Of a stretch of DNA of 38,965 nucleotides, positions 1-38,965 are shown one piece after another. This stretch comes from Vitreoscilla sp. GTDB taxonomy: Bacteria > Pseudomonadota > Gammaproteobacteria > Burkholderiales > Burkholderiaceae_C. Numbering within the stretch: position 1 is the stretch's first letter; the number at the start of each line of letters is the position of its first letter. The stretch spans positions 1-38,965 of the forward strand of contig JADMKA010000252.1 of NCBI GenBank assembly GCA_018780145.1, written 5' to 3'. The translations under genes and the position numbers were made by a program. Under the pieces are notes generated by a model. The model was not told the origin of the DNA, made no database searches, and saw nothing but the letters and a program-made list of their open reading frames with translations.

Positions 1-690
1 GCCCAGGCTGGCCACCCACATGGCCAGGCCGGCGCAGGCCGCGAACAGCAGGGCCGCCAGGCTGCGGGAGCCGAGGCTGTCGGTGCTGGACGGGGTGCCG
101 GTTGGCATCAGCTTGTCGCCGGTCAGCATGGGCGTGACCAGGTTCTGTTTCTTGCGCCGCAGGTAGTAGACGATGGCCGCGACGTGCAGCACCACCAGCC
201 CGACCACCAGGGCCCTGCCCCAGCCCTTGTGCCAACCGGTGGCCAGACTGGCGGTGGCACTGCTGACAAAGCGGTTCAGCGGGCCGGTGGTGGCGATCTC
301 GTCGTCGGCCATCGAACCGGTGGCCACCTGCAACACCAGCAGCGCCAGCAGGCCGAACACCGAGAAGCTGCCCAGGGGGTTGTGGCCCACCTCGAAGTGA
401 TCGCCTGGACGGGTCTGCCCGCGCAGGTAGCGCAGCACCGTGCCCGGTGCATACAGGAAGCTGGCAAAGCGCGACCAGCGCCCACCGACCAGGCCCCAGA
501 TCAGGCGGAACAACAGCAGCGCGCCGACGGTGAGGCCGAGTCGCATGTGCCAGACCAGCGCGTTGCCGCCCACGTTGCCGGTGATGACGAGGCCGACCAC
601 GCACACGGCGAGTGCCCAATGGAACAGGCGCGTCGGCAGGTCCCAGACGCGGACCAGGGCGGCGGCGGGCGCGGGTGTCTCGGCGGGCAT
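1..690 (-). CDS. Cytochrome b561-type membrane protein, 3' end cut by window edge
   Basis: The gene reads leftwards and leaves the window in frame, so about 230 residues are visible. The N-terminal part has the di-heme cytochrome b561 / Ni-hydrogenase cytochrome b signature VRVWDLPTRLFHWALA, with His24 in the first membrane segment as a probable heme ligand. Further His residues lie in later hydrophobic segments (VWHMRLGLTVGALLLF; LVVLHVAAIVYYL followed by basic LRRKKQN, a typical inside anchor). It should be an inner-membrane b-type cytochrome passing electrons between quinol and a periplasmic partner. The divergent neighbour is a soluble cytochrome c', the obvious candidate partner. I chose the ATG at 690 because the family match begins about 12 residues later; an in-frame ATG at 729 would add 13 residues. 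The true C-terminus is outside the window. Confidence 0.85.
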   Translation of the reverse strand, partial: MPAETPAPAAALVRVWDLPTRLFHWALAVCVVGLVITGNVGGNALVWHMRLGLTVGALLLFRLIWGLVGGRWSRFASFLYAPGTVLRYLRGQTRPGDHFEVGHNPLGSFSVFGLLALLVLQVATGSMADDEIATTGPLNRFVSSATASLATGWHKGWGRALVVGLVVLHVAAIVYYLRRKKQNLVTPMLTGDKLMPTGTPSSTDSLGSRSLAALLFAACAGLAMWVASLG

Positions 691-777
691 GCAGGCGGTC
701 TCCGGGGCAGTGGCGTGGCGCTCGACCATACCCGGGCTGGCCGGCCAAATCCAGCGCCGGCCCGGCCACAGCGGGGT

Positions 778-794
778 TTCCCCGGATCGGGGAA
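778..794. promoter_or_regulatory. Perfect palindrome between divergent cytochrome genes
   Basis: TTCCCCGGATCGGGGAA has two perfect 7-bp arms around a 3-nt centre. It sits in the shared upstream region of the cytochrome b561 and cytochrome c' genes, 88 bp from the b561 start and 105 bp from the c' start. It could be an operator read by a dimeric regulator of both genes. No known box is recognised, and in DNA this rich in G and C such short palindromes also arise by chance. Confidence 0.3.
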
Positions 795-899
795 TAGACT
801 GGATCGACGCGGCGTAAACCTGGCGAGTCCCCGAAACCACGCAGCCCGCGCGGACCGGTGATCTCGATCGACCCACACCATCCTTGTTGGAGGAATCGC

Positions 900-1352
900 A
901 TGAATCGTCTCGTCCTGGCCGCTGCTGCGGCCGTCGGCTTCGCCACCGCCTTGCCCGTCGCCGCGCAGTTCCAGAAACCGGAAGATGCGATCAAGTACCG
1001 CAAGGCGGCGATGACCGTCATGGCCAACCACTTCGGGCGTGTCGGCGCCATGGCCAATGGCCGGGTGCCCTTCGACGCGGCCACCGCCCAGGCCAACGCC
1101 GAGCTGGTGGCCACCTTGTCCAAGCTGCCGTTCGCCGGCTTCGTCGAGGGCAGCGCCACGGGCGACACCAAGGCCAAGCCGGAAATCTGGACCGAAGCCG
1201 ACAAGTTCAAGGCGGCGCAGGCCAAGATGCAGGAGGATGTGGCCAAGCTGAACGTCGCGGCCAAGACCGGCAACCTGGACCAGATCAAGGCGGCGTTCGG
1301 CGAAGCCGGCAAGAGCTGCAAGAGCTGCCACGACAACTACCGCAAGGAGTAG
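900..1352 (+). CDS. Cytochrome c' (periplasmic c-type cytochrome)
   Basis: A 150-residue protein with a Sec signal peptide (cleavage expected after VAA at residue 22) and a mature domain of about 128 residues, the normal size for cytochrome c'. The heme c motif CKSCH lies at residues 140-144, almost at the C-terminus, and is followed by the typical family ending DNYRKE. Cytochromes c' are four-helix bundles with five-coordinate heme that bind NO and can buffer nitrosative stress or carry electrons. The start at 900 follows a strong GGAGG at 889-893; an in-frame upstream ATG at 858 lacks this and would spoil the signal peptide. It is divergent from a cytochrome b561 gene, which may reduce it. 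Exact physiological role (NO binding or electron shuttle) is inferred only from the family. Confidence 0.93.
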   Translation: MNRLVLAAAAAVGFATALPVAAQFQKPEDAIKYRKAAMTVMANHFGRVGAMANGRVPFDAATAQANAELVATLSKLPFAGFVEGSATGDTKAKPEIWTEADKFKAAQAKMQEDVAKLNVAAKTGNLDQIKAAFGEAGKSCKSCHDNYRKE

Positions 1353-1376
1353 GCGTCTCGGTCCGCGCCGAGTGCC
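1352..1376. terminator. Hairpin between convergent cytochrome c' and DUF1223 genes
   Basis: CTCGG (1357-1361) pairs with CCGAG (1368-1372) around a 6-nt loop, and outer GGC/GCC can extend the stem. It begins at the stop codon of cytochrome c' and lies just beyond the stop of the convergent DUF1223 gene at 1383, so it could serve both. There is no T-tract on either strand, which weakens the call. Confidence 0.4.
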
Positions 1377-1382
1377 TCTCGC

Positions 1383-2120
1383 TCAGCAGCCGGCTTCGAC
1401 CGGCAGCCGTGCGGCCTGCAGGGGCCGCGCAGTCGCTGCGTCGGTGACCACGAACACCACCTGCGCGGGGTGACCGGCTTCCGGCACAGGGGCCTCCCAG
1501 GTCAGGGACTGTGAACGAACGGCCGCCCAAGTCGCCACTGGGCTGAATCGGCGCACGACATGCTCGTGGCGCAGCTCGCGGCCGGCGTTCTCGCCGCTGC
1601 TCGCTTGGCTGCGGTGCGCGTCTTCCACCAACGCCCAGTAACCCGCCAGGGCGCCGGTGCCGGAGCGCGCGCCGACTTCCGCCCGCACCTGCTGGCCCTC
1701 CCGTACCAGGCGCAGCCCGACCTCTGCCGCGGCTGGTGCCGGCAAAGCACCAGCCTGGCGCCACGCCGGCCAGTCGCGGCCATTGACGATCACCTGCGGC
1801 GTGTAGACGAAGCGTGCACCGCTGCCGGCCTGCAGCGCGTACTGCCGCGCCGTGTGGGCCGGGCTGGCGAAGCGGTCGCGCCAGCCCAGGTGGTCCCAGT
1901 AGTCCACATGGAACGCCAGGGCCAGCACCGATTCGCCACGCGGCAGGGCAGCCAACCACTGGTCAGCCGGAGGGCATGAACTGCAGCCTTCGGAGGTGTA
2001 GAGCTCGACGACTGTCGGCGCGCGCGCCGGGGCGGTGACGCTGCACCGCGGAGCCGCCTGCAGCAGGTGGCAGCCGGGCGCGACGAGCAGCGCGGCGAAG
2101 AGGGGCCGGAGTTGGCGCAT
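1383..2120 (-). CDS. DUF1223 thioredoxin-fold secreted protein
   Basis: A 245-residue protein with an N-terminal hydrophobic export signal (about residues 1-23). The sequence VVELYTSEGCSSCPPAD at residues 37-53 is the DUF1223 (COG5429) hallmark, with a CxxC pair at Cys46 and Cys49 on a thioredoxin-like fold. FHVDYWDHLGW and YTPQVIVNG further along are also typical of this family. Biochemical function is unestablished; a thiol-disulfide role in the periplasm is a reasonable inference from the CxxC and the signal. It is divergent from a FrnE/DsbA-type gene with 71 bp between the starts, so the two may share control. The signal contains a Cys (APGC, residue 17) but is not a good lipobox. Confidence 0.85.
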   Translation of the reverse strand: MRQLRPLFAALLVAPGCHLLQAAPRCSVTAPARAPTVVELYTSEGCSSCPPADQWLAALPRGESVLALAFHVDYWDHLGWRDRFASPAHTARQYALQAGSGARFVYTPQVIVNGRDWPAWRQAGALPAPAAAEVGLRLVREGQQVRAEVGARSGTGALAGYWALVEDAHRSQASSGENAGRELRHEHVVRRFSPVATWAAVRSQSLTWEAPVPEAGHPAQVVFVVTDAATARPLQAARLPVEAGC

Positions 2121-2191
2121 GGGGATGGGTCGGCCGGCGCGTCAATTCCTTACGTCGGCAGACCACCAGCCCGGCTGATAGTCTGTCGCCC

Positions 2192-2839
2192 ATGAAGATC
2201 GATTTCGTCTCCGATGTGGTGTGCCCCTGGTGTGCCATCGGCCTGAACGGCCTGCAGCAGGCCGTGGACCGCTTGGGGCCAGAGGCCGGCCCGGTCGAAT
2301 GGCACGTCCATCCCTTCGAGCTGAACCCGCAGATGGCGCCCGAGGGCGAGGACATCGGCGAGCACCTTCAGCGCAAGTACGGCGCCACCCCGGCGCAGGG
2401 CGAGGCCACGCGCGAGACCATCCGCCAGCGCGGCGCCTCGGTCGGCTTCGAGTTCCGCATGGACAAGCGCAGCCGCATCTACAACACCTTCGACGCGCAC
2501 CGCCTGCTTCACTGGTCGGCCAGCCAGGGGCCGGGGCGCCAGCTGGCCTTGAAGAAGCGGCTGTTGTCGGCCTACTTCACCAAGGGTGACAACCCCGGGG
2601 CGCGCGACGTGCTGCTGCGGTGCGCGGCCGAAGCGGGTTTGGATGCCGATGGCGCGCGTGCAGTGATCGACAGCGATGCCGGCGCCGCCGAGGTGCGCGC
2701 ACTGGAGCAGCGCTGGCAGCAGCTCGGCATCCACTCGGTGCCGTCCATCATCATCAACGACAGGCACCTGATCCAGGGCGGCCAGCCGCCCGAGGTGTTC
2801 GAGCAGGCGCTGCGGCAGATCCTGGCCGAAGCCGGCTGA
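2192..2839 (+). CDS. FrnE-like DsbA-family oxidoreductase
   Basis: A 215-residue cytoplasmic protein starting MKIDFVSDVVCPWC, the FrnE / 2-hydroxychromene-2-carboxylate isomerase-like branch of the DsbA fold (COG2761), with the redox pair Cys11-Pro-Trp-Cys14 directly after the first beta strand. The C-terminal part SVPSIIINDRHLIQGGQPPE contains the cis-proline of the thioredoxin fold and the usual substrate-side loop. There is no signal peptide, so it acts in the cytosol, probably as a protein-disulfide oxidoreductase or isomerase. No clear Shine-Dalgarno precedes the ATG, but the family match starts at residue 1. It converges on egtB with a hairpin between them and diverges from another thioredoxin-fold gene. 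Confidence 0.9.
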   Translation: MKIDFVSDVVCPWCAIGLNGLQQAVDRLGPEAGPVEWHVHPFELNPQMAPEGEDIGEHLQRKYGATPAQGEATRETIRQRGASVGFEFRMDKRSRIYNTFDAHRLLHWSASQGPGRQLALKKRLLSAYFTKGDNPGARDVLLRCAAEAGLDADGARAVIDSDAGAAEVRALEQRWQQLGIHSVPSIIINDRHLIQGGQPPEVFEQALRQILAEAG

Positions 2840-2886
2840 GACAAGGCACCCGGTGCCGGCGTACCGGCCCCACCCGCCGAGCGAGT

Positions 2887-2925
2887 GCTCAGCCGGCTTG
2901 GGAGCGGCCCTGCGCTCGGCTGAGC
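2887..2925. terminator. Bidirectional hairpin between frnE-like gene and egtB
   Basis: GCTCAGCCG (2887-2895) and CGGCTGAGC (2917-2925) are perfect 9-bp inverted arms. The 21-nt loop can also fold as GAGCG (2902-2906) with CGCTC (2913-2917). The structure ends one base before the egtB stop codon and lies 48 bp past the stop of the convergent gene. No T-run follows on either strand. Confidence 0.4.
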
Positions 2926-4137
2926 TCACAGGCCCGCGTCAAGATCGCGTGCCAGCCGCAGCCCGCTGAACTGCCAGCGCGCGGCCGGCGGGAAGAAATT
3001 GCGGTAGCTGAGCCGCGCGTGCCCGGCTGGCGTGGCGAAGCTGCTGCCGCGCAGCACCAGCTGGCCGACCATGAACTTGCCGTTGTATTCGGCCACCGCC
3101 CCGCTCCAGGGGCGGAATCGTGGGTACGGATCGTAGGAGGATCGCGTCCACTGCCAGACCGCGCCAAAGCATTGCGCCGGGCTGGCGTGCGGCGTCTCGC
3201 CCCAGGCACGGGCGGCGGCCTCCCATTCGAACTCGGTGGGCAGGCGGGCGCCGGCCCAGGCCGCCAGTGCAGCGGCCTCGTAGAAACTCAGGTGGCACGC
3301 CGGTTCGTCGGGGTCGACGGCGGTCTCGCCCTGCAGGCTGAACCGCGTGTTCGGCGAGGCCCAGTACAGCGGCGCCTCCCAGCCCTGCGCCTGCACCGTG
3401 GCCCAGCCGTCGGAGAGCCACCACTCGGCCCGACGGTAGCCGCCGTCGGCGATGAAGGCCTGGACCTCGCGGTTCGTCACCAGCGAGCGAGACAGTGCGA
3501 AGGGGGCGAGGCGGACCTCATGGCGCGGCGTCTCGTTGTCGAACGCGAACCCCTCGGCCGCGGCGTGGCCGATATCGAACGCGCCGCCGGCCGATTCCCA
3601 CCAGCCCTGCGTTTGCCCACGCGTCAAGCCTGGCGCGGCGGACCCGTAGGCCGGTGCCAACGGGTTCAACGACAGCAGGTGCAGGATGTCGGTCAACAGC
3701 AGCTCCTGGTGCTGCTGTTCGTGGTGCAGGCCCAGGTCGAGCAACGGTGCGGCACGGGCCCAGGTGTCGGCGTCGGCGGCCGCGGTGAAGGTGTCGAGCG
3801 CTTCGTCCACCGCGGTGCGGTAGGCCAGCACCTCACCCAGCGAGGGCCGGGTCAGCAGGCCGCGTTGCGGGCGCGGGTGGCGTGGCCCCAGGCTCTCGTA
3901 GTAGGAATTGAAGAGCTTGGCGTAGCGTTCGTCGACCGGCCGGTGGCCCGGCGCGAAGGCCTGCAGCACCAAGGTCTCGAAGAACCAGGTGGTGTGCGCC
4001 AGGTGCCACTTGGTGGGGCTGGTGTCGGGCATCGACTGCACGCACTGGTCTTCGGCCGAGAGAGGCTCGGCGAGACGGCGCGTGCGCGCACGCACCGCCT
4101 GCAGCCGTTCGAGCCAGGCTGCACGCCCCTCATTCAC
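2926..4137 (-). CDS. egtB: Ergothioneine biosynthesis protein EgtB
   Basis: A 403-residue iron enzyme of the EgtB family, which joins hercynine to cysteine or gamma-glutamylcysteine as a sulfoxide. An N-terminal DinB-like helical domain carries the iron ligands: His45 in KWHLAH, and the HX3HXE motif at His139, His143 and Glu145 (HHEQQHQELLL). The C-terminal half is the formylglycine-enzyme/sulfatase-modifying fold (CHLSFYEAAALAAWAGARLP; VLRGSSFATPAGHARLSYRN; FSGLRLARD at the end). The start is GTG at 4137; it overlaps the TGA of alaX (GTGA), so the two are translationally coupled. The ATG at 4133 is out of frame. The partner methyltransferase egtD, commonly adjacent in proteobacteria, is not in this window, so the histidine betaine must be made elsewhere or imported. 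An OvoA-like or other sulfoxide-synthase specificity cannot be excluded. Confidence 0.9.
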   Translation of the reverse strand: MNEGRAAWLERLQAVRARTRRLAEPLSAEDQCVQSMPDTSPTKWHLAHTTWFFETLVLQAFAPGHRPVDERYAKLFNSYYESLGPRHPRPQRGLLTRPSLGEVLAYRTAVDEALDTFTAAADADTWARAAPLLDLGLHHEQQHQELLLTDILHLLSLNPLAPAYGSAAPGLTRGQTQGWWESAGGAFDIGHAAAEGFAFDNETPRHEVRLAPFALSRSLVTNREVQAFIADGGYRRAEWWLSDGWATVQAQGWEAPLYWASPNTRFSLQGETAVDPDEPACHLSFYEAAALAAWAGARLPTEFEWEAAARAWGETPHASPAQCFGAVWQWTRSSYDPYPRFRPWSGAVAEYNGKFMVGQLVLRGSSFATPAGHARLSYRNFFPPAARWQFSGLRLARDLDAGL

Positions 4138-4859
4138 GCGAACCCCAGCACCACCCGCCGCGTCTGCGCGGACTTCTTCTCGATCTTCGTGACCACCATG
4201 GCGCCGATCTCGGCGGTGTTGGCCACGTGCGTGCCGCCACAGGGCTGCAGATCCACCCCTTCGACCTCGACCAGGCGGACACGGCCCGTGCCGCGTGGCG
4301 GCTGCACGCTCATGCTCCGCACCAACTGCGGGTTGGCGTCCAGCTCGGCGTCGCTGATCCAGCGGGTGGTCACCGGGTGTGCGGCGGCCACCAGGCGGGC
4401 CAGGCCGGCGGTCAGCGCCTCCTTGTCGAGCGGCTCGGTCATGTGGAAGTCGAGCCGGGCATAGCCGGCCGTGATCGAACAGCCGTCCACCGGGTGCGGT
4501 ACCAGCGCGCAGAGCAGGTGGGTACCGGTGTGGAAGCGCATGTGGGCGCGCCGTCGCTCGGGGTCGATCGACGCGGTGAGCTCGGTGCCGAGCGTCAGCA
4601 GGGACGCGTCGGCCGGATCGGCCAGCAGGTGCACGATGGTGCCGGCCGCGTCCTCCGGACGGTTGCCCTTGCGCGTGTCGGCGACAGCCAGGCGGCGGCC
4701 GTCGCCGAGCTGCAGCCAGCCGGCGTCGCCGGCCTGGCCGCCGCCCTGCGGGTAGAACACCGTGCGGTCGAGTTGCACGCCCCGTTCGTCGATGCCGACA
4801 ACGCGGGCCGTGCACGCCAGCAGCGCGGGGTCGTCGCGGAACAGCGGCTGGGTCGTCAT
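4134..4859 (-). CDS. AlaX-type alanyl-tRNA editing protein
   Basis: A 241-residue stand-alone editing domain related to that of alanyl-tRNA synthetase; the family hydrolyses Ser- or Gly-tRNA(Ala) in trans. The zinc-binding residues are visible: HTGTH (His110, His114) and CGGTH (Cys207, His211). The glycine-rich segment FYPQGGGQAGDAGWL near residue 36-49 marks the AlaX-M type, which retains the N-terminal half-domain. It lies 16 bp after sodC and its stop codon overlaps the GTG start of egtB. The coupling to two oxidative-stress genes is unusual; whether it reflects a need for translation fidelity under oxidant stress is inference. Confidence 0.9.
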   Translation of the reverse strand: MTTQPLFRDDPALLACTARVVGIDERGVQLDRTVFYPQGGGQAGDAGWLQLGDGRRLAVADTRKGNRPEDAAGTIVHLLADPADASLLTLGTELTASIDPERRRAHMRFHTGTHLLCALVPHPVDGCSITAGYARLDFHMTEPLDKEALTAGLARLVAAAHPVTTRWISDAELDANPQLVRSMSVQPPRGTGRVRLVEVEGVDLQPCGGTHVANTAEIGAMVVTKIEKKSAQTRRVVLGFA

Positions 4860-4875
4860 CGCCCGTGCAGCAAGC

Positions 4876-5475
4876 TCAGTGCGCCGCGATCACGCCGCAG
4901 GCGATGCGGGCGCCGGAGTTGCCGGTGGGCTGGGTCGTGTAGTCGTCCGGGCTGGCGTGCACGATGACAGCACGCGCCACCACGCTGGTGGCCCCATCGG
5001 CGATGGTCGGGCCCATCAGCATGAACTTGGTGTCCACCACGCCGTTGGCGTCGGCCTTCAGGGCCGGCATGTCGCCGGCGTGGTGGGCGGCGTTCTGCGG
5101 ACCATGCGGCTTGCCGTCCGGGTTGAAGTGCCCGCCGGCGCTGGTGCCGTCGGTGCTGGCGCAGCTGCCGGTCTCGTGCACATGGATGCCGTGTTCGCCG
5201 TTCGGCTTCAGGCCGGTGGCTTTCACGTGGACCATCAGGTGGCCGTCCATCTCATGGAAGCCGATCACGCCCCGCACGTTGTTGCCCTGCGTCGGGGTCA
5301 GCGTGGCCACGGCCATGCGGCCCTTGCCCATCATCGCGCCGCCCATGCCGCCCATCCCCCCCATGCCCTTGCCCTTGTCGGCACCCTGGCCATGGTCGTG
5401 GGCGGTGGGGCCGGCGCAACCGGCGCAGGCCAGCGCGGCGAGGAGGGTGAACGGCAGCAGTGGCAGGCGAATCAT
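4876..5475 (-). CDS. sodC: Copper/zinc superoxide dismutase, exported
   Basis: A 199-residue periplasmic or lipid-anchored Cu/Zn superoxide dismutase. Copper ligands are His98 and His100 (GIHVHETGSC), bridging His116 (GGHFNPDGKPHGP) and His173 (VHASPDDY). Zinc ligands fall in the 116-135 loop. The structural disulfide is Cys105-Cys193, and the C-terminal signature GNSGARIACGVI is intact. The N-terminus is an export signal with Cys17 and Cys20, either of which may be lipidated; the lipobox is not ideal. Residues 26-54 form a low-complexity linker rich in His, Gly and Met (MGGMGGMGGAMMGKGRM), which could bind copper. The ATG at 5475 begins the signal peptide. It heads the run sodC-alaX-egtB. 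Confidence 0.95.
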   Translation of the reverse strand: MIRLPLLPFTLLAALACAGCAGPTAHDHGQGADKGKGMGGMGGMGGAMMGKGRMAVATLTPTQGNNVRGVIGFHEMDGHLMVHVKATGLKPNGEHGIHVHETGSCASTDGTSAGGHFNPDGKPHGPQNAAHHAGDMPALKADANGVVDTKFMLMGPTIADGATSVVARAVIVHASPDDYTTQPTGNSGARIACGVIAAH

Positions 5476-5507
5476 CGGGCGTCTCCGGATGGTTGGTAGG
5501 AAGGCCG

Positions 5508-5536
5508 ACTGTAGGCGGGAAGCTGCGGTCCGTGAA
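5508..5536 (-). promoter_or_regulatory. Possible sigma-70-type promoter for sodC
   Basis: On the minus strand TTCACG (5536-5531) and TACAGT (5513-5508) are separated by exactly 17 bp. Each matches the -35 and -10 consensus at 4 of 6 positions. The site lies 33 bp upstream of the sodC ATG, in the 77-bp gap after phzF, and would let sodC-alaX-egtB be expressed apart from the upstream genes. Confidence 0.3.
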
Positions 5537-5552
5537 GCCGCCGCACAGGTGC

Positions 5553-6392
5553 TTACAGCGTCACGGAACCGCTGATGCAGGCCGCCACGTCGCCGCCGAC
5601 CCAGATCGTGCCGCCGTCGCGCTGCACGTGCACCCGGCCGGCACGGCCCATCGCCGTGCCCTGTGCGGCGACGTAGGCGTCCGGCGCCAGGCCCTCGCCG
5701 ATCAGCCACTGCGCGAGGCTGGCGTTCAGGCTGCCGGTCACCGGGTCTTCCTCCACGCCCAGCGGCGCCGCAAAGGCCCGCACCTCGAACTGGGTCTCGT
5801 TGCCGGCGCCCTGCGCCGCCACCAGCCCGACCTTGGCCAGGCGCTTGAGGGCACCGTGGTCCGGCCGGAGGGCCCGCAGCCGGGACGCGTCGGCCACCCG
5901 CAGGCCCAGCCAGGTCGGGCCGTTGTCCAGCCAGCAGGCGGCCAACAGGTCCTCGGGCGGCAGGCCGAGGGCGTCCACCACGGCGCTCAGCAACGCGGAG
6001 TCGACCGGCTCGCGCCGCAGCGGCGGCGCGGCGAAGGCCAGGCGTTCGCCGTCGCGCCGCAAGCTCACCAGGCCGACACCGCACTCCTGCACCACCCGGC
6101 CGACCTGCCGTGGCTGGCCGCCGGCGTCCAGCCAGGCGCGGCAGCTGCCCAGCGTCGGGTGGCCGGCGAAGGGCAGTTCGCCACCGGGCGTGAAGATGCG
6201 CACCCGGTAGTCGGCGTTCGCATCGGCCGGTGGCAACAGGAAGGTGGTTTCGCTGAGGTTCGTCCAGCGCGCGAAGGCAGCCATCTCGGCATCCGACAGG
6301 CCTTGCGCGTCGTGCACCACGGCCAGCGGGTTGCCGCGCAGCGGCTGCGCGGTGAAGACATCCAGTTGGGTGAAGCGGCGGGTCGTGGCCAT
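5553..6392 (-). CDS. PhzF-family isomerase/epimerase
   Basis: A 279-residue PhzF-family protein, the fold related to diaminopimelate epimerase. The N-terminal motif FTQLDVFTAQPLRGNPLAVV and the proposed acid/base Glu48 in LSETTFLLPP are present. The C-terminal half has the other family motif, GVEEDPVTGSLNASLAQWL. PhzF itself isomerises dihydro-hydroxyanthranilate in phenazine synthesis, but most homologues have unknown substrates, and there are no phenazine genes here. The ATG at 6392 overlaps the TGA of the upstream aminotransferase (ATGA), so it is translated with it. This suggests PhzF acts on a product of that aminotransferase or a related amino acid. Confidence 0.9.
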   Translation of the reverse strand: MATTRRFTQLDVFTAQPLRGNPLAVVHDAQGLSDAEMAAFARWTNLSETTFLLPPADANADYRVRIFTPGGELPFAGHPTLGSCRAWLDAGGQPRQVGRVVQECGVGLVSLRRDGERLAFAAPPLRREPVDSALLSAVVDALGLPPEDLLAACWLDNGPTWLGLRVADASRLRALRPDHGALKRLAKVGLVAAQGAGNETQFEVRAFAAPLGVEEDPVTGSLNASLAQWLIGEGLAPDAYVAAQGTAMGRAGRVHVQRDGGTIWVGGDVAACISGSVTL

Positions 6393-7624
6393 CAGGGCGT
6401 GGTCTCCTCGAGCTCCTCGTTCAGGTGCCGGCGCAGCACCCCGCCCAACATGCCGACCGCCTGGCGGATCTCGTCCGGTGTCAGCGTGACGAACGACAGG
6501 CGCATCGTGCGGGTGTCCGGCGCGTGGGCGTAGAAGGCCTCGCCCGGCACATAGGCCACGCCGGCCGCCACCGCACCGGGCAACAGCGCCATCGCGTTGC
6601 AGCCGGCCGGCAGGCGGATCCAGAAGAACATGCCGCCGTGCGGCGCCGACCACTCGCTGCCCTCGGGCAGGTGCTCGGCCAGCGCGGCGGCCATGGCGTC
6701 GCGCTGGGCCTTGTAGCGGGTGCGGATGGTGGGCACGTGGCTGTCGAGGAAGCCGCCCTTGATCACCTCATAGACCACGCGCTGGTTGAAGCCGGGCGTG
6801 TGCAGGTCGGCGGCCTGCTTGGCCTGCAGCAGTTTGGGCATCAGCTCGGCCGGCGCCACCACATAGCCCAGGCGCAGGCCGGGTGCCAGCACCTTGGAGA
6901 AGGAGCCCAGGTAGACCACGCCCTCGGGCCAGCGCGCGGCCAGCGGAGCGGGCGGGGCCTCGTCGAACCACAGATCGCCGTACGGGTTGTCCTCGACCAG
7001 CGGCAGGCGCGCGGCCTGGGCCGCCTGCACCAGGGCCTGGCGGCGGGCCTCGGGCATCACCCGGCCAGTGGGGTTCTGGAAATTGGGCAACAGGTAGGCG
7101 AAGCGGGTGCCCGGTGCGTCGTGCGGCAGGCGGGCCAGCGCCTCGGGCAGCGGGCCTTCGGCGTCGCCGGCCAGGCTGGTGAAGATCGGCTCGTACGGCG
7201 CGAAGGCCTGCAGCGCGCCGAGGTAGGTGGGCGTCTCGACGGCCACCGGCGCACCGGCATCGACCAGCACCTTGCCGACCAGATCCAGCCCCTGCTGCGA
7301 CCCGGTGGTGATCAGCACCTGCGCCGGCGTGACCTGCTGGCCCTGGCGCTGCAACTGCGCGGCGACCCACTCGCGCAACGGGCCGAAGCCTTCGCTGGCG
7401 GCGTACTGCAGGGCCTCGCGCGGGGCCTCGGCCAGCACCTTGGCGGTGGCTTCGCGCATGGCCTCGATCGGGAAGGTGTCCGGCGACGGCAGGCCGCCGG
7501 CCAGCGACAGCACCCCCGGCTGCTCGGTCACCTTGAGGATCTCGCGGATGATGGACGGGTTCATGCGGGCAGCGCGTTGCGCCAGGGTCCAGGGGCTGGA
7601 CGGCACGGTAGAGCCGATGCTCAT
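6392..7624 (-). CDS. PLP-dependent class I aminotransferase, LysN/2-aminoadipate type
   Basis: A 410-residue fold-type I aminotransferase of the MocR-related/LysN branch. Seen in order: MNPSIIREILKV near the N-terminus, SLAGGLPSPDTFP, ITTGSQQGLDLVGKVLVD (cofactor phosphate site), NFQNPTGRVM, EDNPYGDLWF, and the Schiff-base lysine in GSFSKVLAPGLRLGY at about residue 240. The family transfers the amino group of 2-aminoadipate, leucine, aromatic or other amino acids to 2-oxoglutarate; the substrate here cannot be read from sequence. Both junctions are ATGA overlaps, with eamA upstream and phzF downstream. The divergent MocR-type regulator, itself built on an aminotransferase fold, probably senses PLP or a PLP adduct linked to this pathway. 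Confidence 0.9.
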   Translation of the reverse strand: MSIGSTVPSSPWTLAQRAARMNPSIIREILKVTEQPGVLSLAGGLPSPDTFPIEAMREATAKVLAEAPREALQYAASEGFGPLREWVAAQLQRQGQQVTPAQVLITTGSQQGLDLVGKVLVDAGAPVAVETPTYLGALQAFAPYEPIFTSLAGDAEGPLPEALARLPHDAPGTRFAYLLPNFQNPTGRVMPEARRQALVQAAQAARLPLVEDNPYGDLWFDEAPPAPLAARWPEGVVYLGSFSKVLAPGLRLGYVVAPAELMPKLLQAKQAADLHTPGFNQRVVYEVIKGGFLDSHVPTIRTRYKAQRDAMAAALAEHLPEGSEWSAPHGGMFFWIRLPAGCNAMALLPGAVAAGVAYVPGEAFYAHAPDTRTMRLSFVTLTPDEIRQAVGMLGGVLRRHLNEELEETTP

Positions 7625-8571
7625 GGAGGGTCTCCTTCGTGGGGATGGGGAACGGGGAATTGTGCGCGCCGGGTAGGCACTGGCGCAGCGGAAACAGGCA
7701 GGCGCTTGCCGGCGAAGACGATGGCCAGCACGGCCAGCGCGAACACCAGGGTCGAGGGCTCCAGCGCCTCACCGAGCAGCGGCACGGCGAACAGCAGGGC
7801 CAGGAAGGGCTGCAGCAGCTGAACCTGGCTGACACGCAGCGTGCCGCCCAGCGACAGGCCGCGGTACCAGGCGAAGAAGCCCAGCCACATCGAGAACAGG
7901 GTCACGTAGCCGAAGCCCAGCCAGGCAGTGGGGGCGATGGCGCCCAGATCGTGCGCCGGGCGCACGGCCCAGGCCAGCGGCAGCGTGAGCGGCAGGCTGA
8001 TCACCAGCACCCAGGAGATCACCTGCTCGGCGCGCCACTCGGTGGCCAGCTTGGCGCCCGCCACATAGCCGCCCGAGGCGCTGAACACGGCCAACAGCAG
8101 CCAGCCGTCGGCGGCCGACAACCGGCCGCCACCCTCGTGCACCGCGAAGGCCAGCACCAGTGCGCAGCCCAGCACCGCGCAGGCCCAGAAGCCGCGCGAT
8201 GCCCGCTGCCGCAAGGCCAGGGCCGCGATGGCCGCGGTGGCCAGCGGCAGGATGCCGGTGACCACCGCGGCGTGCATGGCGGGCACCTCGCGCAAGGCCA
8301 GCGCCAGGCCGAGCGGGAAGCCGACCACCGTGCCCAGCGCGCTCCACATCAGCGTGGCCAGGTGGCACCGGCGCGGCCGTGGGGACCGGCTGAGGGCCAG
8401 GTACAGCAGCGCCAACAGGCCCGCCCCGGCCGCCCGGCCGGCGGTCACGAACAGGGGTGGCAACTGCGGCGCCTCGACCGGCCCGACCGCCAGGCGGGTC
8501 ATCGGCAGCGTCAAGGCGAAGATGGTGACCCCGAGCGCACCCAGCCACAGGCCTTTCGTCTCGTTGTTCAT
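7621..8571 (-). CDS. EamA/DMT-family membrane transporter
   Basis: A 316-residue integral membrane protein of the drug/metabolite transporter superfamily. It has about ten hydrophobic segments in two EamA halves (first from GLWLGALGVTIFALTLPMTRLAV, second from AADGWLLLAVFSASGGYVAGAKLAT) and ends in a Pro/His-rich cytosolic tail. Family members export amino acids and related metabolites. The ATG at 8571 is the first after the divergent promoter region. Its TGA overlaps the aminotransferase start, so transporter, aminotransferase and PhzF are one transcriptional unit. Export of an amino acid or its product is the natural inference; the substrate is unknown. Confidence 0.88.
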   Translation of the reverse strand: MNNETKGLWLGALGVTIFALTLPMTRLAVGPVEAPQLPPLFVTAGRAAGAGLLALLYLALSRSPRPRRCHLATLMWSALGTVVGFPLGLALALREVPAMHAAVVTGILPLATAAIAALALRQRASRGFWACAVLGCALVLAFAVHEGGGRLSAADGWLLLAVFSASGGYVAGAKLATEWRAEQVISWVLVISLPLTLPLAWAVRPAHDLGAIAPTAWLGFGYVTLFSMWLGFFAWYRGLSLGGTLRVSQVQLLQPFLALLFAVPLLGEALEPSTLVFALAVLAIVFAGKRLPVSAAPVPTRRAQFPVPHPHEGDPP

Positions 8572-8642
8572 GCGCGCGGCATCCTCACCGCGGCGGTGGG
8601 TGTCGGCAGAGCCAGAGCATGGTCGGCGAGCGGCATCTGGAC

Positions 8643-8677
8643 AGTCTAGGGGCCGCACCAGTACAGTGGCGGTACAG
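8643..8677 (-). promoter_or_regulatory. Candidate eamA promoter with CTGTAC direct repeats
   Basis: On the minus strand CTGTAC occurs at 8677-8672 and again at 8666-8661, an 11-bp (one helical turn) direct repeat. A -10-like TAGACT lies at 8648-8643, so the repeats flank the expected -35 position (8671-8666), which itself is a poor match. MocR-family activators are known to bind direct repeats overlapping a weak -35, so this fits activation by the divergent regulator. The leader to the ATG at 8571 would be about 65 nt. Confidence 0.4.
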
Positions 8678-8699
8678 ATCGCCTGAGCAGCCGACCAAT

Positions 8700-8725
8700 C
8701 TGTGTCGGTGGTTCGGCCGACACAG
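8700..8725. promoter_or_regulatory. Perfect 9-bp inverted repeat before the MocR gene
   Basis: CTGTGTCGG (8700-8708) and CCGACACAG (8717-8725) are exact inverted copies around an 8-nt centre, ending 14 bp before the regulator's ATG. It may be an autoregulatory operator or a hairpin in the leader masking the start. The GTGTCGG half also occurs at 8600-8606 near the eamA start. Confidence 0.35.
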
Positions 8726-8739
8726 CCCAGATTGGCACC

Positions 8740-10176
8740 ATGAACGCTCCCGAGCCCATCGCCCTGACGCGCGCCGCCGGCGCCACGCTGACCGAACAGA
8801 TCGCCGCGCACTTCGGCGAGCGCATCCGGCAGCGCCTGCTGGCGCCGGGCTCGCGCCTGCCGTCGGTGCGTGACTGCGCGCGCCGGCATGCGGTGAGCCC
8901 GCACACGGTGGTCGCGGCCTACGACCAGCTGCTGGCGCAGGGCCTGGTCGAGGCGCGCCGGCAGCGCGGCTTCTTCGTGCGCGAATCTCCCCGGCCCACT
9001 GGCCCGGCGGCCGGTGCGGCCATCGGGCCGCGGCCCACCGCCGCACCCACCCGGGTGGCGCCGGTGGACGCCACCGCGCTGATCCGCGGCATGTTCCACG
9101 GCGTCAGCGACCTGCCCGCGCCCGGCCTGGGCACCCTGCCACCGGACTGGCTGGACCTGCCGCTGCTGGCCAGCGCCTTGCGCCGGGTGCTCTCGCACGG
9201 CGACTCGGCGCTGGCCCTTCAGTACGGCCAGCCCGCCGGGGACAGCCGCCTGCGCGAGGCCCTGGCGACCAAGCTGGCGGATTTCGGCGTGCGCGCACGG
9301 GCCGCGCAGATCGTCACCGCCACAGGGGCCACCCACGCGCTGGACATCGTCTCGCGTGCCTTGCTGTCGCCCGGCGATGCGGTGCTGGTCGACGAGCCCG
9401 GCTGGGCGGTCGAGTACGCGCGCCTGACGCAGCTGGGCATGCGCCTGCTGCCGGTGCCCCGCGGTGCCGACGGGCCCGATCTGGGCGTGATGGCCGCCCT
9501 GGCGCGCGAGCACCGGCCGCGCCTGTACGTGACCGTGTCGGTGCTGCACAACCCGACCGGCCATTCGCTGACGCTGGGCCAGGCGCACCAGGTGCTCAAG
9601 CTCGCCGAGGCGCACGACTTCCGCATCGTCGAGGACGACACCTACGCCCACCTGGCCCCCGCCCACCTGCCACGCCTGGCGGCGCTCGATGGCCTGCAGC
9701 GAACGCTCTACGTGAGCGGCTTCTCGAAGATCCTGACACCGAGCTGGCGGGTCGGCTACGTGGCCGCGCCGCCGGATCTGGTGGAGCGCCTGATCGACGT
9801 GAAGCTGCTGTCCACCCTGACCACGCCGGCGGTGCTGGAGCAGGCCGTCGCACACTGCCTGGAGCAGGGCAGCCTGCGCCGCCATGCCGAGCGGGTGGTG
9901 GCCCGGCTGGACGGCGCACGCGACCGCAGCGTGCAGCTCGCGCTGGCCCATGGGTGCCGCTTCGTTGCGCCACCGCAGGGCCTGTTCGGCTGGGTCGACG
10001 CCGGTTGCGACACCGAGCCGCTGTCGCTGGACCTGCTCGACCAGGGCTGGCTGCTCGCACCCGGCCACCTGTTCCACGCCACCCGGCGGCCGAGTTCCCT
10101 GATGCGCATCAACTTCGCCACCTCGCAGGACGCCAGGTTCTGGAAGGCGCTGGCGTCCGCGCGGCAGAATCACTGA
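8740..10176 (+). CDS. MocR/PdxR-type GntR regulator with aminotransferase domain
   Basis: A 478-residue transcription factor. Residues about 12-85 are a GntR winged helix-turn-helix (LTEQIAAHFGERIRQRLLAPGSRLPSVRDCARR; SPHTVVAAYDQLLAQGLVEARRQRGFFV). After a Pro/Ala-rich linker (about 86-110) follows a full class I aminotransferase fold. The cofactor-site residues look intact: HNPTGHSLT, EDDTYAHL and the lysine in VSGFSKILTPSWRVGY at about residue 328, so it should bind PLP. MocR regulators use PLP or amino acid-PLP adducts as ligands and often control an adjacent divergent operon, here eamA-aminotransferase-phzF. The start at 8740 gives a wHTH of normal length. Confidence 0.92.
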   Translation: MNAPEPIALTRAAGATLTEQIAAHFGERIRQRLLAPGSRLPSVRDCARRHAVSPHTVVAAYDQLLAQGLVEARRQRGFFVRESPRPTGPAAGAAIGPRPTAAPTRVAPVDATALIRGMFHGVSDLPAPGLGTLPPDWLDLPLLASALRRVLSHGDSALALQYGQPAGDSRLREALATKLADFGVRARAAQIVTATGATHALDIVSRALLSPGDAVLVDEPGWAVEYARLTQLGMRLLPVPRGADGPDLGVMAALAREHRPRLYVTVSVLHNPTGHSLTLGQAHQVLKLAEAHDFRIVEDDTYAHLAPAHLPRLAALDGLQRTLYVSGFSKILTPSWRVGYVAAPPDLVERLIDVKLLSTLTTPAVLEQAVAHCLEQGSLRRHAERVVARLDGARDRSVQLALAHGCRFVAPPQGLFGWVDAGCDTEPLSLDLLDQGWLLAPGHLFHATRRPSSLMRINFATSQDARFWKALASARQNH

Positions 10177-10209
10177 ACGGCCGAGAACCCATAACCCCAG
10201 GGGATACAC

Positions 10210-10989
10210 ATGACCAGACTTCTTCAACCGCGCCGCCTGTTGGCGCCGGTGATCTGCGCTTTGCTGGCCGCCTGTGGCGGTGGCGGGTCCGATGGCGGCG
10301 ATGGCGGCGGTGAGCCCACCGGCCTGGTGCCCACCCCGCCCGCGCTCGGCGACACGCTGTACGCAGACGCCACCGTGCTGCGCCCGTTGACGCCTGGGGC
10401 GAGCTGGGTCTACGCCGGCCTCACGCCGTCGAACATCAGCTACACCAACACGGTGACCCATGCGGCGGCCAGCGAGGGGGTGATGGAAAGCTCCACCAAC
10501 ACCCTGGCCACCGGTGCCGACACCATCAACGTGGTGGCGCGCTCGGGCAGCATCCTTCAGGTCGCTCCGATCGACTTCAATGGTGACGGCGTCAACGATG
10601 TCAGCGATGTCATCGAGTTGCGCTCGCCGGTGCGGGTCAACGACCAGTACACCGCTTTCGATGAACGCCTGGTCGGCGTGGTGCCGGACATCGATGGCGA
10701 CGCACGGGCTGAATCGCTGGATGTGGCCGTCTACACCCGCGTCATTCGCGCCGAGAACGTCACCCCGCCAGGGCTGCCGGCCATCGCCTCCGTGCGGGTG
10801 GATCTGGTGGTCGCCGCGCGCGTGCTGCTGAGCGCCAATTCCAGCTTCGGCCCGACAGTGCGGGCCACCCGATCGGTCTGGTACGCCTCGGGCATCGGCG
10901 TCGTCAAGCAGCGCCTGGACGCGCCGGCCGACGACGGCATCTCGCGCGACTACACCACCGAGACGATCACGAGCTGGACCGGGCTTTGA
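10210..10989 (+). CDS. Hypothetical lipoprotein with Asp-rich calcium-like loop
   Basis: A 259-residue protein I do not recognise. The signal peptide ends in LLAAC with Cys22 as the lipidation site, followed by a flexible Gly/Ser/Asp stretch (GGGGSDGGDGGGEP), so it is an envelope lipoprotein. The mature part is rich in short Thr/Val/Asp-containing strands. DFNGDGVNDVSD near residues 121-132 resembles an EF-hand or dockerin-type calcium loop, and DIDGDARAE near residue 160 is a second partial match. A good ribosome-binding site (AGGGGA) precedes the ATG. It lies 33 bp after the MocR-type gene on the same strand and could be read from it, but a functional link is not evident. It converges on the decarboxylase with a 6-bp gap. 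Confidence 0.75.
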   Translation: MTRLLQPRRLLAPVICALLAACGGGGSDGGDGGGEPTGLVPTPPALGDTLYADATVLRPLTPGASWVYAGLTPSNISYTNTVTHAAASEGVMESSTNTLATGADTINVVARSGSILQVAPIDFNGDGVNDVSDVIELRSPVRVNDQYTAFDERLVGVVPDIDGDARAESLDVAVYTRVIRAENVTPPGLPAIASVRVDLVVAARVLLSANSSFGPTVRATRSVWYASGIGVVKQRLDAPADDGISRDYTTETITSWTGL

Positions 10990-10995
10990 TCCGGC

Positions 10996-12957
10996 TCAGC
11001 GGGCCGGCAGTGCCGCCCGCTCGGCCTCGCTGAGCACACGCAGGTGCAGCTCGCCGTCGACCAGCGCGAGCCCGTGCAGGTCGATGGATTTCTGGGTCTG
11101 CAGCAGGCGCACCAGGTAGGCCACGATGTTGGCCTCGATCACCTGGCCCGGCACCAGCACCGGAATGCCCGGCGGGTAGGGCACGATCTGGTCGCAGCAG
11201 ACGCGGCCGGTCAACGCGGCGTTGGGTTGGCCCTGTTCGTCCAGCAGGGCCAGGCGCTCGCCGGCCTCGTAGAAGGCATCGCGCGGCAGGCAGGCCAGGG
11301 CGGTGAAGCGCGGCGCCTCGGGCACCCGCACATAGGCGCGCGGCGCCCGGCGTTCCTTGGCCAGGCGCAGCATCGCGTCGAACAGGCGGCTGACCTTGCT
11401 GCGCGTGGTGCCGATGGTCAGCAACAGCGTCAGCGTGTTGTGGGTGTTCTTCTCGACCTGGATGTTGTAGCGGCCGATGAGTTCATCGCGCAGTTCGTCG
11501 GCCGAGTAGCCGCTGTTCGAGATGTCGATGGTCAGCTTGGTCGGGTCCAGCCGGATGCCGTCGTGCTTGACCTCCTCGGGCAGCAGATCCACCAGCTCCA
11601 GCACGCGGAACGCGCCGGTGGCGTTGATCTTCTCGCGCAGCTCGTGGGCGAACTTCAGTGAGCGGTCGAGCAGGCGGTAGCCCTCCATCACCGCCTGCTT
11701 GCGCGCCACGTCGAGGCTGGCGATCAGGTTGTACTGCGGGCTGGTCGACGCGTGCATGTTGAAGTTCTCGCGGAACAGGTGCTCGTCGAAGCCGGGGTCG
11801 TTCACGTGGATCATGCTGGCCTGCGAGAAGGCCGACAGCACCTTGTGGGTGCTCTGCGTCGCGTAGTCGGCGCCGCTTTCCAGCGCGGTGGGCCGCAGCT
11901 CGGGGTGGAAGCGCGCGTGGCCGTACCAAGCCTCGTCGATGATGACCTTGATGCCGGCCGCATGGGCCATCGCGATGATGGGTTTCAGGTCGTAGCGCAG
12001 GCCGTCGTAGGTGCAGCTGGTGAGGATCAGCACCTTCGCATCCGGATGGGCCTCGATGGCGGCCTGCACCGTGGCCTTGGGCACCGGGCCGAAGATGCCG
12101 TACTGGCGGTTCACCGACGAATCCAGGTAGACCGGCATCGCGCCGGAGAGGATCACGCCGTGGTGCACCGACTTGTGGCAGTTGCGGTCCAGCAGCAGCT
12201 TGTCGCCCGGCGCCAGCAGGGTCTGGAAGATCACCTTGTTGGCGGTGCTGGTGCCATTGGTGGCGAAGTAGGTCTTCTTCGCGCCGAACGCTTTGGCGGC
12301 CAGCTTCTGGCTCTCGGCGATCACGCCGGTGGGGTGCAGCAGCGAGTCCAGCATCGGCACGCTGACCGACAGGTCGGCGCGCAGCATCTGCTCGCCGACG
12401 AAATCGTAGAAGTCGCCCACCCACGGGCTGCCGCGGAAGGAGTCGCCACCGGCGTGGCCCGGCGTGTGCCAGCTGTCCTTGGCCTGCGCGACGTACTCGC
12501 GCAGGGCGTCGTAGAACGGCGTCTCGGCCTTGCCGGCCACCTCGGCGGCCAGGATGCGGAACCAGCCATTGAAATCCTGCTCGCCGCGGAAGAAGTAGCC
12601 ATCGATCGCGTCGCTGGCCAGTTGCTCGACGAGCAGCTTGTCGCTGTCGTCCTCCAGCACCATGTAGAGCGAGAGTTCAGGACGGGCGTCGATGATGCGT
12701 TGCGCCGCGATCACCGCCGGCGCACCGGTGCTTTCGGCGCCACGCGCGCCGTGGTCGATCAGCACCACCTGCAGGTCGGCCTGCATCGGGCCGGCGGCCA
12801 GCACCGCCTCCAGCGCACTGGCGTCGCAGGCGCATCCCACGGCCATCAGGCCGAGCGGGTTGTCCAGCCGCGAGCCGGCGTGGTTCAGGCCCTGCACGAC
12901 CTCCTGCCGCCAGGCCTCGTCGGCGCTGATGACCAGCACATGGGTGGCAGGGTTCAT
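10996..12957 (-). CDS. Orn/Lys/Arg decarboxylase, probable arginine decarboxylase
   Basis: A 653-residue PLP enzyme of the bacterial fold-I Orn/Lys/Arg decarboxylase family. Residues about 1-130 form the receiver-like N-terminal wing domain (VLVISADEAWRQEVVQGLNHAG). The PLP core contains DSWHTPGHAGGDSFRGSPWVGDF-type substrate-loop sequence, FATNGTSTANKVIFQ, DRNCHKSVHHGVILSG, DEAWYGHARFHP and the Schiff-base lysine in STHKVLSAFSQASM. The C-terminal domain includes PYPPGIPVLVPGQ. It makes agmatine, cadaverine or putrescine with release of CO2; arginine is my best guess, not proven by sequence. It is shorter than the enterobacterial acid-inducible enzymes (over 700 residues). A GAGGAGAG ribosome-binding site precedes the ATG at 12957. 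The BenE gene lies 105 bp upstream on the same strand. Confidence 0.9.
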   Translation of the reverse strand: MNPATHVLVISADEAWRQEVVQGLNHAGSRLDNPLGLMAVGCACDASALEAVLAAGPMQADLQVVLIDHGARGAESTGAPAVIAAQRIIDARPELSLYMVLEDDSDKLLVEQLASDAIDGYFFRGEQDFNGWFRILAAEVAGKAETPFYDALREYVAQAKDSWHTPGHAGGDSFRGSPWVGDFYDFVGEQMLRADLSVSVPMLDSLLHPTGVIAESQKLAAKAFGAKKTYFATNGTSTANKVIFQTLLAPGDKLLLDRNCHKSVHHGVILSGAMPVYLDSSVNRQYGIFGPVPKATVQAAIEAHPDAKVLILTSCTYDGLRYDLKPIIAMAHAAGIKVIIDEAWYGHARFHPELRPTALESGADYATQSTHKVLSAFSQASMIHVNDPGFDEHLFRENFNMHASTSPQYNLIASLDVARKQAVMEGYRLLDRSLKFAHELREKINATGAFRVLELVDLLPEEVKHDGIRLDPTKLTIDISNSGYSADELRDELIGRYNIQVEKNTHNTLTLLLTIGTTRSKVSRLFDAMLRLAKERRAPRAYVRVPEAPRFTALACLPRDAFYEAGERLALLDEQGQPNAALTGRVCCDQIVPYPPGIPVLVPGQVIEANIVAYLVRLLQTQKSIDLHGLALVDGELHLRVLSEAERAALPAR

Positions 12958-13062
12958 GGGGCTCTCCTCGTGGTGGGCACGCCTTGTGCGCGCGAAACCG
13001 CCCAGTGTAGGCAAGCCGGGTCGGTGGAATATTCGGTTCGACGCCCAGTGCGCCGAGAGTTG

Positions 13063-14223
13063 TCAGGTGCGCCGCTGCGAAGCCAGCGCCACACCGCCCG
13101 CCACCACGCCCCAGAACGCCGAGCCGATGCCGGCCAGTGTCAGGCCCGACAAGGTCACGACGAAGGTCAGCAGCGCGGCGTCGCGGTGGTGCTCGTCCTT
13201 CAAGGCGCTGGCCAGCCCGCCGGCGATGGTGCCCAGCAGGGCCAGGCCGGCCACGGCCACCACCAGCTCGCGCGGGAAGGCGGCCAGCAGGCCGGCCACG
13301 GCACCGCCGGCCAGCCCGAGTGCGATGTAGAACACCCCGGCCGCCGCCGAGGCCACGTAGCGCCGCGCGGGGTCTTCGTGGGCCTCGCGGCCCATGCAGA
13401 TGGCGGCGGTGATGGCGGCCAGGTTCAGTGCGTAGCCACCAAAGGGCGCCAGCAGCAGGCTGGCCAGGCCGGTGGCGCCGACCACCGGCGACACGGGGGT
13501 CTGGTAGCCCGAGGCCCGCTGCGCTGCCACGCCGGGCAGGTTCTGCGAGGCCATCGTGACGACGAACAACGGCAACCCCACGCCCACCAGCGCGCCCAGG
13601 CTGAACACCGGCAGCGTGAACACCGGCGTGGCCCAGCCGGCCTCGACGGCGCCCAGGTGCAGCCCGCCTTGCGCCGCCGCCACCACGATGCCCGCCACCA
13701 GCACACCCGGCACCGCATAGCGCGGCCACCAGCGCCGCCCGGCCAGGAAGGCCAGCGCCATGGCCACCACCAGGCCGGGCGCGGTGCGTGCGGCCAGCAC
13801 CGCGTCCAGCGCAAACCTGGCCAGCACCCCGGCCAGCAGGGCCGCGGCGATGGCCATCGGGATGCGGCCCATCAGGCGCTCGAACAGGCCCGAGTAGCCG
13901 GCCACGGTGATCAGCAGCGCGCAGACCAGGAAAGCCCCAGTGGCCTCGGGCAGGCCGATGCCCTGGGTGGCGGCGATCAGCGCCGCGCCGGGGGTGGACC
14001 AGGCCGTCAGCACCGGCTCGCGGTAGCGCAGGGACAGCACCAGGCTGGTGAGCCCCATGCCCAGCCCGAGTGCCCAGATCCACGAAGCCGTCTGCGCTGC
14101 GTTCGCGCCCAGGGCCTGGGCAGCGGCGAAGACAATGGCCACCGAGCTGGTGAAGCCGACGAGCACGGCGACGAAGCCGGCGACGACGGCCGACAGCGAG
14201 GCATCACGGTACAGACGTTGCAT
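13063..14223 (-). CDS. BenE-family benzoate/proton symporter-like protein
   Basis: A 386-residue integral membrane protein of the BenE family (E. coli YdcO-like; BenE of Acinetobacter). It has about 11-12 hydrophobic helices with the family pattern GFTSSVAIVFAAAQALGA, SLRYREPVLTAWSTPGAALI in the first third, and VTMASQNLPGVAAQRASGYQ and LLAPFGGYALNLAAITAAICMG in the middle. Those correspond to the substrate-site half-helices of this nucleobase-transporter-like fold. Length matches the family. The ATG at 14223 was chosen because the membrane domain starts directly after it; a longer frame to 14307 would add 28 basic residues unlike the family. Benzoate transport is not assured, as no aromatic catabolic genes are nearby. 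Confidence 0.88.
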   Translation of the reverse strand: MQRLYRDASLSAVVAGFVAVLVGFTSSVAIVFAAAQALGANAAQTASWIWALGLGMGLTSLVLSLRYREPVLTAWSTPGAALIAATQGIGLPEATGAFLVCALLITVAGYSGLFERLMGRIPMAIAAALLAGVLARFALDAVLAARTAPGLVVAMALAFLAGRRWWPRYAVPGVLVAGIVVAAAQGGLHLGAVEAGWATPVFTLPVFSLGALVGVGLPLFVVTMASQNLPGVAAQRASGYQTPVSPVVGATGLASLLLAPFGGYALNLAAITAAICMGREAHEDPARRYVASAAAGVFYIALGLAGGAVAGLLAAFPRELVVAVAGLALLGTIAGGLASALKDEHHRDAALLTFVVTLSGLTLAGIGSAFWGVVAGGVALASQRRT

Positions 14224-14293
14224 GGGCGGGCAGCATAGCCGCCTCAAGTGGGAGGCCGCCCGGCCGACAACCCGATCAGGAGTCCCATCCGCC

Positions 14294-15055
14294 ATGTGCC
14301 GCTTCATCGCCTACCTGGGCGAACCCATCTTCCTCGACGAGCTGATCGCCAAGCCGCGCCACTCGCTGTTGCGCCAATCGCTGCGCGCCGAGGAGGCCAA
14401 GACGGTCACCAACGGCGACGGTTTCGGCATAGGCTGGTACGGCGAGCGGCCCGAGCCTGCGGTCTACCGCGAGGTGATGCCGGCCTGGTCCGACGACAAC
14501 CTGATGTCGCTCGCCGGCACGCTGCGCGCCCCGCTGTTCTTCGCCCATGTGCGGGCGGCCACCGGCGGCGGCATCGCGCGGGTCAACTGCCACCCCTTCC
14601 GGCATGGCCGCTGGCTGTTCATGCACAACGGCCAGATCGGCGGCTTCCCGCGGGTGAGGCGGGCCCTGGAGGCGCAACTGCCCGACGCGCTCTATGCCGC
14701 GCGGCGCGGCGCCACCGATTCGGAGCTGCTGTTCCTGCTGGCGCTGGCGCGCATCGAACGCGGCGAGGCGGTGCCCGACGCGGTGCTGGGCCTGCTCGAC
14801 GAGACCGTGGCGCTGATGCGCTCGCTGGGCATCACTGAGCCGCTGCGCTTTGCCGCGGCGCTGGCGGATGGCGATCAGGTTCACGCCTTCCGGTGGGCCA
14901 GCGATAACCAGCCGCCCACCCTGTACCGCCGCACCTGCGGGCGCGGCGAGGTGATCGCCTCGGAGCCGCTGCACGACGAGGGCCCGCAAGACTGGGCCCT
15001 GCTGGCACCCGGCGAGGTGGTCTGCCTGCGGCAGCGCACCCCGGCCCTGGCCTGA
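14294..15055 (+). CDS. Class II glutamine amidotransferase, YafJ type
   Basis: A 253-residue Ntn-type glutamine amidotransferase. It begins MCRFIAYLG, and after removal of Met the Cys2 is the catalytic nucleophile, which fixes the start at 14294; AGGAG lies at 14278-14282. Further motifs are TNGDGFGIGWYG, FFAHVRAATGGG, FMHNGQIGGF (oxyanion Asn-Gly) and TDSELLFLLAL. No synthase domain is attached, so ammonia must go to a separate partner or the protein acts as a gamma-glutamyl hydrolase. The family includes E. coli YafJ and EgtC; EgtC is the gamma-glutamyl-hercynylcysteine sulfoxide hydrolase of the mycobacterial ergothioneine route. With egtB in this window an EgtC-like role is possible but speculative. 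Its stop codon abuts that of the convergent GT61 gene with no gap. Confidence 0.88.
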   Translation: MCRFIAYLGEPIFLDELIAKPRHSLLRQSLRAEEAKTVTNGDGFGIGWYGERPEPAVYREVMPAWSDDNLMSLAGTLRAPLFFAHVRAATGGGIARVNCHPFRHGRWLFMHNGQIGGFPRVRRALEAQLPDALYAARRGATDSELLFLLALARIERGEAVPDAVLGLLDETVALMRSLGITEPLRFAAALADGDQVHAFRWASDNQPPTLYRRTCGRGEVIASEPLHDEGPQDWALLAPGEVVCLRQRTPALA

Positions 15056-16231
15056 TCAGGCCTCGCCGCCGCCGAGCTTGCGCACCAGCTTGCGCAGGCC
15101 CTTCATGCCGCGTTCGCTGTCGAGCGCGATGTCGGGCTCGCCACCTTCCACCGCCACGCTGTCGGCCACCACCAGGCCGTAGTTCAGCTGCCGGTGCATC
15201 GCGATGTCGGCGAAGCTGCGGCAGCGCTTGATGAAATCCGGGCTGTTGATCTCAATCACCGCGGTGCCGGGCCGGCAGTAGATCGCGTTGGTCAGGCCGG
15301 CGCCGTGTACGCCCACCACGAGCCGCGCCTGCGACATCAGCGCGATCTGCTCTGCCACCCCCAGCGGAGCGAAGGCCACCCGCTCCAGGCCGAGGCCGGC
15401 GAGCGCGTCGAGGATGCGGTCCTCGCCGATCAGCCGGCGCTTGGGCGCGTCCGCCCGGGAAATCAGGATGGCGCGGCCGGGGGGCACGAAGGGCTCGGTG
15501 GCCAGCCGCTCGTCCACGGCTTCGGCGAGCAGCGCGCTGCAGGCCTTCAGGCGGGAGCTGTGGGCGACGTGGTCCGAGTAGTCGGCGGTCTCGGTGGCGT
15601 CGACGAAGAACAGGCAGTGCTCGAAGCGCGTCAACTCGCCCGCGGTGATCTCGACCAGCGGCGCCAGTTCGGGCAGCAGCAGGGCCAGCGACTCGGTGAC
15701 GAAGTGGCGCGTTTCCTCGTCGAACAGCACGATGCGGTCGACCGTGACCCGGCCCTCGCGCATCGCGTCGCGCAGCGAGAACAGCCGCGGCATGATCTCC
15801 ACCGTCCAGTGGTAGTAGTTGCGGTAGCCGGCCTCGTGGATGATGGCCGTGGTGCCCGGGTAGAGCCGGGCACGCGCACCCGAGCGCTCGATCTTCTGCG
15901 CGATCCGGCCGACCAGGTCGCCCTTCTTGGCGGGCTTGGGCGGCAACGTGCCAGCGATGGGTGTGCCGCGGTGCCAGACCGAGCCCTTGAGCACGAGCAC
16001 GTCGTCCACCGCGAACAGCGAGTGCTCGCGCAACGGGAGGTCGCGCCGGTAGAGGTCGTCGAGCCAGGCGATGTCGCGTTCCAGCGCAGTGCTGTCCGCG
16101 GCAGGCTGCGCACGCAGGTCGCGGATCGGGAAGTGGTGGCGCCCCACGGTGGGCCGCAAGGGACGGCGCGTCAGCGGGATCTGGGTGATGCCGTCGCGCC
16201 CGAAGGGCGAAACCGGTTCGAGGTCATCCAT
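15056..16231 (-). CDS. Glycosyltransferase family 61 protein
   Basis: A 391-residue GT61 (DUF563, capsular polysaccharide biosynthesis type) enzyme. Typical features in order: GYRNYYHWTVEIMPRLFSL in the middle (Asn-Tyr-His-Trp core), RAILISRADAPKRRLIGED, and GVHGAGLTNAIYCRPGTAVIEI at about residues 304-325, the donor-binding HGAGL signature. It transfers a sugar to a surface glycan or glycoprotein; no signal peptide is seen, so it acts at the cytoplasmic face. The start is uncertain: ATG at 16231 is used, ATG at 16261 would add 10 residues, and a frame open to 16402 would run into the structured repeat element and is unlikely. A palindrome GCACTC-N6-GAGTGC (16298-16315) lies in its upstream region. 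Confidence 0.85.
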   Translation of the reverse strand: MDDLEPVSPFGRDGITQIPLTRRPLRPTVGRHHFPIRDLRAQPAADSTALERDIAWLDDLYRRDLPLREHSLFAVDDVLVLKGSVWHRGTPIAGTLPPKPAKKGDLVGRIAQKIERSGARARLYPGTTAIIHEAGYRNYYHWTVEIMPRLFSLRDAMREGRVTVDRIVLFDEETRHFVTESLALLLPELAPLVEITAGELTRFEHCLFFVDATETADYSDHVAHSSRLKACSALLAEAVDERLATEPFVPPGRAILISRADAPKRRLIGEDRILDALAGLGLERVAFAPLGVAEQIALMSQARLVVGVHGAGLTNAIYCRPGTAVIEINSPDFIKRCRSFADIAMHRQLNYGLVVADSVAVEGGEPDIALDSERGMKGLRKLVRKLGGGEA

Positions 16232-16344
16232 CTCAGTGGCCCGTGCCGCCGAGGCGGCCATTGCAACGCACGAATCGCGCGCAGCCGCTGATCGACCGCA
16301 CTCGGGCCTGAGTGCCTGTTCGTGCAGCGATGAGGTCGGCGCGA

Positions 16345-16449
16345 GCCGAGGCTGCCGGGTGACCGGCTCCGCGAATGTCCTCCGGCACTGGCCTCCGGCC
16401 ATCGCCTCCTCCTAATATTTCGCTGCGCCGGTCACCCGACATCCTCGGC
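16345..16449 (-). repeat. Structured repeat element, left copy
   Basis: Read on the minus strand from 16449 to 16345. Outer stem P1 pairs 16449-16429 with 16365-16345: 19 Watson-Crick pairs, one G.U and one A.G of 21. Next comes a 23-nt segment (16428-16406) containing GCGAAATATTAGGAGG. A small hairpin follows, TGGCC-GGA-GGCCA, then a 15-nt segment (16380-16366) containing GGACATTCGC. The GCGAA and TTCGC of the two segments can pair above P1. Both segments are identical to those of the right copy, while P1 and the hairpin differ in sequence but stay paired. Nature unknown: a structured RNA or a REP-like mobile DNA element. Confidence 0.7.
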
Positions 16450-16493
16450 AGTCCACCAGTCTTCCCCCGCGTTGCAGAACTCCGGCCGTGCCC

Positions 16494-16600
16494 GATCAGG
16501 ACGGTGGGGTGCTCTGCGCAGCGAAATATTAGGAGGAGCCGGCAGCCGCAGGCTGGCGGCGGGGGACATTCGCGGAGCAGAGTATCCCGGCGGCCTGATC
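16494..16600 (+). repeat. Structured repeat element, right copy
   Basis: Read on the plus strand. Outer stem P1 pairs 16494-16515 with 16579-16600: 17 Watson-Crick pairs, three G.U and two mismatches of 22, with an A.G at the eighth pair exactly as in the left copy. Then come the 23-nt segment (16516-16538, containing GCGAAATATTAGGAGG), the hairpin CAGCC-GCA-GGCTG, and the 15-nt segment (16564-16578, containing GGACATTCGC). The two segments match the left copy at all 38 positions. The G.U pairs are good pairs only on this strand (the complement would have A.C), which suggests the plus strand is the folded molecule here. Confidence 0.7.
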
Positions 16601-16689
16601 CCGCTCCAACTGTTGCGCAAGCGACTGGCCGCAATGTACCGATCGCACACCGTCGCGGCTCCAGACATGCAAGGTGTGCCGGGCGCACT

Positions 16690-18576
16690 TCAGATCTCGA
16701 CCTTGGCACCGAGCTCGACGATGCGGTTCGACGGCAGGTTCAGGAAGTCGGCCATGTCGGCCGCGTTGCGGTGCATGCTGGCAAAGAGTTTCTCGCGCCA
16801 CATCGACATGCCGTCGCCGAACGTGGGGATGACGGTGTCGCGGCTCAGGAAGTAGCTGGTGTCCATCTCGTCCAGTGGCACCCCGCGGCCCTCCAGCAGG
16901 CGCAAGGCCTCGGGCACGTCGGGGTCGTTCTTGAAGCCGAAGTTCAGCGACACCTGCCAGCAGTCGTGGCCCAGCGGTTCCATGGACAGGCGCTTGTCGA
17001 AGCCTATCCACGGGACCTCGTGGTGCCGCACATGGACGAACAGGTTGTGCTCGTGCAACACCTTGTTGTGCTTCAGGTTGTGCATCAGCGCATTGGGCGC
17101 AAGCCCTTCGTCGGCGACCAGGAACACCGCGGTGCCCGAGACGCGGACCGGCGGGCTGACGAACACCGCCTCCAGGAAGCCCTTCAGCTCGATGGCCTCG
17201 TCGCGCACCCGGTGCTGCATGATCGAGCGGCCCTGCTTCCAGGTCAGCATCAGCAGGAACATGCCGGCGCCGATGACCAGCGGGAACCAGCCGCCCGCCA
17301 GCAGCTTGAGCGTGTTGGACAGGAAGAAGGTGATGTCGATGACGAAGAAGAAACCGGTGGCCAGCAGGCACAGCGCCAGCGGGTACTTCCAGCCGTAGCG
17401 GATCACGTAGAAGGTCATCACCGTGGTGATGGTCATGTCCAGCGTCACCGCGATGCCGTAGGCCGAGGCCAGGTTCGACGAGCTCTTGAACAGCGCCACC
17501 GCCAGCACGATGAAGGCGTACAGCGTCCAGTTGATGAAGGGCACGTAGATCTGCCCGGTGTCGCGCACGGAGGTGTGGCGCACCGTCATGCGCGGCAGGA
17601 TCCCGAGCTGGATGGCCTGCTTGGTGACCGAGAAGGCCGCCGAGATCAGCGCCTGCGAGGCGATCACCGTGGCCGCCGTCGACAGGAACACCAGCGGCAG
17701 CCGGGCCCAGTCCGGTGCCATCAGGAAGAAGGGGTTGGCCACCGCCTCCGGGTTGGCCAGCAGCATCGCGCCCTGGCCGAAGTAGTTCACCACCAGGGCC
17801 GGCATGACCAGCCCGTACCAGGCGATGCGGATGGGCAGCGGGCCGAAGTGGCCCATGTCGGCATAGAGGGCCTCGCCGCCGGTCACGCACAGCACCACGG
17901 CACCGAGCGCGATGAAGGCGATGACGGGCTGGGCGACGAAGAAGCCAAACGCATAGGCCGGGTTGAGCGCCACCAGCACATCCGGATTGGCCAGGATGTG
18001 CGGCAGGCCCAGCGCGATCAGCACGAAGAACCAGACCAGCGTGATCGGGCCGAAGAACTTGCCGATGCCACCGGTGCCGAAGCGCTGCACCGCGAACAGC
18101 GCGGTCAGCACCAGCAGGGTGATCGGGATCACCAGATCGTGCAGGCCGGGCGCGACGACCTGCAGGCCCTCCACCGCGGAGAGCACCGAGATGGCCGGCG
18201 TGATCACGCCGTCGCCATAGAAGACCGCCGTGCCGAACAGGCCCACCACCATCAGCACCCGGCGCAAGGTGGGGCGGTCTTTCACCGCGGTGGTGGCCAG
18301 CGCCAGCATGGCGATCAGGCCGCCTTCGCCGTTGTTGTCGGCGCGCAGGATCAGCAGCACGTACTTCAGCGAGACGATGGTGGTCATCGTCCAGAAGATC
18401 AGGCTCAGCACGCCCAGGATGTTGTCGTCGCTGGCCGGCACATGGCCGGCGTGGAAGACCTCCTTCAGCGCGTAGAGCGGGCTGGTGCCGATGTCGCCAT
18501 AGACGACGCCCAGCGCCGCCAGGGTCAGCGTGGCGATCGCGGGCAGCGAACGGGATTCGTGATGGGGTGCACTCAA
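16690..18576 (-). CDS. kup: Kup-family potassium transporter
   Basis: A 628-residue Kup/HAK/KT potassium uptake protein, a proton-coupled K+ importer of the inner membrane. The family signature [19 protein letters not shown] is at residues 23-41. About 12 membrane helices follow up to residue about 460 ([50 protein letters not shown]), then a cytosolic C-terminal domain of about 170 residues ending [12 protein letters not shown]. The start is a TTG at 18576: no ATG or GTG in the right place gives the full N-terminus, and the next in-frame Met would lose the signature. No clear Shine-Dalgarno is seen, so expression may be low. It is divergent from the large glycosyltransferase gene with 131 bp between starts. 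Confidence 0.95.
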
Positions 18577-18707
18577 AGGCGTGGTCGCTCGCGCGGCCGG
18601 GCCGCTGGAAGCCCTATTGTGCTCGTTCGCGGGCAGGCGGCCACCCCTCGGAAATCGCCGAGAATGATCTGGATTCCCCTGCCGCCTTGCCTGCGCTCCC
18701 GAGTGTC

Positions 18708-21700
18708 ATGCCCGTCGACGCAAACGTCCCCGATTCCCACGACCACCCGCCACCCTCGCCCTCGCCCTCGCCTGTGCCGGGCCCACGGGGCCTGCTCGAA
18801 CGACTGAACGGCACCACCGTCATTGGTTGGGCCCACGATCCCGGCGCGCCGGGCAGCGAGCAGTTGGCGCTGGTTTGTGGCGTCAAGGTGTTCGAGATCA
18901 CCGCCCGCCGGGTGCCGCGGGCCGACGTGGCGCGTGCACTGGGCGCAGGCGAAGTGCGCCTTGGGGTCGAGTTCGAGCTGCCGCTGGAGGCCTGGCAGGC
19001 CTTGGCTGCGCCCCAGGCGGTCTTCGCCTTGCGCGTCAACGGCGTGAACGGCGAACCGGCCAGCTGGCGGCCCGGCGCCGACGCGTTGCAGCGCTGGCTG
19101 GCCCGGCCGGTCGAGACCGCCGATCTCGAGGTGGCCCAGGGCGCCCGTGCGTCCGTGGTGGCCCACCTGGACCAGGCCCGGTTGTGGGCGGCGGCCAGCC
19201 TGAACGCCAAGCTGCCCGGCATCGGCCATGTCGAGGGTTGGCGGGGGCTGGCCATCTCCGGCTGGCTGGCCGACACGCCGCAGGCGCGCGAGACCGTGCG
19301 CCTGCGCTGTGGCGACCGCTTGCACGAGGTGCCGGTGCGCCGCCTGTCGCGGCAGGACGTGGCGCAGCAGTTCGGCCTGTCCGATGAAGAGGTCGGTTTC
19401 GAGATCGAGGTGCCGGGCAGCTTGTGGCAGGACGCCGGCGCCGCCGAGTCGCTGGAGCTGCAGGTCGAATTCGCCAGTGGCCCGTCCGACACCATCCTCA
19501 CGCTGGCCCGCGCCTGCCTGCCAGCCCGCCTGGCGGATGCCCTGGCGTTGCCGGAGCCGATGCAGCGTGGCCACCAGACCCTGCTGGCGCTGGAGCACCT
19601 GGCCTGGTCGCACACGCTCGATCGGCTCGACGATGCGTCCCGCCAGGCGCTGGCGGTGTTGGCGGCGTCGGCCGGCGTCGACGCCTGGCTGACGGCCGAC
19701 CCGGCCACGCTGGCAGCGGCCACGGTGGCCACCCGCGCCCCCTTCCGGCCCGGCCCGCGCGGCCGACTCGGCCGCTGGCTGCAGGATCCCCGGCATGCCG
19801 ACCAGGCCTTGGCGCTGCTGTACGCGCTGAAGCGGCGGCCGCTTTTCAAGCGGATCGCCAACTCGCTCGAACTCCGCCTCACCATGGCGGTGGGCCTGTT
19901 CGACAAGGCGACCTACGACGAGCAGATCAGCCCCGCAGAGCGTCATGGCCTGCCGGCGCTGCGGCACTACGCGGAACAAGGCGATGCGCGATCGCTGTTG
20001 CCGATGGCCTTGTTCGACGCCCGCCACTACACCGGCCAGCTCGAAGGCCGGCGCCACCCGGGCATCAACCGGCTGTTGCACTATGGGCTGGTCGGCCGCA
20101 GGCAGGGACTGTCGCCTTGTGCCTGGTTCGATCCGTCGTTCTACCTGGACTCGAACGCCGACGTGGCGGCCAGTGGGGCCGACCCGCTGCGCCATTTCGT
20201 GCTCCACGGCTGGAAGGAGCAGCGCCAGCCGGCACCGCGCTTCGCGCCGACCACCGGCACCCGCCAGCGGCTGCTGCAGCGCCTGATGCACGGACAGGGT
20301 GCGGCCGCCGTTGGCCAGGCTGTCGACCCGGTGGTGCAATACCTGCTGGACGGCCTGCCCGCCGATGCCCAACCCACCGAGCCCGGCCGCCTGCCGTGGG
20401 CCGTGCCGGCCCGGCTCGACGGGCGCGACTACCTCGATCTCGATCCCTGGCGCAGCTTGCCGCGCCCGGCGGCCACGCCGCGGGTCGACGTCATCGTGCC
20501 GGTCTATGCCGGGGCCCAGGAGACGCTGCGCTGCTTGTGGAGCGTGCTCGCCTCGCCGGTCCAGACACCGTACGAGCTGGTGGTCATCGACGACTGCAGC
20601 CCCGAGCCGGCGCTGTCGGCCTTCCTGCGCGATCTCGCCGGGCTGGGCCTGCTGCGCCTGCTGGTCAACGAGAGCAACCGCGGTTTCGTCGCCACCGTGA
20701 ACCTGGGCCTGGCGTTGCACTGGGACCGCGACGTGGTGATCCTGAACTCGGACACCCGTGTTCACCCCGGCTGGCTGGACCGGCTGGCCGCCCATGGCGT
20801 GGCCGAGCCGAAGGCGGCATCCATCACCCCCTTGTCCAACAACGCCACCGTCTGCAGCTACCCGCGCATGCTGCACAGCAACTGGGAGCGGCTGGAGGTC
20901 GACGACGCAGCGCTCGACGCCCTGGCGGCCGAGGCCAATGCCGGCCGCCATGTGGAAGTGCCCACCGGTGTCGGTTTCTGCATGTGGATGCGCCGCTCGG
21001 CGATGGACGCCATTGGCGTGCTGGACACCGAACGCTTTGGCCGTGGCTATGGCGAGGAGAACGACTGGTGCATGCGCGCCAACGGTGCCGGCTGGGTGCA
21101 GCTGGTGGCCACCGATGTCTATGTGCTGCACCAGGGCTCGGTTTCCTTCCGCGCCGAAGCCAGCGAGCGCACGCGCGCCGGCCTGGCCGTGCTGCTGCAG
21201 CGCCACCCCGACTACCAACAGCGCATCGACGAATGGATCGAGCGCGACCCGCTGGCGCCAGAGCGGGCCCGGCTGGATGCCGCGCGCCTGCGCCATGCGG
21301 CCCAGGTGGCCGAGGGTGGCGGCCTGGTGCTGATGGTCAACCATGCCCGGGGCGGCGGCACGGCGCGCCACGAGGCCGAGGAGGCCGAGCGCCTCGGCAG
21401 GGAGCAGGGCTGGGGAGTGGTCACGCTGCGGCCCTCGCGCTGGGTTGGCTGCGTGGCCCTGGGCGCGGCCGCGCTCGACCTGCCCTCGCTGGCCGCCGTG
21501 CCACTGCTCGAGCCCGGCAGCCAGCCGCCGCGGCCGTCGGCGCTGTTGATCCAGCTGCTGGCGATGCTGGGCCTGCGCGAAATCCAGCTGCACCACCTGG
21601 TGGACCATGCGCCCGCGCTGCGCGAGCTGCTGCCCGGCCTGTGCCAGTCGCTCGGCATCCCGCTGAGCGTCACGGTGCACGACTACCACCTGATCTGCCC

Positions 21701-22427
21701 GCGCATCAACCTGGTCGACGCCAGCGGCCGCTACTGTGGCGAGCCGGAGCGCGAGGCCTGCGACCGTTGCCTGCAGCGCGACGAGACCGGCCGCGCCGCC
21801 GGCCGAATCGGCCCCTGGCGCTCGGCCAGCGGCCAGCTGCTGGCAAAGGCCCAGCGTGTCATCGTGCCGGATCTGGATGTGGCCAGCCGCCTGTCGCGCT
21901 ACTTCCCGGCGCTGCGGGTGCGGGTCCAACCGCACGAGCCGTTGCACCTGCCGGCGCCAGCGCCGGCACGCGGCGCGGTACGCGAGGTGCTGGTGATCGG
22001 CGCGCTGAGCCCCATCAAGGGCTACGACGTGCTGCTGGGGCTGGCCCGCTCGGCGGCCGCCAAGACGCTCGGCCTGCGCTTCACGCTGCTGGGCTTTTCG
22101 CCCGACGACACCTCGCTGCGCGCGGCCGGCGTGACCGTGCTGGGCCGCTACGACGACGCCGAACTGGCCGGGCGGATCGCGGCCCTTCAACCCGACCTGA
22201 TCTTCCTGCCCTCGGTCTGGCCGGAGACCTTCTGCTACGTGCTGACGGCGGCCGCCGAATCGGGCCACCGGGTGGCGGTGTTCGACCTCGGTGCCCAGGC
22301 GCGCCGCCTGAGGGAGGCCGGCGCCGACGCGGTCTACCTGCCGGTCGAGGTGGCCAGCCAACCCGAGGTGCTGGCGCGGCTGCTCACTTCGCAGGCTTCC
22401 TGGGCCGCTGCCAACCCGACAGGCTGA
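18708..22427 (+). CDS. Large multidomain glycosyltransferase (GT2 plus GT4-like)
   Basis: A 1239-residue protein with no membrane segment or signal. After a Pro/Ser-rich start come two copies of a beta-rich module (about 27-128 and 170-270) sharing the pattern I-x-GW-x(2)-D, L-x-CG, RR-x(2)-R-x-DVA, P-x(3)-WQ. A region at about 397-508 has repeats of the type FD-x(3)-Y ... HY-x(2)-G ([30 protein letters not shown]), seen elsewhere in large glycosyltransferases. A GT2 domain runs from about 590: [19 protein letters not shown] (about 625), [27 protein letters not shown] (about 678) and [10 protein letters not shown] (about 780). The last 300 residues are a GT4/GT-B half with [15 protein letters not shown] (about 1098) and [19 protein letters not shown] (about 1167). 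It likely builds a surface polysaccharide with two transferase steps. Its 3' end overlaps glmU by 44 bp tail to tail. Confidence 0.85.
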
Positions 22428-23760
22428 CCTGCCTGGCTCGCGACACGGTCAGTTGACCCGCTGGCGCGTCTTTCGAGATCGTCGAGCCGCCGCCGATGGT
22501 GGCGCCATCGCCCAGCGTGACCGGCGCGATCAGCACGCAGTTGCTGCCCACGTGCACGTCGTTGCCGATCACGGTGCGGTGCTTGTTCGCGCCGTCGTAG
22601 TTGGCGGTGATGCTGCCGGCACCGTAGTTGACCCGCTCGCCGACCGTGGCATCGCCCAGGTAGGCCAGGTGGTTGGCCTTGGCGCCCTTGGCCAGGGTGG
22701 AGTTCTTCACCTCGACGAAGTTGCCGATGTGCACCTCGTCGCCCAGCACCGCGCCCGGGCGCAGGCGGGCATAGGGGCCGATCAGCGCGCCGGCGCCCAC
22801 CGTCACGCCCTGCGTGTCGCCGTCGATGTGGGTGAACGGGTGGATCACCGCGCCGGCCCCGATGCGGGCATTGCGGATCACGCAGTGCGCGCCCACGCGG
22901 GCGTCGTCGGCCAGGTGCACCTGGCCCTCGAAGACGCAGCCGACGTCGATCTCCACGTCCTGCCCGTGCGTCAGCGTGCCGCGCAGGTCGAAGCGGGCCG
23001 GGTCGGCCAGGCGCACGCCGGCTTCCATCAGGGCCTCGGCCTGGTGGCGCTGCACCCGCCGCTCCAGCTCGGCCAACTGGGCCGGGCTGTTGACGCCCAG
23101 CACCTCGGTCTCGTTGGCGGCGGCTGTGGCCACCACGGGCACGCCGTCGGCCACCGCCATCGCGACGATGTCGGTCAGGTAGAACTCGCCCTGCGCGTTG
23201 TCGTTGCGAAGGGCAGCCAGCCAGCGCTTCAGCGCGCCGGTGGGCGCCGCCATCATGCCGGTGTAGACCTCGCGGATCTGGTGTTGCGACGGGCTCGCGT
23301 CCTTGTGCTCGACGATGGCCTGCACGGCCCCGGCCTGGCGCACGATGCGGCCGTAGCCGGCGGCATCTTCCAGCGTGACGGTGAGCAGGGCCAGCCGCTC
23401 GCCACCGCAGGCGGCGGCCAGCGCACGGGCCGTGCTGGCGGCGATCAGAGGCACGTCGCCATTCAGGATCAGCGTGGTGCCGGCCGCGTCGTCGAGCGCG
23501 GGCACGGCCTGCTGCACCGCGTGCCCGGTGCCCAGCTGCGGCTGCTGGCGCACGCAGCGCCCGGCGGCGCCCACCTGGGCCTCGACCCGCTCGGCACCAT
23601 GGCCGGTGACCACCACCGTGCGCTGCGGCGCGAGCTGCGCCACCGTGTCCAGCACATGCTGCAGCAGCGGCCGGCCGGCCAGGCGGTGCAGCACCTTGGG
23701 CACGGCAGAGCGCATGCGGGTGCCCTTGCCCGCGGCCATGATCACGACATTCAGCGACAC
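22384..23760 (-). CDS. glmU: Bifunctional GlmU: GlcN-1-P acetyltransferase / GlcNAc-1-P uridyltransferase
   Basis: A 458-residue enzyme making UDP-N-acetylglucosamine for peptidoglycan and polysaccharides. The N-terminal uridyltransferase domain shows [43 protein letters not shown] and YGRIVR. The C-terminal left-handed beta-helix acetyltransferase shows [31 protein letters not shown] and [13 protein letters not shown] (catalytic His and Lys region). Length is normal. The start codon is GTG at 23760 with GGAGAGGA 8 bp upstream; the nearby ATG at 23768 is out of frame. It ends inside the coding region of the convergent glycosyltransferase. Confidence 0.97.
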
Positions 23761-23784
23761 GATGCCATCCTCTCCAAACGACAG

Positions 23785-23802
23785 CCGGCGCCGAGGCGCC
23801 GG
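23785..23802. terminator. GC-rich hairpin after the DUF4136 gene
   Basis: CCGGCGCC and GGCGCCGG are perfect 8-bp arms around a 2-nt GA loop, 23 bp past the DUF4136 stop and 24 bp before the glmU start on the same strand. It probably ends the upstream transcript or sits in the glmU leader. No T-tract follows it. Confidence 0.4.
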
Positions 23803-23825
23803 GTTGGGCAGCAGATTATCGAGGG

Positions 23826-24425
23826 TCAGGGAAGGATCACATCCACGTCGTGCGATTCGTTCTGCACCTTCGGGAACTCCTTCAGCGCTGCCGTGAACAT
23901 CGCGGTGAGCATGGTCTGGCCGCCGCTGGTGATGCCATCGTTGCGGGCACGGGCCTCGTAAAGCGGCTGCCCGGTGGCGCGATCACGGATCAGCACGCCG
24001 ACCTCGCGCTGGTACTCCGGGGTGTCCAGGCGCATGCGGGTGGCCCAGTAGGGGCCGGGCCAGCCGACCACCGCCCAGCGCGAGAAGCGCGGGTTCCACC
24101 AGAGCGGGTCGTCCCAGGGAGCCCGCTCCTGGCGGGTGACGCGGGCGCCGATCTGCACCACCACGTCGGGCTGGGTGCCGGCGGCCGCGGGGACGAAGCC
24201 GGCCGCCTGCAGCGCCAGGCTGGCGCTGCCCTCGATCATCTGCTGCTCGTCTGACTTGGCGGCCTGCTGCGAGGGCAGGCGCTCGATCGCATAGCTGCCG
24301 GCGGCGCGGCCGGCCGGCCAGTCGCCATAGGTGCTGACCTCACTCGTGACGGTCTTGAAACCGGCACAGCCGGCCATGAGGCCGGCGGCCAGCAGGGCGG
24401 CCGGGATCCAGGCGGTTGGGCGCAT
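23826..24425 (-). CDS. DUF4136 family lipoprotein
   Basis: A 199-residue outer- or inner-membrane lipoprotein: the signal peptide ends in LMAGC with Cys20 as lipidation site. The mature domain matches the DUF4136 type: [22 protein letters not shown] at the start, a helical stretch, then [11 protein letters not shown], and [19 protein letters not shown] with a terminal segment [10 protein letters not shown], resembling many small envelope lipoproteins of proteobacteria. Function unknown. It lies 45 bp after ttcA on the same strand and may be co-transcribed with it; it has an ATG at 24425 preceded by an AGGAGAG ribosome-binding site. Confidence 0.85.
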
Positions 24426-24470
24426 GTTGACTCTCCTGTTGGCGACGGGGCCAGGAACCAGACAGCCCCT

Positions 24471-25385
24471 TCAACCCCATCGAACGACCTGGGGGCCCGC
24501 GGCGTTGACCGGGTTGGCGCAATCTTCGTCTTCGTCGAAGGCCTTGTCGCCCTGCGGATCGGGCCGGCCGGTGGCACGGATCGTCTCGAACGGGAACAGC
24601 GCGCGGTCTGTCATGTGCGAGAGGGTGATGTGGCCCATCGCGTTGAACATGTTGTCGGTGCGGCCGGGGTACTGCCTTTCCCAGTCGCGGACCATGGCCT
24701 TGATCTGCACACGCTGCAGGTTCTCCTGGTTGCCGCACAGGCTGCAGGGGATGATGGGGAAGCGGCGGTGCACGGCCCAGCGCTCCAGATCGGTCTCGGC
24801 CACGTAGGCCAGCGGGCGGATCACCACATGTTCGCCGTTGTCGCTCACCAGCTTGGGCGGCATGCCCTTCATGCGCGAGCCGAAGAACATGTTCATCAGC
24901 AGCGTGACCACCATGTCGTCGCGGTGGTGGCCCAGCGCGATCTTGGTCGCACCCAGTTCCTTGGCCACCCGGTACAGGATGCCCCGGCGCAGCCGCGAGC
25001 ACAGGCTGCACATGGTCTTGCCCTCGGGGATCAGGTTCTTGACGATGGAGTAGGTGTCCTGGGCCTCGATGTGGAAGGGCACGCCGCGCGAGCGCAGGTA
25101 GTTCGGCAGCACCTCCTCGGGGAAGCCGGGCTGCTTCTGGTCCAGGTTGACGGCGACGATCTCGAAGCGGACAGGCGCCCGCTGCTGCAGGTTCAGCAGG
25201 ATGTCGAGCAGGGCGTAGCTGTCCTTGCCGCCCGACAGGCAGACCATGACCTTGTCACCGCCCTCGATCATCTTGAAGTCGGCGATGGCCTGGCCGACTT
25301 GCCGGTGCAGCCGCTTGCTGAGCTTGTTGGCCTCGAAGGCGGCCTTTTTCTCGGCCGCCGTGTCGTGTGTCGCTACATCGTTCAT
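24471..25385 (-). CDS. ttcA: tRNA 2-thiocytidine(32) synthetase TtcA
   Basis: A 304-residue PP-loop ATPase that thiolates cytidine 32 of tRNA, using an iron-sulfur cluster. The PP-loop motif [16 protein letters not shown] lies at about residues 49-64. The cluster cysteines are in [11 protein letters not shown] and [13 protein letters not shown], both CxxC pairs as in E. coli Ttc[27 protein letters not shown] is also characteristic. The C-terminal 50 residues are an acidic and poorly conserved tail. The folB-containing fusion gene lies 44 bp upstream on the same strand, an association commonly seen in betaproteobacteria. Confidence 0.96.
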
Positions 25386-25429
25386 GTCAGTCCATTTTCA
25401 AGGCGCGGAACGGGAGGGAGCGTGGGGGC

Positions 25430-26743
25430 TCACCATTCTCCGGCCTCGCAGCGGATGGCCACTTCGCAGTCGTCGAAGATTTCGAGCTTGGCCACGCGGA
25501 TGCGCACGCCCTGCACGCCGGGCAGGCGCATCAGGCGCACGCACAGCTTGGCCAGCAGCGATTCGAGCAGGTCGGTGTGCTCGGCGGTGCATTCGTCGAT
25601 GATGATCTGGCGCACCTTGCGGTAGTCCAGCACATGCGTCAAGTCGGCGCCGCGGGCCAGCGCCGGTTGCGCGCCGAGATTCAGCTCGGCATCGACCTGG
25701 ATCGGCTGCGGTCCTTCGCGCTCGTGCGCGAGCACGCCCAGGTTGGCACCAAAGCGCAGGCCGGACAGCTGCAGGATCTGGCTGTTCAGGGTGGCCGGCG
25801 TGGCGCTCTCGGTGCGGGCCATGCTGGCGGGGTGCAGGTAGGCCGCCACCTGCCGGGCCGCGGCCACACCCTCGGCCAGGGCGGTCTGCACGCAGGGGTG
25901 GCCGCGGCCGCTGACGTCTCCCGCCACGAACACACCGGCCGGCTCGATCGGGCGGCCGGGGGCCAGGCCGGAGGTGTGCAGCGCTTCGGCCAGCATCTGC
26001 CACGGGGCAGGGTCGCGCTCGTAGCCGAACAGCACGGCCGCATGGTCGAAGGTCTCGCGGCCGAACGAGGCCGACTCGGTGATGAAGCCGCCGCCCTCGG
26101 CCTGCAGCCGGGTCGGCAATGGGGTGTGGCGGCGCTGCACCACGCCGGGCGTGCGGTCCAGCGCGGCCACCAGTTGCGCCTGGCCGCGCCAGTCGCCGTG
26201 CGTCCACACGGTCACGGCATGCCCGCGCCGGGCGAGCCAGGCGGCATTTTCCAGCGCGTTGTCGCCGCCGCCCAGCAGCAGCACCCGCCCGGGCGCCAGC
26301 CCGGAGCGGCGCTGCGTCAGGCTGACGGCGTCCATCGGGGCGACGGCTGGGTCGGTGCCGAAGTAGGCCATGGGCCGGGCCGGGCGCACGCCGGTGGCCA
26401 GCACCAGGCTGCGTGCACCGAGCGCCACCCCGCCGCCGAGGCCGACCTGCCAGTGGCCGGCGGTGTTGCGCGACAGGCCGGCGAGCGCGTGGCCCAACCA
26501 CCATTCGACGCCTGGCAGTTGCCGCGCATGGGCGGCATAGGCGGTGCCGAGTTCACGCAGCGCCGCGTGCGGGTGGCCCAGCACCCAGCCCTGTTCGAAA
26601 TCCAGGCCCGCCAGCGTGGCGCAGGGCTGCGCGGCGCGGTCGACGACAGCGACCCGCCAACCCATCTGGGCGGCCCAGGAGGCTGCGCTGCACCCCGCCG
26701 GGCCGGCGCCGACGATCAGCGTGTCGAACAGGTCGTGCGCCAT
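25430..26743 (-). CDS. FAD oxidoreductase fused to a FolB-like dihydroneopterin aldolase domain
   Basis: A 437-residue fusion. Residues 1 to about 310 are a thioredoxin-reductase-like flavoprotein: FAD motif TLIVGAGPAGCSAASWAA (Gly12, Gly14, Gly17), LVLATGVRPARPM, second nucleotide-binding motif VLLLGGGDNALENAAWL (about 152-168), and GVFVAGDVSG near the end. It lacks the CxxC pair of true thioredoxin reductases. Residues about 318-437 form a complete FolB/FolX domain: LRFGANLGVLAHERE (base/Glu region), DLTHVLDYRKV with the conserved Tyr, and VRIRVAKLEIFDDCEVAI with the conserved Lys. The linker is short and the frame is continuous, so the fusion looks real. The FolB half would work in folate or pterin metabolism; the flavin half may act on the same pterin. 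It sits directly upstream of ttcA. Confidence 0.88.
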   Translation of the reverse strand: MAHDLFDTLIVGAGPAGCSAASWAAQMGWRVAVVDRAAQPCATLAGLDFEQGWVLGHPHAALRELGTAYAAHARQLPGVEWWLGHALAGLSRNTAGHWQVGLGGGVALGARSLVLATGVRPARPMAYFGTDPAVAPMDAVSLTQRRSGLAPGRVLLLGGGDNALENAAWLARRGHAVTVWTHGDWRGQAQLVAALDRTPGVVQRRHTPLPTRLQAEGGGFITESASFGRETFDHAAVLFGYERDPAPWQMLAEALHTSGLAPGRPIEPAGVFVAGDVSGRGHPCVQTALAEGVAAARQVAAYLHPASMARTESATPATLNSQILQLSGLRFGANLGVLAHEREGPQPIQVDAELNLGAQPALARGADLTHVLDYRKVRQIIIDECTAEHTDLLESLLAKLCVRLMRLPGVQGVRIRVAKLEIFDDCEVAIRCEAGEW

Positions 26744-26750
26744 CTCGGTC

Positions 26751-27578
26751 TCAACCCTCCTCGTTGAGGTGGGCCATCGGCAGCAGCTGGCTCTCCGCCA
26801 TCTCGCGGAACAGCACGCCGACCAGGATGGCCGCGTCCTCGGCGTAATAGCGCTTCAGGAACGGCGAGGCCAGGAAGTGTTCGCGCAGCTTCTGGCGGAA
26901 GGACAGGCGGGCCAGCACGGTGCCATCGGCCTGCGGGGTGAACAGGGCGCGGACCTTGTAGCCCTCTTCGACCGAGCCTTGCACCGTCATCGCCAGGTGG
27001 CGCATCACCGGGTGCGCGAACACCGTGTCGAGCGAGTCGCGGTCGAACAGGACGTTCGGCATCGCGCCGTCGGCGGCCAGCGGCACCGGCCAGCGCAGGC
27101 GCTGCTCGACGACGACCTCGAAGTTGATCACGTTCATCTTGACCCACACACGGGCCGGTTCGTCGGCGCGCTCGTCCCAGGTCAACCTGAACTCCACGTA
27201 CGAGCGGCCGTGGGTGCCGGTCACCATGTCGCAGCGAGAGAACGGGAACGGGTGGGCGCGGCGGTGCTGGCAGGCCAGCGCCAGGCGTGAGGCCACCGTC
27301 TCCTCCAGGAAGGCGGTGACCAGCTGGTCGACCTGGGTGGTCGAGGTGCGCCGGATGCCGATCGCCGCGGCCACCACCACCGTCATCGGCAGCACCACCA
27401 GCAGCACCGATTTCGCGACGTCGCGCACGTTGTCCACCTGGCTGGTCAGCGCCAGCCAGCCGCCGGCGCCCAACGCCACCAGCAACAGCGCCGCCAGCGC
27501 GATGACCGCCGGGCGCGGCAAGGTCACGATGATCTCGTGCAGGTTGCTGCCGGTCGAGGTGGCGGAGGCGTCGTCCAT
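26751..27578 (-). CDS. Unrecognised two-TM membrane protein
   Basis: A 275-residue protein that I cannot assign. Two hydrophobic helices lie at residues 23-45 (AVIALAALLLVALGAGGWLAL) and 55-75 (AKSVLLVVLPMTVVVAAAIGI). A soluble domain of about 195 residues follows that is rich in alternating beta segments (VWVKMNVINFEVVVEQRLRW; LSFRQKLREHFLA), and the tail is acidic (NEEG). Orientation of the soluble domain is unclear. The ATG at 27578 has GGAG a short way upstream. Its stop is 7 bp from the start of the FAD/FolB fusion on the same strand, so the two, and perhaps ttcA, may form one transcript. The start is only 29 bp from that of the divergent MidA-type gene. Confidence 0.7.
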   Translation of the reverse strand: MDDASATSTGSNLHEIIVTLPRPAVIALAALLLVALGAGGWLALTSQVDNVRDVAKSVLLVVLPMTVVVAAAIGIRRTSTTQVDQLVTAFLEETVASRLALACQHRRAHPFPFSRCDMVTGTHGRSYVEFRLTWDERADEPARVWVKMNVINFEVVVEQRLRWPVPLAADGAMPNVLFDRDSLDTVFAHPVMRHLAMTVQGSVEEGYKVRALFTPQADGTVLARLSFRQKLREHFLASPFLKRYYAEDAAILVGVLFREMAESQLLPMAHLNEEG

Positions 27579-27607
27579 GGTGAGGGGGCGCTCCCTACAA
27601 TCCGGCG

Positions 27608-28717
27608 ATGCCCCAGCGTGAAACCGCCAGTGTATCGGCGCCCCTCGAAGCCCACATCCGCGGGGCCATCGCCGAGAACGGTGGCTGGCTGCCATTCGAT
27701 CGGTTCATGGCGATGGCGTTGTACGAACCTGGCCTCGGCTACTACAGCAACGCGCGGGTCAAGCTGGGCCGCCTGCCGGCCGACGGCAGCGATTTCGTCA
27801 CCGCACCGGAGCTGTCACCGCTGTTCGGCCACACCCTGGCGGCACAGGTGGCCCAGGCGCTGCAGGCCAGCGGCACTGGAGCGGTGTTCGAGTTCGGCGC
27901 CGGCAGCGGCGCGCTGGCCGAGCAACTGCTCGACGCACTGGCGGCACTCGGCCACACCTCGGTTCACTACACCATCGTCGAGCTGTCGGCCGAGCTGCGG
28001 GCGCGCCAGGCCGCGCGGTTGGCGCGCTTCGGCGGCCGGGTGGTTTGGGCCGACACCTGGCCCGAGGCGATGCGCGGCGTGGTCGTCGGCAACGAGGTGC
28101 TGGACGCGATGCCGGTGCAGCTGCTGCACTTCGACGGCAGCGCCTGGCAGGAACGCGGCGTGGCCTGGCATGCGGGCGCGTTCTCCTTCGCCGACCGGCC
28201 CACCCCCCTGCGCCCGCCGCACGGCGGCCCGTTCGTGCCGGGCACCGTGACCGAGATCCACCCGCAGGCCGAGGCCTTCATCGGCTCGCTGGCGGCGCAC
28301 CTGGCCCACGGCGTCGCCTTGTTCATCGACTACGGTTTTCCCGAGGCCGAGTACTACCACCCCCAACGCCATGGCGGCACGCTGATGTGCCACCGCGCCC
28401 ACCTGGCCGACACCGACCCGCTGGCCGACGTGGGTGAGAAGGACATCACCGCCCACGTCAACTTCACCGGCATCGCGCTGGCCGCACAGAACGCCGGCCT
28501 GGAAGTGATCGGCTACACCAGCCAGGGCCGCTTCCTGCTGAACTGCGGCATCACCGAGCACCTGGGCCGGGCGGATCTGCGCCAGCGTGCGATGGCGCAG
28601 AAGCTGGTCACCGAGCACGAGATGGGCGAGCTGTTCAAGGTCATCGGCTTCGCGACGTCGGCTTGCAGCTTCGAGCCCGTGGGTTTCGCGAGCGGCGACC
28701 GCACCCACCGGTTGTGA
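27608..28717 (+). CDS. MidA/NDUFAF7-like SAM-dependent methyltransferase
   Basis: A 369-residue member of the DUF185/COG1565 class I methyltransferases, related to the mitochondrial complex I assembly factor NDUFAF7 (MidA). Seen in order: IAENGGWLPFDRFMAMALYEPGLGYYS with SDFVTAPELSPLFG, the SAM-binding loop VFEFGAGSGALAEQLLD at about residues 93-109, GNEVLDAMPVQLLH, FIDYGFPEAEYYHPQRHGGTL, and HVNFTGIALAAQNAGLEVIGYTSQ. NDUFAF7 dimethylates an arginine in the NDUFS2 subunit of complex I; a matching role on NuoD in bacteria is plausible, not shown. It is divergent from an orphan membrane protein and converges on cca. Confidence 0.92.
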   Translation: MPQRETASVSAPLEAHIRGAIAENGGWLPFDRFMAMALYEPGLGYYSNARVKLGRLPADGSDFVTAPELSPLFGHTLAAQVAQALQASGTGAVFEFGAGSGALAEQLLDALAALGHTSVHYTIVELSAELRARQAARLARFGGRVVWADTWPEAMRGVVVGNEVLDAMPVQLLHFDGSAWQERGVAWHAGAFSFADRPTPLRPPHGGPFVPGTVTEIHPQAEAFIGSLAAHLAHGVALFIDYGFPEAEYYHPQRHGGTLMCHRAHLADTDPLADVGEKDITAHVNFTGIALAAQNAGLEVIGYTSQGRFLLNCGITEHLGRADLRQRAMAQKLVTEHEMGELFKVIGFATSACSFEPVGFASGDRTHRL

Positions 28718-28741
28718 GCCGGCCCCAGCCTCAGCCGAGCG

Positions 28742-29956
28742 TCAGGCCTCCAGCGCCGCGATGCGCGCCTGGTGGATGGCCTTCGCGATCTGCTCGCCCT
28801 GGGCGCCACGGGCGGCGGCCGCCTTGGCCACCTCGGCGGTCTCGACAGCGCTTGCCGTGCGCAGCGCGGCCTCCAGCCTGGGCCGGCTCGGGTAGTCGCG
28901 GTCTTCGAGCCCGAGCCGGCCGCGCGCATCGGCCTCGCAGGCCAGCAGGGCCAGGCCGAAGCGGTCGGGGCGCCGGAAGGCATCGCAGCGCTCCAGCAGC
29001 CGCAGCAGGGCGGCGGCCCCGAACTCGCAGGCCCGGTGGATGTTGGTGTGCTCTCGGGCAACGACCAGCGCCAGCTCGGTGCAGTCGCCGGGCGCCTTCA
29101 GGCGCTGCGCCAGCGCGCGTGCCAGGTGCTCGCTTCGGCCCTCGTGGCCGATGTGGCGTGGCCATTCGGGCGGCGCGGTGGTGCCCTTGCCCAGGTCGTG
29201 GCACAGGCAGGCGAAGCGCACCGGCAGCGGTGCCTGCAGGCGGGCCGCCTGGTCCAGCACCATCTCCAGGTGGATGCCGGTGTCGACCTCCGGGTGGTGG
29301 GTGGCCGTCTGCGGCACCCCGTACAGCCGGTCCACCTCGGGCAGCAGGCGGGCCAGCGCGCCGCCCTCGCGCAGCACCTGCAGCATGCGGCTGGGTTGCG
29401 GCTCCATCAGGCCGGTGGCCAGTTCCTGCCAGACGCGTTCGGCCACCAGTGCATCCACTTCGCCAGCGGCCACCATGCGCTGGACCAGGCCCAGGGTCTC
29501 GGGCGCCACCGTGAAATCCGGGAAGCGTGCGGCGAAGCGCGCCAGCCGCAGGATGCGCACCGGGTCCTCGGCAAAGGCAGCGCTGACATGGCGCAGACAT
29601 TTCGCATCCAGATCGCGCTGGCCGCCGTGCGGGTCGATCAACGCGCCATGCTCGTCCTGGGCCATCGCATTGATGGTCAGGTCGCGGCGAATCAGGTCGT
29701 CTTCCAGCGTCACCTCGGGCGCGGCGTGGAAGGTGAAGCCGTGGTAGCCCGGCGCGGTCTTGCGCTCGGTGCGCGCCAGCGCGTGCTCCTCGTGCGTCTG
29801 CGGGTGCAGGAAGACCGGGAAATCCTTGCCCACCGGGGTGTAGCCGGCCGCCAGCATGGCCTCGGGCGTGGTGCCGACGACGACCCAGTCGCGGTCGTTC
29901 ACCGGCCGGCCGAGCAGGGTGTCGCGCACCGCACCGCCGACGACGTAGCGCTTCAT
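28742..29956 (-). CDS. cca: Multifunctional CCA protein (tRNA nucleotidyltransferase)
   Basis: A 404-residue enzyme that adds or repairs the 3' CCA of tRNAs. The N-terminal nucleotidyltransferase domain shows YVVGGAVRDTLLG and the DRDWVVVGTTPEAML segment with the metal-binding Asp residues. Then come RRDLTINAMAQDE, DPVRILRLARFAARFP and a C-terminal HD domain (FACLCHDLGKG; EHTNIHRACEFGA), as in the E. coli multifunctional enzyme (phosphodiesterase/phosphatase). The ATG at 29956 overlaps the TGA of the upstream NDUFA9-like gene (ATGA); any longer frame is a shadow. Co-transcribed with it and probably with slt. Confidence 0.95.
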   Translation of the reverse strand: MKRYVVGGAVRDTLLGRPVNDRDWVVVGTTPEAMLAAGYTPVGKDFPVFLHPQTHEEHALARTERKTAPGYHGFTFHAAPEVTLEDDLIRRDLTINAMAQDEHGALIDPHGGQRDLDAKCLRHVSAAFAEDPVRILRLARFAARFPDFTVAPETLGLVQRMVAAGEVDALVAERVWQELATGLMEPQPSRMLQVLREGGALARLLPEVDRLYGVPQTATHHPEVDTGIHLEMVLDQAARLQAPLPVRFACLCHDLGKGTTAPPEWPRHIGHEGRSEHLARALAQRLKAPGDCTELALVVAREHTNIHRACEFGAAALLRLLERCDAFRRPDRFGLALLACEADARGRLGLEDRDYPSRPRLEAALRTASAVETAEVAKAAAARGAQGEQIAKAIHQARIAALEA

Positions 29957-30903
29957 CGGTGCACGGCGCGGGCCGCATCCAGGCGGCCGCAGCGCTGGCC
30001 CGGGGCCAGGTAGCCCGGTGCCACGGCGGACAGCGGCGACGCGGTGATGCCCAGGGCCGGCAGGCCGGGCACACCGGGCGTGGCGATGTTGGGCATGCGC
30101 ATCGAATCGAGGTTGTCGCGCGACATCAGCGGCTCGCCGGGTGCCCACTCCATCAACCGGGCCTGCAGGCGCGCCAGGGCATCGGGCAAGGGCACGACCG
30201 GCCGCTCGTGGCCGGCGTACCGGCCAGCGGCACGAACCAGGTCGGCCAGCGTCATCTCCTCGGGGCCGGTGCATTCGAAGGTTCTGCCCACGGTGCCGGG
30301 CTGTTCCAGGCAGCGGGCGAGCGCCTCGGCGACGTCACCCACCCAGACGGGCTGGAAGCGGGCACTGGCGCCGGCCAGGGGCACCACCGGCGCGAAGCGC
30401 TGCAGCGAGGCGAAGAGGTTCAGCAGCCGGTCGCTGGCGCCGAAGATCACCGACGGCCGCAGCACGGTCAGGTCCAGCCCGGCCTCGCGCAGCACCGCCT
30501 CGCCGCGCGCCTTGCTGCGCAGGTAGCGCGAGGGCGCGTCGGGTGTCGCGCCGATGGCCGACACGTGGACCACGCGGCGCACGCCCGCGGCCCGGCAGGC
30601 GGCGGCCAGCCGGCGCGGCAGGGCCACGTGCACCCGCTCGAAGGCCGCCTCGCTGCCATGCAGGATGGCCACCAGGTTGACCACCGCGTCGGCGCCGGCC
30701 ACCAGGCCCGCCAGCGCGGCGTCGTCGTGCACGTCGGTTTCGATCAGGTCGACCCGCGGCAGCATGCGCAGCAGCTGGCCATGGGCCGGGCGCCGGCTCG
30801 GCACCAGCAGGCGTGGGCCATCGGCATGCTCGGGCCGGGACAGCGCCTCGCACAGCGCACGGCCGACGAAGCCGGTGCCACCCAGTACCAGCCAATGCGC
30901 CAT
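29953..30903 (-). CDS. NAD(P)-binding epimerase-like protein, NDUFA9 family
   Basis: A 316-residue atypical short-chain dehydrogenase of the complex I NDUFA9 subunit family. The Rossmann motif LVLGGTGFVGRAL is at residues 5-17. VVNLVAILHG and VHVSAIGATPDAPSRYLRSKARGE with the conserved Tyr-x(3)-Lys follow. The C-terminal part (TFECTGPEEMTLADLV) resembles NmrA-like and epimerase proteins. Mitochondrial NDUFA9 is a structural subunit of complex I; bacterial members have unclear function, perhaps in quinone or NAD metabolism. It starts at the ATG at 30903, 8 bp after slt, and overlaps cca. Confidence 0.88.
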   Translation of the reverse strand: MAHWLVLGGTGFVGRALCEALSRPEHADGPRLLVPSRRPAHGQLLRMLPRVDLIETDVHDDAALAGLVAGADAVVNLVAILHGSEAAFERVHVALPRRLAAACRAAGVRRVVHVSAIGATPDAPSRYLRSKARGEAVLREAGLDLTVLRPSVIFGASDRLLNLFASLQRFAPVVPLAGASARFQPVWVGDVAEALARCLEQPGTVGRTFECTGPEEMTLADLVRAAGRYAGHERPVVPLPDALARLQARLMEWAPGEPLMSRDNLDSMRMPNIATPGVPGLPALGITASPLSAVAPGYLAPGQRCGRLDAARAVHR

Positions 30904-30911
30904 GGAGGACC

Positions 30912-32951
30912 TCAGGGGAGTTCGTTGTCGGGCTGCGGTGCGCTGGCCCCGCGCGGGCCGATCGGGCCGCCCAGGCGGGCCTTCAGCGAGGCCGCCTTGC
31001 CGGTGATCAGGCCGGCATAGATGGTGGCGTTGGCCAGCACCTTCTTGACGTAGTCGCGCGTCTCGTTGAGCGGGATGTTCTCGGCCCAGATCGCGGCCTC
31101 CTGAACCGGGCCTTCGCGCCAGCGCCGGGGCCGGCCGGGGCCGGCGTTGTAGGCGGCCGCGGCCATGGCCTGCGAGCCGCCCAGGTCGTCGAGCACCAGC
31201 TTCAGGTAGGCGGTGCCGATGCGCAGGTTGGTGTCGCGGTCGTTCAGCATCGCCGGCCGGTAGTCGAGGCCGATCTTCTTGGCCGTCCACTTCGCGGTGG
31301 CCGGCATCACCTGCATCAGGCCGGAGGCGCCGACATGCGAGCGGGCGTCCATGATGAAGCGCGATTCCTGGCGGATCAGGCCGTAGACATAGGCCGGGTC
31401 GAGGTCGATGTCCTTGGCTTTGGCATGCACCTCGGCACGCATCGGCTGCGGGAAGCGCTGCTCGATGTCGACCTCGGCCCGGGTGCGCTCGCTGGTGTTG
31501 ATGCAGCGATCCCAGACCTCGCGTTCGCAGGCCAGCTGGGCCGCGGCCAGCAGCTCTCGGTCGCCCATGCCGATCAGCGAGAAGTTCCACTCGCGTACGG
31601 CCTCGGGCCGCAGGCCGGCGTTGAGCAGGGCCAGCGCGCGCTGCAGGCCCGGGTGGCCGCGGGCGGCCAGCCGCTCGGTGTCGCTGGCCGGCCCGCTGCG
31701 CGGTGGCAAGGGTTGCGGGCCGCCCAAGTCCTCCGAGGCCAGCAGGCCGTAGAAGTGGAGCTGGTTGGCCAGCCCGGCGAGGATCTGGCGTGCCTCGGCA
31801 CGGGCGGCGTCGCCGGCCTCGCCGGCCGGCGCCAGCGCCTGCAGGCTGCGGGCACGCCAGTACTGCCAGCTGGGGTCGGCACGCTCGGCGGGGCTCATCG
31901 CCTCGATGGCGCGCCGGGCCAGCTTCCAGCGCTCGCTGCCTTCGCCCTGGCGCAGGGCGGCGCGGGCCAGCCAGCCGAGGGTCTCGTCGCTCCAGTCGGG
32001 TTGATCTCGGCTCTTTTTAGGCAGCGCATCCCAGGCGGTGCGGGCGTAGCCGAGCGCTTCGGGCTTCAAGCCCAGCGCGGCCTGCTTGGCCACCTGGGAC
32101 CAGGCCCAGGCGCTGTGTTCGGCGCCCAGGGCGGCTTCCCAGCGGTCTTGCAGCAGGCGGGCCGCCTGGTCGGCGTCGCTCGCGGCCAGGCGGCCCAGAG
32201 CCAGCGAGGCCATCTCGGTGCGCAGATGGCCGATGGCCGTGGCCTTCAGGGCCAGGTAGCGCACGGGGCTGTCGAAGAGGGCGGTGACCGCTTTCACCGC
32301 CGGGTCACCGAGCAATGCCGCGGTCTGGCGCGCCAGCTTGGCGCGGTTGTGTTCGGTGGCGTGGCGCAGCTTGCGCAGCACGTCGTCGGGGCCCAGCAGC
32401 TTGGCGTCGACCAGGGTCTGGGCCAGCAGCTGGCAACCGTCGTCCGGCTCGCGCTGGGCCATCCAGGCCTTGCGGGCAGTGGCCAGCACGTCCTGGCCGC
32501 CCTGGTAGGCCACCAGTTGGGCGTAGCAGGTGACCTCGCGGTCGTCGTTCATGCGAAAGCGCGGGAAGTCGCGGGCGAAGCCGGCCCAGTCGCGCCGGCG
32601 GCCGAGTTCCAGCAGCCAGTCGTTGCGCAGGCGGTCCTCCACATAGCTGCCTGGCCAGCGCGTGTAGAAGGCCTCGACCTCCTCGGTCTTGGCCTCGAAC
32701 AGGCGGTTGTTCAGCTCCCAGTAGTCGACCCAGGGGGCCAGCGGGTGGCGCGACTCGGCCACGCTGGCGCGCAAGCTGGCCAGGCGCGGGCGGTCCTTCT
32801 TGGCGAAGGCCTCGCGGGCGGCGCGGATGGGTTCGTCGGGATCTTGCGCGGCGGCGGGCGCGCTCAGGCAGAGCAGGCCGGCCGTGGCGAGCACGATCGC
32901 CATGGCAGCGGCACGGCCCGCGCCGTGCCGGATCGGGGGAAGGCGGGGCAT
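30912..32951 (-). CDS. slt: Soluble lytic murein transglycosylase
   Basis: A 679-residue periplasmic peptidoglycan lyase forming 1,6-anhydromuropeptides. A signal peptide ends at about residue 35 (SAPAAA|QDP). A long superhelical all-alpha region runs to about residue 510, rich in Ala, Leu, Trp and Arg as in Slt70. The C-terminal goose-lysozyme-like SLT domain carries the catalytic Glu in YGLIRQESRF at about residue 527, then HVGASGLMQVMPATA and MAAAAYNAGPGRPRRW. The downstream region ETRDYVKKVLANATIYAGL completes the family. I chose the ATG at 32951 since it begins the signal peptide; an in-frame ATG at 33053 would add 34 residues. Upstream lies the GST gene, same strand, 43 bp away. Confidence 0.94.
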   Translation of the reverse strand: MPRLPPIRHGAGRAAAMAIVLATAGLLCLSAPAAAQDPDEPIRAAREAFAKKDRPRLASLRASVAESRHPLAPWVDYWELNNRLFEAKTEEVEAFYTRWPGSYVEDRLRNDWLLELGRRRDWAGFARDFPRFRMNDDREVTCYAQLVAYQGGQDVLATARKAWMAQREPDDGCQLLAQTLVDAKLLGPDDVLRKLRHATEHNRAKLARQTAALLGDPAVKAVTALFDSPVRYLALKATAIGHLRTEMASLALGRLAASDADQAARLLQDRWEAALGAEHSAWAWSQVAKQAALGLKPEALGYARTAWDALPKKSRDQPDWSDETLGWLARAALRQGEGSERWKLARRAIEAMSPAERADPSWQYWRARSLQALAPAGEAGDAARAEARQILAGLANQLHFYGLLASEDLGGPQPLPPRSGPASDTERLAARGHPGLQRALALLNAGLRPEAVREWNFSLIGMGDRELLAAAQLACEREVWDRCINTSERTRAEVDIEQRFPQPMRAEVHAKAKDIDLDPAYVYGLIRQESRFIMDARSHVGASGLMQVMPATAKWTAKKIGLDYRPAMLNDRDTNLRIGTAYLKLVLDDLGGSQAMAAAAYNAGPGRPRRWREGPVQEAAIWAENIPLNETRDYVKKVLANATIYAGLITGKAASLKARLGGPIGPRGASAPQPDNELP

Positions 32952-32994
32952 GCGGTCAATGTACCGCAGTGACCCGGGTGGCTGCCTTACCCCT

Positions 32995-33681
32995 TCAGCG
33001 CGCTTTGCGATACGGTTCCTCGAAATCGAGGAAATCGCGTTCTGCCAAGGCATCCTCTACCCAGGCGGCCACGCCGGGTGCCGCCAGCACATGGGCCGCC
33101 CAGGCGGCGGCCTCGGGCGGCAAGGGCAGGGCATAGGTGTGCACCCGGCTGGCCACCGGCGCGAAATAGGCGTCGGCGAGGCTGAATTCGCCGAACAGGA
33201 AGGGGCCGCCACTGGCGGCCAGCGCTTCGGTCCACATCGCGGCCAGGCGGCTGAGATCGGCGCGCACCGCCTGCTGCTCGGCCAGGATGCGCTGGCCGAT
33301 CTCGGGCAGGCGGGCCTCGATGTTCATCGGGCAGGCCGAGCGCAGTGCGCCGAAACCCGAATGCATCTCGGCGCACAGGCTGCGGGCCCTGGCACGTGCG
33401 CGGGCATCGCGTGGCCACAGGGCGTGCTGCGGGAACTTCTCGGCCAGGTACTCGGCGATCGCCAGGGTGTCCCAGACCACGAAACCCTCGTCCACCAGCA
33501 GGGGCACCTTGCCCACCGGCGAGAGCCTGGCCAGCAGGTGCTTGAAGCGGGAGTCGGGCTCGAAGCTGTCGAAGCGGACCATCACCTCCTCGAAGGGGAT
33601 GCCGAACTGGCGCATCGCGACCCACGGCCGCATGGACCAGGAGGAGTAGTTCTTGTTGCCGATGTAGAGCTGCATGGTCAT
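32995..33681 (-). CDS. Glutathione S-transferase family protein
   Basis: A 228-residue cytosolic protein with the two-domain GST layout. The N-terminal thioredoxin-like half starts QLYIGNKNYSSWSMRPW, where the serines near residue 13-16 are the likely glutathione-activating residues. It contains SPVGKVPLLVDEGFVVWDTLAIAEYLAEKFP (cis-Pro and the glutathione-binding loop). The C-terminal helical half includes GPFLFGEFSLADAYFAPVASRV, with the conserved Asp N-cap. Substrate unknown; detoxification or isomerisation are possibilities. It lies directly upstream of slt on the same strand. Confidence 0.92.
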   Translation of the reverse strand: MTMQLYIGNKNYSSWSMRPWVAMRQFGIPFEEVMVRFDSFEPDSRFKHLLARLSPVGKVPLLVDEGFVVWDTLAIAEYLAEKFPQHALWPRDARARARARSLCAEMHSGFGALRSACPMNIEARLPEIGQRILAEQQAVRADLSRLAAMWTEALAASGGPFLFGEFSLADAYFAPVASRVHTYALPLPPEAAAWAAHVLAAPGVAAWVEDALAERDFLDFEEPYRKAR

Positions 33682-33787
33682 CCGGTCCGGTATTGGTGTC
33701 TGCCGATGCTAGGCCCAATGCCCTGCCCGGTGGATGCACTGTTCTCATGGCGGTGATGCGCGGGCGTGATGGTGTCGGTGCGCCATC

Positions 33788-34756
33788 TCAATCGGCCTCC
33801 CCGATGGCCTGGCGGGTGTCCGCCGCCTGCTGCCGCACCCAGTCGACCAGCGCCAGCATCTCGGGCCGTCTGTCGCGGCCACCCGGCGGGTCGATCGCGA
33901 TCATCCAGTAGGCGTAGGGCGAGTCCAGGCGCAGGCTGGGGCCGAAGGGCTCGACCAGCTCGCCGCGGGTCAGCGCGTCGTGCACCATCGGCAGCCGGGC
34001 CAGCGCCACCCCCTGGCCGGCCAGGGCTGCCTGGATCTGCTGGTGGGTGAAGTTGACGCTGATCCAGCGGCGCGGCTCCAGCGGCCCCAGGCCGTGCGGG
34101 GTCAGCCACTGCGGCCAGGCCAAGGCCAGCGCACTGGCGCTGTGGTCTTCCATCTCCACCAGGGTGTGGCGGGCCAGATCCGCCGGGCGGGCCAGCGGTG
34201 GCGCATCGCCGCGGGCGATGGCGTCGGCCAGCCGGGCACCGATGACCGGCGTGAGCACCTCGCCGAACATGCGCTGGGCGCTGGGCGGGGCACGGTCGGG
34301 CAGGCAGTGCCGCAGCAGCAGATCCAGCTCGGGGTCGTCCAGCTCGGCCAGGCGGTCAGAGGCGGACAGGCGCAGGTCGATGTCCGGGTGGCTGCGCTCG
34401 AAGCCGGCCAGGCGCGGCATCAGCCACAGCGTGGCGAAGGAGGGGAAGGTCGAGACGCTGACCTGGGCCCGCCCGCTGGCCAGGCGGATCTGCCGCACGG
34501 TGGTGTCCAGCCGGGCCAGGAACGGCTCGACCGCGCGCAGCAGGTTCTGCCCGGCCTGGGTCAGCTCGACCTTGCGCGTGCCGCGGTTGAACAGCGGGCT
34601 GCCGAGGTCCTCCTCCAGGCTCTTGATCTGGCGGCTGATGGCCGGCTGGGTGAGGTGCAGGTCGTCGGCGGCAGCGCTGAAGCTGAGGCGCCGGGCGACC
34701 GCCTCGAAGCTGCGCAGGAAATCCAGCACGAGCGGCCGGTGGCTTGGCTTATTCAT
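33788..34756 (-). CDS. LysR-type transcriptional regulator, GcvA-like
   Basis: A 322-residue LysR regulator. The helix-turn-helix at residues about 12-70 has the GcvA-type sequence FLRSFEAVARRLSFSAAADDLHLTQPAISRQIKSLE, then a linker helix and a periplasmic-binding-protein-like effector domain (VSVSTFPSFATLWLMPRLAGFERSHPDIDLRL). The ligand is unknown. It is divergent from a DUF2917 gene with 107 bp between starts, an arrangement repeatedly found in Burkholderiales, so DUF2917 is the likely target together with its own gene. The shared region holds several short palindromes. Confidence 0.92.
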   Translation of the reverse strand: MNKPSHRPLVLDFLRSFEAVARRLSFSAAADDLHLTQPAISRQIKSLEEDLGSPLFNRGTRKVELTQAGQNLLRAVEPFLARLDTTVRQIRLASGRAQVSVSTFPSFATLWLMPRLAGFERSHPDIDLRLSASDRLAELDDPELDLLLRHCLPDRAPPSAQRMFGEVLTPVIGARLADAIARGDAPPLARPADLARHTLVEMEDHSASALALAWPQWLTPHGLGPLEPRRWISVNFTHQQIQAALAGQGVALARLPMVHDALTRGELVEPFGPSLRLDSPYAYWMIAIDPPGGRDRRPEMLALVDWVRQQAADTRQAIGEAD

Positions 34757-34766
34757 GCCGAAATCT

Positions 34767-34845
34767 GATCAATCCATGGCACCGAAAGAATTGGTGAAAA
34801 CCCGTGAACCTGAGCATGATCATGCCCATCGGATCAATGAGATCC
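34767..34845. promoter_or_regulatory. LysR/DUF2917 shared control region with palindromes
   Basis: GATCAAT occurs at 34767-34773 and 34832-34838, 65 bp apart. Between them GCATGATCATGC (34814-34825) is a perfect 12-bp palindrome, and GGATC-aatga-GATCC (34831-34845) is an inverted repeat. The region is clearly richer in A and T than its surroundings. LysR proteins usually bind such dyads (T-N11-A) between divergent genes; which one is the operator is not determinable here. Confidence 0.4.
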
Positions 34846-34863
34846 GCCAACCGGAGATTGATG

Positions 34864-35307
34864 ATGGCAACGCATGCTTTGAAGCCCACCGAAAACGCCA
34901 CGCTGCGCGTCCCCGGCAGCGTCGCTCTGGCCCGCGCACGCCGCCTGGTGGCCGGCTCCGAAGGCTGGGTCACGGCCCGCGGAGGCCGCGTCTGGCTGAC
35001 CCGCGACGGTGACCTGCACGACTACGTGATGGGCCCGGGCGAGCGCATGCCGCTGTGGCAGGGCGACCATGTCACCGCCGACGTCTGGCAGAACGGCGAA
35101 GCCGCCTGGCTGGAATGGCAGCCGGTGCACCAGCCGCTGCCCCTGGCCTACCTGGCGGCCGCCTTGGCCGGCGGTTTTGCCCGTGGCGCACGCGGCCTGG
35201 CGGGTGGCTTGCTGGCCCTGGCCCGCAACGCCGAAGCCAAGGCCTGCCGCGCCCAGGGCAGCATCTGCTCGGGTGAATCCATGGCCTCGGCAGGCGCGCT
35301 CCAGTAA
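34864..35307 (+). CDS. DUF2917 domain protein
   Basis: A 147-residue protein. Residues about 10-90 match the DUF2917 type: LRVPGSVALARARRLVAGSEGWVTARGGRVWLTRDGDLHDYVMGPGERM, a small cupin-like beta fold, followed by a hydrophobic Ala/Gly/Leu-rich tail (PLAYLAAALAGGFARGARGL) that may sit at the membrane. Function is unknown. GGAG at 34853-34856 favours the ATG at 34864 (7-bp spacing); ATG 34861 and GTG 34804 are in frame too. Its last 160 bp overlap the convergent TfoX-like gene, and its tail may be longer than usual. Confidence 0.8.
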   Translation: MATHALKPTENATLRVPGSVALARARRLVAGSEGWVTARGGRVWLTRDGDLHDYVMGPGERMPLWQGDHVTADVWQNGEAAWLEWQPVHQPLPLAYLAAALAGGFARGARGLAGGLLALARNAEAKACRAQGSICSGESMASAGALQ

Positions 35308-35552
35308 CTCAGCGCGACTTTCCGGCCGTCCGCGGTCTGGAATTCGAACGGCACGCAGCCGGCCGCCTCGAACGCGGGGCGTGCCGGTTCGTCGGTCTTC
35401 AGGTAGAGGCGCTCGAAGGCGTGGATGGCGATGAAGATCTCGTCGACATAGAAGCCGTGGCCACCGAACATGCGCTTCACGCGCACCGTGCCCAGGGGCG
35501 CGAGCAGTTCGCGGCACCAGTCGACCAGTTCGTCGCGGCGGGTTGTGGCCAT
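35148..35552 (-). CDS. TfoX N-terminal domain protein
   Basis: A 134-residue protein of the TfoX N-terminal family. It begins with a helix (ELVDWCRELLAPLG), then VRVKRMFGGHGFYVDEIFIAI at residues 23-43, the strongest family motif, LYLKTDE, and FEFQTADGRKVALSYWSAPAEAMDSPEQM with the final helix. The last 30 residues are an Ala/Pro/Arg-rich basic tail (KPPARPRAPRAKPPAK) that could touch nucleic acid. TfoX of Haemophilus promotes competence gene expression, but such small homologues are not shown to do so. It runs tail to tail into DUF2917 with a 160-bp overlap and is divergent from the 5-FCL gene with 76 bp between starts. Confidence 0.85.
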   Translation of the reverse strand: MATTRRDELVDWCRELLAPLGTVRVKRMFGGHGFYVDEIFIAIHAFERLYLKTDEPARPAFEAAGCVPFEFQTADGRKVALSYWSAPAEAMDSPEQMLPWARQALASALRARASKPPARPRAPRAKPPAKAAAR

Positions 35553-35628
35553 GCCGCTCAGTCTAAGCGCGGCCGCCGCACAATGCGGGTCTCGCCGCTG
35601 GTCGGGGCCCGGGCGGCCCCTGTCGATC

Positions 35629-36240
35629 ATGAGCCTGCCGTTCAAGCTGAATCTCGAACCCTCGCGTGACAAGGCGGTGCTGCGCAAGCAGCTGCAGGCC
35701 GAACGCATGGCGCTGCTGGACAGGCACCAGCGTGCCGCCCACCTGCAGGAGGTGCTGCAGGTCTGGCTGATCGGCCGCCCGGAGAAGACCATCGGCGCCT
35801 ACTGGCCGATCAAGGGGGAGTTCGATGCGCTGCCGGTGCTCTACCGCTGGAGCGAGGGCGGTGAGGACCGCCGCATCGGCCTGCCGGTGATCGACCGCGG
35901 GACCAAGCAGCTGCGCTTCCACGTCTGGTACCCCGGCTGCCCGATGGAGGAAGACGCCTACGGCATCCCCAAGCCCAAGGACACCGAGGAGTTCCACCCT
36001 GAGCTGCTGCTGGTGCCCTGCGTGGGTTACGGCCCGGGCGGCGTGCGCCTGGGCTACGGCGGCGGCTTCTACGACCGCACGCTGGCGGCGATCCAGCCGC
36101 GGCCGGTGACGGCCGGGCTGGGCTACGCGCACGGCCACGTGCCCTGGCTCGAAGGCGAGCCGCACGACGTGCCGCTCGATGCGCTGCTGACCGAAGAGGG
36201 TGTCTTCTGGCAGCGCAACTGGCCGGGGCAGGTGGTTTAG
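35629..36240 (+). CDS. 5-formyltetrahydrofolate cyclo-ligase
   Basis: A 203-residue enzyme (5-FCL, MTHFS, E. coli YgfA type) that converts 5-formyl-THF to 5,10-methenyl-THF with ATP. The N-terminal SRDKAVLRKQLQAERMALL carries the basic ATP-phosphate contacts; GAYWPIKGEFDALPVL is the substrate site; GVRLGYGGGFYDRTLA at about residues 139-154 is the family hallmark. The ATG at 35629 is used, since upstream frame to 35470 is a shadow of the divergent TfoX gene. The stop overlaps that of the convergent ompW by 4 bp. No 6S RNA gene fits in the 76-bp upstream region. Confidence 0.94.
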   Translation: MSLPFKLNLEPSRDKAVLRKQLQAERMALLDRHQRAAHLQEVLQVWLIGRPEKTIGAYWPIKGEFDALPVLYRWSEGGEDRRIGLPVIDRGTKQLRFHVWYPGCPMEEDAYGIPKPKDTEEFHPELLLVPCVGYGPGGVRLGYGGGFYDRTLAAIQPRPVTAGLGYAHGHVPWLEGEPHDVPLDALLTEEGVFWQRNWPGQVV

Positions 36241-36842
36241 AAGCGCTTGCCGAAGCCGACGCTGGCGAGCCAGGGATCGACCTTGAACTTGCCGGCGTCG
36301 ACGCCGAACGAGTAGACGGTGGTGCCGATCTGCACCTTCTTGACGTCCAGGTTCAGCAGCCAGCCGCCGCCCACGGGCACGTCCACGCCCACTTGCGCGG
36401 CCAGGCCGAAGCTGTCCTTCTTCAGCGTCGGGCCGAGCGCGGTGACCACGGCCGGCGCGAAGTTCACGTCCGAGATGTGCGTGTAGTTCAGGCCCAGGCC
36501 GACATACGGGCGCCAGCCCATGCCGGTGAAGTGGTACTGCAGCGTCAGCGTGGGCGGCAGGTGCTTGAAGGTGCCGATCTTGACGCCACCGGACTTCACG
36601 TCCTGCTCCTGCGGGTAGGTCAGGATCAGTTCGAGCGCCAGGTTGGGCGAGAGGAAGTAGCTGATGTCGACTTCGGGCAGCACCTTGTCGTTGATCGACA
36701 GGTCCAGCCCGGTGTCGTCGCTGTTGGCCGAGCTGAGGCTGACCGCGCGGGCGCGGACGATCCAGTCGCCGCTGTCTTGCGCCTGGGCGGCGAGCGGGGC
36801 GAGGGCGGCGGCGAGCGCCAGGGCAGTGAGGCGGACTTGCAT
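36237..36842 (-). CDS. ompW: OmpW-family outer membrane protein
   Basis: A 201-residue outer-membrane beta-barrel. A signal peptide ends near residue 21 (LAAQA|QDS). The mature part has the OmpW layout: WIVRARAVSLSSANSD, NDKVLPEVDISYFLSPNLALELI, LPPTLTLQYHF, WRPYVGLGLNYTHI, GVDVPVGGGWLLNLDVKKVQI and the C-terminal Phe (ASVGFGKRF) required for barrel insertion. OmpW is an eight-strand barrel for small hydrophobic molecules, often induced without oxygen. An FNR/Anr-type box lies 132 bp upstream. I chose the ATG at 36842 as it begins the signal peptide. Confidence 0.95.
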   Translation of the reverse strand: MQVRLTALALAAALAPLAAQAQDSGDWIVRARAVSLSSANSDDTGLDLSINDKVLPEVDISYFLSPNLALELILTYPQEQDVKSGGVKIGTFKHLPPTLTLQYHFTGMGWRPYVGLGLNYTHISDVNFAPAVVTALGPTLKKDSFGLAAQVGVDVPVGGGWLLNLDVKKVQIGTTVYSFGVDAGKFKVDPWLASVGFGKRF

Positions 36843-36928
36843 GGTGAACACTCCTTCTTGGTTGCGTGTGTCGTGGCCCGTGGGCCGTGGACGCATTGCA
36901 CCCAAACCGGGGTGTTCGTCGATTGCTG

Positions 36929-36945
36929 CGGCGCAATATGCGCCG
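36929..36945. promoter_or_regulatory. 17-bp palindrome between metF and ompW
   Basis: CGGCGCAATATGCGCCG has perfect 7-bp arms and a 3-nt centre. A second perfect palindrome, GGCGCATGCGCC, lies at 36987-36998. Both are in the 184-bp gap between the metF stop and the ompW start on the same strand, and could be a metF terminator or an ompW operator. Confidence 0.3.
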
Positions 36946-36973
36946 GGCGTCGCGCACTGTTGCGCTGCGGTAT

Positions 36974-36987
36974 TGATGTGCGTCAGG
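36974..36987 (-). promoter_or_regulatory. Candidate FNR/Anr box upstream of ompW
   Basis: TTGATGTGCGTCAG on the plus strand matches TTGAT-N4-GTCAA, a common variant of the FNR/Anr half-site pair, at 9 of 10 positions. Its centre is about 138 bp from the ompW ATG. If it is a class II site (centre at -41.5), the leader would be about 95 nt. FNR control of ompW is known in E. coli. Confidence 0.45.
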
Positions 36988-37026
36988 CGCATGCGCCAGG
37001 CGTGATGCGCCGGCGCCACAGCCTGC

Positions 37027-37881
37027 TCAGGCCTGCAGCCTGCGGCAGACCTCCAGCGACAGCGCCGACTGGTTCAGCGTGTAGAAATGCAGGCCCGGCG
37101 CGCCGCCGGCGACCAGGCGCTCGCACAGCCGGGTGACCACCTCCAGCCCGAACGCGCGCACCGAGGCGGCGTCGTCGAGGTAGCCCTCCATCTTCAGTGC
37201 CACCCAGCGCGGGATCTCGATGCCGTCGCGCGCCGCGAACTGGGCGATGCGCGCGTAGTTGTGGATGGGCATGATGCCCGGCACGATGGGCACGCTGACG
37301 CCCAGCGCACGCGCCTCGTCGACGAAGTGGAAGTAGGCGTCGGGGTTGAAGAAGAACTGTGTGATGGCCGAGTCGGCGCCCGCCTTCACCTTGTCCGCAA
37401 AGTACTGCAGGTCGCGCCTGGCATAGCGCTGCTGCGGGTGGTACTCGGGGTAGGCGGCGACTTCGATGTGCCAGTCCGGCCCTTGCGTCTCGCGCACGAA
37501 GGCCACCAGCTCGCTGGCGTAGCGGAACTCGCCGGCGGTGGCGGTGCCGCTGGGCAGGTCGCCCCTCAGTGCCACCAGCCGGCGGATGCCCTGCGCCCGG
37601 TAGGTGGCCAGGATCTCGGCGATGCCGTCGCGGGTGGAGCCCACGCAGCTCAGGTGCGGCGCGGCCTCGTGGCCCAGTGCGGCGATGTCGCGCACGGTGG
37701 CCAGGGTCTTCTCGCGGGTGGAGCCGCCAGCGCCGTAGGTGACGCTGAAGAACTCCGGCCGCACGGTGGCCAGCTCCTGCACCACGGTCTTCAGCTTCTC
37801 GCTGCCGACGGGGGTGTTGGGCGGGAAGAACTCGAAACTGATGGGCACACGCGGTGCCGCGTGGTGGGGGGTGTCGGTCAT
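37027..37881 (-). CDS. metF: 5,10-methylenetetrahydrofolate reductase
   Basis: A 284-residue flavoenzyme that reduces methylene-THF to methyl-THF for methionine synthesis. Seen in order: ISFEFFPPNTPVGSEKL (Glu17 region, catalytic), FFSVTYGAGGSTREKTL, HLSCVGSTRDGIAEIL, LVALRGDLPSG (Asp near the flavin), HPQQRYARRDLQYFADKVKAGADSAITQFFFNPDAYFHFVDEAR compressed across the substrate site (Gln in ITQFFF), and VPIVPGIMPI. Length is normal. Its ATG at 37881 overlaps the TGA of tlyA (ATGA), so it is translationally coupled to it. With ahcY it serves the activated methyl cycle. Confidence 0.96.
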   Translation of the reverse strand: MTDTPHHAAPRVPISFEFFPPNTPVGSEKLKTVVQELATVRPEFFSVTYGAGGSTREKTLATVRDIAALGHEAAPHLSCVGSTRDGIAEILATYRAQGIRRLVALRGDLPSGTATAGEFRYASELVAFVRETQGPDWHIEVAAYPEYHPQQRYARRDLQYFADKVKAGADSAITQFFFNPDAYFHFVDEARALGVSVPIVPGIMPIHNYARIAQFAARDGIEIPRWVALKMEGYLDDAASVRAFGLEVVTRLCERLVAGGAPGLHFYTLNQSALSLEVCRRLQA

Positions 37882-38651
37882 AGGGGTGTCGTGGTGGTCG
37901 GGGCCGGGCGGGCCTCGATGAAGAACTCGCGGTTGCCGTCGCCGCCGGTGGTGGGGCTGTCGCGCCAGGCCGTCACCTGCAGGCCACAGCGGCCGCAGGC
38001 CTTGCGCAGGCGGGCCTCGACGTGGCCATAGGCGGAGGCCTCCTTGACGAGGCCGCGCTTGTTGATGTCGACCGGCGAGAGCTCGAACTGGGGCTTGACC
38101 AGCATCAGCAGGGTGCCGGTGGGCGCCAGCAACGGCGCCAGCGCGGGCAACACCAGCGTCAGCGAGATGAAGGACAGGTCGCCGGTGATCAGGTCGAAGC
38201 CGGCCGATGGCATGGCGGCGCCGATCTGCTCGCGGGTCAGCGAACGGGCGTTGACGCCTTCCAGTGCGGTGACGCGCGCGTCGGCGGCCAGCCGCGGGTG
38301 CAACTGGCCATGGCCCACGTCGACGCCCACCACCCGCGCCGCGCCGGCGGCCAGCAGCACGTCGGTGAAGCCGCCGGTGCTCTGGCCGAGGTCGAGCGCC
38401 ACCGCGCCGCCGAGCCGAAGGCCGGTGTCCCGCAACACGCCCTCGAGCTTCAGGCCGCCCCGCGAGGCCCAGCGCAGCTCCGCATCGTCGGTCAGCTCGA
38501 TCTGGCAGCCCTCGGGCAGCTCGTCGGCCTTCTTCGGCACGGCCCAGCCGCGCGGGCTCAGCCAGCGCACGGCACCGCGCTCGATCAGCCGCTGCGCGGC
38601 TGATCGGGTCGGTGCCAAACCCTGCTGGACGAGCAGTTGGTCGGCGCGCAT
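37878..38651 (-). CDS. tlyA: TlyA-family RNA methyltransferase
   Basis: A 257-residue protein: an S4 RNA-binding domain at residues about 1-60 (MRADQLLVQQGLAPTRSAAQRLIERG) joined to an FtsJ-like SAM methyltransferase domain. The SAM motif is ALDLGQSTGGFTDVLLAAGA at about residues 84-103, followed by VVGVDVGHGQLH, DLITGDLSFISLTLVLPAL and MLVKPQFELSP with the catalytic Lys. In mycobacteria TlyA methylates 16S and 23S rRNA 2'-OH positions and relatives are often annotated as hemolysins; a rRNA 2'-O-methyltransferase role is the safer call. It lies 12 bp after ahcY and overlaps metF by 4 bp. Confidence 0.93.
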   Translation of the reverse strand: MRADQLLVQQGLAPTRSAAQRLIERGAVRWLSPRGWAVPKKADELPEGCQIELTDDAELRWASRGGLKLEGVLRDTGLRLGGAVALDLGQSTGGFTDVLLAAGAARVVGVDVGHGQLHPRLAADARVTALEGVNARSLTREQIGAAMPSAGFDLITGDLSFISLTLVLPALAPLLAPTGTLLMLVKPQFELSPVDINKRGLVKEASAYGHVEARLRKACGRCGLQVTAWRDSPTTGGDGNREFFIEARPAPTTTTPL

Positions 38652-38663
38652 CGCGTCAGGAAC

Positions 38664-38965
<302 letters not shown>

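Follow-up and report, generated by a model that had tools for sequence, protein, structure and literature searches.

An inverted pair of large hairpins, repeated in a Vitreoscilla sp. genome and its relatives, may be a small mobile element read as folded single-stranded DNA

Two inverted copies of a structured element occupy one gap between genes in a 38,965-nucleotide contig of Vitreoscilla sp. (here "the window", meaning the whole stretch of DNA that was analysed). They sit between the end (16690) of what we take to be a kup-like potassium transporter gene (16690-18576, minus strand) and the start of the next minus-strand gene below. The open reading frame listed as 15056-16402 extends into the first copy, and we infer that a start near 16231 is likelier. 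Why should such a gap hold two folding sequences on opposite strands, and in which molecule do they fold? The answer we favour, with a probability of roughly 60%, is a small non-autonomous mobile DNA element on a REPIN-like plan, whose ends are two different large imperfect inverted hairpins that are read as folded single-stranded DNA (ssDNA) by an enzyme supplied in trans.

A sequence-only reading had described copies of 105 nt (minus strand) and 107 nt (plus strand), 44 bp apart, and both were present. Hairpin A (16345-16449, 105 nt), with an A-type end (GCCGAGG...CCTCGGC), folds on the minus strand and comprises a P1 5' arm (16427-16449), a 5' core (16407-16426), an apical hairpin (16384-16406), a 3' core (16368-16383) and a P1 3' arm (16345-16367). 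Hairpin B (16494-16600, 107 nt), with a B-type end (GATCAGG...CCTGATC), folds on the plus strand and has the same parts at 16494-16517, 16518-16537, 16538-16560, 16561-16576 and 16577-16600, respectively. The linker between them spans 16450-16493 (44 bp). The covariance model R1, described below, matched hairpin A at 16342-16451 (112 bits) and hairpin B at 16493-16602 (106 bits).

The inner segments of 23 nt and 15 nt are identical between the hairpins, as had been claimed, while the stems have diverged in a compensatory manner. A comparison of 38 pairs between A and B gave 12 in which both bases differ and pairing is standard in each copy, 3 with a single base replaced, 19 identical ones and 4 for which at least one copy has a non-standard pair, so that the earlier figure of at least seven compensatory changes was cautious. 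The apical hairpin differs between copies as described (TGGCC/GGCCA and CAGCC/GGCTG), and both retain an A.G at the eighth P1 pair, after seven outer pairs. The strand bearing AGGAGG (TATTAGGAGG) was predicted to fold at -68.7 (A) and -63.8 kcal/mol (B), with z-scores of -8.4 and -7.5, a stability that none of 200 shuffles reached. The opposite strands fold less stably (-61.8 and -47.6 kcal/mol; z -8.5 and -4.9).

The absence of further copies from every genome had been named as a refuting condition, whereas many were observed. The host genome holds seven full-length matches, the window copy included, and one more interrupted by another element, giving eight (near-)full copies. The others are 94-98% identical to the window unit. 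One half copy and several fragments were also detected, four of these cut by contig ends. When the eight copies were aligned, the hairpins were best conserved and similarity outside them faded over about 45 bp. Three shortened host copies (L009, L018 and L024) have junctions, judged by eye, at short direct matches inside the hairpins; they look like the internal deletions expected from replication slippage over folded ssDNA hairpins.

The suggested search with a covariance model recovered a family of relatives. R1 was built from 14 hairpins, chosen by motif from loci found by DNA similarity, and genomes were represented by one per species. With the host included, R1 matched 17 of 40 genomes drawn from close relatives and 65 of 150 genomes (61 of 141 genera) drawn from the family. 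A draw from the class gave 3 of 229 genomes, namely the host, one further family member and one genome outside the family, and this difference from the family draw indicates that R1 does not match at random. These values must be interpreted with their scope in mind: the family draws are samples, and the family and class surveys used stricter filters that lose weak matches. Carriers among the matches listed include Hydrogenophaga, Rubrivivax, Rhodoferax, Variovorax, Aquabacterium, Caldimonas, Polaromonas, Ramlibacter, Sulfurisoma, Ideonella and a Rhodocyclales bin. The individual loci given here from a carrier scan by core pattern (120 stretches), and the individual matches from the surveys of relatives, family, PF01797 and the second repeat discussed below, are likewise those among the matches listed. 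The element is common in bacteria of soil and water that are related to Burkholderia. It was also found on three Variovorax plasmid records, each larger than 1 Mb. Viral carriage was set aside, given that phage records showed no match (blastn, E 0.01) and a single viral contig was positive in one exact-pattern scan. On this IMG/VR contig the hairpin (L265, 5467-5573) lies at the end, and either a chimera or carriage may account for it.

Empty orthologous sites had been proposed as the sign of mobility, and they were found in two settings. In the host, map and the gene downstream of it, presumably glnD, are hundreds of bp apart with the element between them. In 13 readable genus relatives the same gap is 0 to about 25 bp (start codons by eye; two further loci were unreadable), and the element's core string is absent from it in all 13. 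In Variovorax sp. J22R187, the element stands between an amidohydrolase gene and a hydrolase gene that are 2 bp apart in V. paradoxus VAI-C, where the flanks are 88% identical and the site is empty. Mobility is thus well supported. Filled sites in both settings hold additional DNA beyond the hairpins. The filled Variovorax site is about 323 bp longer than the empty one, which exceeds two hairpins and a linker, and the element thus seems to extend some 40-50 bp past each hairpin. In the window, outer segments similar across the eight genomic copies and less conserved than the hairpins lie at 16296-16344 (left) and 16601-16645 (right), with approximate limits set by eye, and these probably belong to the inserted unit.

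These outer segments could point to a different architecture, a MITE with outer inverted repeats that is moved by a DDE transposase and in which the hairpins are passengers or regulators. Similar segments do flank host copies on both sides, with degenerate outer repeats, and one filled/empty Variovorax pair shows a possible 4-bp CTCC target duplication. Such a scheme gives strand-specific folding no role, however, and the outer segments are the least conserved part whereas the hairpin unit is kept at 94-98%; we regard it as quite unlikely. Polaromonas is listed among MITE hosts in the accessible part of a review (PMC10969869). The idea that the outer motif is itself a frequent, separate repeat used as a target was rejected, as only 11 loose matches were found genome-wide, five of them beside these elements. 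A scan of the window for a similar outer-motif pattern gave 0 matches.

Does the inverted arrangement hold beyond the window? Neighbouring hairpins were analysed in 160 sources with 307 matches, with those less than 350 bp apart counted as close. Among 130 distinct close neighbours, 118 were in -/+ order, 7 in +/-, 3 in ++ and 2 in --; the 12 that are not -/+ count against a doublet-ended element. Spacings of distinct -/+ pairs (n=121) cluster at 29-58 bp (91) and 87-119 bp (17). The two hairpins of a doublet also tend to differ in their end type, one with an A stem (GGCCAAGG-type) and the other with a B stem (GGATCAGG-type). This combination was observed in 79 of 116 doublets, compared with 43.7 when partners were shuffled (0/2000 as high), with the caveat that the A and B consensus strings were selected after the sequences had been seen. 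Away from contig or locus ends, 38 hairpins had no -/+ partner within 3 kb; among them are hairpins in +/- order and some others that show partner remnants. Doublets of opposite (+/-) order occur at L138 and L139, and L137 carries an alternating -+-+ array that is BIME-like.

Placement relative to genes was assessed with a codon-based predictor made for the analysis rather than with annotation. No doublet fell inside a called gene. The 100 doublets flanked by called genes were in 69 codirectional, 30 convergent and 1 divergent settings, while 923 background adjacent gene pairs from the same loci were 673 codirectional, 127 convergent and 123 divergent. The median distance to a called gene 3' end was 39 bp. 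In codirectional settings, the A-type hairpin is in sense orientation in 43 cases and the B-type in 16 (p=0.0006; e.g., L178 and L220). A purely mobile role does not predict this preference, and we found no explanation for it. Of the 140 Pfam families represented among the 150 nearest genes, the 25 that occurred most often were transport, metabolic and sigma-factor families, with no transposase among these 25.

A position past gene ends that is almost never divergent would suit bidirectional intrinsic terminators. Yet the stems are not followed by a T run (T is 5-19% in the first twenty positions), for which reason an intrinsic terminator was rejected, and the hairpins contain a large conserved internal loop; this explanation can hardly be upheld.

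The same placement is compatible with a structured RNA, such as a 3'-UTR element, small RNA or attenuator, that was repeated and spread by chance. The sense preference of the A-type hairpin speaks for it as well, as do the covariation and the G.U-type pairs. In the R1 alignment of 14 hairpins, two-sided changes were observed in 30 of 35 pairs, and the 110 two-sided cells compare with 35.5 in shuffles (0/500 as high) and 13-29 in slid controls. A lack of covariation, which would have refuted the sequence-only reading, was therefore not what we found.

The type of mismatch indicates which strand folds. Counting used 307 matches, and 9 rows were dropped beforehand: 8 of 75 in one scan (opposite-strand echoes and one partial match) and 1 of 182 in another (an echo). 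Twelve of 299 distinct hairpins were excluded from the pair count because they were too short or had fewer than 15 of 22 Watson-Crick pairs. In the remaining 287, non-Watson-Crick P1 pairs read on the AGGAGG strand were G.T in 536 cases, A.G in 98, A.C in 22 and C.T in 11. Like-with-like P1 pairs numbered 96 over the same 287 hairpins, mostly G.G where isolated. Since an A.C here would be a G.T on the other strand, the AGGAGG strand is the one kept foldable. The proposal that wobble pairs are of the G.U type on one folded strand alone, first made for the two window copies, holds for the family. Training of R1 used the purine strand, and a slight preference of the model for G.T over A.C matches is possible. 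Some loci represent the same place twice (e.g., L062/L214 and L070/L252); the internal-loop and spacing counts take distinct sequences, and the initial tabulation of neighbours over the 160 sources does not. In the loci from the carrier scan, the search pattern predetermines part of the core, which biases the GAAG/TGA coupling but leaves the A/G switch and the counts of loops and stems free.

The strand bias is the same whichever way the hairpin faces its neighbours. In codirectional settings, G.T exceeded A.C by 123 to 4 in 67 hairpins antisense to the flanking genes and by 118 to 3 in 68 sense hairpins. Equal bias in both orientations speaks for a function of the element as such and not for one in the mRNA of adjacent genes.

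Inside the hairpin, GGRGG stands on both sides of the internal loop. The middle bases, readable in 266 of the 299 distinct hairpins (33 were excluded because the core was unreadable), were A/G in 204, G/A in 53, A/A in 9 and never G/G, so that 257 of 266 carry A/G or G/A; hairpin A of the window belongs to the nine with A/A. An A/G hairpin was combined with a G/A hairpin in 19 of the 90 doublets in which both hairpins were readable, and this purine switch has thus probably happened often. It fits a turnable A.G pair or a GGA-type purine fold, and the choice between them is undecided. The sequence-only reading had singled out a conserved, apparently unpaired AGGAGG as striking. The motif lies in a purine-rich internal loop and is not invariant, its middle base being A or G. 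The hint of ribosome binding that AGGAGG might give is weakened because that base alternates together with the opposite side of the loop.

Triloops cap 207 of the 255 hairpins whose tip could be read (44 of 299 excluded). C(GNA)G accounts for 163 of these 207 and the mirror type TNC for 2; as background, C(GNA)G on either strand was found in 31 of 670 other palindromes from the same loci. The commonest tetraloops, GTCA, GCCA and GGCA, make up 12 of 38 and are GNNA but not GNRA, and UUCG occurs once. In the part of PMC4686876 available to us, GNA and GNNA loops are described as forming extraordinarily stable DNA mini-hairpins, a finding that the authors present as their own discovery.

Such loops weigh against a structured RNA, as do the two hairpins on opposite strands, the strand bias shared by antisense hairpins and the lack of an Rfam match. 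In the window, Rfam gave 0 matches above the gathering threshold, in agreement with the earlier statement that no known riboswitch or ribozyme could be recognised; below threshold, miRNA precursor models fell over the hairpins. We consider a structured RNA unlikely. RNA is nonetheless not excluded, given that C(GNA)G loops and G.T pairs are possible in RNA. The earlier inference of selection on a folded single strand, whether RNA or ssDNA, and not on duplex DNA is supported; that the strand is ssDNA is our inference, favoured by the equal bias of sense and antisense hairpins and by the DNA-type C(GNA)G loops.

Which enzyme could move such an element? Inverted doublets, intergenic placement, the alternating array at L137 and recognition of a folded strand would all be accommodated by a true REPIN or BIME moved by a RAYT (Y1 HUH) transposase. 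REP hairpins, as far as the consulted parts of PMC6006769 and PMC2817692 go, measure 21-65 nt, carry a 5' tetranucleotide foot (GTAG/GTGG or CGTC) and have RAYT partners. The hairpins studied here share with REP, REPIN and BIME sequences the imperfect palindromes, the inverted doublets between genes, the multiple copies and the strand-specific folding. They differ in their length of roughly 90-130 nt (against the 21-65 nt given in PMC6006769, seen in part), their large purine-rich internal loop and their two end classes, as well as in showing neither a conserved tetranucleotide foot nor an association with Y1 genes. In 297 flanks, the commonest base of every column past the stem stayed at or below 56%; the columns were aligned from the end of the model, and a foot of variable position might have escaped notice.

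Across 150 genomes, PF01797 (E 0.001) was detected in 49 of 65 hairpin-positive and 63 of 85 hairpin-negative genomes (Fisher p=1). Six genomes with 15-25 hairpins (G051, G091, G105, G128, G133 and G173) were outside the 112 PF01797-positive ones. None of 42 PF01797 loci examined (13 from the genus and 29 new from family genomes; 24 from hairpin-positive genomes) had a hairpin within 1.5 kb, a result that covers those 42 loci and not the remaining PF01797 matches. The check for RAYT genes in the host and its relatives thus gave no association with the known REP partner gene; RAYT was rejected as the mover, and a true RAYT-driven REPIN appears very improbable. The host's sole PF01797 match at E 0.001 is at L088 (1456-2154; G000:C158), with no hairpins near and beside a gene that we take to be dgt-like. 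In the accessible portion of a REP paper (PMC3733652), none of five host-group names was found.

Two further systems use folded ssDNA. The ends of IS200/IS605 elements and PATE-type derivatives are subterminal hairpins recognised as ssDNA, with both on the same strand; hairpin ends acting as ssDNA would be common to them and the present element, whose hairpins are instead inverted. Where the sequence between hairpins was read, it showed no transposase gene. Integron attC sites are imperfect hairpins of about 100 nt, of which one folded strand is used, with a variable tip and core-site sequence at the stem foot. Our hairpins resemble attC in size, in folding on one strand and in the variable tip, and differ in that the stem foot covaries where attC keeps core sites, and in showing no association with intI. 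The integrase family TIGR02249 (E 1e-40) was found in 35 of 65 hairpin-positive and 38 of 85 hairpin-negative genomes (p=0.32). An attC or integron cassette identity was rejected on the covarying foot pairs together with this lack of association, and the integron integrase was rejected as the mover on the latter. Four genomes (G051, G099, G108 and G133) had neither PF01797 nor TIGR02249 at these thresholds.

Some doublets are spaced widely enough to enclose genes. In G020 (L121 2171-5217) the hairpins enclose 2833 bp of 47-58% GC within surroundings of 64-70% GC, encoding an ATPase that passes the ORC-CDC6-like and AAA_16 Pfam cut-offs and a 290-aa ORF. The hairpins of G133 (L295 3261-4384) enclose 884 bp of lower GC (49-59%) with a 184-aa ORF. 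Further wide spacings of 777 bp (L122), 309 bp (L123) and 2162 bp (L246) were recorded; L246 may be ordinary sequence between separate hairpins, as it shows no GC drop and contains a flavin-reductase gene. The 290-aa, 184-aa and L122 ORFs had no Pfam match above cut-off, comparison of the cargo with PADLOC gave only weak matches, all of the ATPase, and no relatives of the G020 ATPase were confirmed in viral contigs. The evidence for cargo carriage, with the G020 and G133 doublets as possible mobile cassettes, is suggestive only, and a defence-related function of the cargo is a guess.

A second palindromic repeat accompanies part of the family. It reads GCCCGGACACAAACAGTCC, 3 nt, GGACTGTTTGTGCCTGG and CGA, followed by a variable hairpin (examples at L008 1728-1800, L135 4637-4702 and loci L322-L351), and was found in 52 of 399 family genomes and 28 of 141 genera, with 0 matches of a control pattern. 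Inspection of 30 loci by eye showed it in about 15 of them nested in the hairpin 3' core, always at the same position; elsewhere it stands alone. At L332 and L327 it seems to lie inside reading frames, which from their peptides we assume to be a group II intron reverse transcriptase and an IS transposase, respectively. Three head-to-tail copies, 80 bp apart, occur at G131:C257 22777-22975.

This second repeat may be BRE. According to the part of PMC3110155 available to us, BRE is a tandem repeat of 75-91 bp that occurs in many copies between genes, and also within them, in Betaproteobacteria that include Polaromonas and Rhodoferax. The twin-hairpin element is likewise a multi-copy intergenic betaproteobacterial repeat, but BRE differs in its length of 75-91 bp, its tandem arrangement and its presence inside genes, and fits the nested repeat better. 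The element might be the same motif as Burkholderiales-1, a candidate motif reported in 2010 from Burkholderiales whose RNA nature the authors marked with a question mark, according to the portion of PMC2864571 that was accessible. A literature search with core strings returned only papers on other subjects, judged by title.

We hypothesize that a mobile element with these ends would work as follows. When the strands part, each hairpin would fold into a long interrupted stem with a purine-rich internal loop and a C(GNA)G-capped tip, and recognition would be of this single-stranded folded form, on the strand that carries the hairpin's own AGGAGG. Each DNA strand would thereby carry one recognisable hairpin towards its 3' side. 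An unidentified enzyme, which we infer to act in trans, may bind the conserved purine core and cut in or near the outer ends, the exact positions of which are unresolved, and the unit would then be transferred to intergenic sites, in most cases shortly after a stop codon. That folding serves mobilisation is itself inferred. Whether this amounts to a new class of mobile element, with twin large ssDNA hairpin ends, a purine-purine switch in the recognition loop, an enzyme other than RAYT, IS605 or integron-integrase types and cargo genes between the ends, is a tentative proposal with the odds somewhat against it.

In this family, a single DNA hairpin fold comes in hundreds of naturally occurring versions, with features that an ssDNA-handling enzyme could read: the use of one strand, the purine core, the C(GNA)G tip and the mid-stem mismatch. 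It is also a warning that strong covariation with G.U pairs need not imply a functional RNA. Identifying the enzyme would uncover another way for short DNA to spread in bacterial genomes.
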